DNA from: a virus
Strand: one strand, 5' to 3'
IMG/VR virus record: IMGVR_UViG_3300035670_000563
Location: 1 to 39,436 of that record
Length of the DNA: 39,436 nucleotides
Below are positions 1 through 39,436 of the stretch, one piece after another. Each line of letters starts with the position of its first letter. Positions within the stretch are counted from its first letter, which is position 1. The position numbers were made by a program, and so were the translations under genes. The notes below the pieces were generated by a model that was given only the letters and a program-made list of their open reading frames with translations, was not told the origin of the DNA and did no database searches.

Positions 1-2
1 AA

Positions 3-140
3 TGTCGCGTTTTACATGTCGTTGCGCCCGTCCGAATTCGGTCATACTAAGCCGCGTCACGATAAACCTCAGCGATTTTTCACGATAAACCGCGACAGTT
101 AAATTACATATATTTTAATTCTTTTGGGTTCACGATAAAC
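3..140. other. Putative left prophage end with three transposase-type sites
   Basis: CACGATAAAC occurs three times in direct orientation, at 58-67, 81-90 and 131-140, in the non-coding stretch before the first gene. The second copy reads TTTCACGATAAACCGCGA, close to the MuA end-site type I recall for phage Mu (TTTCACGATAAATGCGAAA). The mirror-image motif lies at the other window edge. A 5'-TG at position 3 is the likely terminus: its first bases TGTCGCG resemble TGACGAG at the right end. The two preceding bases AA fit the tail of a GGAAA duplication seen after the right terminus. An AT-rich stretch at 99-122 could hold a promoter for the next gene, but no convincing -35/-10 pair is visible. 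Confidence 0.65.
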
Positions 141-212
141 ACCAGAAACAACTTGATGTTCCAGACCCCAAGAGGTTAGATGTGTCCACCTTAAATTAAC
201 GCGGCGGGGAAC

Positions 213-1052
213 ATGAATCGTAAATATGGAGTAGAAATAGAATTTACAAACCTGGACGGACATGCGGCAGTAAGGGCGATGCGGGATGCAGGAATCAACA
301 CTGACGCAGAGGGCTACAACCACACCACGCGCAGTCACTGGAAAATAGTCACAGATTCCTCATGCGGATACGAAGCGGTAAGTCCGATCCTTGAAGGTGA
401 AGATGGGTTAGAGGAAATAAAAATAGTATGCGCAGTGCTGGAAGGTGCGGGTGCAAAGGTGAATAAAAACTGCGGTGTCCATGTCCACTTTGATGCCTCA
501 GACTTCAATTTAGAAAACTTCAAAAATCTATTCAAATACTGGGTTAAGTTTGAGGATGTATTTGACAGCCTGATGCCAGCCAGCAGACGGCTGCAAGCCA
601 ATCAATACTGCAACAGCAACCTCAAAGTCCGCGCATCCGACGCTGCAAGTCATGCGCAAGCCTGCCAAGAAATTTTCACACAAATAGACGCGATCACAAC
701 CATAGAGCAGTTCAAACAACTATACCCAAGCCGCTACCATAAACTCAACCCACACAGCTACTGGCGGCATGGCACGATTGAAGTCAGACACCACAGCGGC
801 AGCATAGATGGAGAAAAAATCACCCAATGGATTCGCCTGATGGACGGACTTTTTACCCGCGCCAAACAAGCAAAGGTGGTAAAATTCAAAACCACTGAAG
901 CCTACGGGCGCGAAGGCGGATACGGGATTCAGCGCATGGACAGCCTTTTTATTACCATGCGCATGACAGGCCAGCATGAATTAACCCATTTTTTCAGACA
1001 GCGGGCGCGGACATTTGCCGCAAAATACGGCTACGCAACGGCAACTCGCTAA
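213..1052 (+). CDS. Amidoligase-family protein (putative ATP-dependent, glutamine-synthetase-like fold)
   Basis: The 279-residue product carries the conserved blocks of the amidoligase family (Amidoligase_2 type). These are GVEIEF at residues 6-11, WKIVTDSS at 43-50 followed by E54 and VSPIL at 56-60, CGVHVHFD at 87-94 and TIEVRHHSGS at 188-197. The acidic and histidine residues in these blocks would form the ATP/metal and ligation centre. The family joins an amine to a carboxylate with ATP; the substrate here cannot be read from sequence. The ATG has a GCGGGGA ribosome site close upstream. The gene starts only 73 bases inside the last left-end site, opposes the late operon and shares a transcript with the next small gene. 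This is the place of an accessory (moron) gene. Family is fairly sure; role is inference. Confidence 0.8.
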   Translation: MNRKYGVEIEFTNLDGHAAVRAMRDAGINTDAEGYNHTTRSHWKIVTDSSCGYEAVSPILEGEDGLEEIKIVCAVLEGAGAKVNKNCGVHVHFDASDFNLENFKNLFKYWVKFEDVFDSLMPASRRLQANQYCNSNLKVRASDAASHAQACQEIFTQIDAITTIEQFKQLYPSRYHKLNPHSYWRHGTIEVRHHSGSIDGEKITQWIRLMDGLFTRAKQAKVVKFKTTEAYGREGGYGIQRMDSLFITMRMTGQHELTHFFRQRARTFAAKYGYATATR

Positions 1053-1092
1053 CCAAAAAGCCCGGCCAGACGGCTGGGCGCAGGAAAAAAGC

Positions 1093-1332
1093 ATGGCATA
1101 TATCACGAATGACGGCGAAATAATCCCGCACGACAACCCTACCCTGATATTAAATTATTTGCGTAACACCAGCTTTACGCCAGAAACCGACTTAGACGCT
1201 TTCTTAGCCGCCATGATGAAGCGCGTCGCAATGCAAACAGGGCACTCGTTTAAAACCGACATCGGCGACCATAGCGGTATAGTAATGGAGTTATGTCAAG
1301 CGGGGTTAATTCGCGCTGTAAACACCCATTAA
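1093..1332 (+). CDS. Small hypothetical protein paired with the amidoligase
   Basis: The product has 79 residues, starting at the ATG with AGGAAAAAA immediately upstream. The same frame is open further 5' to 1015, inside the amidoligase gene, but that extension looks like shadow sequence and has no ribosome site. It begins MAYITNDGEIIPHDNPT and has a mostly helical, soluble composition with no membrane segment or metal cluster. I do not recognise a family. It lies 40 bases after the amidoligase stop and before a strong terminator, so the two genes form a two-gene unit. A partner or substrate role is possible but not shown. Confidence 0.7.
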   Translation: MAYITNDGEIIPHDNPTLILNYLRNTSFTPETDLDAFLAAMMKRVAMQTGHSFKTDIGDHSGIVMELCQAGLIRAVNTH

Positions 1333-1359
1333 ACAAGCTTTAAGTTTTGATTTAAGGTA

Positions 1360-1388
1360 TTTAGCCCGCGCCAGCGGGCTAAATTTTT
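1360..1388 (+). terminator. Rho-independent terminator of the amidoligase cassette
   Basis: A perfect 10-bp stem, TTTAGCCCGC / GCGGGCTAAA, with a GCCA loop is followed by TTTTT at 1384-1388. It lies 27 bases after the small-gene stop and just before the convergent methylase stop. On the minus strand no T-run follows the stem, so it serves mainly the plus strand. Confidence 0.9.
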
Positions 1389-1399
1389 GGGCGATGGGT

Positions 1400-2176
1400 C
1401 TAGTAATTCATAATCACCAACTCACCCACCCGCTTGCGCTTCTCGCCAGGTCGGACACCTACCGAGTAATCCAACGCCACCTCGCGGATGTTGTATCCGT
1501 CGAACATCTGACGGATTTCTGGCACATCGTTAATTGACAGCATCCACTTGCACTTGGCTGCGCTCAATAGCTCATGCAGCGAGGCGAAATCCTCACGGCT
1601 AAACATATTCTCGCCGTAATAATCCTCACATCCCCAATACGGCGGGTCAACGTACATAAACACGTCATCGCGGTCAAATCGCTCAATAAATTGCTGGTAC
1701 GGGCGATTCTCAATGTACACGCGGGCAAGGCGCAGGTGCGCATCGCTTAAGTCCTGCTCAACCCGTAACAGATTGAAATTGCTGGCGCGGCTGGTAGAGA
1801 TGCTGAAAGCCGGATTCTTGCCGATGCGCGAGCCGTAGCTGGTACGCGCAATATAGAAAAACCGCACCGCCCGCTGAATATCGGTCAGCGTCTCTGGTTC
1901 TGCCAGTAGGAACGTCTCGTACTCATCCCGCGCTACCAACAGCCACTTCAAGTGTCGGACAAACTCTTCAAGGTGGTAGCGAATCACGCGATACAGTGTA
2001 ACCAAATCCGTATTTAAATCGTTGAGAATTTCAACTTCAGAAGGGGTTTTCTTAAACAAAATCCACGCTGCGCCTGCAAAAACCTCGCAGTAACAGTGAT
2101 GCTGTGGAATCAAGGGGGTAATCGTTTTGGCAAGGCGACTTTTGCCGCCCATCCATGCCAGTGGGGATTTATTCAT
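1400..2176 (-). CDS. DNA adenine N6-methyltransferase (D12/Dam class)
   Basis: The 258-residue protein transfers methyl from S-adenosylmethionine to adenine N6 in DNA. Visible motifs are WMGGKSRLA at residues 8-16 (the GGK block of D12 enzymes), the SAM-binding block EVFAGAAWILF at 31-41, and the catalytic DPPYWG starting at 177. An upstream in-frame start would add 14 residues, but the ATG at 2176 begins MNKSPLAWMGGK as is usual and has AAGGATG nine bases upstream. It is the last gene of the minus-strand late region, next to the prophage end. Phage Mu keeps its DNA-modification gene mom in the equivalent position. No restriction endonuclease lies beside it, so it is an orphan enzyme that may protect phage DNA. 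Target sequence is unknown. Confidence 0.9.
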   Translation of the reverse strand: MNKSPLAWMGGKSRLAKTITPLIPQHHCYCEVFAGAAWILFKKTPSEVEILNDLNTDLVTLYRVIRYHLEEFVRHLKWLLVARDEYETFLLAEPETLTDIQRAVRFFYIARTSYGSRIGKNPAFSISTSRASNFNLLRVEQDLSDAHLRLARVYIENRPYQQFIERFDRDDVFMYVDPPYWGCEDYYGENMFSREDFASLHELLSAAKCKWMLSINDVPEIRQMFDGYNIREVALDYSVGVRPGEKRKRVGELVIMNY

Positions 2177-2200
2177 AAGCACATCCTTGTGAGTAGTGTA

Positions 2201-2216
2201 GGCGCATCCTTGCGCC
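2201..2216. other. Small stem-loop upstream of the methylase
   Basis: GGCGCA and TGCGCC pair around a TCCT loop. It sits 25-40 bases before the methylase ATG and would be in its mRNA leader. There is no T-run, so it is not a classic terminator; a role in mRNA stability or translation is only a guess. Confidence 0.4.
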
Positions 2217-2273
2217 AAATCGGCTAAACATGCAAGAATCGCGCTACATTACTAAAAATCGCATCTAATCCAA

Positions 2274-2486
2274 TTAAACCATCACCACATCAATCGCAAC
2301 CGCCACTTTAACCAGTGCGCCGTTCTGCACAATCACTTCGTCGCCCACGCTGAACCCGCTTGCCGCGTACACATGCGCAACGCCGTTTATCGCAACGGTG
2401 ATGTTTGCGCCTGCAATCGCGGTCACAACGCCGCGTGCGCGGGGTGTGACCTTCAAAATACTGCTTAACTGCGCCGCCGCACTCAT
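2274..2486 (-). CDS. Small beta-rich hypothetical protein (tail-tip cluster)
   Basis: The 70-residue product begins MSAAAQLSSILKV. Its ATG overlaps the stop of the preceding gene as ATGA, which fixes the start and implies translational coupling; a longer frame to 2576 is rejected for that reason. The sequence alternates valine, glycine and polar residues (AGANITVAINGVAHV, VGDEVIVQNGALV), typical of a small beta-barrel or OB-like fold found in phage tail-tip accessory proteins. No catalytic motif is seen. It follows two other small genes linked by ATGA overlaps and precedes the methylase. Confidence 0.7.
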   Translation of the reverse strand: MSAAAQLSSILKVTPRARGVVTAIAGANITVAINGVAHVYAASGFSVGDEVIVQNGALVKVAVAIDVVMV

Positions 2487-2788
2487 ACTCTCAGTCCTTG
2501 AATCACCGTCACCGGCATAATGCCCGTGTCGCTCAACTCTATGCCGTGCGATACCGACTGCACCACGCCGCGCCAATGTTGGCTGGTAAAACGGTCGCGC
2601 ACTTCAATCATGTCGCCCTTTATCAATCCTGCGCGGTGAACGGTTTTCAATGTGAACGGAAACGCGCCGCTGCTTAAATCCAATTCCACGCGCCCGCGCA
2701 TCGCGGCAGCTTGCACGGTGGCGCACAGCGGATCGTAAATCGCCGGTGAAGGCGTTGCGCCTGCGCCGCGCACGCATTTGAGAATCAT
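2483..2788 (-). CDS. Hypothetical tail-associated protein
   Basis: The product has 101 residues. An ATG at 2788 overlaps the preceding stop as ATGA and starts MILKCVRGAG; the frame continues to 2827 but the extra 13 residues lie inside the upstream gene. The middle (RVELDLSSGAFPFTLKTVHRA) and end (MIEVRDRFTSQHWRGVV) look beta-rich. The phrase 'GDMIEVRD' followed by 'WRGVVQSVSHGIE' resembles small barrel domains of baseplate or hub proteins. No family is assigned with confidence. Tight coupling to both neighbours suggests one assembly unit at the tail tip. Confidence 0.65.
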   Translation of the reverse strand: MILKCVRGAGATPSPAIYDPLCATVQAAAMRGRVELDLSSGAFPFTLKTVHRAGLIKGDMIEVRDRFTSQHWRGVVQSVSHGIELSDTGIMPVTVIQGLRV

Positions 2789-3471
2789 GCGACTTTCTTC
2801 ATGTAAATGACCACATGCACATTCCATGGCGCAGGCGTGGAGAAGTTCACCGCATCATTCACAATGGTGAATTTAGACGGCGTTTGAATCCGGCAAAGCC
2901 TTGCCAACGTTTGGTAGGTGCATTGAAACACGCTGGGCACGCGCTGCAATTTCAGCTTTGCAGCTTTGGTGGCTTCAGTGTCGGCATCGGTAATTTGATC
3001 CGCGCTTTTCACAGCGGGCAGGCTGAATGTAATGCCGTCATCTGCCAGCGTAGCATTGCCGTCGCCAAAATGAATCAGCGGGTTATTGCCTACGGGTTTG
3101 GCGCTGAATGTACCGGCAATCGCCTTTTTGCTGAGTGTTTTCTTTTCGCCACGTTGGGAAAAGGTCACTGTTTCAGCTTTTTCTTCTTTATAAGTAATTC
3201 GCCGATCATCCTGCCCAGCACGCCCGACCGTAATTGATGCGCCGGGGATAAACGACACGCTGCTGCTGATATAGTCAATTTCCAGTTTTGTCGGGTCGAA
3301 ATAGACCAGAAAACCAATTGCGTCACCCGGCTCAAAGTTTGATGTGCGCCCAAGCCGCCGCGCATTATCGCCACCATCCTCCGCGCTGCGGGTGTCAATT
3401 TCCACGCCGACTGAATCATCACCCGCCGCGCCGCCAATTTCAAACGTAAAATTCGCGCTTACCGTTCCCAT
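2785..3471 (-). CDS. Hypothetical tail-tip/baseplate protein
   Basis: The protein has 228 residues, starting MGTVSANFTFEIGG and ending MKKVA. There is no signal peptide or membrane segment. Beta-type sequence dominates, with a central Lys/Glu-rich stretch (KEEKAETVTFSQRGEKK) and a terminal segment NVHVVIYMKK. It follows the 845-residue repeat protein by five bases and overlaps the next gene by ATGA. It is likely co-translated with the hub-like C-terminal part of that protein and structural, but no family is recognised. Confidence 0.65.
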   Translation of the reverse strand: MGTVSANFTFEIGGAAGDDSVGVEIDTRSAEDGGDNARRLGRTSNFEPGDAIGFLVYFDPTKLEIDYISSSVSFIPGASITVGRAGQDDRRITYKEEKAETVTFSQRGEKKTLSKKAIAGTFSAKPVGNNPLIHFGDGNATLADDGITFSLPAVKSADQITDADTEATKAAKLKLQRVPSVFQCTYQTLARLCRIQTPSKFTIVNDAVNFSTPAPWNVHVVIYMKKVA

Positions 3472-3476
3472 AATGT

Positions 3477-6014
3477 CTACTCCAAAATCAAAAATTGAGT
3501 GAGTTCAGGCTGTTGCAGCCCATGTTGAATCTTGAATTTATAGCGGCGGCGCGTGTATTTAACACTGGCGATACTGAATCCATTCCCGCTTGTTTTCAGT
3601 TCCGGGCTATCCTGCTGCCAGTAAATACCCCCTAAATCCCGATGTTGCCAATCCCATTCAAACGCCCGATAAATCGGGAAACGCACCGCTGCCTCGCCGT
3701 TGGTGAACTCCAGAATTTCGTGCTCTTGCACCCATTCAACTTCAGGCGGCGCGATAATCTGAATGCTGCTATGCCCTGAATGCTCCAAGCCAAAATCCTG
3801 CCCGTATTCACGCCAGGGATACGCATATATATATAGAGTAGCTTCTCGCTGCGATACGTTCTCCAACTCAGCGCTATAACGCGCCTCCACGCCGTTTTCA
3901 CGCCCGTCCTCATCGGTTATCACGATGGAATCGTAAAAATCGCCGGGCGGTTCATCACTGTATTCAAAAATATGCTGCACATCGTCAAACGATGCGACCG
4001 GAGTACCCGTGCCAAGCCGGTTGATTGCCACTGCGCCGGTCTGATAAACCGCCATCAGCGTGCCGTCTGGTTTTGAACACAGCGCACCTCCCGCCGCAGC
4101 GGCTATCTGTTGCGCCAATTCCAGACGGTTTGCGGCATCGGCATCAATCCGGCCAGCGGGGATGTTCCAATCCACAATCCGCCAATCCACTGCCTGCCCA
4201 AGAATGCTTTGCACCGCCGCAAGCGCGGTAATCGCCGCAAATGTTTCAGTAATGGTTTGCTCAGACAAGCGCATTACCGGCGATGCCACGCGCAGGGTAA
4301 AACTAGCCTCGCCGCTGTCGCCGTTATCACTAAAGGCGCGTGAAACCACATACAGCGCGTAACTCTCGCCTTGCGCCACTAAAATCAAATTATCACCAGG
4401 GCGCATCCGCCCATAGTCCTCAATACGCGCCAACTGCAAACGCCCTTCCCATGCCGCGCTGTCAATGCCTTGCGATACCTCATAATCCAGCAACTCGACA
4501 CGCCGCCCGTTGTGCAACGCATACAATTCCTGGCTAACCACCGTTACCGGACGCACATCGTTAAACGGCAGCATTAATGCGCCTTGCACCACATCCGCCA
4601 CCGGCGCATAAAACGGCAACAGCAACGCGCCCTCCAGAACAATCGCGCTGCCAAACGGCAATAAAATTGCGACTTCCGTCAAGCGCTGCGTTTCAAAGGT
4701 CAGCAACAACGCACTTTCCAACGCCGCGCCAAATGGTAATAGCAACCCTAGTTGCACAACATCCGGCACGCTTTCAAACGGCAAACGCAACGCGCCTTCC
4801 GTTACCCTTTGCGTTTCAAACGGCAGGCGCAAGGCAAATTCCAACGCCGCGCCAAATGGCAACAACAACCCGCCTTGCACAACATCCGGTACGCTTTCAA
4901 ACGGCAGTAACAGCCCACCTTCCGTCAAGCGCTGCGTTTCAAAGGTCAGCAACAACGCACTTTCCAACGCCGCGCCAAATGGTAATAGCAACCCTAGTTG
5001 CACAACATCCGGCACGCTTTCAAACGGCAGTAACAGCCCACCTTCCGTCAAGCGCTGCGTTTCAAACGGCAAGCGCAGCGACTTTTCCAGTGCAGCGCGA
5101 AATAAAACATACAACGCGCCCTCAAGCGGACAACCAAACGGCAAACGCAACGCGCTTTCCAGTGCAGACCTAAACGGCAGCAACAACGCGCCGTGCGCTG
5201 GATTTGAATCATGCTGAAAAAACGCCGCGTTTCTTCTGGCGTATGTTGTGGCGCTAGAGATTTGGGTGTAATGGACTGAGCGCCGCGCATGGCTTACGCC
5301 GGTCTCTGGTTCGCGGTATTCGACATCACGCCGCGCAAAACCGACTACCGAACTTTGCTGCGCGAACTCACGCGCTGTATTGGTCACATCGGTTTTGGAG
5401 GCGGCTTGCGCGAAACTGACATCACGCAATGCGGCATCTGCCAGTGCGTCGGATTGCGCAAAAACCGCATCGCGGCGGGCTGAAGTAATCGCTGTATCTG
5501 CTTGACGGAACGTGCGCTCGCTTGACGCACTGTCAATCCGGGTATCTGGCTGTCGATATGCGGCGTTGCGCGTAACTTGATACGCGACAGTTTCCGCTTG
5601 GCGATATGCGGCGTTTTTATGTGCGTAGTCTGAGACCGAAGCGACCTGTCCGAACGAAGACATGCGCCAAGACGCATCCGCAGAAGTAGCGGATTGACTA
5701 AAACCACCTGCGCGGGAACTCTTGTCGCTGCCACGCCCACACAACACGACTAAGCCGATGTTGGGAACAAAAGCGGGGGGAACTTCCGCATCACTAAACG
5801 CCACGTCAAGCGCTGGCACAAAGTATGACGGGTAATTTACCCCACCACTAAACACCACGCTGTATTGCAGCGTCGGCGCGAAAGCGGGGTAACTCTCCGC
5901 ATCACTGAATACTACGTCAAGCGCAGGTACAAGCGAAGCCGGGTAACGTGCGTCATCGCTAAATACCACGCTGTATTGCAGCGTCGGAAGAAATCCCCCA
6001 AGTGGTTCAGGCAT
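3477..6014 (-). CDS. Large repeat-built tail protein with hub-like C-terminal domain
   Basis: The protein has 845 residues in four blocks. Residues 10-83 hold two 37-residue units, each a pair of PTLQYSVVFSD-type and PALDVVFSDAE-type segments. Residues about 103-270 hold some eleven 16-residue units of the form AAYRQADT....ARRN. Residues 275-484 hold about sixteen 12-15-residue units of the form GLLLPF, including a recently amplified 41-residue super-unit. Residues 490-845 form a non-repetitive domain (YEVSQGIDSAAWEGRL, RMRPGDNLILVAQGE, NRLELAQQIAAAAGG) resembling phage tail hub or tip proteins. It follows two fibre paralogues and precedes small tail-tip genes. I infer a virion tail-tip protein whose repeats form an elongated solenoid or flexible arm. 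I know no described family with this combination. Confidence 0.75.
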   Translation of the reverse strand: MPEPLGGFLPTLQYSVVFSDDARYPASLVPALDVVFSDAESYPAFAPTLQYSVVFSGGVNYPSYFVPALDVAFSDAEVPPAFVPNIGLVVLCGRGSDKSSRAGGFSQSATSADASWRMSSFGQVASVSDYAHKNAAYRQAETVAYQVTRNAAYRQPDTRIDSASSERTFRQADTAITSARRDAVFAQSDALADAALRDVSFAQAASKTDVTNTAREFAQQSSVVGFARRDVEYREPETGVSHARRSVHYTQISSATTYARRNAAFFQHDSNPAHGALLLPFRSALESALRLPFGCPLEGALYVLFRAALEKSLRLPFETQRLTEGGLLLPFESVPDVVQLGLLLPFGAALESALLLTFETQRLTEGGLLLPFESVPDVVQGGLLLPFGAALEFALRLPFETQRVTEGALRLPFESVPDVVQLGLLLPFGAALESALLLTFETQRLTEVAILLPFGSAIVLEGALLLPFYAPVADVVQGALMLPFNDVRPVTVVSQELYALHNGRRVELLDYEVSQGIDSAAWEGRLQLARIEDYGRMRPGDNLILVAQGESYALYVVSRAFSDNGDSGEASFTLRVASPVMRLSEQTITETFAAITALAAVQSILGQAVDWRIVDWNIPAGRIDADAANRLELAQQIAAAAGGALCSKPDGTLMAVYQTGAVAINRLGTGTPVASFDDVQHIFEYSDEPPGDFYDSIVITDEDGRENGVEARYSAELENVSQREATLYIYAYPWREYGQDFGLEHSGHSSIQIIAPPEVEWVQEHEILEFTNGEAAVRFPIYRAFEWDWQHRDLGGIYWQQDSPELKTSGNGFSIASVKYTRRRYKFKIQHGLQQPELTQFLILE
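4563..5192 (-). repeat. GLLLPF repeat array (12-15-residue units) within the repeat protein
   Basis: About sixteen successive units share a small residue, three hydrophobic or arginine positions and LPF, for example GLLLPFGAALES, ALLLTFETQRLTEG and GLLLPFESVPDVVQ. The trio forms a 41-residue (123-bp) super-unit found nearly identically at residues 341-381, 382-422 and 423-463. DNA of the copies near 4680-4780 and 4920-5027 is almost identical, which indicates recent duplication or conversion. Confidence 0.9.
5205..5708 (-). repeat. 16-residue AxFRQxD...ARRN repeat array within the repeat protein
   Basis: Roughly eleven 16-residue units follow one another, such as AAYRQAETVAYQVTRN, AAYRQPDTRIDSASSE and VEYREPETGVSHARRS. 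They share an aromatic residue, glutamine or glutamate near position 5 and arginines near the end. The regular period suggests a helical or beta solenoid. These units are more diverged than the GLLLPF units. Confidence 0.85.
5745..6014 (-). repeat. N-terminal VVFSD repeat of the repeat protein
   Basis: A 20-residue segment starting PTLQYSVVFS alternates with a 17-residue segment starting PALDVVFSDAE. The pair occurs twice in residues 10-83 and a partial third follows (PNIGLVV). Tyrosine-proline pairs recur at the unit ends. The underlying DNA is also repeated, for example GCTGTATTGCAGCGTCGG near 5861 and 5970. Confidence 0.85.
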
Positions 6015-6019
6015 GTCAA

Positions 6020-6973
6020 TTACCGTTTAGGAAACGCGATACGGTTGCCGGGGTCGGTACTAATTCCCGAACATCTCACGGCGATATAATCCAGACCAGT
6101 ATATTGAAATGTTGTGAGATTTCCGATTACGTTATTCGGCAGTAACCAAAAATCCGCCACGCTAAAATTACCAAGCGGGATGCCGTAGACATTTGGTTTG
6201 ACTAAATACATCGGGAACAACGGCGTAAGCTCATTCCCTAAACCGTCTTTAGTGTTGTAATCGCCGCCATTCGGAAATAACGAAGCCGTTGCGTACCCGT
6301 TAAATCCCAAAATAACGCCAATGGTTGCCAATTGCGCCCGCGCATCTAAGCCCGTCAGCATATTGCCAATTTTATCAAGCGCCTTGATCGGAAACGCCCA
6401 CGCATAGTCGCCAGTGCTTTGAGAAATACACGCTCCAGTCTGAATCAACGCCGCGTGCGGCAAGGTAGTCGCCGACCAGGGCGTATCACGGGTGTATTCG
6501 CTGAAAATGGTAATGCCGCCGTAGGCCACATCTCCCCACGACGTGTAATCTGTCCCTACCAATGCCACAAATTTAGCGCTGGCGAACACGAAAAAAACAC
6601 CCGCCACGCCGTTGCCTTTCCTCTGGGTGTTATTAGTCAAATTTTGCGTCTGGTTTGTGCCGGTGTGAGACACTTCGTTCCAAGTTTCATAGCCGTATAG
6701 CGTTATTTCCGTCGCAACGTAGTGATCCAGCATCAAATACTTAAACAAGCTACCGTTGTATGAAAACGGCGCTTTTAACACCTGTTTATTCGTACCGGCT
6801 GCGGCATCGTGCAGCGTCCAGCCTGAGGGGATTGTCGCAATGATTTCGGTATTTTCTTGGTCACAACCCGCGCTAAGGCTTGCCTTATTGGTTTGTCCAG
6901 TAAGCAACGCCACCAAGTCAGACATGATATTGGCTTGTGTGGCAGCGGGGGTATAGGCATATTTAGCGTACAT
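6020..6973 (-). CDS. Tail fibre-like protein, paralogue 2
   Basis: The 317-residue product begins MYAKYAYTPAATQANIMSD and is closely similar along its whole length to the 319-residue product of the gene just upstream in the operon. Shared blocks include NKQVLKAPFSYNGSLFK, LYGYETWNEV, HAALIQTGACIS and the ending RIAFPKR. Differences cluster in short loops, such as residues 105-125 and the region before GLGNE. The fold appears beta-rich with no transmembrane segment. Position among tail-tip genes supports a fibre or receptor-binding role. Function is inferred from context. Confidence 0.7.
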   Translation of the reverse strand: MYAKYAYTPAATQANIMSDLVALLTGQTNKASLSAGCDQENTEIIATIPSGWTLHDAAAGTNKQVLKAPFSYNGSLFKYLMLDHYVATEITLYGYETWNEVSHTGTNQTQNLTNNTQRKGNGVAGVFFVFASAKFVALVGTDYTSWGDVAYGGITIFSEYTRDTPWSATTLPHAALIQTGACISQSTGDYAWAFPIKALDKIGNMLTGLDARAQLATIGVILGFNGYATASLFPNGGDYNTKDGLGNELTPLFPMYLVKPNVYGIPLGNFSVADFWLLPNNVIGNLTTFQYTGLDYIAVRCSGISTDPGNRIAFPKR

Positions 6974-6984
6974 AAAACCTCTCT

Positions 6985-7944
6985 TTAGCGTTTAGGAAAC
7001 GCGATACGATGTCCGCTGTCCGTTGTGGTATTTGCCCCCCAACATTTCACCGCGATATAATCTTGCCCACCATATTGAAATGTCGTTAGATTTCCGATTA
7101 AGTTATTCGGCAGTAACCAAAAATCCGCCGCCGCGCTAAAGTCGCCAATCGGAATGCCGTATACCGGCGCATTCATGGCGTATATCGGAAACAGCGGCGT
7201 ATATTCAGCGCCCAAACCGTCACCGATGTTAAAATCACCGCCGTTCGGAAAGAATAAACTGCTTGTATACCTCGCCGGAATCTCTACGCCGATAGAACCC
7301 AAATACGCCCGCGCCCCCGTACCGGTCAAAACCAAATCGGTTTTGTCGCGTGCTTTCAGCGGCCATACATGCGTGTAAGGCGAAAGACTGATACACGCTC
7401 CAGTCTGAATCAACGCCGCGTGCGGCATAGTGGTGACTGACCAAGGCGCGGCGCGGGTGTATTCGCTGAAAATACTCATCCCGCCATAAGAAATGTCCCC
7501 CCACGAAGTAGAGTAGGCATTGGTAATCGCCACAAATTTTGAACTGGCGAACACATAAATAAACCCCGCCACGCCGCTCCCTTTTGCATGTGGCGCTGTC
7601 GTGCCGTTTTGCGTTTGGTTTGTTCCGGTATGCGCCACCTCATTCCAGGTTTCATAGCCGTATAACGTCAGTCTGGTATTTGTATTTAGCGAATGATCCA
7701 GCATCAAAAACTTAAACAGGCTACCGTTGTATGAAAACGGCGCTTTTAACACCTGTTTATTCGTACCCGCAGCGGCATCGTGCAGCGTCCAGCCTGCGGG
7801 GATTGTCGCAATAATTTCGGTATTCGCTTGGTCGCAACCAGCGCTCAAATTGGCTTTGTTGCTTTCGCCGGTCAGCAACGCCACCAAGTCAGACATGACG
7901 TTAGCAACAGTAGCAGCGGCGGTATAAGCATATTTAGCGTACAT
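6985..7944 (-). CDS. Tail fibre-like protein, paralogue 1
   Basis: The 319-residue product begins MYAKYAYTAAATVANVMSD. It is a full-length tandem paralogue of the following gene, separated from it by 11 bases. Both start with the same 'alanine-rich helix then LVALLTG' segment and share most aromatic positions. The ATG lies one base beyond the stop of the upstream gene, so translation is coupled. No enzyme motif, signal peptide or membrane helix is present. A tail-fibre or tip-decoration role is the best reading. Confidence 0.7.
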   Translation of the reverse strand: MYAKYAYTAAATVANVMSDLVALLTGESNKANLSAGCDQANTEIIATIPAGWTLHDAAAGTNKQVLKAPFSYNGSLFKFLMLDHSLNTNTRLTLYGYETWNEVAHTGTNQTQNGTTAPHAKGSGVAGFIYVFASSKFVAITNAYSTSWGDISYGGMSIFSEYTRAAPWSVTTMPHAALIQTGACISLSPYTHVWPLKARDKTDLVLTGTGARAYLGSIGVEIPARYTSSLFFPNGGDFNIGDGLGAEYTPLFPIYAMNAPVYGIPIGDFSAAADFWLLPNNLIGNLTTFQYGGQDYIAVKCWGANTTTDSGHRIAFPKR

Positions 7945-7945
7945 A

Positions 7946-8707
7946 TCAATCCTCTACAACTGAGTAGCTGATGGTGTAAAACGCGCTCGGAACGGCGGGA
8001 TATTCCCCGCCGACAATCGCACGGCGTTCCCAACACGCGATACTGGCTCCCGCTGGGAGTATCGCTTGCAGCGCTCCCGCTTCCGTGCTGGGCGCACTAA
8101 ATGTCACGCCTACGGGTGCAGTATTTTCATTCGCAATCGTAACCGCCACGCCATTCACGCCTGCCGCGTCCAGACCAACTTGAAGCGTTGAATTGCCTGT
8201 CGGCTGCGCGTAAATCCAAGCGCGAAATTGATACGCCAATCCGCTGGTGTTTTTGTAATAGATACAGCGATATTCCGTGTCCCCGCCCCTGCCTTCTGAG
8301 CCGGAAATGTTATCCCAAAGATTATTCGCAATCCGCGCAACGGTCAGCGTATCGCTTTGATTTGTACCCGGCAAACTTAACGCAACGGCGGTAATTTCCA
8401 GCGTAGCAATCCCGTCCGCACCTTTCAAAAAATACGTGCCGTCCGCGCTAATCGCCACCGCCGCGCCTGCACTCCCGCCTGGTGGAGTGTAAACCAGCAA
8501 ATTCCCCGCAGCGGTATACGCCAGCGTACCGCTACCCACGCCACCGCCCCGCGCTTCAATCGCTGTCACGCCGGTAATATTCGAAATGCCGGTCACGCTC
8601 TGGCTCAAAAGCCGCGTGGCGCTGATTGCACCGCCGAGGCTTGCATTTGGGTTGCTGTTGCCAGCGCCGCCCGATAGGTAAATTTTGATGTTGTCTACTG
8701 CGCTCAT
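7946..8707 (-). CDS. Structural (tail/fibre) protein, glycine-alanine rich
   Basis: The protein has 253 residues, starting MSAVDNIKIYLSGGAGNSNPN. The first 120 residues are rich in Gly, Ala, Ser and Thr, as in phage fibre shafts and decoration proteins. The second half (GDTEYRCIYYKNTSG, GNSTLQVGLDAAGVNG) looks like a beta-sandwich that could be a carbohydrate- or particle-binding domain. It ends one base before the first fibre paralogue. A similar 'YKNTSG...' jelly-roll-type pattern is common in phage structural proteins. No specific family is claimed. Confidence 0.65.
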   Translation of the reverse strand: MSAVDNIKIYLSGGAGNSNPNASLGGAISATRLLSQSVTGISNITGVTAIEARGGGVGSGTLAYTAAGNLLVYTPPGGSAGAAVAISADGTYFLKGADGIATLEITAVALSLPGTNQSDTLTVARIANNLWDNISGSEGRGGDTEYRCIYYKNTSGLAYQFRAWIYAQPTGNSTLQVGLDAAGVNGVAVTIANENTAPVGVTFSAPSTEAGALQAILPAGASIACWERRAIVGGEYPAVPSAFYTISYSVVED

Positions 8708-8721
8708 TGCTACCCGTCCTT

Positions 8722-9441
8722 TTAATTCAGCAAAATGCCGTCTGTTGTGTACGCCGCATATTTTCTAGTGTTAAATCCAATATCAAATGGCTCATTTTCA
8801 ACAATAACGCACGATCCTTCGCCCGTACCCCATGTAGTATTAGCCGTTAAATGTACTGTTTTTAACTGTAATTGAGAATTTAAGCAGGTTTCTGGCTTAG
8901 GGAAAAATAAAAAGCATCCATTTGCGCTTACGTTCCCCGCATGAGGCCATTGCTCCCAAACGCTAACAGTGTCGTAGTATTCAGGGTCTATCGGGCTTGG
9001 TGTAAATGTTACTTCTGGGATTTGGTCTGAAATATATTCGGCATATACCACAGCGATAAGGTCACTAGCTCCACCAGGGCTTATTAAGAGTGTGCCGCCC
9101 TCCTTGCTTGCCCAAAAATCATAAAATGCAGTATATGATGTATCTTCAGGATTTGTTGCCAGCCACGCCTGATATTCCGCTGTTAAAGTAGGATATTTGT
9201 AATGTGTGACCAGAGGCAACCTTGCCCAAAAATTTAGCAGACTGAATGTGTGCTGCCAGTTTGTAATAGTCCACGGCTCCCCGTATCTGATGATAGGTAT
9301 GTTTATTCTCAATACGCTTATAATGGCTAAAACATTCTTTCTGCCCGCCTTCACCGCCACAATGCGGTCAAACGGCGTAACAGAAGTTACCCCACTCATC
9401 CCGCTAAAACCATTAATGCCGACAATCCGCCCGCCGTCCAT
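8722..9441 (-). CDS. Hypothetical tail-region protein
   Basis: The product has 239 residues, starting MDGGRIVGINGFSGMSGV. Its ATG overlaps the preceding stop as TAATG. Aromatic-rich segments (YPTLTAEYQAWLATNPED, YTAFYDFWASKEGG) suggest a globular beta/alpha domain. No membrane helix or signal peptide is visible. The region appears more AT-rich than the flanking tail genes, a hint of a different origin. It lies between two large virion-like proteins and is probably a tail-tip component. I do not recognise a family. Confidence 0.6.
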   Translation of the reverse strand: MDGGRIVGINGFSGMSGVTSVTPFDRIVAVKAGRKNVLAIISVLRINIPIIRYGEPWTITNWQHTFSLLNFWARLPLVTHYKYPTLTAEYQAWLATNPEDTSYTAFYDFWASKEGGTLLISPGGASDLIAVVYAEYISDQIPEVTFTPSPIDPEYYDTVSVWEQWPHAGNVSANGCFLFFPKPETCLNSQLQLKTVHLTANTTWGTGEGSCVIVENEPFDIGFNTRKYAAYTTDGILLN

Positions 9442-11081
9442 TAATCAGTCTCCGGTCTGTTATCCTCATCTTCACGCTGGTCTTCGTAGCGGCTTCTGTA
9501 CACGTTGCCCATCGGGTCTACCGCGACATTTTCCACTACGCGCTCAAACTCTACATACCCTTCATCATTGGTAGACGCATCCGCACCATAACGACGGAAG
9601 CGCTTGCGTTCCTGCATAATCGTGATTTTGGGCATTTCATCTTGGCATAAATCCATAAACTCAGGCGATGGCGGTGTCCAGCGCGTAGTCGCCACGCGCT
9701 TACCGTTGTTGTAAAAAAACTCTAAAGACGGCGATTTGAACGGCTTAAACTGCACCTTGCGCATTAATTTTAGATAGACATCCGGCGCGTTGTCGTAACT
9801 AAAATCGCTCTTTTTCTTATTGGCGCGTATCCAGTCTTTATCTTTTTTCTGGTAATCGTAGCCAATGTCACTGCCCTCTAAAAACGCCTGATTCACAACA
9901 GTGTCGTCTTTATAATCTTTCACCACAAAGCCCACGCGCTCAATCGTACCGACCTGCACCTCATACTCGCGGCGCGGCGTGGGGAAATCGTAAAAAATCT
10001 CATATTCGGTATAGGCGACAGGATACTCAATCAGCAAGCTACCCCATACCGGCTTAGATGAGCGAAACGTGCGCCCTGCTTTTGGGCGATAGCCATTGCT
10101 TGCGGCGATCCGCGCTTCCCAATCAAGATTCCACCACACGTCACCTTGCGCATAATTGATTGGCCGCACATCTAACACTTTGCCGTTCGCATCAATGAAT
10201 CTTGTCCAGGACAACACAGTCACCACGGGGTCATCGTACCAATACTTGATAGTTTGCTCAGTGCTATTTGAAAAATTTAGCACTTCGCGGTGCATAGTCA
10301 CCTTGCGCCCAATGCGCCGTGCTTGTGTACCTGCGCGGTATTCCGCCCGATTGCCGGAAATGATATAAGTGCGCTTAAACTCTTTATTGCCAAACTTAAA
10401 CTTAAAATGGTACTTGCCAGCATCCCCTTTATCCTTTTCAGAAAGCTGAACAAAGCGCCCTTCGCGCTTGCCCGCTGGCGTGCTTGCGGCGAACCTGCCC
10501 TTGTTGCTGTCGAAGTTGAGATACCCGCAATCATTGGCTTCTCTAATCGGATTCATGCCATACGCGCCGTCATCCGCTTCTTTCGACGGTATATCCAAAC
10601 TGTGGTAAACAATAAAGCTTTCGCGGACGGGGATGTCTTCTTCCCATTTAAGCCATTCTGGTTCGCCGATCAATTGATTCTGGTCGTCATAAGTAAAACT
10701 TAAGCGCCACGCCAAACCGGAATAACTCTCTGGCCCATATACCCGCACCACTTGCCGCCCAAACCGCGCCAACTTCAACTCCGGCGTGCGGCGCAACGTC
10801 GTCCGCCCGTCGTCGTTGTTTAAGCGTATATATTCGACGCCATTGGTATCCGCGCCCTGGTCTTCTTCATAGGTGGGCGTATCAGCCATCGGGTCGTCAG
10901 CGTCATAAGCTTCCCAAGCCGCGTCAATCAGGTTTTGCGGTAGCTTTTCCGCCTCTGCCAGTGGCAAAAACGGAAAGTAAACTAACGGCGTAGACTGGTC
11001 ACGCGGATCAATCACGATTTCTGGCTGGTAATACTCGCGCTCAATCGCAAGCGAAACGGAAAACGACGCGGCGTTAGACAT
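9441..11081 (-). CDS. Large hypothetical tail-tip protein
   Basis: The 546-residue product starts MSNAASFSVSLAIEREYYQ and ends in an acidic tail (EDQREDEDNRPETD). It is rich in charged and aromatic residues and has no signal peptide or hydrophobic segment. Repeated beta-type phrases (YRSRYED, YEIFYDFPTPRREYEV) suggest several beta domains. Its place, two genes after the short protein that follows the tape measure, is where Mu-like siphoviruses encode large tail-tip proteins. Both neighbours overlap it by one or two bases. The assignment is by position and size only. Confidence 0.6.
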   Translation of the reverse strand: MSNAASFSVSLAIEREYYQPEIVIDPRDQSTPLVYFPFLPLAEAEKLPQNLIDAAWEAYDADDPMADTPTYEEDQGADTNGVEYIRLNNDDGRTTLRRTPELKLARFGRQVVRVYGPESYSGLAWRLSFTYDDQNQLIGEPEWLKWEEDIPVRESFIVYHSLDIPSKEADDGAYGMNPIREANDCGYLNFDSNKGRFAASTPAGKREGRFVQLSEKDKGDAGKYHFKFKFGNKEFKRTYIISGNRAEYRAGTQARRIGRKVTMHREVLNFSNSTEQTIKYWYDDPVVTVLSWTRFIDANGKVLDVRPINYAQGDVWWNLDWEARIAASNGYRPKAGRTFRSSKPVWGSLLIEYPVAYTEYEIFYDFPTPRREYEVQVGTIERVGFVVKDYKDDTVVNQAFLEGSDIGYDYQKKDKDWIRANKKKSDFSYDNAPDVYLKLMRKVQFKPFKSPSLEFFYNNGKRVATTRWTPPSPEFMDLCQDEMPKITIMQERKRFRRYGADASTNDEGYVEFERVVENVAVDPMGNVYRSRYEDQREDEDNRPETD

Positions 11082-12118
11082 CAGGCGCTACCGCTGTACA
11101 GGTAAAAACGCAAATCAACCGTTTCCTGCGTAGCCGATGCACCAGCCGGACATTCCACGATCAGGAAAAACGCAAACGCAGCGGGCGTAGTGGGCACTTG
11201 CACCGAATCACCCGCCAGGAATGTGCCACCCCATGCGGTAGGCGGGATTGAAATGAGCGCCGTACCGCTTTCGCTATTCAGCGGCGCGTAGGTAGTAGAA
11301 ATACTCCCCGCAGGCAGCGTTACCCCGGCATCATTCGAAACGGCGGTAAACGCCGTTCCACTGGTAAACGTGAGGGTAATGGTTTGATCAATCGCGCCGA
11401 TGTTTGGCGCACTGATTTCGTTCACATCCAAAGTGCCTGCGACAGAGGTATTGTTTTGCACCGTGACCGACGTTTCTGCATCGGCAGAAGGCGGACAAGA
11501 CGCAACATAAGTAAGAACGGTTTCACCGCCCACCGTGCGCGAGGTGGCGAATGTGCTGGCAATCTGTCCTACCAGGGTGATCGTCACCTCGTCACCGTTC
11601 CAAACCGGCGCACCAGAAATCACATGCTTTTCAATCGCGCCAGTATTGTCATCTACCCCGGTATTGCCTGCACCGGCTTTGTTGTGGATGATGATTTCGT
11701 CACCGTTTTGAAAATGCGCATACGCCGCGCCGCGTGTGTCAATCACAATCGTGCTGTCGCCCGGCGACAAAGCCGTTGCCAGCGTACCCACGCCAAATTT
11801 ACGCGCCGCGCTGACATCGTTGTATGTGTTGGAAAGCGTCGCAGACTTCAGGCTTGCGACATAATCGCCGGTTAGCGTTTTCGAAAGATAAGCAAGAACA
11901 TCGGTTGCAGCGAGATTGCCGTCGTCGGCATTGTGCAGAAAAATCTTATACCAGCGCGTAGCCCCGGCAGTGCGTTCTGCTTGGGTGAAATCTGAAATAA
12001 ACGCAGACAGGACGGCATTCGGAACTTCCGACTGCCAATCCATTTTTCCACCATGCGCGGTGGTTTGAGTGGTATTTTTCCCAGTACGGAATAGAACTTC
12101 GGAACGAGTGATTGGCAT
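11081..12118 (-). CDS. Tail structural protein (beta-rich, first gene after the third late motif)
   Basis: The protein has 345 residues, starting MPITRSEVLFRTGKNTTQTT. The ribosome site is TGGAG eight bases before the ATG. N-terminal residues 1-100 include a mixed alpha/beta segment (VLSAFISDFTQAERTAGATRWYKIFLHN). Residues 110-345 are threonine/alanine/glycine-rich beta sequence (STIVIDTRGAAYAHFQNGDE, GTLDVNEISAPNIG). No enzymatic motif is seen. It is the first gene downstream of a copy of the late-promoter motif at 12170-12191. It is probably a tail-tip or fibre-network component. Confidence 0.6.
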   Translation of the reverse strand: MPITRSEVLFRTGKNTTQTTAHGGKMDWQSEVPNAVLSAFISDFTQAERTAGATRWYKIFLHNADDGNLAATDVLAYLSKTLTGDYVASLKSATLSNTYNDVSAARKFGVGTLATALSPGDSTIVIDTRGAAYAHFQNGDEIIIHNKAGAGNTGVDDNTGAIEKHVISGAPVWNGDEVTITLVGQIASTFATSRTVGGETVLTYVASCPPSADAETSVTVQNNTSVAGTLDVNEISAPNIGAIDQTITLTFTSGTAFTAVSNDAGVTLPAGSISTTYAPLNSESGTALISIPPTAWGGTFLAGDSVQVPTTPAAFAFFLIVECPAGASATQETVDLRFYLYSGSA

Positions 12119-12169
12119 TGATAGTCTCCAGACAAATATAACAAGAGACTACCAACTACTCAGTAGAAG

Positions 12170-12191
12170 GGATAACAGAGATTTGACGGTG
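12170..12191 (-). promoter_or_regulatory. Late-promoter motif copy C (putative activator site)
   Basis: The plus strand reads AACAGAGATTTGACGGTG at 12174-12191, preceded by GGAT. The same 18-mer, with only two variable positions, occurs at 22371-22388 and 27635-27652, each upstream of a minus-strand gene block. Copy C lies 52 bases before the ATG at 12118 and just after the preceding stop. A TATATT -10-like hexamer lies on the minus strand at 12140-12135, though it would leave a very short leader. I infer a binding site for the Mor/C-type activator. Confidence 0.65.
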
Positions 12192-12192
12192 T

Positions 12193-12576
12193 TTATACCG
12201 TATACAGAAAAAGTGAACCGTAAAACTTATCATCAGACGGATTCAAACGCCACCCGCGCTGCGAGACTTCCCGCGCTTGACGCTCAAAATCAACGCGCAC
12301 AATCGCGCTAAAACCATCCCAAATGAAGGTATAAGAAGAGGTTGCACCCGCATCTAACAACGTTTGGATTTGCAGCATATCCGCGTAAGTAAGCCATTGC
12401 CTACCCCGCGCCCATTCCAGAGTAATCGGCCTGCCACCGCTCAACACTTGCGAAGCAACAGCCAACCCACCGCCCACCGTGCGGCGCTTGCTTTGGCGGA
12501 TTGGCGACCAGCCATTATGCTCATCAAGCCAATCAGTGTTGACCGGCAAACTCCATACGCCCAAAGAACGTGCCAT
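12193..12576 (-). CDS. Short tail protein following the tape measure
   Basis: The 127-residue product starts MARSLGVWSLPVNTDWLDEHNG and ends YGSLFLYTV. Its ATG overlaps the tape measure stop as TAATG. Siphoviruses encode a small minor tail protein at this place (lambda gpM-like position), which completes the tip beneath the tape measure. Sequence features fit a compact beta fold (GGRPITLEWARGRQWLTYADM, SSYTFIWDGFSAIVRVDFE). It is immediately followed by the third late motif. The role rests on position and size. Confidence 0.65.
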   Translation of the reverse strand: MARSLGVWSLPVNTDWLDEHNGWSPIRQSKRRTVGGGLAVASQVLSGGRPITLEWARGRQWLTYADMLQIQTLLDAGATSSYTFIWDGFSAIVRVDFERQAREVSQRGWRLNPSDDKFYGSLFLYTV

Positions 12577-14561
12577 TAGCTTAATTCCTTCAAAGCACGT
12601 AAAAACCCATTCATAGAATTGCGATCACCAATCAGCGTGCCACGCGCTGCGCGTCCGCCGTTGTTAATGTTCCAGGTAAACTCGCCTAAATTGTTTGGAG
12701 AAGAACTCCCCCCCGGCACACTCCCGCCGCTGGCAAACTTCAGCGGCGCACCGAAGTTAATATGGTCTAGCAAATCCCTAAACTTAGCCGCTTTGTCTTT
12801 GCGCACGATGTACTCCCCGCCCTCAAGTAACGCAGGGATTCTGTCGCCACCGCCGTAGCCAGGGATGGGTCCGCCACTGGCGCGTTTCAAAATGCTGCCG
12901 ACGACATTCATCTGTGTTGCAAAGGGATTCAGCGATATAGCAGAAAACGCCTGCTTAAACAGCGATTCGCTCTCAGCGAGCTTGGCTTTAAGCGGCTTAA
13001 TATCCGCATCAATGCGCACCACGCGCTCTTGCTGAATCTCGGCCAGCTCTTGTTGCAGTGTCGCCAAATTCGCTTCAGCGGCGGTAATGTCCGCGTCTAC
13101 CGTCACTGTTCCGGCCTGTTCACCGGCGACTTCAGCAATCCCGCGTTGCGTATCCACTTGCGCGGCGGTAACTTGCGTGAAAACCTCTTGCAGTTTACGC
13201 AGCGAGGCTTCTGCCGCGTCGACGTCTTCTACTTGACCAGTCAGTGAACGAATATTTTCTGCCAGTTCCCTTGCGCCTTCACTATCGCCCGCCGCTAACG
13301 CTGTTTGCGCTTGGGCGAATTTTTCAGCAATCTCAGCTTGAATATCCGCCTGCGCACCGGCTTCGGTCATCGTTTCACGCCGACGCGCCCGGATTTCATC
13401 TTCAATACTATTCAGGGTAGAAGCCAAGCCCTCGTTCAGCGCTTTGATTTGCTGTATCGCGGCATTCTCTAGCTCAATCCACTGGTCGGTGGTAAACTTT
13501 GCAGATGCCAATCTCTCGCGGTCAAGGGCGACCCGATAATTAGCCACATCATCAAGATAGCTTTTTATCTCTTCCTGACTTTGCTTTTCCTGCACCGCAC
13601 GTAGCTTTGCCAGACGTTCGTTTTCTTGGGTTATGAGTTGCTGCACTTTCGAAATACGCGGGGCGTATTTCTGCTCAATCTGCTCGGCCACATTTTCCAG
13701 CGTACCCTCTAGCGTTTGCAGCGGGTTTTCACGCAATAACGCCGTCAATCCTTGCGTCACAGTAGAATAAATAGCCAATACATTTTTCACCGCAGGCGCT
13801 AATTTCGCACCTACCGCTTCTGCCAGTTCAGCAGTCGACTGATTAGCCGTGTGCACCGCGCCTGCATAACCCTGCGCCGCTGCAACCGCCGCGCCGCCGA
13901 ATTGCGCCTCCAGCACACCAAGAATCACGCTCTGCGCTTCAAATAGCCGTCCGCTTTCCTGCAACTGTTTGATTTGCTCTTTTTGCTGGCCGGTGAACGA
14001 TACCCCAACGTCTGCCAGTGCTGAAATACCCGCAATTGGATTCTCCAACGCCTTCCCAAGCATCGTCGCCGCGCCCGGCAAACCGCTGCCAAACACTTCT
14101 TGCATGTCACCGGAGAGCGCAATGGTGCGCGTGAACGTATCACCGGCAACAGTGCGAAACGTGGTCAATACACCAATTGCATCCGCCACGCCCTTCGTAT
14201 CGCCCAGCGTGTTAAACGCTTGCTGACGGGATAAATCTTGAAGTTGTTTGGCGGTAAGACCAGCGGCCTGCCCGGTGGCCTTTAGTTGTGATTCAAAACG
14301 GAAAAGTTCACGCTCGCGCTGTCCGAATTCTTGTAACCCCTGTTGCGCAAACTCAATTGCTTTGGAAACAGTAAATAGACCCGCTGCATACGCACCAAAT
14401 CGCGTCAGCGTTTTACCAAACGACTGCGCGGCCTTATCCGCCTCCGACATTTTGCCTGCGGCTTTAGCGGCCTCTTGCGCGACTTGCTTCTGACCCTGCA
14501 CAAAATTCTGTGCTTTAAGCAGCAGCTCAATCGCAAGATTGTAGGTTTTGGTATCCGCCAT
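12576..14561 (-). CDS. Tail tape measure protein
   Basis: The 661-residue protein sets tail length and is threaded in the tail tube. Residues 1-60 are helical and lysine/glutamine-rich (FVQGQKQVAQEAAKAAGKM). Residues 90-250 form the typical tape-measure core (FRFESQLKATGQAAGLTAKQ, GKALENPIAGISALADVGVS). Residues 290-540 are long coiled coil. A glycine-rich tail with GYGGGDRIPALLEGGEYIVRK is a known end signature of such proteins. It is the longest helical protein in the late region and follows the tail assembly chaperone genes. At about 1.5 angstrom per residue it predicts a flexible tail near 100 nm. The start sits next to a palindromic repeat, and a small upstream gene couples by TAATG. Confidence 0.9.
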   Translation of the reverse strand: MADTKTYNLAIELLLKAQNFVQGQKQVAQEAAKAAGKMSEADKAAQSFGKTLTRFGAYAAGLFTVSKAIEFAQQGLQEFGQRERELFRFESQLKATGQAAGLTAKQLQDLSRQQAFNTLGDTKGVADAIGVLTTFRTVAGDTFTRTIALSGDMQEVFGSGLPGAATMLGKALENPIAGISALADVGVSFTGQQKEQIKQLQESGRLFEAQSVILGVLEAQFGGAAVAAAQGYAGAVHTANQSTAELAEAVGAKLAPAVKNVLAIYSTVTQGLTALLRENPLQTLEGTLENVAEQIEQKYAPRISKVQQLITQENERLAKLRAVQEKQSQEEIKSYLDDVANYRVALDRERLASAKFTTDQWIELENAAIQQIKALNEGLASTLNSIEDEIRARRRETMTEAGAQADIQAEIAEKFAQAQTALAAGDSEGARELAENIRSLTGQVEDVDAAEASLRKLQEVFTQVTAAQVDTQRGIAEVAGEQAGTVTVDADITAAEANLATLQQELAEIQQERVVRIDADIKPLKAKLAESESLFKQAFSAISLNPFATQMNVVGSILKRASGGPIPGYGGGDRIPALLEGGEYIVRKDKAAKFRDLLDHINFGAPLKFASGGSVPGGSSSPNNLGEFTWNINNGGRAARGTLIGDRNSMNGFLRALKELS

Positions 14562-14695
14562 TATCGCGTCTCTACAGGGTTTTTATGTTGTTGTAGAGAC
14601 GCGATTAATCGCGTCTCTACCCCACGCGCCACGGTCTCTTTCTCGGCAAAATCATCTGCCAACTTGCACACAAAATCCACTTCAGGATGTTGCAT
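14561..14695 (-). CDS. Small gene partly made of a palindromic repeat, coupled to the tape measure gene
   Basis: A 44-residue frame starts MQHPEVDFVCKLADDFAEKE and ends PVETR. Its ATG at 14695 has AGAGAG upstream, and its TAA overlaps the tape measure ATG as TAATG. Residues 1-26 look like an ordinary helical protein. The remainder, GVETRLIASLQ...PVETR, is encoded by the three copies of the CGCGTCTCTAC element at 14563-14620. The insertion therefore either extended an old small tail-chaperone gene or replaced its end. Whether it is translated is unproven, but the coupling geometry argues for it. Confidence 0.5.
   Translation of the reverse strand: MQHPEVDFVCKLADDFAEKETVARGVETRLIASLQQHKNPVETR
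14563..14620. repeat. REP-like palindromic repeat before the tape measure gene
   Basis: A perfect 28-bp palindrome lies at 14593-14620, with half-sequence GTAGAGACGCGATT. A third half-copy, ATCGCGTCTCTAC, lies at 14563-14575, in inverted orientation to the first arm, giving an 11-bp-stem hairpin around a 17-base loop. Palindromes of this type are dispersed chromosomal repeats in several bacterial groups, so this one was probably acquired from a host genome. Confidence 0.85.
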
Positions 14696-14721
14696 GTTGT
14701 GTCTCTCTAAAACAGCGCAGG

Positions 14722-14892
14722 TCAATCATTATTCCATTCCTCTAGCGCAGCCAGATACAGCGTCCAGCCATAACTCCAGATTAACGGGTGTCTGCTTGCG
14801 AGCCGGAGACAGTTTGTTGTAAAAGTCTTGATAGTGTCTCTGGCGGCATGTTCCACACCATCATCATCATGTCCGCCGTGCGTTTGAAAAAA
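14722..14892 (-). CDS. Frameshift extension of the tail assembly chaperone (T-like part)
   Basis: This open frame lies in the -1 frame relative to the preceding gene and overlaps its last third. It has no good start of its own. A canonical slippery heptamer, T TTT TTC, lies at 14892-14886 in the zero frame at codons 91-92. Slipping there gives a 146-residue fusion ending HPLIWSYGWTLYLAALEEWNND, a protein-like tail. The stretch between the heptamer and that tail (QTHGGHDDDGVEHAARD) looks less protein-like, so a later, non-canonical slip is an alternative. Lambda G/GT and many siphoviruses use the same -1 arrangement just before the tape measure gene. Confidence 0.6.
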   Translation of the reverse strand, partial: FFQTHGGHDDDGVEHAARDTIKTFTTNCLRLASRHPLIWSYGWTLYLAALEEWNND

Positions 14893-15161
14893 GGGGAGAG
14901 CGCTTCTCCACCCTCTTTCAGTTGCCGCCATTCCGACTCGCTCAAATCGTCAAAACTCATACCTTCCGGTAAATCCACAAACGGCGCAATGCGTTTGCAA
15001 AACACCGGATACATCGAGGTAAACATGTTTTGCAGCGACAGTTCGCGTAAGTCACCCGATTCTAGCGACAACGCAACATCACGAATTTGCGTAGTAGTTG
15101 GCTCAATCAACGTCGCCGCGCCGCGCCCCTTACCAAAATCAATCACTTTTGAGCAGATCAT
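14781..15161 (-). CDS. Tail assembly chaperone (G-like)
   Basis: The 126-residue product starts MICSKVIDFGKGRGAATLIE. Its ATG overlaps the tail tube stop as ATGA. Size, acidic helical character (DLSESEWRQLKEGGEALSPF) and position between tube and tape measure genes fit the siphovirus chaperone that coats the tape measure during assembly. The run of six T residues at codons 90-92 is a probable frameshift site leading to a second, longer product. The zero-frame end (MVWNMPPETLSRLLQQT) is also protein-like, so both products are expected. Confidence 0.75.
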   Translation of the reverse strand: MICSKVIDFGKGRGAATLIEPTTTQIRDVALSLESGDLRELSLQNMFTSMYPVFCKRIAPFVDLPEGMSFDDLSESEWRQLKEGGEALSPFFKRTADMMMMVWNMPPETLSRLLQQTVSGSQADTR

Positions 15162-15946
15162 GCGTACACCTTACGCGCAAAACGCATATAGGCGCTTTCA
15201 CCAGTCCCCCGCGTCAAATCGGTATCCAGATTCAGCGTGACCGCCTTTACCTTGAATGTTTGGTCTACCAGAGGAAAATCACCGGACGCGAATTTGAATT
15301 TCCAGACATCGCAGAATTCTGGATTCGCCCCGCGAACTTTATTGTCCAGGATAAAGCGCGCAGTAAAGTAATTTGAGAAATCGACTGTTGACTCGATAAT
15401 GTCCTGTGCGTAATTATCGTATGATACCTTCACGCTCACCGTATCGTCTTCAGCGGCATCTGCGGCTGCCTCAATCGCACCACCGGCAACAATTTCAAGC
15501 CCGCCCTCGTGGGCAATGTAATCGGTAATCGCAGCATAGGTTGTAACACCGTCAAAACTTTTTACCACAGGCGCGGTGCCACCGGTATCCAACAAGCGAT
15601 TAAGGCGCACGAGATAATTAACGCCTGACGCAAAAACGGTCACCACTTCGTCAGCGACACTGCCGTTAGCTATAGCTGTCGCAGTGCCATTCAACATCCT
15701 GGCTGTCATCGCGGGATTGAAGTTATATAAATTAACAGTTAGAGATATGCCGCTAACATTGCTGTCAGTTTCGTAATTACCACCGTTATCAGTCAATAGG
15801 TTTGGAATCGTATCGTCTTCAACTGTTGGCGAATAAACTGGATCAGCATAGGCCCCGACACTCAGTAATTTCGGCGAATTGTATTCACCAATCAAAAATT
15901 CACCGCGCATCTTGGCGGCAAAAAACTGTTCAGCAGGTAGAGCCAT
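15158..15946 (-). CDS. Major tail tube protein
   Basis: The protein has 262 residues; the start at MALPAEQFFAAKMRGE is chosen because GAGGAG lies eight bases upstream, and a five-residue longer frame lacks that site. It is a beta-rich protein (YEVSVKVSYDNYAQD type) with a central alanine/threonine-rich domain insert around residues 95-175. It sits between the tail terminator and the tail chaperone genes, as the tube protein does in siphoviruses. Subunits would polymerise into rings around the tape measure. Family recognition is by context, size and composition rather than by a unique motif. Confidence 0.75.
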   Translation of the reverse strand: MALPAEQFFAAKMRGEFLIGEYNSPKLLSVGAYADPVYSPTVEDDTIPNLLTDNGGNYETDSNVSGISLTVNLYNFNPAMTARMLNGTATAIANGSVADEVVTVFASGVNYLVRLNRLLDTGGTAPVVKSFDGVTTYAAITDYIAHEGGLEIVAGGAIEAAADAAEDDTVSVKVSYDNYAQDIIESTVDFSNYFTARFILDNKVRGANPEFCDVWKFKFASGDFPLVDQTFKVKAVTLNLDTDLTRGTGESAYMRFARKVYA

Positions 15947-15947
15947 C

Positions 15948-16415
15948 TTACTTCTCCTCAAAAACGTAAGTATTTAATCTCAAAATTGCGCGGTGACATA
16001 ACACCCCGCAGAAAACAACCTTATCAATCAATTCCACTTGTGGACCCACCTCGCCGCGCTCTTGGACGCTGACACCGGCAACCGCGCCGGACATCGTTTC
16101 ATCCGCCTGGAACGTGCTGCGGATGCTGTCTAAAATCTTATCCAACTCCAATTCAGTTTCTTTGCTGTCATCTAACGCCAAATAACCGGTGATTTTCCAG
16201 GTATGACACAGCAAATCCATTGCGCCGTGGTCGGTATTTTCAGTCTTCTCATGGGTAATAAACCACCCGCGCAACTGGCTATTCACAACGTAATAATCGC
16301 GCAGCGTAGCGTTATCCTTCGCAAACCGCTCATACGCCTGCACCACGCCTACACTCGACACCGTTTCCAAAGTATCCTGAATCGCGGCGCGAATATCAGA
16401 TGTTTTAATCGCCAT
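15948..16415 (-). CDS. Tail terminator protein (lambda gpU-like role)
   Basis: The product has 155 residues, starting MAIKTSDIRAAIQDTLETVS. It has the alpha/beta pattern of tail terminator proteins: an N-terminal helix pair, then beta strands (RDYYVVNSQLRGWFITHEK, HTWKITGYLALDDSKETELE) and a helix EKILDSIRSTFQ. Its start overlaps the previous gene by 11 bases, and it precedes the tube gene by one base. Terminators cap the tube and join it to the head. Assignment is from order and fold pattern. Confidence 0.65.
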   Translation of the reverse strand: MAIKTSDIRAAIQDTLETVSSVGVVQAYERFAKDNATLRDYYVVNSQLRGWFITHEKTENTDHGAMDLLCHTWKITGYLALDDSKETELELDKILDSIRSTFQADETMSGAVAGVSVQERGEVGPQVELIDKVVFCGVLCHRAILRLNTYVFEEK

Positions 16416-16908
16416 TGCTAACCTCTCTTAATAACCTATCTGTCGTGGCTTGGAAAATCGCCGCAACATTGTCGGCATGGCTTTCAAACGCAGTGCCCAT
16501 AAACGGTTGCGGTGCAGTACCTTTAGCGCCAATCTTGCGCTGTATTTTCAACGCCACGCCCACCCCGCCGTGTTCTTCGTCAATCCCCAACTTGTATTCC
16601 ACCCAATCAATCAGCGGTTGCAAAGGCGGGAAATGAGGTCTCGTTCCAAGCTCAACCGGCAGCGCATGGCCAATAGACGTGCCCACTGCGCCGCTGATTT
16701 CCCCCACTCCAATCGCAACGGGCGAAGCCTCAATACTCCCCCGCAAACCCGCCCCGCCCCCAATCCCAACCGGCGCATTCAGTTGCGCCTGCGCCTTTAA
16801 AATCAGCAAAGATTGTTCGAACGCGGTGCGGTATTGCACCAGCGCGTCTTCGCCCAGCGCGGCAATGACATCGTTGATGCGACCGGTTACGTCTTGGATT
16901 TCGCTCAA
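16405..16908 (-). CDS. Tail completion protein (HK97 gp10-like)
   Basis: The product has 167 residues. The start is TTG, overlapping the upstream stop as TTGA; no ATG fits without losing the conserved N-terminal helix. Residues 48-60 (GIGGGAGLRGSIEA) and 75-95 (GTSIGHALPVELGTRPHFPP) match the family pattern in which a 'hA.yvE.GT..hp..p' phrase is followed by a C-terminal 'pqPFm..A' (PQPFMGTAFESH). Such proteins connect head and tail. The chain is tightly coupled to both neighbours. Confidence 0.75.
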   Translation of the reverse strand: MSEIQDVTGRINDVIAALGEDALVQYRTAFEQSLLILKAQAQLNAPVGIGGGAGLRGSIEASPVAIGVGEISGAVGTSIGHALPVELGTRPHFPPLQPLIDWVEYKLGIDEEHGGVGVALKIQRKIGAKGTAPQPFMGTAFESHADNVAAIFQATTDRLLREVSNGD

Positions 16909-17210
16909 ACAAGTACCCCATTGCCGATCATCCCCGGCAATTCTCTTAATCGCCCATACAGCGCGATTTTCATCATGCCGTACAGTTGCTCGCCGCTAGG
17001 ATATTCGGGCGGAGAATCTGGTGGCATCAGCACATTGCCGGATGCGTCCACGATTGGAAACTCACAGCTATCGCGTTTGATATCAAAGCCATCTTTGTCG
17101 CGGTGAACGATTTTAATTGTGAGTAAATTATTTTCTATATCGAAATTAAAGCTTTCAATCTCATGTTCGTGGATTTCAAGCGTAAATGGTGCAGTGAGAA
17201 TATACGGCAT
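16905..17210 (-). CDS. Hypothetical head-tail region protein
   Basis: The product has 101 residues, starting MPYILTAPFTLEIHEHEIES. The N-terminal half is a beta hairpin-type sequence rich in charged pairs (NLLTIKIVHRDKDGFDIKRD); the C-terminal part holds a proline-rich linker and a short helix. Its stop overlaps the TTG start of the completion protein. Proteins of this size lie between decoration and completion genes in several Mu-like phages. No family is recognised. Confidence 0.6.
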   Translation of the reverse strand: MPYILTAPFTLEIHEHEIESFNFDIENNLLTIKIVHRDKDGFDIKRDSCEFPIVDASGNVLMPPDSPPEYPSGEQLYGMMKIALYGRLRELPGMIGNGVLV

Positions 17211-17212
17211 GT

Positions 17213-17770
17213 CTATTGCTCCACGACCGCAATATCAATGCTTATCCGCGCATTGCCGCCGCTGGTATTTTTGATTCTGAATAAGTATTTTTCACCGGCT
17301 TTCAGAATTTGACCACATCCGCGATGCGCACTGCCGCCTACGCTCTTGTCGCCAGTCACTAGCATAGAAACCAATCTAATACCAGAATCAGTGACTGTAG
17401 GCGATTCCCATAGCACGCAGGTTGGCGCATCCGAAGATTGTCGATTTAAATTAAATAATGTGTTCTGTGTGCCGTTGGCGCTTACAATACAGCCCTCAAA
17501 GATGTCCACTTCCAGCGGCGCACTGCCGGTCGAAATATCAAATCCTGCCAGCACAACTTTTGAATTTAACGGTACTGCCAAAAAATGATCCAATGTCGCG
17601 TTATTTGCCAGGTCGTGGCGCTCAGAACTTTGGAATACATTTCCAAGTTCAATGCACGCCTGTTGGCGCGGCATGGGCGACAGGGAATAGGGGCTTTGCA
17701 GCGAACCATCGCCCACTGCAAACATGTATGCTGGATTTCCATTGCCATCAATGACCGGCATGTGGCTCAT
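17213..17770 (-). CDS. Hypothetical virion protein, jelly-roll-like
   Basis: The product has 185 residues, starting MSHMPVIDGNGNPAYMFAVG. The middle and end (SKVVLAGFDISTGSAPLEVD, GEKYLFRIKNTSGGNARISI) have the alternating pattern of a single beta-sandwich domain found on phage particles. Its start overlaps the upstream stop as ATGA. It sits in a run of four probable decoration or fibre-like proteins between the capsid and tail modules. A capsid-surface role is likely but unproven. Confidence 0.6.
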   Translation of the reverse strand: MSHMPVIDGNGNPAYMFAVGDGSLQSPYSLSPMPRQQACIELGNVFQSSERHDLANNATLDHFLAVPLNSKVVLAGFDISTGSAPLEVDIFEGCIVSANGTQNTLFNLNRQSSDAPTCVLWESPTVTDSGIRLVSMLVTGDKSVGGSAHRGCGQILKAGEKYLFRIKNTSGGNARISIDIAVVEQ

Positions 17771-18036
17771 ATCATCATTCCCACGTATTGACTGTTGCGT
17801 GCTTGGACGAAGACGAAGCGCGGCGGAATACTCTGCAACGCACCAGCGAAGCGCAGCAAACGCCCCCAGGCAATGCGAACCACTAATTCATTCGTAGAGG
17901 TATCCACCGCAGCTTCGCCTTCTTCCAAATCATTCAGCATCACGCCGTTTATTTGCGGGAAACCCGCCCCACCGATTTGCAATCCGATGGGTAATTCGGT
18001 TAAAAATCCGTGCGAATAAACGACTGGACGATGCAT
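17767..18036 (-). CDS. Small hypothetical virion-region protein
   Basis: The product has 89 residues, starting MHRPVVYSHGFLTELPIGLQ. Glycine-rich N-terminal sequence (GLQIGGAGFPQINGV) is followed by a beta/alpha segment (NELVVRIAWGRLLRFAGALQ). No membrane helix or metal site is seen. It overlaps the next gene by ATGA and lies two bases from the decoration-like gene upstream. Likely co-assembled with its neighbours; no family assigned. Confidence 0.55.
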   Translation of the reverse strand: MHRPVVYSHGFLTELPIGLQIGGAGFPQINGVMLNDLEEGEAAVDTSTNELVVRIAWGRLLRFAGALQSIPPRFVFVQARNSQYVGMMI

Positions 18037-18038
18037 TA

Positions 18039-18548
18039 CTACGCGCTCGCTAAAATAACCGGGTCATTTGGCTCAAATTCCAATTCAGTAGTTGCCAAAG
18101 TGGAACCGACAATCTGCGAGATACCGCCGCTACCGGATACAGGTGGCGTGTTAGTCACTGCGCCAGCATTGCCCAGCCATACCCGCCCTACAGTCAGTCC
18201 GCTGACCTGATTATTCACGCCTTCCAGATACATTGAAGCGTTCGCGCCTGTCAGCGCAGCAGATTTCACATAGCCGTCCGCAGGACGAGACAACGAAGCA
18301 TCGGCTACACGCAGTTTCAGCGTACCGGAGTCATCCCAAATATTTACCAAATTCCCGGCAGCTAAGTCTTCCGAGGCAGGGAAAAGTTTCACTTGCGACT
18401 CAAAGCCCGTCGGCATCAGCGAGGGGTCGATCCGCCCGTCAGCGCCAGTAGCCACGATTTTATCCGCGTCGCCTGCGCCGCTGCTTTGTTTTAAAGGCAG
18501 AAATTCCTGTAAAAAACCATTCCAATACTGCACAAATTTATGTGCCAT
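18039..18548 (-). CDS. Capsid decoration-like protein 2
   Basis: The product has 169 residues, starting MAHKFVQYWNGFLQEFLPLK. From residue 45 onward it reads like a small cement domain: DLAAGNLVNIWDDSGTLKLR, VADASLSRPADGYVKSAAL and GRVWLGNAGAVTNTPPVSG. The phrase 'AGNLVNIWDDSG....RVADAS...A.GYV' is common in DUF2190-like capsid cement proteins. A segment ISQIVGSTLATTELEFEP closes the chain. It follows another decoration-like gene, so the capsid may carry two cement proteins. Confidence 0.6.
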   Translation of the reverse strand: MAHKFVQYWNGFLQEFLPLKQSSGAGDADKIVATGADGRIDPSLMPTGFESQVKLFPASEDLAAGNLVNIWDDSGTLKLRVADASLSRPADGYVKSAALTGANASMYLEGVNNQVSGLTVGRVWLGNAGAVTNTPPVSGSGGISQIVGSTLATTELEFEPNDPVILASA

Positions 18549-18560
18549 AACGCAAACTCC

Positions 18561-19157
18561 TTAAATCAATCCAATGGGTTGCCCGATCTCCACGTCGAGC
18601 GTCGTGTCATACACCGCCGTGCCGATTGGCACGGCAATTCCGGTTTGCGGCGGGATATTGGTAATTTTTCCGGGTATCGCCGCCAAATAATAGGTATCGC
18701 CCGCAGACAGTCGTGGGCTGCCCGCAATTGCCGACCAATCTGTCCGCTGCACCCTGCCGTCTGTGGTATATTGCGCGAGTTCGCTCAAAACCGCAGGCGA
18801 CAATGTCACGCCAATCACCGCAGCTTCTGGGTAGCCGGTAGACGCGGCTAAACTCAGCCCGCCGAGCCGGTTCAAATACACCGGCATTCCGCTATCCAAT
18901 ACCGCGTGAGCAGGCGCATACAGCGCATACTCAGACGGCGCAGGATTGGCGCAGGTATCGTAGTCACTGGAAATGACTACTTCATCAATCACTTCGCGCA
19001 CGGTAATTTGTGCAGTTTCGCTTTGCACCAGCACGGTTTCTGTTACCATCGCAACCGTTGCGCGGGTTTCAGTTTCAGAAACCTCTACCACCTGCTCAAG
19101 CAGTCGCGCCGATTCGGTAGCCGACGCATCACTCAAAAACACTTCAAACGCTGACAT
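18561..19157 (-). CDS. Capsid decoration-like protein 1
   Basis: The product has 198 residues. Residues 1-65 are highly acidic and valine/threonine-rich (EVVEVSETETRATVAMVTET), possibly an extended helical arm. Residues 75-198 form a compact beta domain (LYAPAHAVLDSGMPVYLNRL, LSAGDTYYLAAIPGKITNIP, TAVYDTTLDVEIGQPIGLI). The last phrase is typical of proteins that coat the head surface. The start overlaps the preceding gene by 14 bases. A head-decoration role is inferred from fold pattern and place downstream of the capsid gene. Confidence 0.6.
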   Translation of the reverse strand: MSAFEVFLSDASATESARLLEQVVEVSETETRATVAMVTETVLVQSETAQITVREVIDEVVISSDYDTCANPAPSEYALYAPAHAVLDSGMPVYLNRLGGLSLAASTGYPEAAVIGVTLSPAVLSELAQYTTDGRVQRTDWSAIAGSPRLSAGDTYYLAAIPGKITNIPPQTGIAVPIGTAVYDTTLDVEIGQPIGLI

Positions 19158-19491
19158 CTTGAATCACTTTAATTTTTTCAGACGGCTTTGAAATGTCCGG
19201 CAAAATCGTGCGCACATCCGGCGGATTACCAGGAATCGTGCGCTGAATATCGTAAAAATAGCTGCTAGGCGCTAACAACGCGCTGGCAGCGCTGGTGATT
19301 TCCAAGTACACAATGCCGTTTCCCGGTTCATCGCTTGGCGAATCACCTGCGGTTTTTTGGATTTGCAGCGCAGGAATGACATCTTCCAACTCGCTTTTTA
19401 GGGTGAACGTAAATAGCCAGCCTGTAATATCCTTGCCGAAGTTTAGCTTCAGCTTGTAGGTATCTCCGCGCCGGAAGTTTTGCAGCGCCAT
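19144..19491 (-). CDS. Hypothetical beta-sandwich virion protein (BppU-N-like pattern)
   Basis: The product has 115 residues, starting MALQNFRRGDTYKLKLNFGK at the ATG one base after the upstream stop, with GGAGA just before; a frame reaching 19527 would overlap the upstream gene. The pattern 'RGDTYKLKLNF....I.GW.F.FTLKS' followed by 'NGIVYLEITSAASALLAPSS' and 'YFYDIQRTIPG' resembles the small Ig-like domain of phage baseplate upper proteins. Located in the head module, it may be an adaptor or decoration protein. Family is not certain. Confidence 0.6.
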   Translation of the reverse strand: MALQNFRRGDTYKLKLNFGKDITGWLFTFTLKSELEDVIPALQIQKTAGDSPSDEPGNGIVYLEITSAASALLAPSSYFYDIQRTIPGNPPDVRTILPDISKPSEKIKVIQDVSV

Positions 19492-19492
19492 A

Positions 19493-20188
19493 TCATCTCC
19501 ATCTGCCAGGGTGATAAAGCCGGTCACGCCCGCGTTGTGTGTACATATCCCAATCCGTCACGCCCATCGCCGCGCCCAGCGCATTGCCTGTGCCGTGCGC
19601 AGGCAACCCCAATTCGTTACGGGCTTGCGCACAAAACTGTTTTGCCATTGCCGCGTAGTTGCGCCCTTTGCTTTGCTGATCTACGCTGTCCGCGCCAATC
19701 GTACTGCTCGAATCCGCACTGAAGCGCACCGCAAGCGTACTGCATAACTGACACACCGCCATCAACACAATCGCGTTGCGGTGCGAAAGGGGTACGCTAT
19801 CGTTTTCGGCATCCAAAACATGACGGGCGGTATAGGTAAGACGCACGCTGTCGCCGGTAGTGAATTGATTGGATACATGATTTAGCACGTTCGGAACGCT
19901 TGGAGCGCGGTATTCGTAAATGAAATCCAAATCTAGCAGTTGCGGCGGCTTTGAACCGACCGGATATTCGGCGGACAGCAAAACGCTGAAACCGCTTTCC
20001 CATGCTTCAGGTAGCGGCAGCGTATCAATATCCGCCGCTGCCACATCCTCTACCACCTCGCGTGGGAAATTTTCCCCATACACCGCCAGAGCGCTGCTGA
20101 TTGCCGCGTCGCGTTCTGTTGCGCTCACCTGTTCGTCATCTAGGGTGAAATGCGCATCTACTGCTGATTTAAAATACGAAACAGGCAT
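19493..20188 (-). CDS. Head-tail connector-like protein
   Basis: The product has 231 residues, starting MPVSYFKSAVDAHFTLDDEQ; a TTG farther upstream at 20215 is less likely. The sequence is helical and acidic at the N-terminus. It contains VPLSHRNAIVLMAVCQLCST, a helix, and later NYAAMAKQFCAQARNELGLP. Adaptor proteins next to major capsid genes have this size and helical character. It is the first gene after the capsid fusion and is followed by decoration-like genes. The call is by position. Confidence 0.55.
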   Translation of the reverse strand: MPVSYFKSAVDAHFTLDDEQVSATERDAAISSALAVYGENFPREVVEDVAAADIDTLPLPEAWESGFSVLLSAEYPVGSKPPQLLDLDFIYEYRAPSVPNVLNHVSNQFTTGDSVRLTYTARHVLDAENDSVPLSHRNAIVLMAVCQLCSTLAVRFSADSSSTIGADSVDQQSKGRNYAAMAKQFCAQARNELGLPAHGTGNALGAAMGVTDWDMYTQRGRDRLYHPGRWR

Positions 20189-20210
20189 TTGATTTATTTC
20201 TCTCTTTATC

Positions 20211-20241
20211 CCCAATCCCCATTCACAAAACAGGGATTGGG
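20211..20241. other. Stem-loop between the capsid and connector genes
   Basis: CCCAATCCC at 20211-20219 and GGGATTGGG at 20233-20241 form a perfect 9-bp stem with a 13-base loop, immediately after the capsid stop in transcription order. No T-run follows on either strand, so full termination is unlikely. A stem here could stabilise the upstream capsid message or reduce read-through, which would help make more capsid than connector. Confidence 0.6.
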
Positions 20242-20250
20242 TATGGTTAG

Positions 20251-22122
20251 TTACGCCACCACAGCGCCGTATAAGCCGCGATAATCAATCACCGCGCCGC
20301 CGTAGACATGCCGGATTTTGTAGGTGATTTTGTCGTTGCTGAACATGCTGCCGACATTCGGCTGGTCTTGGACAAACAATTCAGGCGTTTCGTTGCCATT
20401 CAAAAAGCCAATTTCTACGCACGGAATATCCATCTTGTCCGCACTTAAGAACCAGTTATTCGTGTCCGTCCAATACCACACCGGATGCACCTTCATTTGC
20501 AAACTTTCCACAAAATCAGTGTCGTTGTTGGTCGTGCGACGGAATAACTCAAACGCGGCTTCTTCCAAATCTACCGGGACCCACAAGTGCGCAGGCGGGA
20601 TTCCCAAGCGTTGCGAACTACCCGCCTCGGTCTGCTTCATCATTGCCAAACGACCAGCAGACAGCGTGGCAGAACTCAGCGCGGTAGAACCCAGATTGCC
20701 GTGACCGCCGGTAAACAGCGCGGTGGAATCGTAAATCGTGGGATTGGTTGCCAAGAAATCCATAGCGAATTTAGACAGGGTACGCTGCGCGGCGCGACTC
20801 AATTTAGTAGGAATGCGCCGTACTTGACCGACATCGTCGTTCGCAATCATTTCCATCGTCACGTCTTCTGTGCCACCGCGTTTTGTCATCGCATAGGTAG
20901 CCTTCTCGTCGCTAGGCGAAGTCATCGCCAAATACGCTGCGCCTTCGTTCACGCCCGGCAGATTGCCGTACCCACCCCAGCGCAAGCGCTCTTGCGTGCG
21001 AAAATCGCGCACCGGGACCACATCGGCCAAGTCGCGCCATGCGTCGTACATATTCTTTTCGCTGTAATCGCGTACCATTGCGCGGGTGATTGAATCGCCC
21101 AACACATTCGCCCAACTGGAGGAATTTAACGATTCGCGCAAACGCGACTGGTCAGCATCTTGAATCCGCCCAGTCACATTGCGGTCGCCGGTGATGTCTA
21201 CATAGGCTTCGCGGATGCTATTCACGCCGCCTTTGCGCATGAAAAAGTCATCCAGCATCTTGACCACTTTTTCACCGCGACTTTCGCCAGCGTCAATCCG
21301 GCCGCCCGCTTCGCGCACCTTGCCGGTATCGGTGAAGTGCGACAGATAGATGCGCTCTTGCTGAATTGCTGCTTTTGCATCATCCACACCGAAGCGAGAC
21401 TTCAAAAGCAGCGCTTCACGAATACGGGATTGCGCAACATCCGGCAAGCCGGATTGCTTTACGGAATCGAGCGCTTCTACCATGCGCAGCGCTGCCATTG
21501 CATCGTCGGGCTTTTCAGTATTCGGGCGAGACACTTGCGGCGCAGATTCACGATGCGCGGAAGTCGCCATTTCCGATGGGAAACACGCCTCGATCAACTT
21601 GTGCAGCTTGCCGCCAGCACCAGGCTCAATAATCAAATCAACTGAATGCGCACGGGTAAACCGCACAGCCTCGCGCACCGCGCCCGGCTTGACTTCGCCC
21701 TCCACATCAATCGAGAAGCCAAATAAATCCGCCAGATTAGCGTCAAGCGCCTCTTTCATTTTTGCGCCAATCGTCGGGTCAAGCACTTTCAAAACCGCCT
21801 GAATTTCACCGCCGCTGGCGCTTTCCACAAAGCGCGGCTGCGTCAAACCGCCAACCAGATTGCGGAAGTCTTTGCCCTGCCCTTTAAGATGCTCCGCATC
21901 GCTTTTCACGAACACGCGCACACCCTCAAACAGCGGGGTTGCTTCCTTCAACACATCGGCCGGATAGTTCACGTTGTTTTTCGATTTACCGGAATGAATC
22001 ACAGTAATCAAAAACGAGTTGGCGTTTTTCGCTTCGACCAAATGAAACGGCATCAAATCCTGAAGATTGCCGCTTTCAGCGGGCGCGGACTCGACCAAAC
22101 GCACACAGACCAAGCTCAACAT
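20251..22122 (-). CDS. Prohead protease-major capsid protein fusion
   Basis: The 623-residue chain (ATG at 22122; an upstream ATG at 22188 lies inside the preceding gene) has two parts. Residues about 1-190 match phage prohead protease: SFLITVIHSGKSKNNVNYP, ATPLFEGVRVFVKSDAEH (candidate catalytic His) and LADLFGFSIDVEGEV (candidate catalytic Ser in GFSI). Residues about 200-230 are a charged linker, followed by a scaffold-like helical segment. Residues about 320-623 are an HK97-fold capsid protein (DVVPVRDFRTQERLRWGGYG, RIPTKLSRAAQRTLSKFAMD, HVYGGAVIDYRGLYGAVVA). Cleavage at the linker would free the capsid subunit. The gene is the second after late motif B. Confidence 0.8.
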   Translation of the reverse strand: MLSLVCVRLVESAPAESGNLQDLMPFHLVEAKNANSFLITVIHSGKSKNNVNYPADVLKEATPLFEGVRVFVKSDAEHLKGQGKDFRNLVGGLTQPRFVESASGGEIQAVLKVLDPTIGAKMKEALDANLADLFGFSIDVEGEVKPGAVREAVRFTRAHSVDLIIEPGAGGKLHKLIEACFPSEMATSAHRESAPQVSRPNTEKPDDAMAALRMVEALDSVKQSGLPDVAQSRIREALLLKSRFGVDDAKAAIQQERIYLSHFTDTGKVREAGGRIDAGESRGEKVVKMLDDFFMRKGGVNSIREAYVDITGDRNVTGRIQDADQSRLRESLNSSSWANVLGDSITRAMVRDYSEKNMYDAWRDLADVVPVRDFRTQERLRWGGYGNLPGVNEGAAYLAMTSPSDEKATYAMTKRGGTEDVTMEMIANDDVGQVRRIPTKLSRAAQRTLSKFAMDFLATNPTIYDSTALFTGGHGNLGSTALSSATLSAGRLAMMKQTEAGSSQRLGIPPAHLWVPVDLEEAAFELFRRTTNNDTDFVESLQMKVHPVWYWTDTNNWFLSADKMDIPCVEIGFLNGNETPELFVQDQPNVGSMFSNDKITYKIRHVYGGAVIDYRGLYGAVVA

Positions 22123-22138
22123 GCTGCTTAATAAATTT

Positions 22139-22312
22139 TTACTTTTCACTCGCTTTATCCTCTTTCTGTTGCGCGACCTGGCTTGCATAGAGCTTTTGGC
22201 CGTAAATTGTCACCACGCCAATATCACGATTTGGCTTACGCACAAAACTGAACACATCCGATTCGTCAATGCCTACCGCCTTCGCAGCTTCGGCCTTAGT
22301 CAACTCTCTCAT
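22139..22312 (-). CDS. Small hypothetical protein preceding the capsid fusion
   Basis: The product has 57 residues, starting MRELTKAEAAKAVGIDESDV. A GTG at 22336 would add eight residues but would fall in the predicted promoter region. The N-terminal half reads like a short helix-turn-helix-type segment (LTKAEAAKAVGIDESDVFSF); the rest is charged. It begins 58 bases after late motif B and ends 16 bases before the capsid fusion start. It is the first gene of that transcript. Function is unknown; a small head assembly or regulatory role is possible. Confidence 0.55.
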   Translation of the reverse strand: MRELTKAEAAKAVGIDESDVFSFVRKPNRDIGVVTIYGQKLYASQVAQQKEDKASEK

Positions 22313-22370
22313 GTTTCGCTCAAATTCGTTTAACACGCGACCAGTTTATGCGCATAAGCACATAACCTTT

Positions 22371-22388
22371 AACAGAGATTTACCGGTG
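22371..22388 (-). promoter_or_regulatory. Late-promoter motif copy B (putative activator site)
   Basis: The plus strand reads AACAGAGATTTACCGGTG, differing from copies A and C at the twelfth and thirteenth bases only. It follows a minus-strand terminator at 22414-22440 and precedes the capsid block, exactly where a new late transcript should start. A perfect palindrome TTATGCGCATAA lies 20 bases further downstream on the same transcript side, at 22346-22357. The -10 element is not obvious. Confidence 0.65.
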
Positions 22389-22413
22389 ATTTAACGAAGC
22401 GCACAAAATGCGC

Positions 22414-22440
22414 AAAAAAAAGCCGCTCACTGTGAGCGGC
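22414..22440 (-). terminator. Rho-independent terminator after the MuF gene
   Basis: GCCGCTCAC at 22422-22430 pairs perfectly with GTGAGCGGC at 22432-22440. On the minus strand the stem is followed by eight T residues. It closes the packaging block ending at 22573 and separates it from the capsid block. No T-run is found on the plus-strand side. Confidence 0.9.
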
Positions 22441-22572
22441 AAGAACATCTTGGCAGGTCGGATTTTCATGCGGCTAAATCAGCATAGGGCGCTTTATAAA
22501 GCCTCTGCGGATTTCAAGTCGTTAAATCATGCGCACAAAAACATACAATCGCTAATTTAGCCGTTTGGTGCG

Positions 22573-23382
22573 TTATTCCTGTTTAGGGTTTTTGAGACCC
22601 CAATCAGGGTTATACGGAATAGAGGTACACCCACAGTTGATTCTTTCTTCCGGCGGTAAGGATACCTCGCGGGGATACATCGCTTCATGTCCGCCTGGAA
22701 ACTGAAACGGCTCATCATAATCCACGACTTGGCCGTGCATTGCGGCATGGTTAGCGCGAGCGTGAATCTTGCCTGATGAAATCCACATTTTTTGCAGCCC
22801 TGGAACAGCCTCGGCGGCCTGTTCCAGGCGTACCTGCGCTGCGCTGCTGTATGCCGTACCCATTTCAGTGCGCACAATGGTAATCGCACGGCTACGTGCG
22901 CTGCCCAGAATAGACTGCACATTCGACACGGTATCGCTCACCGGCTGCGCACCTATGATAGTCAGTCCGAGTTGACCGTTGATTTTATTCACCGCGTCGA
23001 TCATCGCGCCGCCGATTCTATCAGTAGAAAACTCGCGCATCGCCTTAAGTTGACTTAGATTGATGCGCGGCGCAACCGCGAGAATAGATTGACCGGCATC
23101 CAGCAAAGGCGCATCTACCAGCGATTCTCCAAGCAGCCATGAGTTGTCTAGTCCTTCCGCTACGGCAGCACCAACATTCCCTTCCAGCGCGGCAATCGCA
23201 CGGGCGATTTCAGCACGCACCTGCGGCAATATCCACCTTTGGTAATCTGTGGGTTGACCTTTCAAAATATCGCTAATCTGCCTGCCGCCGATGTTCAAAA
23301 TACGCGCAATCTCTCGCACAGCATCAGACTGCAAGCGGTTTTGGGCGCTCTGAATCCTGTTGATTTCACCAGCGGCAGACAT
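22573..23382 (-). CDS. MuF-type head morphogenesis protein
   Basis: The 269-residue protein starts MSAAGEINRIQSAQNRLQSD. It carries the hallmark C-terminal domain of the SPP1 gp7/Mu gpF family: VRTEMGTAYSSAAQ at about residue 170, MWISSGKIHARANHAAMHGQ at 198-217, then PREVSLPPEERINCGCTSIP near the end. The HARANHAAMHG and EERINCGC blocks are the conserved ones. Such proteins associate with the portal and enter the head in few copies. It follows the portal gene and a 55-residue gene and ends before a terminator. Confidence 0.85.
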   Translation of the reverse strand: MSAAGEINRIQSAQNRLQSDAVREIARILNIGGRQISDILKGQPTDYQRWILPQVRAEIARAIAALEGNVGAAVAEGLDNSWLLGESLVDAPLLDAGQSILAVAPRINLSQLKAMREFSTDRIGGAMIDAVNKINGQLGLTIIGAQPVSDTVSNVQSILGSARSRAITIVRTEMGTAYSSAAQVRLEQAAEAVPGLQKMWISSGKIHARANHAAMHGQVVDYDEPFQFPGGHEAMYPREVSLPPEERINCGCTSIPYNPDWGLKNPKQE

Positions 23383-23389
23383 ATTTCAC

Positions 23390-23557
23390 CTAGCTATACA
23401 GCGTTGGTAGACCGGCTTGCGCGTTGCGCTTGTCGGCTTCTTTCTTTGCTTCTTCACGGTTTTTGGCTTGATAAACCACAGCCTCGCCCAGCTTAACCAC
23501 AAACTGATCCAGTCCGTTACCTTTATCAATGCTACTCACTGTATATTGCTGTGACAC
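23390..23557 (-). CDS. 55-residue conserved-position protein with perfect ribosome site
   Basis: A GTG-started frame encodes MSQQYTVSSIDKGNGLDQF and continues to a stop at 23390, 55 residues in all. The Shine-Dalgarno AGGAGGTGA lies six bases before GTG and is the best in the window. The middle, FVVKLGEAVVYQAKNREEAK, is strand then helix. Its stop is seven bases before the MuF start and its start 48 bases after the portal stop, filling that gap. Coding character and ribosome site make it real; its function is unknown. Confidence 0.75.
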   Translation of the reverse strand: MSQQYTVSSIDKGNGLDQFVVKLGEAVVYQAKNREEAKKEADKRNAQAGLPTLYS

Positions 23558-23605
23558 CTATCACCTCCTGATTATTGTTGAAAAAACGTTGTGCAGTAGC
23601 GAAAT

Positions 23606-24964
23606 CTACTTAATGTCAATCGGCATATCATCTTCAGACTGCACATTCGGGTAACTGGCATCATCCGCTTCGGTATCCTGCATTTCCGCCGCAGCATCCG
23701 ACAATTCCTGGTCGGTATCAATTTCCAATCCCATTCGTGCGGCCACTAGCGCAATCAATTCCAGCGCGGTTTTCTTTGAAATCAGACTGTTCATTAGCGC
23801 CACCTGGACACTGGCAACTACCTGCTGGAACGCGGCGCTATGCTTCGCAATGTCCTTCGCCGTGAGTTCAGGCCAGTTCACATACACATCGGCTTCATAA
23901 AGCCCTGCGCTGTTCAGCACAAAACGCCCGATGTCACTCAGGATAAAACCAAACTGCATTTGTTTCTTAGACAGCATCTTGAATGTAGGTTCGCCCATTG
24001 AATCTGCTGTGCTGCGGTTCACATCGCCGCCGCCACCGTACCAATGTTCCGGGTAGGTATATCCGCCCAGTACATGATTCCTAAACAACCTCGCAGCGCT
24101 GTCGCTGTCTGCGCTGTTCAAATCAGGAGATTCAGCTTTCCATGCCACCGATTCATTGTGTACGCGCACTGATCCAGGTCGCGGCGGCGAACCCAAACGC
24201 CGTTCCCATTTTTTAATGTCATCTTCCGTTGCACCGCTAATCGTCACATCCCAGATGAATGCGCGTAAGAAATTGGCACGGTCGACCTCCCCAAACAGAA
24301 AGTTTTCATACGCATCAATCCAATCTGCACCGGAGGCTAAATCAGAACGCCCACGTTTCTGGCGAATCAGCGCATTAATTTTCCAGTAAAAACACTGCCC
24401 ATCAGTAAATTGCGCACGGATTTCTTGCGCACGGTCAGCAAAGATTTCATTATCCGGTGCGTTGTAAATCACCTGATACCGTGCGGTTTTCCCTGTTTTA
24501 GGATCGCGCTTTTTAACCACACCAATCGCCTTACGTCGGTTGTCGGGATCGTAAATAATCTCTGCAATTTCAGACGGGTCAATATACCCAAGTCGCACAA
24601 ACCCATTCATTTCATTCACGAATACGCCCAAACACAGTTCACCAAACACTTGGAGTTCGCGTAGCATTTCGTCGCAGAATAAGGACATGCTGTTAATCGG
24701 GTCGGTCCAAAACTGATCCAATACCTCTTGCGCCGCATCGTCGCTGCTACTGAGCTTTACGCCTTCGCCCAAAATATACGCGACGGGCAGTTCAATAATC
24801 CGGTTTGCCAGTAGGTTAGATTCCCACAGCCACCGCGCAACTTCTTGCATCCGCGATTGGTCGAACGGCGTTAAATCGCGGCCGTCATCTCCGGTCAGTT
24901 TTGTCCAGCCGTAGTCTTCATTGTCAAACCCGCCCATCGCCGCTTCGCGTATCTTCTTTTTCAT
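23606..24964 (-). CDS. Portal protein
   Basis: The 452-residue protein forms the head vertex through which DNA passes. It starts MKKKIREAAMGGFDNEDYG. Family signs are RWLWESNLLANRIIELPVAY near residue 45, MLRELQVFGELCLGVFVNEM near 100, GYIDPSEIAEIIYDPDNRRK near 125, SADSDSAARLFRNHVLGG, and the C-terminal pattern SKKQMQFGFILSDIGRFVL. Its ATG overlaps the terminase stop as ATGA, the usual order. The acidic C-terminus (EDDMPIDIK) is common. The sequence fits phage portals of Mu-like siphoviruses rather than the myovirus Mu gp29 in detail. Confidence 0.85.
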   Translation of the reverse strand: MKKKIREAAMGGFDNEDYGWTKLTGDDGRDLTPFDQSRMQEVARWLWESNLLANRIIELPVAYILGEGVKLSSSDDAAQEVLDQFWTDPINSMSLFCDEMLRELQVFGELCLGVFVNEMNGFVRLGYIDPSEIAEIIYDPDNRRKAIGVVKKRDPKTGKTARYQVIYNAPDNEIFADRAQEIRAQFTDGQCFYWKINALIRQKRGRSDLASGADWIDAYENFLFGEVDRANFLRAFIWDVTISGATEDDIKKWERRLGSPPRPGSVRVHNESVAWKAESPDLNSADSDSAARLFRNHVLGGYTYPEHWYGGGGDVNRSTADSMGEPTFKMLSKKQMQFGFILSDIGRFVLNSAGLYEADVYVNWPELTAKDIAKHSAAFQQVVASVQVALMNSLISKKTALELIALVAARMGLEIDTDQELSDAAAEMQDTEADDASYPNVQSEDDMPIDIK

Positions 24965-26316
24965 TTTGAACCGCCGAATAAATTCTTGATACCGCCAATA
25001 ATCCCGCGCCGTTGTTGCGGTTGGAATGGGTTGCGTCCATCATCGCCAACTGCCGACATAGCCGGTGCGCTCAAATTCTGCGCCGCGTAACACGCTAAAA
25101 AACACGCCCATGCCCGGTCTGCGTGTCCGTCGCCGGAATTATCGGCCACGAAACGCGGCGCACCGGATGATGTGTTCTCTTTTTTGAGGCTGTGCAAATC
25201 CGCCCGCAATGCAGCATCCATCGGGATACGAATTGTTCTGTCTTCAAATCTTTGTTTTGCGGCGTTCGCCAACTGTAATTTGCTGGCGCTGGTGAACAGT
25301 ACGCCCTCTACACGACTGCTGCCATACACGCGCTGGTAGTCTTCTACCACCTTTTCGCCCATACCTGTTTGGTCTACACAAAGCCGTAAGATTTGATACT
25401 TTGCGAAGGCAGCGGCGACAATTGAATCTTGCTGAGCAAACGGGATTCTTCTATGGGCTTCAACTTGTCTAGTCCACAAAACATCACCGACCAGCTCGGC
25501 AATCCAGAGAACCCAGAGGTCATTTCGCCTAGCAATGTCGAGCCCGGCAAACACTTGTCCGCCCATATACAACCCCGACACGCCTGCTTTTTCATGCTCT
25601 ACCCCGTTAATCAGATCAAAAGGCAACCAAGCCGATGCTTCGTCAAGCCACTTCAACTCATATTCTTGCGCCCATGCGTCTGCATCATTCAGCGCATCCC
25701 TAAGCTCAGCAACATCCCGGGGCAGACCATCAGCAACGGCTTGATAAATATCCGTCTGATGTCGGCTCCAGTTGTCTGCTTTGCCGGTCATCAATTCGTA
25801 AAATTTATTGTTCTTACCGTTAGGGGTAGAAACCACGCGCAACTTATGCCCAGCGGAAATCACCGGAAACAACGCTGCCCATATTTTCCTGCTATCGTGA
25901 TGAAACGCGAACTCATCTAAAAAAACGTTCGCACTAAACCCCCGCGCCGTGTCTGGATTGGCAGGCAACGCGGTAATCCGCGAGCCGCCTGGGAAAATCA
26001 CTTCATGGGTTTTGTAAACGCCGGATTCGCTGCGGTATTCAGAATCTAGCACTTGAATCGCCAGTTGCATCGCTTGGGCGTGTTTTTTCACGCCCTCGTC
26101 AATCGCTTCCTTTGCTTGCCGCTCCCCCCGACTGAGAATCACCCATCTAGCGCGGCGGCCTTGCGCTTCCTTTTCAAGACAATCGTCAACTATTTCCAGT
26201 GTTGTCGTGAAGGTTTTTCCGGTTTGCCTCGCCTGCATCCCGATCTTGAAGCGCTCCTTGTCTTGAATCCATCGCGCCTGATACTGATGCAGCGGAATAA
26301 CGGGATTAGAGACCAT
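24961..26316 (-). CDS. Terminase large subunit (Mu gp28-like)
   Basis: The 451-residue motor packages DNA into the prohead. ATPase signs are a variant Walker A, QARQTGKT, at residues 28-35, Walker B VFLDEF at 131-136 and the coupling motif VVSTPNGK at 161-168. The C-terminal RNase H-type nuclease shows FAGLDIARRND with Asp260, RLCVDQTGMG with Asp315, and NSGDGHADRAWA with Asp396/Asp400. Its start overlaps the small subunit by 11 bases. Mu-type large subunits cut host-flanked DNA by headful packaging. Confidence 0.9.
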   Translation of the reverse strand: MVSNPVIPLHQYQARWIQDKERFKIGMQARQTGKTFTTTLEIVDDCLEKEAQGRRARWVILSRGERQAKEAIDEGVKKHAQAMQLAIQVLDSEYRSESGVYKTHEVIFPGGSRITALPANPDTARGFSANVFLDEFAFHHDSRKIWAALFPVISAGHKLRVVSTPNGKNNKFYELMTGKADNWSRHQTDIYQAVADGLPRDVAELRDALNDADAWAQEYELKWLDEASAWLPFDLINGVEHEKAGVSGLYMGGQVFAGLDIARRNDLWVLWIAELVGDVLWTRQVEAHRRIPFAQQDSIVAAAFAKYQILRLCVDQTGMGEKVVEDYQRVYGSSRVEGVLFTSASKLQLANAAKQRFEDRTIRIPMDAALRADLHSLKKENTSSGAPRFVADNSGDGHADRAWACFLACYAAQNLSAPAMSAVGDDGRNPFQPQQRRGIIGGIKNLFGGSK

Positions 26317-26872
26317 ACAGCTCTTGCCTAACGCGCTTTAACGTTTCCATATCAAGACCAGACTTCCCTGCTTTAGCTTCGCTTTCCAGCGCGATCAGCT
26401 TTTCTTCCACCTTAATACGAAACGCCTTTTGCCGAACGCTGGCGTCGCCGATTTCTTGAATGCGCTTAGTCAACTTATCCAAAAACTTCAGTCTTGATTC
26501 ATTATCCAGCGCGGAGACATCAAGCCCTGCATCCGAAATATCCAGCAACAATTGATACTGAACGCCTTGCGTCATGCTCAGCATCATTTCATTTATCGCC
26601 CCGCTATCGTCCCTATTACTTCTAACCGCAACTTCCGACAACTCGCGCAATGCTTTTAATCTGAATAGTTCCTTATCGAATTGCTCTTTCAGAGTCGGAC
26701 CGTACAATGCAACCGTGCTACGCGCACGTACTTTGTGTTCAAAGCCGTGCTCTTTCAGATAGGTTTCGATTTCGTCTGTAACCGCGTCATAATTTGAAAA
26801 GCCGTACTTTGCGTAGATTGCCTTTACCGACGCAGAGTGTTGAGGAGGCAACTGCTCATAAAAACGCGCCAT
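26306..26872 (-). CDS. Terminase small subunit (Mu gp27/DUF3486-like)
   Basis: The product has 188 residues. The ATG at 26872 overlaps the upstream stop as TGATG; a GTG one codon earlier is less likely. The sequence MARFYEQLPPQHSASVKAIY begins with a short HTH-like region for DNA recognition. It continues with long helices (KEQFDKELFRLKALRELSEV, LKFLDKLTKRIQEIGDASVR) typical of the gp27 type. It precedes the large subunit. It would recognise the packaging start near a prophage end. Confidence 0.8.
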   Translation of the reverse strand: MARFYEQLPPQHSASVKAIYAKYGFSNYDAVTDEIETYLKEHGFEHKVRARSTVALYGPTLKEQFDKELFRLKALRELSEVAVRSNRDDSGAINEMMLSMTQGVQYQLLLDISDAGLDVSALDNESRLKFLDKLTKRIQEIGDASVRQKAFRIKVEEKLIALESEAKAGKSGLDMETLKRVRQELYGL

Positions 26873-27222
26873 CACACATCCCCTCGCAGAATTCCCGCAT
26901 CTTGCTGATACGGATTTTCCATAAACTCAATGCCGGCTGGCAGCAAAGACACTTCCCAATCAGTACCCTTTACAATCTTTACAAATTTCTTTTCGCGCAG
27001 GTACTCCAGCATCCTTCTCACATCTATCAGCGACGGGCACATCTCTGGTAGATTGCGGTACACCCGCACAAACACGCGGAGAATCACGTCATCAGTTGAA
27101 CCGTAAACGCGGCTGCTTTCAGCCAGTATGCGCAAAATACGCCAACGGCACAGACGAGTCTCGTCGGCTTGCGCGGAGGCTTCCGCAGCGCGGATTTCCT
27201 GGGTAATGCTGAAGTTATCCAT
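26872..27222 (-). CDS. Winged-helix-like hypothetical protein (Mu gp26 position)
   Basis: The product has 116 residues, starting MDNFSITQEIRAAEASAQAD. The core, RILRILAESSRVYGSTDDVI through LIDVRRMLEYLREKKFVKIV, has the helix-helix-wing pattern of a small winged helix. Overlaps of one to eight bases tie it to both neighbours. In Mu-like phages a small protein of similar size lies immediately upstream of the terminase small subunit. Specific function is unknown. Confidence 0.65.
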   Translation of the reverse strand: MDNFSITQEIRAAEASAQADETRLCRWRILRILAESSRVYGSTDDVILRVFVRVYRNLPEMCPSLIDVRRMLEYLREKKFVKIVKGTDWEVSLLPAGIEFMENPYQQDAGILRGDV

Positions 27223-27577
27223 TTTGCGCTCCCCCGACCAACCGCTCTAACTTTAAATTGATTTTGTCCAGTTGTTGTTCTTGGTACTGTGAATTTTGCA
27301 GAACATGCTCATCAATGCGCTCAATCGCTTTTATAAATGCCTCTCTTCTCACATAATTCTCGGAAACGTGCAGCTTGTGACCAGACAAATCAGCGACTAA
27401 CGACGCATATTCCTCGGCGCGGCGCGTTGTTTCATCAGAAATGCGCCGATCCATATCAGATATTCTGCCGCCCACGATTTCACGAATCATATACAGCAAC
27501 AACCCACCCCAGGCGAGCCCAGACAACACGAGAACAAACACCACGCTAGGTGGCATGTTTTGCAGAACGGTGTCCAT
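27215..27577 (-). CDS. Membrane-anchored coiled-coil protein (possible lysis-region gene)
   Basis: The product has 120 residues from the ATG at 27577, which has GGGAA eight bases upstream; a TTG at 27592 is rejected. Residues 1-30 carry one membrane helix (VVFVLVLSGLAWGGLLLYMI). The rest is charged coiled coil (SDMDRRISDETTRRAEEYAS, DKINLKLERLVGG). It is the first gene after late motif A. Mu-like phages often have a similar small membrane/coiled-coil gene near the lysis genes. It could be a holin-like, pinholin or spanin-related factor, but no lysis motif proves this. Confidence 0.6.
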   Translation of the reverse strand: MDTVLQNMPPSVVFVLVLSGLAWGGLLLYMIREIVGGRISDMDRRISDETTRRAEEYASLVADLSGHKLHVSENYVRREAFIKAIERIDEHVLQNSQYQEQQLDKINLKLERLVGGAQNG

Positions 27578-27630
27578 AAGTATTCCCGACAAAAAAATGT
27601 AGAAACAGCTTACGGAATCACATGTAACGT

Positions 27631-27652
27631 GGATAACAGAGATTTAACGGTG
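27631..27652 (-). promoter_or_regulatory. Late-promoter motif copy A (putative activator site)
   Basis: The plus strand reads AACAGAGATTTAACGGTG at 27635-27652, preceded by GGAT as in copy C. It lies 53 bases before the ATG at 27577 and just after the Mor-type gene stop at 27665. A TACATT -10-like hexamer lies on the minus strand at 27601-27596, at the same distance as TATATT from copy C. It would let the activator switch on the genes directly downstream of its own. Confidence 0.65.
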
Positions 27653-27664
27653 AAATGCAGAACA

Positions 27665-27985
27665 CTAAATCAGACGGGATTGTTTTGAACGGCGGAATTC
27701 TGCGTACAGCTTATCGAAGTGCGCTTCGCTGATACCAAACTCGATACACAGCGCACGCTTGTTGCGCACCTTGTAACGCTTAAACATTTCTGCGTATTTA
27801 CAGGATTGGGGGATTTTGGCGATGTAGGGTTGTGTGCCCTGAAGCAACTCCACAAGCAGTCGCGTGATAACGTGTCCAGCGATTTCTGCTGCATTGGGGA
27901 TGTTTTTTTCTGTCAGGGTGTCCGTCACGAGCCGATACATTTGCTCGTGCAGCTCAGGACTAAATTCATCTGGGATGTAAAGCAT
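27665..27985 (-). CDS. mor: Mor-type transcription activator
   Basis: The 106-residue product starts MLYIPDEFSPELHEQMYRLV. An in-frame TTG at 28042 is part of a promoter -35 box and is rejected as a start. The N-terminal helices (DTLTEKNIPNAAEIAGHVIT) would form the dimer surface and LLQGTQPYIAKIPQS the linker. The C-terminal CKYAEMFKRYKVRNKRALCI followed by EFGISEAHFDKLYAEFRR is a helix-turn-helix. This is the plan of Mor/C activators that turn on middle and late Mu promoters. It stands alone between the lysogeny block and the late region, with its own promoter and an inverted repeat across its start. Family assignment is probable, not certain. Confidence 0.65.
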   Translation of the reverse strand: MLYIPDEFSPELHEQMYRLVTDTLTEKNIPNAAEIAGHVITRLLVELLQGTQPYIAKIPQSCKYAEMFKRYKVRNKRALCIEFGISEAHFDKLYAEFRRSKQSRLI

Positions 27986-28010
27986 GTTCGTTGCCGTTGT
28001 TGAACATGCT
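27981..28010. promoter_or_regulatory. Inverted repeat over the mor start codon (putative operator)
   Basis: AGCATGTTC at 27981-27989 and GAACATGCT at 28002-28010 form a perfect 9-bp inverted repeat with a 12-base spacer. The ATG of the activator gene (27985-27983) lies inside the left arm, and the right arm abuts the -10 box. Binding here, or a hairpin in the mRNA, would control activator synthesis. Confidence 0.75.
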
Positions 28011-28013
28011 GTA

Positions 28014-28042
28014 ATTATTAACGTTTTTTGGCGTGGTGTCAA
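28014..28042 (-). promoter_or_regulatory. Near-consensus sigma70 promoter for the mor-type gene
   Basis: On the minus strand TTGACA (28042-28037) is followed after exactly 17 bases by AATAAT (28019-28014). The -35 is perfect and the -10 matches five of six. Transcription would begin near 28007, giving a short leader to the ATG at 27985. The strength suggests that silence in the lysogen needs active repression or that mor is under other control. Confidence 0.75.
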
Positions 28043-28065
28043 TTTTTACAGTGTGGCGCGGATGT

Positions 28066-28623
28066 TTAACGAAAGAACTGACCAAACGTCGCAAACGGGC
28101 GAAAATCATCATCTATGCCAATAAGCTTTATCTTATCTATTTTCAACCTATCACTTACTACCGTGCCAACTGCGAGGTATCTGATTTCCACATTATTCAG
28201 CGGCGATATATATCCGCTGTCAATTTCGACATTAACACCATCTGTTTTGACGTAGCACGCAACGCCGCTGGTTTTGAATTTTTCCGTAAGATTTTTTCGG
28301 ATAAGATAACTGGCTGTGGCGCATACCTCAGACTGACTCATATTTCCTGCGACTATAGGCTCTTTAGGTTTCAAGATACTTGCCCACATTATTACGCCGG
28401 GGATGCTAAGCAAAACGAAGCCAATGACTGCCAAAGCAATTACCCATTTTCCGCGTTTGGCACGTCGCTTTGGCATGGCGATGGGCAGTTGGCTATGGTC
28501 AAACGGGATGCGCGTTTTACAGCGTCCACAACGCGGCAATTTATCGGCTGGAATGTCCTGCTCCATCACTTCGTAATGCCTGCCGCATTTAGGGCAATCA
28601 AGTTTTATCACAGCGCTCGCCAT
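28066..28623 (-). CDS. Zinc-ribbon, single-pass membrane protein
   Basis: The 185-residue product starts MASAVIKLDCPKCGRHYEVM. GGAG lies five bases before the ATG. Residues 10-37 hold four cysteines as CPKCG and CGRCK, the pattern of an MJ0042-type zinc ribbon. A basic stretch (PKRRAKRGK) then leads to one membrane helix, WVIALAVIGFVLLSIPGVIM, near residues 61-80. The remainder, with two more cysteines, would be periplasmic. It follows the repressor gene in the same direction, so it is probably expressed in the lysogen. A superinfection or signalling role is a guess. Confidence 0.75.
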   Translation of the reverse strand: MASAVIKLDCPKCGRHYEVMEQDIPADKLPRCGRCKTRIPFDHSQLPIAMPKRRAKRGKWVIALAVIGFVLLSIPGVIMWASILKPKEPIVAGNMSQSEVCATASYLIRKNLTEKFKTSGVACYVKTDGVNVEIDSGYISPLNNVEIRYLAVGTVVSDRLKIDKIKLIGIDDDFRPFATFGQFFR

Positions 28624-28665
28624 ATACACTCCATCACCGCATCAATCTGATTCAGCACTTCCAAA

Positions 28666-29058
28666 TTACTTCTTCCCATTCACCGCCCGCAATGCCTGTT
28701 CCCGTGCCTTCTGTTCTCTGTCGTTGGCGCGTTCCATTTCCTGCACGATCTCGCTCACCATCGTTTTCACTACATCGCGCTGGGTTTCGCTGAGCCGCGA
28801 GACTTTTATCTCTAGCCATTCCTCGTCTTTCGCCTTTTGTTCAGCGACCTGGTTCAGATTCGTGCTGTGTACACCGGTCATGATGTATTGCACGTCAAAG
28901 CCGCGTGAAGCCAATGTCACAAGCCTATCCATAGGTATTTGGCTTTTATTTTCCCAAGCGTGAATAGATTGCTTTGAAACACCGCACATATCGGCAACAT
29001 CTACTTGCGAAAAATCAAGCCTAAGTCTTTCTTCTTTAAGCCTTTTTTGAATATCCAT
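28666..29058 (-). CDS. XRE/cI-like lysogeny repressor
   Basis: The 130-residue product starts MDIQKRLKEERLRLDFSQVD at the ATG at 29058; a TTG at 29070 lies in an operator half-site. The HTH spans about residues 17-38 (FSQVDVADMCGVSKQSIHAW), followed by SQIPMDRLVTLASRGFDVQY. No serine-peptidase half is present, so release is not by LexA-type self-cleavage. The C-terminal third is charged coiled coil for oligomerisation. It diverges from the early operon across an operator region with AGTCAAAC repeats that it most likely binds. Function inferred from HTH type and position. Confidence 0.8.
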   Translation of the reverse strand: MDIQKRLKEERLRLDFSQVDVADMCGVSKQSIHAWENKSQIPMDRLVTLASRGFDVQYIMTGVHSTNLNQVAEQKAKDEEWLEIKVSRLSETQRDVVKTMVSEIVQEMERANDREQKAREQALRAVNGKK

Positions 29059-29064
29059 AAAAAA

Positions 29065-29108
29065 AGTCAAACCAGTGCTTGACAGTCAAACAATAGTTTG
29101 ACTATACT
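29065..29108 (+). promoter_or_regulatory. Early promoter with embedded repressor operators
   Basis: TTGACA at 29079-29084 and TATACT at 29103-29108, spaced 18 bases, form a strong plus-strand promoter for the early operon. Between and over them lies the dyad AGTCAAAC-AATA-GTTTGACT (29084-29103). A further AGTCAAAC half-site lies 19 bases upstream at 29065-29072, beside the repressor start. A repressor bound here would block RNA polymerase directly and could also control its own gene. Confidence 0.8.
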
Positions 29109-29118
29109 TAACTCACAT

Positions 29119-29148
29119 TGACGCAACATAACGCGCAATGACGCAACA
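29119..29148. repeat. TGACGCAACA direct repeat in the early leader
   Basis: TGACGCAACA occurs at 29119-29128 and 29139-29148, a 20-base spacing equal to two helical turns. It lies just downstream of the early promoter. The phasing suggests a second DNA-binding protein, for example a Ner-like regulator or the transposase enhancer, but no partner is identified. Confidence 0.55.
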
Positions 29149-29154
29149 AAACCC

Positions 29155-29183
29155 AAAAAAAGCGCCGTGCTGATACACGGCGC
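29155..29183 (-). terminator. Minus-strand terminator hairpin upstream of the first early gene
   Basis: GCGCCGTG at 29162-29169 pairs perfectly with CACGGCGC at 29176-29183. Read on the minus strand the stem is followed by seven T residues. It would stop antisense transcripts coming from the early region before they reach the repressor. On the plus strand it is a leader hairpin 26 bases before the ATG at 29210. Confidence 0.7.
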
Positions 29184-29209
29184 AAAATCTGAAAATACGG
29201 AGTTACCTT

Positions 29210-30148
29210 ATGAAAACCGAACTCTCAACCGCAATGCTGAATGGACTTCAGTATTACGCACAGCAAGAAGGCGCTGAAAAACCACGTACCCAAACAACTC
29301 GCGCACTCGTTGTACGCGGATTGTTACACGAATTTCTCGGTTTGACCGCAGAAGGCTATGCAGCACTCGGCTATCAACTGCCAAATGATAGCACACCGAC
29401 CGCTGAAATTTTAGATTCTGGCAGTCAAGAAACGATGGAAATGAACGAAGTAATAGAAGCCGCGCCGGAAGTAGCAACAGAAGTGTGCGAAGTAATCGAA
29501 GCCGCGCAGCAAGTAAGCGAAGTAATCGAAGCTGCGCCTGAAGTGAGCGAAGTGTGCGAAGCAGCACCTGAAGTAAATCAAGTGAGCGAAGCCGCGACAT
29601 TTACCTGCGCGAGCTTCCCAATCTACCCCGCAATCGTATTCAAACACCCGTATTACCCACCTGAACAAACTGAAATCGCCACGCGCAAATGGCGCGGTCC
29701 GTCTATCGCGGTGTACTGGTGGGTAGAGTCTATCTGCGATGCACCTGTTTCTGGTGCGCAGACAATACAGCTAGTTGCGACGGCTGTGCAAGAAAACAGC
29801 GTGGAATTTGATTTGTGCCCATCAGATGTTTCAGTAGCACCTGAAGCGCACGAAGTATCAGCCCTATCGTCAAAATTAACCACAGCCATCAAGGACACCC
29901 TACATGAAAATGCACGAAATCAAAACCCGTCTGTTGGAACAGGGCTACACGCTGGAAGACGCGGCGCGGTTTATCAGCACGGAATCGCGGAAAATCCCCG
30001 CCAGCACAGTCAAAAGCGCACTGCAACGATGGGCAGAAAAGCCCATAGAACAAACCCCACGCGGCAAGAAAACCATGTTGGCCTTGATTGGCGTTTCATT
30101 GCTCATCGGCGAACCCTGCTCGGCGCATGTGCGCACGGTCTGGCATGA
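29210..30148 (+). CDS. First early protein, with valine-glutamate repeats
   Basis: The frame encodes 312 residues, starting MKTELSTAMLNGLQYYAQQE after GGAGTTACC. Residues 1-60 are helical (TTRALVVRGLLHEFLGLTAE). Residues 78-127 are repeats of EVIEAAPEV and EVCEAAPEV. Residues 130-220 form a beta-type domain (IVFKHPYYPPEQTEIATRKW). The last 81 residues, from about 232, read through the following gene in another frame and look like shadow sequence. A lost stop or a single-base frameshift near 29900 may have extended the protein. Function is unknown; being first after the early promoter suggests an early regulatory or takeover role. Confidence 0.6.
   Translation: MKTELSTAMLNGLQYYAQQEGAEKPRTQTTRALVVRGLLHEFLGLTAEGYAALGYQLPNDSTPTAEILDSGSQETMEMNEVIEAAPEVATEVCEVIEAAQQVSEVIEAAPEVSEVCEAAPEVNQVSEAATFTCASFPIYPAIVFKHPYYPPEQTEIATRKWRGPSIAVYWWVESICDAPVSGAQTIQLVATAVQENSVEFDLCPSDVSVAPEAHEVSALSSKLTTAIKDTLHENARNQNPSVGTGLHAGRRGAVYQHGIAENPRQHSQKRTATMGRKAHRTNPTRQENHVGLDWRFIAHRRTLLGACAHGLA
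29440..29600 (+). repeat. Tandem EVIEAAPEV-type coding repeat
   Basis: About eight units of 6-12 codons, built from GAAGTAATCGAAGC and GAAGTGTGCGAAGC-type blocks, encode EVIEAAPEV/EVCEAAPEV. The units remain in frame and vary in number of short and long forms. Such a DNA repeat can expand or contract, changing the length of a linker-like acidic segment. Confidence 0.8.
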
Positions 30149-30185
30149 AGTGAAATCGCGCCAAAAAAACAAGAAAGCAGCCTAA
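29904..30185 (+). CDS. Small early protein, DNA-binding-like
   Basis: The product has 93 residues, starting MKMHEIKTRLLEQGYTLEDA; AAGGA lies nine bases before the ATG. The segment LEDAARFISTESRKIPASTV then KSALQRWAEKP has the helix-turn-helix rhythm of phage early regulators. A hydrophobic stretch, TMLALIGVSLLIG, follows, then a basic tail. It overlaps the reading frame of the upstream gene by 245 bases, which is unusual. A Ner-like or anti-repressor role is possible but not recognised by motif. Confidence 0.65.
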   Translation: MKMHEIKTRLLEQGYTLEDAARFISTESRKIPASTVKSALQRWAEKPIEQTPRGKKTMLALIGVSLLIGEPCSAHVRTVWHEVKSRQKNKKAA

Positions 30186-30197
30186 AGGATATGTGAA

Positions 30198-30521
30198 ATG
30201 ACTAGCCCAAAAGACGAAAAAACCCAACTGACGATACGCACTGAACGCTGGGTCATGAATGCGATTCAAGATGATGCCGCAAGAAATGGCCTAGACCCAG
30301 AACAAATGAACGCGATTATTAATCGCGCATTGCGGCTGTATGTGTCAGAACGCGGCTACAGCGAGCCGACAGGCAGCGATACGCCTGATATTGAGGCAGT
30401 GCGCGGCACGGTGACGGCGCTGTGCCAAAACGACCACTCCGCAGCATTAAAACTGCTGCAAACCATCACGGAGGCGCTGGCAGGACACGCGGCGAAAGTA
30501 GGCGCGGTGCTGATATGTTAG
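30198..30521 (+). CDS. Hypothetical early protein, possible ribbon-helix-helix fold
   Basis: The product has 107 residues, starting MTSPKDEKTQLTIRTERWVM; AAGGA lies nine bases upstream. The opening strand TQLTIRTE followed by two helices (WVMNAIQDDAARNGLDPEQM and NAIINRALRLYVSERG) is the layout of Arc/CopG-type DNA-binding proteins. The C-terminal half has helices and a cysteine pair far apart. It is in the early operon and probably regulatory, though no relative is named. Confidence 0.6.
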   Translation: MTSPKDEKTQLTIRTERWVMNAIQDDAARNGLDPEQMNAIINRALRLYVSERGYSEPTGSDTPDIEAVRGTVTALCQNDHSAALKLLQTITEALAGHAAKVGAVLIC

Positions 30522-30539
30522 CGACAGGACATATGACGC

Positions 30540-30782
30540 ATGAGAAAGCAATCTTTGATTTATTGGCTGCCACCTATTCTGCTGCTTGCAACGGCGTTAG
30601 ACGTAAAAGCAGCCACCAGCAATGGTCTGGTGAATATGACGATATGCCCATTGGAGAGTACCCCAACGGCAGAGTTTATTTGGGTGTGCCAAGCGAAAGA
30701 CATCACGAGGGTCAAGGCACTGAGCAACGGCAAAGTGATTGAGTGCTTCTGGACACCACGCACTTGTAAGGATAAATCATGA
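30540..30782 (+). CDS. Small secreted cysteine-rich protein
   Basis: The 80-residue product starts with a clear signal peptide: MRK, a hydrophobic core SLIYWLPPILLLATAL, and a VKA-AT cleavage site near residue 24. The mature part of about 56 residues holds four cysteines (TICPLES, IWVCQAK, IECFWTP, RTCKDK), enough for two disulfide bonds in the periplasm. Its stop overlaps the next ATG as ATGA. An exported early or lysogenic phage protein could exclude other phages or alter the envelope; this is inference. Confidence 0.75.
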   Translation: MRKQSLIYWLPPILLLATALDVKAATSNGLVNMTICPLESTPTAEFIWVCQAKDITRVKALSNGKVIECFWTPRTCKDKS

Positions 30783-30976
30783 AAAAGAAAAGAATAAACA
30801 TACCGGGCGGCGTACCGGAAGGATATGAGCGGGTGCGCCTGGGCGTACCGATTGAGTCAGGTGACTTGATGTATTGGGCGGATGGCTGGCGCGGTGTGAA
30901 AGAGGATATTGGTTTTAACGTACGCATGGGGATGCTGGTGGTGCGTCGGGAGAAGAACAATGGCGGCAATCAGTGA
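30779..30976 (+). CDS. Small hypothetical early protein
   Basis: The product has 65 residues, starting MKKKRINIPGGVPEGYERVR. It has the look of short phage proteins with 'PEGYERVRLGVPIESGDLMYWADGW' composition, beta-rich and basic. It begins with ATGA overlap to the upstream stop and overlaps the next gene by 17 bases. Role unknown. Confidence 0.7.
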   Translation: MKKKRINIPGGVPEGYERVRLGVPIESGDLMYWADGWRGVKEDIGFNVRMGMLVVRREKNNGGNQ

Positions 30977-31226
30977 TACTTACCAGCGCTTGCTTGAGGT
31001 TTTACAGTACCTCGCTGCGAATCCTAAACCGATGCGCTTAAAAGATGTCGCCGATGCTTTCCAGGTATCGCCGCCCTTGGCGTTGCGCGATTTGGAAAAC
31101 CTAGCCCATGCAGGGTTCGCCGCTAGACGACATGATGGGTTATGGGAGGCGGGAGAAAAAATGAAACAACTCGGTCGTGCTTTGGCGCGGCGTGAATTAA
31201 ATAACCTACTGGAGTCACTGCAATGA
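30960..31226 (+). CDS. Winged-helix (IclR-type HTH) early regulator
   Basis: The product has 88 residues from the ATG at 30960, preceded by GGGAGAAG; the frame extends upstream to 30909 but that part lies inside the preceding gene. The sequence MAAISDTYQRLLEVLQYLAA, MRLKDVADAFQVSPPLALRD and LENLAHAGFAARRHDGLWEA matches the wing-type HTH of IclR-like N-termini. Helix 3 is PPLALRDLENL. There is no effector domain. Such small regulators are frequent in the early operons of transposable phages. Likely DNA-binding; target unknown. Confidence 0.75.
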   Translation: MAAISDTYQRLLEVLQYLAANPKPMRLKDVADAFQVSPPLALRDLENLAHAGFAARRHDGLWEAGEKMKQLGRALARRELNNLLESLQ

Positions 31227-32341
31227 TGGCGGACAACACACCCGCAAAACGGGGGCGTAAGAGCAAAGAAGAACTAGCAGCATTGGCAGGCGGACGGCAT
31301 AACTGCGTGCGCTGCACCAATTTTGAACCCGCGCATAACCAATGCCTGAGTGGTCAAAACGAAATCGGCGAAATCCCGAATCCTGAAAAGTTTGGATGTA
31401 TGTATTGGGAAGAAAAAACTCCCGACGCATCGGGAGTTGAAAAAACAGGAATTAAAGGATTTCAACACCTTAGCGGAAATGAAACTCCCGACGGTCGGGG
31501 GTTTGACGAATCGGTTGCAGACGAAATGTTGGGCATGGTGAAGATGGCGGAAGCCTTCTCTGCATTTGCCAGTGCCACCGCTTTGATGAAGCTGCAACAG
31601 GTGAAAGAACACGGGTTATATAAGAAATACGGCAACTGGGAAAGCTACTGTAAACGGTTGGGCAAATCAGTAAACACCGTAGACGAACAACTGAAAAACT
31701 TAGAGTCTATGGGCGCTAATGCTTTTGACAGACTAAAAGCAATCGGCGCAACCACGCAAGACTTCCGCCGTTTGCGCAAAATGGAAGGCGACGAGCAAAA
31801 GCTGCTGGTGCAAGAGATTGAAGCCAACGTAGGCGACCGCGACAGCTTGCTAGAACTGATTGAGGAACTAGGCGAAAAGAATAAGCGCGAGAAGGAAGCG
31901 CTCAAAGACCAGCTAAAAAATCAAGAAGACGCGCTGACTGCCAAAATCAAACGCCTGGAAAACGACGCTAAGGCAGATGAAAAGTTGCAGTCTGAACAAA
32001 CCAAGAAAATCAAAGAACTGCACGGAAAACTCGCAGAATTTGAAGAGGAAAAACCCACGCCGGATGCGCAAATGCAGGCTCAGTACGAAACGCTGCAAGG
32101 GATGTTCAAAGAACTGCAAGTGGGCAACGACGGCGTGGTGGCATTGCGTCTGTACCTGAAACAGCTTGACGAGTCTAGCGACGAAGGCATGGCGTTTCAA
32201 ATCCGGGAACTGGCAGCAAGCGGGATTGCGTCGTTAGTAACGGATTTAAGAATGATTTTGAATGCGTTTGGACTCCAGGATGTAGAAGACCTGGTGGCGG
32301 CGATGTCGGGTGAGCAGTTTGATCCGACGCAGGAATATTAA
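31223..32341 (+). CDS. Zinc-finger coiled-coil early protein
   Basis: The 372-residue product starts MMADNTPAKRGRKSKEELAA. Residues 28-59 contain four cysteines (CVRC, QC, FGC) that could bind zinc. Residues about 120-160 (EHGLYKKYGNWESYCKRLGK) resemble DUF3102-like DNA-binding segments. Residues about 195-290 are coiled coil (REKEALKDQLKNQEDALTAK). The stop TAA is formed by T at 32339 and AA that belongs to the following inverted-repeat element, so the original end may have been altered. It overlaps the previous stop as ATGA. BcepMu-type phages carry similar proteins next to the transposase genes. Confidence 0.7.
   Translation: MMADNTPAKRGRKSKEELAALAGGRHNCVRCTNFEPAHNQCLSGQNEIGEIPNPEKFGCMYWEEKTPDASGVEKTGIKGFQHLSGNETPDGRGFDESVADEMLGMVKMAEAFSAFASATALMKLQQVKEHGLYKKYGNWESYCKRLGKSVNTVDEQLKNLESMGANAFDRLKAIGATTQDFRRLRKMEGDEQKLLVQEIEANVGDRDSLLELIEELGEKNKREKEALKDQLKNQEDALTAKIKRLENDAKADEKLQSEQTKKIKELHGKLAEFEEEKPTPDAQMQAQYETLQGMFKELQVGNDGVVALRLYLKQLDESSDEGMAFQIRELAASGIASLVTDLRMILNAFGLQDVEDLVAAMSGEQFDPTQEY
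31412..31437 (-). terminator. Minus-strand terminator-like hairpin inside an early gene
   Basis: ACTCCCGA at 31418-31425 pairs with TCGGGAGT at 31430-31437 around a CGCA loop. On the minus strand a T-run follows the stem. A related smaller stem (CCCGAC/GTCGGG) lies about 60 bases on, near 31487. Both are within coding sequence, so they are tolerated at protein level and may stop antisense transcripts. Confidence 0.6.
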
Positions 32342-32469
32342 ATCCCCCTCAATCCCCCTTTTGCAAAGTGGGAGGTAAGCGGCAAGCCGCTTCCCCCCCT
32401 TTGAAAAATGTGGAGGTAGCGCGGCAAAGCCGCTTCCCCCCTTTGAAAAAGGGGGGTTAGGGGGGATTT
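32340..32469. mobile_element. 130-bp MITE-like inverted-repeat element upstream of the transposase
   Basis: Left end 32340-32368 (AAATCCCCC...CAAAG) and right end 32441-32469 are inverted repeats matching at 25 of 29 positions. The interior has a tandem of about 42 bp containing GGAGGTA, a GCGGC(A)AAGCCGC hairpin and TTCCCCCC. No coding capacity exists. The element fills the gap between the upstream stop and the transposase start. Repeats of this C-run type are dispersed in several bacterial genomes; autonomous partners are not in the window. Confidence 0.8.
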
Positions 32470-32486
32470 TGAAACGGACACAACAC

Positions 32487-34199
32487 ATGCCAAGCAACGA
32501 CTACTGGACACAACAAGCCGCAATTTTGCGCGATATGCGGCGCGGCGGGAAAACCGACTATGTGCGACAACAAGCAGCGTCTTGTCAGTGCAGCTACGAT
32601 GCTTGGTGGAAACAGGTTAAGGCCGTAGGCGGGTACGATTCCGGGCGCAAGGTACGTTCTGATAAGGGCGAAACGATGGCGACGGAAGCGGAGTTGCGAT
32701 TGATCATCGGTTACGCATATACGCATAACCGCGCAACGGGCAAGGCGATTGTGAGTATTGAGTCGGCAGTGGAACGGCTCAAAGCGAATGCTCAAATCAA
32801 CGCTGAACTCACGGTAGCAACAGTGCGCAGACAACTGAATTTACGCGGATGGACACATAAAAAAATGAAAACAGATACACCAGTACAGGCGCTACGCAGC
32901 GAGTTTAGTAATCAGGTGCATCAAATTGATCCATCGGTTGCGCTGATTTACAAATTTGGCAAAGACGCCAGTTTCAATTGGGATAAGAGCAAGCATTACA
33001 AGAACAAACCCGACGAAATGCGCGAGGCACTGAAGCGCAATCTGATTTGGCGCTATGTTCTCACTGACCACACCAGCGGATTGGTGCGGGTGCGGTATAT
33101 CGAAGCGCCGGGGGAATCTTGGACAAACTACATTGAGGCGCTCACCCATTTTTGGCGTGATCCGGTAGACCCCAAGATGCCGTTTTTTGGCGTGCCACGT
33201 TATCTAATTGCTGACCGCGTAGGCGCAATGGCAACGTCGGAAATCAAGAGTTTGATGGACGGCTTAGATGTTGAACTGCTCATTGCGCAACATCCCCGCG
33301 CAAAGGGACAGGTAGAAAACAGCAATAACCTCGTGGAATGTATGTTTGAGTCGTCATTGCGCGGGATTGCAGTAGAAAACATCGCGCAGCTCAACGCCCT
33401 GGCAGCGAACTGGGAGCGCTGGTTTAACGCGACCAAGTTACACACGCGACACGGCAAAACGCGCACTGAAGCGTGGTTAAAGTTCGCACAAGAAAAGCAT
33501 TTGCGCCACTTGCCAGATAGCAGCGTGTTGAAACTGATGATCGAGTCTCGCGGGGTAACACGCAAGGTTGACCCAGAGAAAAGTATCAGCTTTAACACGC
33601 AAACCTACCGCTTGCGCCACTTGGGCGACATCAATATCGGCGACACGCTGGAAGTGCGCCCTGCACCGTATGCGCCTGGGGATGTGTTTGTGACGGTGGA
33701 AAAACTCAACGGCGAGAAACAGCGTTATCAGGTTTCACCGATTAGTAAAAACGAAATGGGCTTTGCCGAAGATGCGGCGCTGATTGGTAGTGAGCATCGC
33801 CAAAAAGCGCCGGAAACGCCGCGTGATGAATTGAAAAAAGAAGCGCTCAAAGCAGCCTACAACAAAGAAAAACTGGAAGACGCGGAGAAAGCGAAAGCTA
33901 AGAACGCGCCGCTTTATCCTTCGTTAGAACCGTTTGCGCACATCAAAACGGCGGATGTTCCAGCATATATGCCGCGTCGTGGGAATGAGATTGTTAAAGC
34001 GCCTGAATTACCGCGCTTAACCCCGATGCAGAGTTTAATTTCGCTGTCAAACCGTCTGGAACGGGCGTTGACCGCAGCAGAAGGTGAAGAAGTACGCGGG
34101 AAGTATCCGCATGGTTGCACCGAGAAAGAGATTGAGAATCTGGTCACGGTGTGGAGTGGACAGCAAGGCGGACGGCCTAAGTTGTCAATTGTTAAGTGA
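32487..34199 (+). CDS. DDE transposase (MuA/TniA-like)
   Basis: The 570-residue enzyme cuts and joins prophage ends to target DNA for integration and replicative transposition. The ATG at 32487 is preferred; a TTG at 32469 lies on the MITE edge. Residues 1-120 hold the DNA-binding domains. The retroviral-integrase core has Asp194 (RYVLTDHTSG), Asp243 (RYLIADRVGA) and Glu277 (HPRAKGQVENSN), a D-49-D-33-E spacing shorter than MuA and nearer TniA/IS-type enzymes. A beta-barrel (QTYRLRHLGDINIGD) and a basic C-terminal tail follow, which would contact the ATPase partner. Its normal leader has been replaced by the MITE, and no good ribosome site is visible. Confidence 0.9.
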   Translation: MPSNDYWTQQAAILRDMRRGGKTDYVRQQAASCQCSYDAWWKQVKAVGGYDSGRKVRSDKGETMATEAELRLIIGYAYTHNRATGKAIVSIESAVERLKANAQINAELTVATVRRQLNLRGWTHKKMKTDTPVQALRSEFSNQVHQIDPSVALIYKFGKDASFNWDKSKHYKNKPDEMREALKRNLIWRYVLTDHTSGLVRVRYIEAPGESWTNYIEALTHFWRDPVDPKMPFFGVPRYLIADRVGAMATSEIKSLMDGLDVELLIAQHPRAKGQVENSNNLVECMFESSLRGIAVENIAQLNALAANWERWFNATKLHTRHGKTRTEAWLKFAQEKHLRHLPDSSVLKLMIESRGVTRKVDPEKSISFNTQTYRLRHLGDINIGDTLEVRPAPYAPGDVFVTVEKLNGEKQRYQVSPISKNEMGFAEDAALIGSEHRQKAPETPRDELKKEALKAAYNKEKLEDAEKAKAKNAPLYPSLEPFAHIKTADVPAYMPRRGNEIVKAPELPRLTPMQSLISLSNRLERALTAAEGEEVRGKYPHGCTEKEIENLVTVWSGQQGGRPKLSIVK

Positions 34200-34214
34200 G
34201 GTCATAAGGTCATT

Positions 34215-34544
34215 ATGAAAATCAAACGTAAACGCGGTAAGCAGTTGATAGAAATGGAGTTGAATGAGCAAACTCGCGCTGGCTTGGATGGTTTGGAACT
34301 TGAAATTATGTCTGATATTAACCGCGTGAGCGGCGGCAATCATCCGCAAAAAGGGCGATTGATTGCGATGTTAAACCGCGAATTGGCGGCAGTGCGGGCT
34401 TTGCTGCACTTCAAACCGGAGAATACTACGGGTTGTTTTATGCTGGCAGCTAAAACACTGCTGCTGCCTGATGTGTACCAGCAAATCGTTGAATTGTCGC
34501 GGCATTATGCGGGAGAAACAGAATGCTCACGCTCGCCCATGTGA
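34215..34544 (+). CDS. Small hypothetical protein between transposase and ATPase genes
   Basis: The product has 109 residues, starting MKIKRKRGKQLIEMELNEQT. It has a basic N-terminus and a helical body (KGRLIAMLNRELAAVRALLH). It overlaps the ATPase gene by 22 bases. No motif is identified. It could be an accessory to the transposition complex by position only. Confidence 0.65.
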   Translation: MKIKRKRGKQLIEMELNEQTRAGLDGLELEIMSDINRVSGGNHPQKGRLIAMLNRELAAVRALLHFKPENTTGCFMLAAKTLLLPDVYQQIVELSRHYAGETECSRSPM

Positions 34545-35659
34545 TTGAAAAACATGGTATCCAAAAAAAGGAATTTGCTGCAAGCGTAGGCTTGGGGCAA
34601 GCAGCATTTAGCCGACTGATTAATGAAGGGTATTTCCCCAAAACCAGACCGTCAATCCGGCTGGATATTGAAGCCAAACTCAGCGAACGCGGCGTAAGCG
34701 CCGCAGAAATCAAAACGGCTTGGGATGTAGACGCACCCCAAGCCGACGATACCAAACAGGAAAACATTATGTCAAAGCCAATTTTAACACAAGAAGCGCG
34801 TCGTGCGCTAAATCTACCCGAAAATCTGCAACTGTTTGAAAACGATATTGCGAATTGGAGGGATATTTACGAAACGGACGACACCGCATACATCCGCTCC
34901 CATTTGCGCAACGCTGCGCTGAATGGCGGTTTTATAGCGATTATCTCAGAGCCTGGTGGTGGCAAAACTACGCTGGCTAACGACCTGGAAGATTACAACA
35001 TCCAGGAGAAAAAGGAACTTCGCTTTATCCGTCCAGACCATATTAGCGTAGAAAAACTTGCGGCATCGGGGATTTACGATGCGATTATCGACGATGTGAG
35101 CAATGGTCTGGAAAAACCGAAGCGCACGCTGGAGTACAAATCGAGGCAGGCAAAACGCCTGCTCAAAGAAGCACACGCGCAGAAAAAACGCCACGTTTTA
35201 CTTATTGAAGAAGCGCAAGGTCTAAGCCCTGCCACGCTGAAAAGCCTTAAACGGTTTTGGGAAATCCGCAGCGGCCACCAAGCGATTCTAGCAATCGTTT
35301 TGATTGGTCAAAGCGAGCTTCAGCACCATTTGAACGATAGCGCTTGGAACACGCGAGAAGTCGCGTTGCGCTGCCAAGTGCTGCAACTAAAGCCGTTTAA
35401 TGCGCAGCAAACCTACGGGTACTTGTCGTTCAAACTCGAGAAAGCAGGGATTAACGCGGAATCGCTTTTCCAAGATGATGTTTACGCCGCGATTAACGCC
35501 AGACTTCAGGACGGCGAAAACTCATTCTGTTATCCGCAACGCATCAATAACTTGGTCATCCGCGTGATTAACAAGTGGTCGGAAATCGGTGGTGCAGCGC
35601 TGGGCAAAATCGGCGCGGAGTTGGTTTTGGGTGATTTAACGCTGCGTAGGGAGGTGTGA
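34523..35659 (+). CDS. AAA+ transposition target protein (MuB-like)
   Basis: The 378-residue ATPase selects and delivers target DNA to the transposase and protects prophage DNA from self-insertion. Residues 1-45 form an HTH (KKEFAASVGLGQAAFSRLIN), as in MuB. Walker A SEPGGGKTT lies at residues 142-150 and Walker B VLLIEEAQ at 225-232, with a sensor-like IVLIGQSEL further on. The start has GGGAGAAAC upstream. It follows the transposase with one small gene between, the usual A-B order. Confidence 0.9.
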   Translation: MLTLAHVIEKHGIQKKEFAASVGLGQAAFSRLINEGYFPKTRPSIRLDIEAKLSERGVSAAEIKTAWDVDAPQADDTKQENIMSKPILTQEARRALNLPENLQLFENDIANWRDIYETDDTAYIRSHLRNAALNGGFIAIISEPGGGKTTLANDLEDYNIQEKKELRFIRPDHISVEKLAASGIYDAIIDDVSNGLEKPKRTLEYKSRQAKRLLKEAHAQKKRHVLLIEEAQGLSPATLKSLKRFWEIRSGHQAILAIVLIGQSELQHHLNDSAWNTREVALRCQVLQLKPFNAQQTYGYLSFKLEKAGINAESLFQDDVYAAINARLQDGENSFCYPQRINNLVIRVINKWSEIGGAALGKIGAELVLGDLTLRREV

Positions 35660-35660
35660 A

Positions 35661-36140
35661 ATGATTGATTTATCTATTTTGGACGGCGCACGAGATGACG
35701 AAATGAAAGCTGCCTTTGCGCTGTACCGTGACGAACACAAAGACGCGGACGAAATTGTGGTAAGCCTGATCTGGAACTCTGAACCCGAAGTGCAAGCGCG
35801 GATGCTTCAGAAGGTTCGCGTGGTGATGAAATCTACTCAGGAATCTATCGCTGAAAGCGAAATGAAGCTGCCCAGTGACCAGCGGGCGTGCATCGATATC
35901 CTTGCGGTGTGTGCTAAATACTCAATCCTAGATATCCAAATGGCGCTGGCAGTTGCAATTGTGGACAGGATTGCGGATGCGCATGGGCGTGAACCAAACG
36001 AGACCGCGTTGGCTTATTACACCTACCTGGATATGGTACTAGATTCCTGCGCTCATGAACTTGAGGTCATGAGAGAAGAACAGGCGCGGGCAATTCCGGT
36101 AGGGGTGATGGATGTGGTGGTTCGGGAGTTTACCGCATGA
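35661..36140 (+). CDS. Hypothetical early protein
   Basis: The product has 159 residues, starting MIDLSILDGARDDEMKAAFA after GGGAGGTG. It is acidic and helical throughout (DEIVVSLIWNSEPEVQARML, LAYYTYLDMVLDSCAHELEV). The stop overlaps the next ATG as ATGA. Coding is clear from composition and linkage; there is no recognised family. Confidence 0.65.
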   Translation: MIDLSILDGARDDEMKAAFALYRDEHKDADEIVVSLIWNSEPEVQARMLQKVRVVMKSTQESIAESEMKLPSDQRACIDILAVCAKYSILDIQMALAVAIVDRIADAHGREPNETALAYYTYLDMVLDSCAHELEVMREEQARAIPVGVMDVVVREFTA

Positions 36141-36529
36141 AAACGTTTGCGACTGAGGTGAATCTTTTTATCGAAAAAACATTTTTCTTGCGCACGGGGT
36201 CTGGGTTTTACAGCCTGGGGACTCTTGGCTGGGATAAAGAGAATTGGCGCATGTTTTACCGTGCGAACCAGGGCGTGATTCAGTGTTCCGAAGATCGCTT
36301 TCTTTCAAACCCACGCGGGTATTTGCGGCGTTTTTTCCAGCGCGAGGATTTGCACCCGTATGCGCTGCTACCGGCACAGGAAAGCGTGCGCGCGCGATTG
36401 GAGCATGAAGAGTATGCGAATGAACTAGACGATGAAATGAGCGACGGACTAGCGATTCACGACCAGCGCTATATGGAAAAACTATGTCACCATCGTTATG
36501 AAGAAAACGAACGCCGGAGGATTTCGTGA
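36137..36529 (+). CDS. Hypothetical early protein
   Basis: The product has 130 residues, starting MKTFATEVNLFIEKTFFLRT. It mixes aromatic and charged residues (GFYSLGTLGWDKENWRMFYR) and ends in charged helices (EELDDEMSDGL type, HRYEENERRRIS). Coupled by ATGA to the upstream gene and by TGATG to the next. No motif recognised. Confidence 0.65.
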   Translation: MKTFATEVNLFIEKTFFLRTGSGFYSLGTLGWDKENWRMFYRANQGVIQCSEDRFLSNPRGYLRRFFQREDLHPYALLPAQESVRARLEHEEYANELDDEMSDGLAIHDQRYMEKLCHHRYEENERRRIS

Positions 36530-36639
36530 TGAAAGCATCATTATATTGGCTCATAGTTTCGCTGATTATAGTTAGCATATTTTTTGGCACGATTTTTCTC
36601 GCAGCATGGCTGTTTCCGTTGCCGGTTGGGGGTGTGTGA
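36529..36639 (+). CDS. 36-residue single-pass membrane protein
   Basis: A frame of 37 codons encodes MKASLYWLIVSLIIVSIFFG and continues TIFLAAWLFPLPVGGV. Nearly the whole chain is one hydrophobic helix with a lysine at the start. GGAGG lies nine bases before the ATG. TGATG overlaps link it to both neighbours. Early phage micro-proteins of this type can act on host membranes or in superinfection exclusion; this is only a possibility. Confidence 0.75.
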   Translation: MKASLYWLIVSLIIVSIFFGTIFLAAWLFPLPVGGV

Positions 36640-37079
36640 TGGATGCGCCGTTTTCATGGCCAGGACTGGTGAAAGTATCGGATGCAGCTAAAAAGATTGG
36701 ATGCTCTGACCTTGTGTTAAGAAACACATGCAAAAAAATGAATATAGATATGATCAAAAAACCCACTTCAATACGCTCTATTCAGAACGGAATTGAATAT
36801 GTTTCCACATATCATATTCAGTATATATCGGAGATTGATGAAAAACGTGTCGCCGAAAAGCTTGAGCCTAAGTATAAAAATATGTATGAAACACCGCATA
36901 AAATGCACTACGCCTGTGAATTACAAGTTATCGTGCCGGATTTTTTACTGAAGCGCGCACGGCAAGTCTGCGAGTTTTTCAGTGCGCAGGAAATAAAAAT
37001 CAAACTCGATTGTACGTGGCCTATGGCGCGGGCGATTGCGGAGAAGTTAAGTCAACAGCAAGAAGGAGTTACACAGTGA
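36639..37079 (+). CDS. Hypothetical early protein, DNA-binding-like N-terminus
   Basis: The product has 146 residues from the ATG at 36639, which overlaps the preceding stop as TGATG; a longer frame from 36606 runs inside that small gene. The opening SWPGLVKVSDAAKKIGCSDL reads like a MerR-type or excisionase-type helix-turn-helix. A coil and a long C-terminal helix follow. The gene appears more AT-rich than its neighbours, which suggests separate origin. No family is claimed. Confidence 0.6.
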   Translation: MDAPFSWPGLVKVSDAAKKIGCSDLVLRNTCKKMNIDMIKKPTSIRSIQNGIEYVSTYHIQYISEIDEKRVAEKLEPKYKNMYETPHKMHYACELQVIVPDFLLKRARQVCEFFSAQEIKIKLDCTWPMARAIAEKLSQQQEGVTQ

Positions 37080-37678
37080 GTTTTTTAGAAGATGTCACCA
37101 GGCGTGCCAAGACTGCCGCGCGGCGTTTTGCGGCTAAGGAACCTGTAGCGAAAACACGGGAAGAGGCAGCGGCGCAAATGCGCATTATGGGGGATATGCG
37201 CCGCGAATTAACTGTGTTGGAAACTGAAATGGAGGAGAAAATCAGCGATATTCGGCAATCGTATGAAAAACGGGCGTTGCCACACCTGGAAAAATACAAG
37301 GGGTTAGAGGAGTCGCTAACTATTTTTGCTGAAGCGCACCGCGATGAATTGACGGATGGCGGCAAGCGCCAATCTGCCGATTTGGGAAGCGGCGCGCTAA
37401 CATGGAGAAAATTACCGCCGAAGGTTTCGCTGCGCAAATTGGATGATGTCATTGCGGCGATTCACCACTTCGCTGAAAACGACGCTGATTTTGCGGCGTT
37501 CCTACGCACTACAGAAGAAGTGAACAAGGAAGCAATGCTCGCCAATCCTGAAAAGGCGGCGACGCTGCCAGGCGTTTCCATCGGCAGCGAAGGCGAGACA
37601 ATCAAGGTCGAGCCGCTGGTGGAAGAGTTGAATGCGGCGAAGCAGGTTAAGAAGCGGACGAGGAAGTTGGCGGCTTAG
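37076..37678 (+). CDS. gam: Gam-type host nuclease inhibitor
   Basis: The 200-residue protein binds double-stranded ends and protects phage DNA from host exonuclease. The GTG start overlaps the previous stop as GTGA, and AAGGAG lies eight bases upstream; the frame opens earlier but without a ribosome site. Its pattern matches Mu Gam: TREEAAAQMRIMGDMRREL, then a long helix pair with LEKYKGLEESLTIFAEAHRD, the conserved GSGALTWRKLPPKVSLRK and the helix DDVIAAIHHF. A lysine/arginine tail ends it. Its stop codon lies in a repeat unit. Confidence 0.85.
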   Translation: MSFLEDVTRRAKTAARRFAAKEPVAKTREEAAAQMRIMGDMRRELTVLETEMEEKISDIRQSYEKRALPHLEKYKGLEESLTIFAEAHRDELTDGGKRQSADLGSGALTWRKLPPKVSLRKLDDVIAAIHHFAENDADFAAFLRTTEEVNKEAMLANPEKAATLPGVSIGSEGETIKVEPLVEELNAAKQVKKRTRKLAA

Positions 37679-37802
37679 CCAGGTAGGGTGCGTTAGCCCG
37701 GTAGGGTGCGTTAGCCCGGTAGGGTGCGTTAGGCGCATCTTTTCGCGCCGTAACGCACCATTGGCACATTGAAACGGTGCGTTACGCTTCGCTAACGCAC
37801 CC
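37675..37802. repeat. REP-like array after gam
   Basis: Three 18-bp tandem units TTAGCCCGGTAGGGTGCG run from 37675 to 37728; the first unit contains the gam stop codon. A hairpin follows from GGTGCGTTAGGCGC and its near-complement at 37746-37759. Another stem, GGTGCGTTA/TAACGCACC, lies at 37776-37801. Together they look like several insertions of one palindromic element widespread in bacterial genomes. The rest to 37861 holds only the ribosome site of the next gene. Confidence 0.8.
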
Positions 37803-37861
37803 TACATGGCTACATGGCTTTTTGCGAAGCCCAACAAAACCCTGGATAGAGGAACATAGCA

Positions 37862-38134
37862 ATGGAAATTCTTAGTTATCTTGATTTTTTGAAAAAACAC
37901 GGAGTTGGTAATCCCTTTTCCGATGATACCACAACAGATGACTTTCCTGATTGCCAGTCTTGCGTATACTCAAGTGATGCCATTGGAGACGACTATTTTG
38001 TTTTATGTCGTCGTCACGCGCCAAACTCCAGTTACACAAAATATAACCAGGCTTGTGATAAACCAACTTACCCTATGGTAAGTAAGTTTAGTTCTTGCGG
38101 TGACGGGATGTTTGTTGACACAAGCACAAAATGA
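37862..38134 (+). CDS. Cysteine-rich small hypothetical protein
   Basis: The product has 90 residues, starting MEILSYLDFLKKHGVGNPFS after AGAGGAAC. It contains five cysteines and a histidine (CQSC, LCRRH, ACDK, SSCGDG), which may bind a metal. It overlaps the next ATG as ATGA. The gene follows the repeat array and appears AT-richer than the gam gene. Function unknown. Confidence 0.65.
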   Translation: MEILSYLDFLKKHGVGNPFSDDTTTDDFPDCQSCVYSSDAIGDDYFVLCRRHAPNSSYTKYNQACDKPTYPMVSKFSSCGDGMFVDTSTK

Positions 38135-38250
38135 TAACCACCACACAACTCCACTGCGCCAAATGCGGCCAGATATTCCAAAATGGGCAGTCGGTTGTTT
38201 TCATCCCCGGCAAGGGGTTGCAGCACACGACATGCCCTAAAGCGAAGTGA
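38131..38250 (+). CDS. 39-residue zinc-ribbon-like microprotein
   Basis: The frame encodes MITTTQLHCAKCGQIFQNGQ and ends GLQHTTCPKAK. The pairs CxxC and HxxxC could form one small zinc site; this resembles short Com-like phage proteins that carry a zinc finger, such as the Mu Com translational activator of mom. It starts in an ATGA overlap and is followed seven bases later by the next gene. Assignment as zinc-binding is plausible; function is unknown. Confidence 0.65.
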   Translation: MITTTQLHCAKCGQIFQNGQSVVFIPGKGLQHTTCPKAK

Positions 38251-38257
38251 GGTTAGT

Positions 38258-38851
38258 ATGAAATTGGCACGCTGCCCTGTTTGCCATGTGGAAATTACTC
38301 TGGACGCACTGATTCAAGATGATGCGGGGCGTGGGGTGTTACAGATTTTTCTAGGAATGGATCGGGCGATGGGCGGGGCGGTGATTGAGTATATTTCGCT
38401 GTTTCGCCCATCAAAAAGCACACTGTCGAATGTTCGGATGCTTGCGCTGTTGGAAGAAACTTTGGCTTTGGAAAAGGATAAGGATATTCTGATTGTCGCG
38501 CTAAGGGGTGCTGTGCAGGCAGCACGCGAAAAACAGGCGCAAGGGCTTTGGAAACAGCCTAAAAATCATGGGTGGGTAGGCGCGTTTCTTTCGCAAGCGC
38601 GAGTGCGCCAAAACCTGCCAGCGAAAGCGCCAAAACCTGCGCCAGAGAAAGACATCCCCGCGCAGGATGTGCGGCGTGAAAATGAGCGAAAGGCATCGCC
38701 GATGCCGGTGGTGCTAAAAAACATGTTTTCAGAGGCGTTAAAGAAAATTCCTAATGAAACTGAAGCCGAGCGTGCCGAGCGAATTGAGCAGGCGCGGGTG
38801 CAGGCTGCTAAACTATTGGAGAACGGTGATGAGCAAAATCAGCACGGATAA
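38258..38851 (+). CDS. Hypothetical early protein with N-terminal CPVC motif
   Basis: The product has 197 residues from the ATG at 38258, preceded by GTGAGG; an in-frame extension upstream overlaps the microprotein. It starts MKLARCPVCHVEITLDALIQ, with one CxxCH pair. A helical middle (RMLALLEETLALEKDKDILI) and a proline/lysine linker (PAKAPKPAPEKDIPAQDV) lead to a charged helix (EAERAERIEQARVQAAKLLE). It overlaps gemA by 23 bases. The layout resembles small DNA-associated phage proteins of Mu-like early operons, but no family is assigned. Confidence 0.65.
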   Translation: MKLARCPVCHVEITLDALIQDDAGRGVLQIFLGMDRAMGGAVIEYISLFRPSKSTLSNVRMLALLEETLALEKDKDILIVALRGAVQAAREKQAQGLWKQPKNHGWVGAFLSQARVRQNLPAKAPKPAPEKDIPAQDVRRENERKASPMPVVLKNMFSEALKKIPNETEAERAERIEQARVQAAKLLENGDEQNQHG

Positions 38852-39293
38852 AAAAATTCAGATTGCAAATATTGAGCGTGCCAAAGCGAAAATTGATGAT
38901 GACGTTTGGCGTACACAAATCTTGCCGCGTTTTGGCGCGGTGGCGGATGCCGATGGGCGCGTGAGTTTGAAAAGCGTACCGGCGAATAGACTAGATGATT
39001 TAATTGCAGAATTGCGCAGCAAGTCGGGGATTAACAGCGATTGGCGTATACCTAAAATAACCAAAATCAAAACGGTGTGGTCACTTTTGCATGAAGCGGG
39101 GATTGTGCGCAACGGGAGCGACCGCGCACTAAGGGCGTGGGCTAAAAAAGTGGCTAAAGTGGATAGGTTGGAATGGGCAACGTCTGCAAAGCTGGATGCG
39201 GTGATTGAGTCGCAGAAGGCGTGGGCAAAGAGAGAAGGCTTCACTCTCAAGTATGATTCGTCTCGCAAAACATTCCTCTACTACCCAGATTAA
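38829..39293 (+). CDS. gemA: GemA/gp16-family regulatory protein
   Basis: The 154-residue product starts MSKISTDKKIQIANIERAKA. The opening helix KIQIANIERAKAKIDDDVWR, then ILPRFGAVADADGR and LDDLIAELRSKSG follow the GemA/gp16 pattern, in which 'IHIAK..lgmdd..YR.mL...G..S...L' comes first. The second half (LHEAGIVRNGSDRALRAWAK, LDAVIESQKAWAKREG) also matches. In Mu the gene modulates host gene expression and DNA topology early in infection. It is the last gene before the right end. The ATG is chosen by this homology. Confidence 0.8.
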   Translation: MSKISTDKKIQIANIERAKAKIDDDVWRTQILPRFGAVADADGRVSLKSVPANRLDDLIAELRSKSGINSDWRIPKITKIKTVWSLLHEAGIVRNGSDRALRAWAKKVAKVDRLEWATSAKLDAVIESQKAWAKREGFTLKYDSSRKTFLYYPD

Positions 39294-39351
39294 TTTCACC
39301 CACCATAATAAATTCATATTATCACGTCTAATTTCGTCTAAACCAATCCAG

Positions 39352-39393
39352 CTTATCGTGCGTTTATCGTTTGTCTTATCGTAAGCCTCGTCA
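39352..39393. other. Putative right prophage end with three transposase-type sites
   Basis: TTATCGT occurs at 39353-39359, 39364-39370 and 39376-39382, the complement of ACGATAA at the left end, spaced 11 and 12 bases. Read inward from the right terminus, TGACGAGGCTT precedes ACGATAAG. This is the geometry of Mu's right end, where 11 bases beginning with TG precede the first ACGAAAA core. The end is therefore placed at 39393, with GGAAA as the candidate duplicated target. Confidence 0.7.
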
Positions 39394-39436
39394 GGAAATG
39401 CCTCGGAATATATCGCGCTAGGCAATGCTTTTTCCT

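Follow-up and report, generated by a model that had tools for sequence, protein, structure and literature searches.

Why would a phage tail protein carry nearly 500 residues of short repeats ahead of its folded domain? The window analyzed here, the whole 39,436-nucleotide stretch of IMG/VR virus record IMGVR_UViG_3300035670_000563, raises this question at 3477-6014, where the sole long reading frame runs on the minus strand from 6014 to 3477 and encodes an 845-residue protein, assigned as a tail hub with N-terminal repeat arrays from the reading frame, a PHROG match and a fold match. About 32 short repeat units of three types stand ahead of the hub domain. The original prediction, made from the letters alone, had proposed three repeat arrays before a hub-like domain, and this arrangement was borne out far above shuffle controls.

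Three repeat arrays ahead of a Mu-type tail hub

By autocorrelation, array A (residues 10-83; 5766-5987, minus strand) consists of two copies of a 37-residue unit, that is, four half-units of 18-19 residues, with a lag-37 score of 2.82 vs 0.80 for the best of 500 shuffles; a fifth similar strand, IGLVVLCG, follows just after it at residues 86-93. Array B (residues 103-275; 5190-5708, minus) contains eleven 16-residue units, such as NAAYRQAETVAYQVTR, and scores 1.19 at lag 16 and 1.36 at lag 80 vs a shuffle maximum of 0.45. Array C (residues 276-490; 4545-5189, minus) holds about 16 LxLPF units, whose spacings run 12, 12, 12, 14, 15, 12, 14, 15 residues and so on, and residues 318-440 within it (4695-5063, minus) form three super-units of 41 residues, or 123 bp, scoring 1.90 at lag 41 vs a shuffle maximum of 0.02. 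TRF independently recovers periods of 123 bp (3.2 copies) and 111 bp (2.0 copies). Array C was thus lengthened through tandem duplication of a 41-residue block, which supports the local duplication that had been predicted; the super-unit DNA had also been called nearly identical, an overstatement, as the super-units share 34-38 of 41 residues and 96-111 of 123 nucleotides in pairwise comparison (78-90% DNA identity) and differ by silent and coding changes alike. Residues 491-845 are non-repetitive in shuffle tests, and over whole regions the repetitiveness of the arrays reaches z 99.3 vs -0.8 for the hub.

The hub domain itself (residues 491-845; 3480-4544, minus) is predicted by AlphaFold2 with a pLDDT of about 90 for most of residues 500-650, and Foldseek matches the model to Mu gp44 (1wru; E 1.2e-7), the trimeric hub of the Mu tail tip (PMC11915804). 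With VIA-align, residues 495-659 superpose on gp44 with Z 13.3 and an rmsd of 2.4 over 159 residues, and the hub also matches the MuSo2 43-kDa tail protein (Z 13.5), T4 gp27 (1k28; Z 9.3) and chain 7zqp_b of the T5 tip (Z 7.1); VgrG proteins are among the structural matches as well. Because residue 495 coincides with residue 3 of gp44, the arrays lie ahead of the point at which a canonical hub starts. At the sequence level, residues 540-842 match PHROG 24698 in a profile search (E 5.7e-26), a family without assigned function. The modeled fold thus identifies a Mu-type tail hub, preceded by an extension of about 490 repeat residues, in agreement with the prediction of a tail protein.

The arrays were not modeled with comparable confidence. 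Structure prediction, suggested as a check on the arrays, yielded no confident fold: pLDDT was 24-59 across them in the window protein and still about 25 when 37 relatives covering the arrays were included, and we therefore claim no fold for them. Because AlphaFold2 gives no confident array structure, the arrays may be disordered; such poor monomer models would fit folding that depends on assembly equally well. Profile searches with the window protein found no Pfam and no NCBIfam match, a PDB sequence search with residues 1-490 found none either, and the protein carries no recognizable cap domain. A match of PDB 4p99 to profile A3 spanned only 36 columns and was dismissed.

Genomic context

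The tape measure gene lies at 12576-14561 (PHROG 27166), with the hub gene downstream among the tail-tip genes, and the same order from tape measure to hub is found in Vibrio phages SIO-2 and PG28. Adjoining the hub is a 228-residue companion (2785-3471, minus) with a weak match to the hub-adjacent gene of SIO-2 (24% identity, E 0.008 for the pair). A 114-residue protein (2483-2827, minus) matches the C-terminal end of PHROG 6079 (511-599 of 605), a domain fused to the hub in other relatives and encoded by a separate gene in the window; in the relative L037, phrog_22220 and phrog_24698 are fused in one protein. The major tail protein matches PHROG 807, and no tail sheath was recognized among the window proteins searched. 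A transposase, a DNA transposition protein and Gam make the replication genes Mu-like, and the terminase shares up to 65% identity with its counterpart in Alteromonadaceae phage B23.

Several other features of the window were recorded in passing. Next to the hub gene, 6020-6973 and 6985-7944 (both minus) are tandem paralogues, 69% identical, and candidate receptor-binding proteins; the product of 6020-6973 had no match in a phage-record search. A protein 38% identical to these 317-319-residue neighbors of the hub occurs upstream of the hub in Magnetococcales locus L020. A 645-residue reading frame at 20251-22188 (minus) apparently joins a capsid maturation protease to the major capsid protein, with PHROG matches to both. 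An amidoligase-family gene (213-1052, plus; PHROG 2443, E 2.5e-41) sits at the record end on the strand opposite to the tail genes. In the early region, a 30-bp tandem repeat (29480-29596, plus) gives VSEVIEAAPE-type repeats in a 312-residue frame (29210-30148), and an 18-bp unit is repeated 3.2 times at 97% identity (37675-37732) directly after the Gam-like gene.

Relatives of the hub in phages of diverse bacteria

Used as a single query against viral and genome contigs, the whole protein retrieved no relative, whereas profile searches with the hub succeeded. Only Vibrio SIO-2-like phages were recovered by tblastn, at 24-28% identity, and the hub shows 23-27% identity to Vibrio proteins. A near-identity DNA search of phage records gave no near-identical relative of the window, and thus the unit-number comparisons below concern other lineages. 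Hub relatives were found by profile on seven viral contigs and in metagenome-assembled genomes including those of Magnetococcales and Thioalkalivibrio; a related hub used as query reached 80 viral contigs. Of the 48 genomes in the class to which one Magnetococcales assembly belongs, 40 contain such a hub, as do 10 of the 369 genomes sampled from the class of the Thioalkalivibrio assembly. The nearest relatives found for the capsid protein likewise come from Magnetococcia-class genomes (up to 55% identity, in G411), and a Mu-type transposase was not found in the three such genomes tried.

Members of PHROG 24698 and PHROG 6079, the latter annotated as a tail protein and covering the array-bearing N-terminus of several relatives, include proteins of SIO-2-like Vibrio phages, gp21 of Stenotrophomonas phage S1, a protein of Acidovorax phage ACPWH and ORF28 of Pseudoalteromonas phage B8b. 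ORF28 was detected in purified B8b virions by mass spectrometry, by 4 peptides covering 7.8% of the protein and 4 spectra only (PMC4294664). The original prediction knew no named tail family with this plan, which is partly wrong: the hub does belong with PHROG 24698/6079, and nearly all of the members tested bear arrays.

A common length rule for dissimilar arrays

The region before the hub was repetitive in all 36 testable relatives, in 33 of them with none of 200 shuffles reaching the observed value; it was weaker in VH2 (6/200), PCA1 (2/200) and L036 (2/200). Nearly all of the relatives' hubs were non-repetitive, the exceptions being L043, B8b and L013. By the same measure the arrays of L165, L167 and L174, all of the Magnetococcia class, are weakly or non-repetitive, and therefore the array rule has exceptions, with L165 probably reflecting a wrong upstream reading frame. 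L020 and L045 also have array-like reading frames upstream of the hub, but the repetitiveness of these was marginal (13/500 and 18/500 shuffles) and they were set aside.

Although the arrays, which occupy one and the same position in relatives from several bacterial classes, differ in sequence, their units mostly measure 12, 14 or 16 residues. Vibrio members have about five units of about 14 residues, for example FDFSSSYEAKDPQNQS; other units are QHDAPYGLRVAN in L014, RLRMPWDIRVGT in L037, RYQEAQGLRAGASS in ACPWH and LHEVLYRAFGVESDYA in L016. Pooled autocorrelation over 25 relatives, the window excluded, gave z 19.9 at lag 14 and 15.6 at lag 28 in the arrays vs 0.7 and -2.8 in the hubs, values that are not to be read as probabilities because the relatives are not phylogenetically independent. 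Repeated 7-mers at a spacing of 14 were seen 294 times vs 17 expected. The window units miss this preference, at 18-19 (A), 16 (B) and 12, 14 or 15 residues (C), and lag 14 is significant only in C (z 4.7); the 14-residue unit is a group trend, not a strict definition.

A second property, present in about a third of the relatives' arrays, is strict alternation of hydrophobic residues over long distances, which exceeded z 3 in the arrays of 12 of 39 relatives and in none of 167 control reading frames or 40 hubs; relatives with HQDATRF-type units do not show it. Within the window it is pronounced in C (z 5.9) and not in A (1.3) or B (-0.8). The hydrophobic content of the arrays is 0.38-0.49, and array C is strongly hydrophobic.

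How closely are the three window arrays tied to those of other phages? A by-eye recurrence of A and B was dropped, and hidden Markov models of the window units, the profile check that had been proposed, did not rise above shuffled controls in the first relatives. Local alignment gave more: array C aligns in register with L037 over 70 residues (z 7.3, 0/60 shuffles) and also with L164, L170, L171 and L038; the best relative of array B, L139, is marginal (z 4.6); and array A has no significant relative in this test. The alignments and the alternation pattern together indicate that A, B and C are not one sequence family and that C is a type shared across the group. The description of the arrays as unrelated is therefore right insofar as they are not copies of one sequence family and B lacks the alternation of C, and wrong insofar as the plan of C is common among relatives and all three are short-unit extensions typical of the family.

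Cap domains and separate array genes

Some relatives place recognizable domains, of carbohydrate-binding type, ahead of the array. L037 has a SPRY domain there by Pfam, and L166 and L168, both of the Magnetococcia class, have F5/8-type-C domains scoring 61.9 and 36.2 bits (Pfam cut-off, 28.2 bits). By eye, the Magnetococcia-class relatives L169 and L170, proteins of more than 1200 residues, show several successive F5/8C-like domains ahead of a short array that leads into the hub. Visual inspection also suggested CAP-like and propeller-like domains in L012-L014 and L017, which Pfam did not support and which were left out of account.

In genome G414 the array is detached altogether: seven prophages encode it as a separate 379-residue reading frame directly before the hub gene, with an ATGA overlap with the hub start in the two prophages inspected. 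This Magnetococcia-class genome has at least seven related prophage tail modules of this kind (L180-L186), with separate array genes of identical length. Caps and split genes together argue that the array is a module able to carry binding-type domains and that it can do without a covalent link to the hub.

Sequence changes faster than unit number

The original prediction also held that changes in copy number could tune the length of the arm. Within one lineage of 77 relatives, hub pairs 97, 85 and 76% identical have arrays 83, 58 and 32% identical. Where hubs are at least 95% identical, 5 of 168 pairs show internal insertions or deletions of at least 10 residues, and L100 is a member of all five; the corresponding counts are 0 of 225 pairs at 90-95% and 230 of 1208 pairs at 80-90%. 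Six P. aeruginosa phages all encode proteins of 586 residues, and the array frame of the seven G414 prophages is always 379 residues long. In L100 and L094 the hubs are 96.8% identical and the N-terminal regions differ in both length and sequence, which suggests an exchange of the array module. Judged from these alignments, fast sequence change appears to be a stronger family pattern than copy-number change. The repeat-number comparison, drawn from other lineages, thus found mostly fixed numbers with the few close-pair exceptions; of the length-tuning idea, the duplication history of array C fits, and the near-fixed unit number among close relatives does not, which leaves length tuning weakly supported.

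Possible functions of the arrays

We give roughly even weight for and against the array being a host-facing stalk or adhesive arm on the trimeric tail hub. In such a scheme, the gene would encode the central hub protein for a tail of the long, non-contractile type. As gp44-type hubs are trimers, each tail tip would bear three protruding arrays, acting as stalks that either support the adhesive portion of the tip or constitute it. Alternating C-type arrays would be beta-structured and probably fully folded only on assembly with each other or with a neighbor, and sequence, more than unit number, would evolve, as expected of a host-facing surface. The arm-like role that had been predicted is plausible, since F5/8C or SPRY domains lie on the outer side of the array in relatives. 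Against it stand the possible disorder of the arrays, the missing alternation in array B and in the HQDATRF-type relatives, the weakly or non-repetitive Magnetococcia-class relatives, the absence of a recognizable cap from the window protein and the small number of spectra for B8b ORF28.

Could the arrays instead be strings of docking peptides? Each unit would then be a short strand or linear motif that adds to the edge of another virion protein, such as the side fibers or a tail-tip ring, and the array would lie extended in the virion, counting partners and not forming a fiber. We consider this unlikely, though the units do each carry one short strand-like motif, AlphaFold2 finds no self-contained array fold, the number of units is fixed among close relatives, and in G414 the array can be a separate polypeptide. 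Weighing the other way, unit counts on hubs of this single fold vary from about 5 in the SIO-2 type to about 32 in the window protein, no partner with a matching copy number was identified, and adhesin-type caps fit a stalk better.

Fast divergence, low array pLDDT and the tandem 41-residue duplication in array C are also what a disordered, low-constraint spacer would give if it grew and decayed by replication slippage and served only as a tether. We hold this to be improbable, since unrelated sequences share the 14-residue rule and long-range alternation, the hydrophobic content is high, unlike that of spacers, and unit number is near-fixed. That hydrophobic units, LLLPF among them, insert in the host envelope or line a pore in it at DNA entry seems very improbable: array C is strongly hydrophobic and alternating, and gp44-type hubs adjoin the tape measure at the tip (PMC11915804), but the units of other relatives are polar (HQDATRF, RHQDGDR), so hydrophobicity is not a family feature.

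Relation to known hubs and significance

The window hub shares the Mu gp44/T4 gp27-type fold over residues 495-659, but gp44 has no N-terminal array and begins where the window hub begins. The closest parallels are the PHROG 24698/6079 members, in which a homologous hub likewise follows an N-terminal short-repeat array; they differ from the window in the fused C-terminal domain of PHROG 6079 members and, in the Vibrio members, in having only about five units of about 14 residues where the window has about 32 of three types. Hubs of the Magnetococcales-class prophages belong to the same family, with the array C type in L164 and L171, but F5/8C domains precede the array in many of them, and in one genome the array has a gene of its own; neither feature is found in the window. 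JBD30 gp53 and T5 pb3 are, like the window protein, central tip hubs of long non-contractile tails (PMC11445458), and the part of that source consulted describes them as having seven or six domains and mentions no repeat array.

We found no description of these arrays in the literature searched, most subscription journals lying outside that search. This kind of hub is familiar; what neither that literature nor Pfam nor NCBIfam describes is the array as a rule-bound module of general occurrence. The window protein, chaining three repeat types, is among the most repetitive arrays found. Rapidly changing repeat arms of one kind precede this hub in phages that infect widely different bacteria, often bearing sugar-binding-type domains, which suggests a general and little-noticed plan for host reach at the tail tip. 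More tentatively, it is possible that many Gram-negative phage hubs carry an undescribed modular beta-repeat arm in which unit length (12, 14 or 16, mostly even) and in/out alternation are conserved while nearly every residue is free, so that a conserved hub would present a stalk and host-contact surface that can be rewritten quickly.

In this group the hub, which ranks with the most conserved parts of the tail tip, bears a large and rapidly changing repeat module unrecognized by standard domain libraries. Should the array prove to be a host-facing arm, it would help to account for the use of a single hub scaffold by phages of Vibrio, Pseudomonas, beta-proteobacteria and magnetotactic bacteria, would supply a sequence rule for finding such arms, and would offer a compact system for studying how a repeat protein can retain its fold as its sequence turns over.

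Follow-up and report, generated by a model that had tools for sequence, protein, structure and literature searches.

Background

How might a temperate Mu-like phage keep its late activator silent in the lysogen when the activator gene follows the repressor gene on one strand and lies behind a near-consensus promoter of its own? The question is raised by the viral record IMGVR_UViG_3300035670_000563, whose full length of 39,436 nucleotides was analysed and is referred to here as the window. Short repeats at both ends (cacgataaacc within 1-150 on the left, ttatcgt within 39350-39390 on the right) look by eye like transposase sites, and from these end repeats the phage genome in the record is probably complete.

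Hairpins that hide a start codon have been described in other phages. According to PMC3014915, long early RNAs of T4 gene e hide the start, late promoters give RNAs that are made without the 5′ strand, and start-hiding hairpins also occur in T4 soc, 49 and I-TevI. In Mu mom the GUG start codon lies in a hairpin stem that is opened by the zinc protein Com, as given in PMC6483171. A limited literature search, covering titles and the beginnings of abstracts, returned no published account of a Mu-like Mor activator with a start-codon hairpin.

The mor locus

The features on which the analysis depends are the following.

29058-28666, minus strand: XRE-type repressor gene (HTH_3), on the strand shared with mor
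28629-28066, minus strand: zinc-ribbon ORF with a hydrophobic stretch, between the repressor gene and mor
28042-28037, minus strand: -35 hexamer TTGACA of the mor promoter (6/6), read from the sequence
28019-28014, minus strand: -10 hexamer AATAAT (5/6), with a spacer of 17 nt to the -35 hexamer
28010-28002, minus strand: 5′ arm AGCATGTTC of a perfect 9-bp inverted repeat
28008-28006, minus strand: predicted RNA start, A28007 favoured
28001-27990, minus strand: loop AACAACGGCAAC, 12 nt
27989-27981, minus strand: 3′ arm GAACATGCT, carrying the mor ATG (27985-27983)
27985-27665, minus strand: mor, 106 aa, assigned to the Mor/C family of activators, ATG at 27985

The early operon runs rightward and encodes the transposase, an AAA protein, Gam and GemA, together with an IclR-type HTH protein (30909-31226). 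The GemA gene stops at 39293 without a mor behind it, whereas in B3 mor directly follows gemA. More generally, mor is the last early gene in Mu and in B3-like phages; here it is found on the strand of the repressor, with the immunity genes on one side and the late genes on the other, has its own -35 and -10 hexamers, and ends about 4.5 kb before the transposase gene. This move of the gene out of the early operon was missed by the sequence-only reading. On the minus strand, a search of the stretch that separates the repressor gene from the mor ATG gave no terminator-like site.

Inverted repeats were also seen in two other parts of the window. The gap after the Gam gene (37723-37801) holds three nested inverted repeats with GGTGCGTTA, and two overlapping perfect repeats of GTAGAGACGCGAT, with 14- and 12-bp arms, lie at 14563-14620 beside the start of the 12576-14561 gene.

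The identity of mor was approached through profiles and structure. The Pfam Mor family (PF08765) matches the protein with an E value of 9.2e-5 and 22.8 bits, under the curated cut-off of 24.9, and the PHROG late activator phrog_532 matches with an E value of 1.4e-5. A profile of 34 Mor-like proteins, the window's included, finds Mu C (1.8e-23) and Mor (1.2e-21) in the PDB, values that describe the profile and not the window protein alone. A structure model (pLDDT 85), built with homologues in its alignment, shows the Mor/C-family layout of dimerisation helices with a helix-turn-helix behind them at the C-terminus; the seven PDB entries that match it best are all structures of Mu Mor or C, with probabilities of 0.77-1.00 and a lowest E value of 0.035, and its best TM to Mu C is 0.66-0.67. 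The choice of ATG is backed by alignment, the window protein starting with MLYIPDEFSPEL and a homologue (L173) with MLTLPDPYPETL. From sequence and model we call the gene a divergent Mor/C-family activator, whether its action would be Mor-like or C-like. Mu Mor belongs to the same family. A strict scan for a Mor-type 5-N6-5 dyad near -43.5 found none at the late operon; four matches on the minus strand and two on the plus strand lie elsewhere.

A promoter that would begin within an inverted repeat

Read downwards from 28042 on the minus strand, the order is TTGACA, 17 nt, AATAAT, TAC and then AGCATGTTC. The sequence-only reading had placed this promoter before a Mor-type gene, and we find it at 28042-28014 on the minus strand, which had been left unstated. 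Together the two hexamers match the consensus at 11 of 12 positions. Two promoters of this score occur in the whole window, the other being the early promoter (29079), against a mean of 0.72 in Markov sequences. Mu Pm, according to PMC4390567, is without a -35 and needs Mor. The mor promoter differs in having a -35, a complete TTGACA, and looks sigma-70-like.

The predicted RNA start is A28007, favoured because it lies 7 nt past the -10 hexamer and is a purine after a pyrimidine. This nucleotide falls within the 5′ arm of the repeat. The 9-bp arms and N12 loop described earlier are indeed present, at 28010-27981 on the minus strand, and the arms can be extended to 12 nt with 11 of 12 paired. 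The repeat had been said to run from start site to start codon; this is right for the predicted start alone, as the ATG actually lies within the 3′ arm. What had also been missed is that an RNA start inside the 5′ arm makes the hiding of the ATG depend on where the RNA begins. A search of the window for known RNA families gave no match.

As a separate observation, the predicted mor RNA would open exactly with AUG, the beginning of a 13-codon frame (28007-27966, minus strand) that passes out of frame over the mor start.

Predicted folding of the leader depends on the RNA 5′ end

The Shine-Dalgarno sequence of mor is among the weakest in the window (32 of 37 genes have a stronger one and two an equal one), and translation of mor should thus be sensitive to folding. 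In computed folds of RNA entering from upstream, the start codon lies in a helix, as in T4 gene e. The probability that the ATG is unpaired is about 0 in RNA that comes from upstream or starts at 28013-28009, and 0.2-0.5 in RNA that starts at 28007. The cost of opening positions -18 to +14 is 9.9-13.2 kcal/mol for 5′ ends from 28300 to 28010; it is 11.9 kcal/mol for a 5′ end at 28009, 7.9 at 28008, 6.6 at 28007 and 6.2 at 28006. Given a predicted start at 28007, this drop of 4-5 kcal/mol falls where the RNA of the promoter should begin. The isolated hairpin has a folding energy of -11.2 kcal/mol (z -4.8), against -5.0 kcal/mol (z -0.4) when it is begun at 28007.

Two points in the folds speak against such a switch. 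A 6-bp stem is left at the predicted start, so that in the folds the ATG is freed only in part. A start at 28009, two bases upstream, would leave the ATG hidden and abolish the switch.

A proposed read-through lock

We tentatively favour the reading that the repeat is a read-through lock of the T4 gene e type at a moved Mor/C activator gene. The gene would be the late activator of the phage, lying behind the repressor gene on their shared strand and served by a sigma-70 promoter of its own. RNA entering from the repressor operon would hold both arms and fold into a 9-bp (imperfect 12-bp) hairpin that hides the mor ATG, and stray read-through in the lysogen would then yield no activator. RNA begun at about A28007 would keep some six of the nine pairs and would be translatable. 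Read-through from the repressor operon into mor is assumed, and no promoter was identified for the repressor; in the B3-like phage Fc02, PMC9936078 describes a lysogen transcript that starts ahead of the repressor and covers the following gene as well.

The lock would resemble T4 gene e in that the start codon and/or the Shine-Dalgarno lies in a helix of the upstream RNA, in a promoter placed so that its own RNA loses the 5′ part of that helix, and in a gene whose early expression has to be avoided. It would differ in serving a late activator of a temperate Mu-like phage, with a sigma-70-looking promoter and an upstream RNA that would come from the immunity operon; moreover the window hairpin is predicted only and is not conserved. 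In Tn10/IS10, RNA from outside folds over the start signals, and the element's own RNA is made without the outer arm. There the transposase is guarded against host promoters, whereas the lock at mor would guard an activator against the phage's own repressor operon.

The lock would not stop the near-consensus mor promoter from firing in the lysogen. Silence of the promoter itself could come from occlusion by transcription of the repressor operon or from a bound regulator.

Other explanations of the repeat

A bound regulator is the basis of the strongest alternative, which we regard as a serious one if somewhat unlikely: a phage or host regulator bound to the 30-bp dyad over the promoter start would block the mor promoter in the lysogen. 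Unlike the hairpin, such an operator accounts for the silencing of the promoter itself. The perfect 9-bp dyad sits over the predicted start, a place for repressor action, and its half-sites are 21 bp apart from centre to centre, or two helical turns, a spacing that would suit a bound protein; the IclR-type HTH protein of the early operon is a candidate regulator. However, the 12-bp middle of the dyad is without symmetry, and the window holds no second copy of the dyad, the other exact copies of AGCATGTTC (20341, 27301) being single arms. With at most one mismatch, AGCATGTTC occurs nine times in the window against 10.7 expected. Related copies beside the repressor gene or the early promoter, to be expected for the operator of an autoregulated repressor, were not found. 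The arms are also unlike the repressor's AGTCAAAC repeats at 29065-29102, which bears out the earlier statement that the repeat is unrelated to the operators of the early promoter. Binding of the XRE repressor at the repeat was rejected on this ground, and LexA-like boxes were rejected by eye.

Slightly less likely, though still a real alternative, is the ordinary explanation, in which the moved mor gene simply has a sigma-70 promoter and the repeat has no function. The window holds 14 perfect inverted repeats with arms of at least 9 and loops of 3-20, where a mean of 3.8 is expected, so that the repeat by itself is unremarkable in this genome. An ATG inside an arm of at least 9 bp was found at 12 of 3534 gene starts in phage and prophage loci, a control set of ORF starts and not of curated genes (ORFs of at least 150 aa with an ATG start, in loci of at least 9 kb). 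The start-codon repeat is thus rare but not unique, and what is surprising is the ATG inside the arm and not the bare repeat. Simulated leaders carry the ATG in the 3′ arm in just 14 of 20,000 cases, and the coincidence of an ATG in the 3′ arm (at least 8 bp) with a promoter (at least 9/12) starting in the 5′ arm was met at 0 of the 3534 control starts, which speaks against a repeat without function. These rarity figures are overstated because the repeat was picked after reading the whole 39-kb window, and the repeat is not conserved, as the ordinary explanation would have it.

Finally, it is very improbable that an upstream-encoded zinc-ribbon protein opens the hairpin and turns mor translation on, as Com does at mom: a zinc-ribbon ORF does lie directly upstream of mor, but it matches Zn_ribbon_4 only weakly, its hydrophobic stretch beyond the ribbon suits a membrane protein, and the Com family (PF10122) has no match in the window record.

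The observation made in the sequence-only reading is confirmed, and its interpretation is partly supported. A bound protein and an mRNA hairpin remain the two options for silencing that it had named, although its claim that silencing must come from one of them was too strong.

Mor genes in related records

The window Mor protein as query found no relatives in viral contigs, genome contigs or phage records, and a single transposase protein found nothing in viral contigs; wide sets of relatives were taken instead from TerL and a transposase alignment. Of 80 transposase-related loci, 50 were given to the Pfam Mor search and 47 had Mor, many of them in closely related records that do not count as 47 independent cases. 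In 46 of the 47, mor and the transposase share a strand, with mor 3.3-6.6 kb further downstream. The one exception, L287 (the same record as L342), has mor on the opposite strand and upstream of the transposase gene, 4.9 kb away counting the transposase length and about 2.9 kb from its near end, a layout much as in the window. By eye, this mor comes after a repressor-like gene and a small ORF.

Three further loci, L343-L345, encode Mor proteins 83-85% identical to that of L342. All four carry TTTACA-16-CATAAT directly before mor, with diverged DNA further upstream, so that a good -35 at a mor promoter is less unusual than had been claimed. In L343 mor also lies behind a repressor-like gene, as in L342 and the window, and in L344 and L345 it lies behind gemA-like ORFs (both by eye). 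These four relatives thus share the conserved promoter directly upstream of mor but are without the 9-bp start-codon repeat. A promoter belonging to mor itself and a move of the gene are each seen in other records; the start-codon hairpin is not.

Conservation of the repeat, which the sequence-only reading had proposed to look for, was not found, and this is the first of the two outcomes that it had named as refuting its view. Among 117 mor ORFs, arms of at least 9 occur at one start and arms of at least 7 at three. One further viral contig (L082) carries the exact repeat, at an unrelated place; there the repeat lies inside a reading frame in a record without Mor, and this contig was rejected as a relative. 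Since the hairpin is not conserved, comparative proof of the lock is lacking. At L342/L287, which is without a start-codon arm, the opening cost also drops, though less clearly, being 13-16 kcal/mol before and about 10 kcal/mol in promoter-made RNA with the ATG still paired, a result that neither supports nor refutes the lock model well.

Upstream of mor in L343-L345, folds of longer RNAs let the -35-region strand (ACATCGCC/ACATTGCC) pair with the GGTGATGT Shine-Dalgarno region, and this modelled pairing may represent a less strict version of the lock. A start hairpin as a general feature of mor genes was rejected, the 7-bp arms of L235 and the 6-bp arms of L305 being broken in the close relatives L271, L278 and L276. 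The nearest Mor relatives, L347-L350, lie by eye beside gemA-like genes or in the early operon, and no arms were reported for L347, L348-L350 being covered by reading alone. An ORF behind gemA in L232 (transposase 73% identical) looked Mor-like by eye and was not counted, as its record has no Pfam Mor; a local HMM against the ORFs of L232 gave only an E value of 0.28, to an ORF not matched to the one behind gemA.

Repeats at other gene starts were also seen. In two distant loci, L180 (about 11008) and L234 (about 524), a repeat with 10-bp arms, CATAATGTTC-N11/12-GAACATTATG, lies over the start codon of a Mu gpI-like protease/scaffold gene (by eye), with AGGAG in the loop or arm; from its sequence it may be another start-codon hairpin. 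In Alteromonadaceae phage B23 (L113, 427-446), the palindrome AATGTTCCAGTCTGGAACATT lies in the gap before the ner gene.

Implications

A wider account would be that a transposable phage shifted its late activator out of the early operon to a place crossed by the phage's own immunity transcript, and that the shift was made safe by a start-codon hairpin with the promoter start in its 5′ arm, such that the promoter from which an RNA comes decides whether it is translated. Taken as a whole, this account is doubtful. If the operator reading were true instead, a regulator outside the AGTCAAAC system would control late expression. If the lock is real, the logic of T4 gene e, in which one gene gives two RNAs of which one is translatable, would operate in the lysis-lysogeny decision of a Mu-like phage. 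A gene order that looks risky, with a lytic activator behind the repressor, could then be safe, and a rule for reading genomes would follow: to seek a promoter start in the 5′ arm of a start-codon hairpin.
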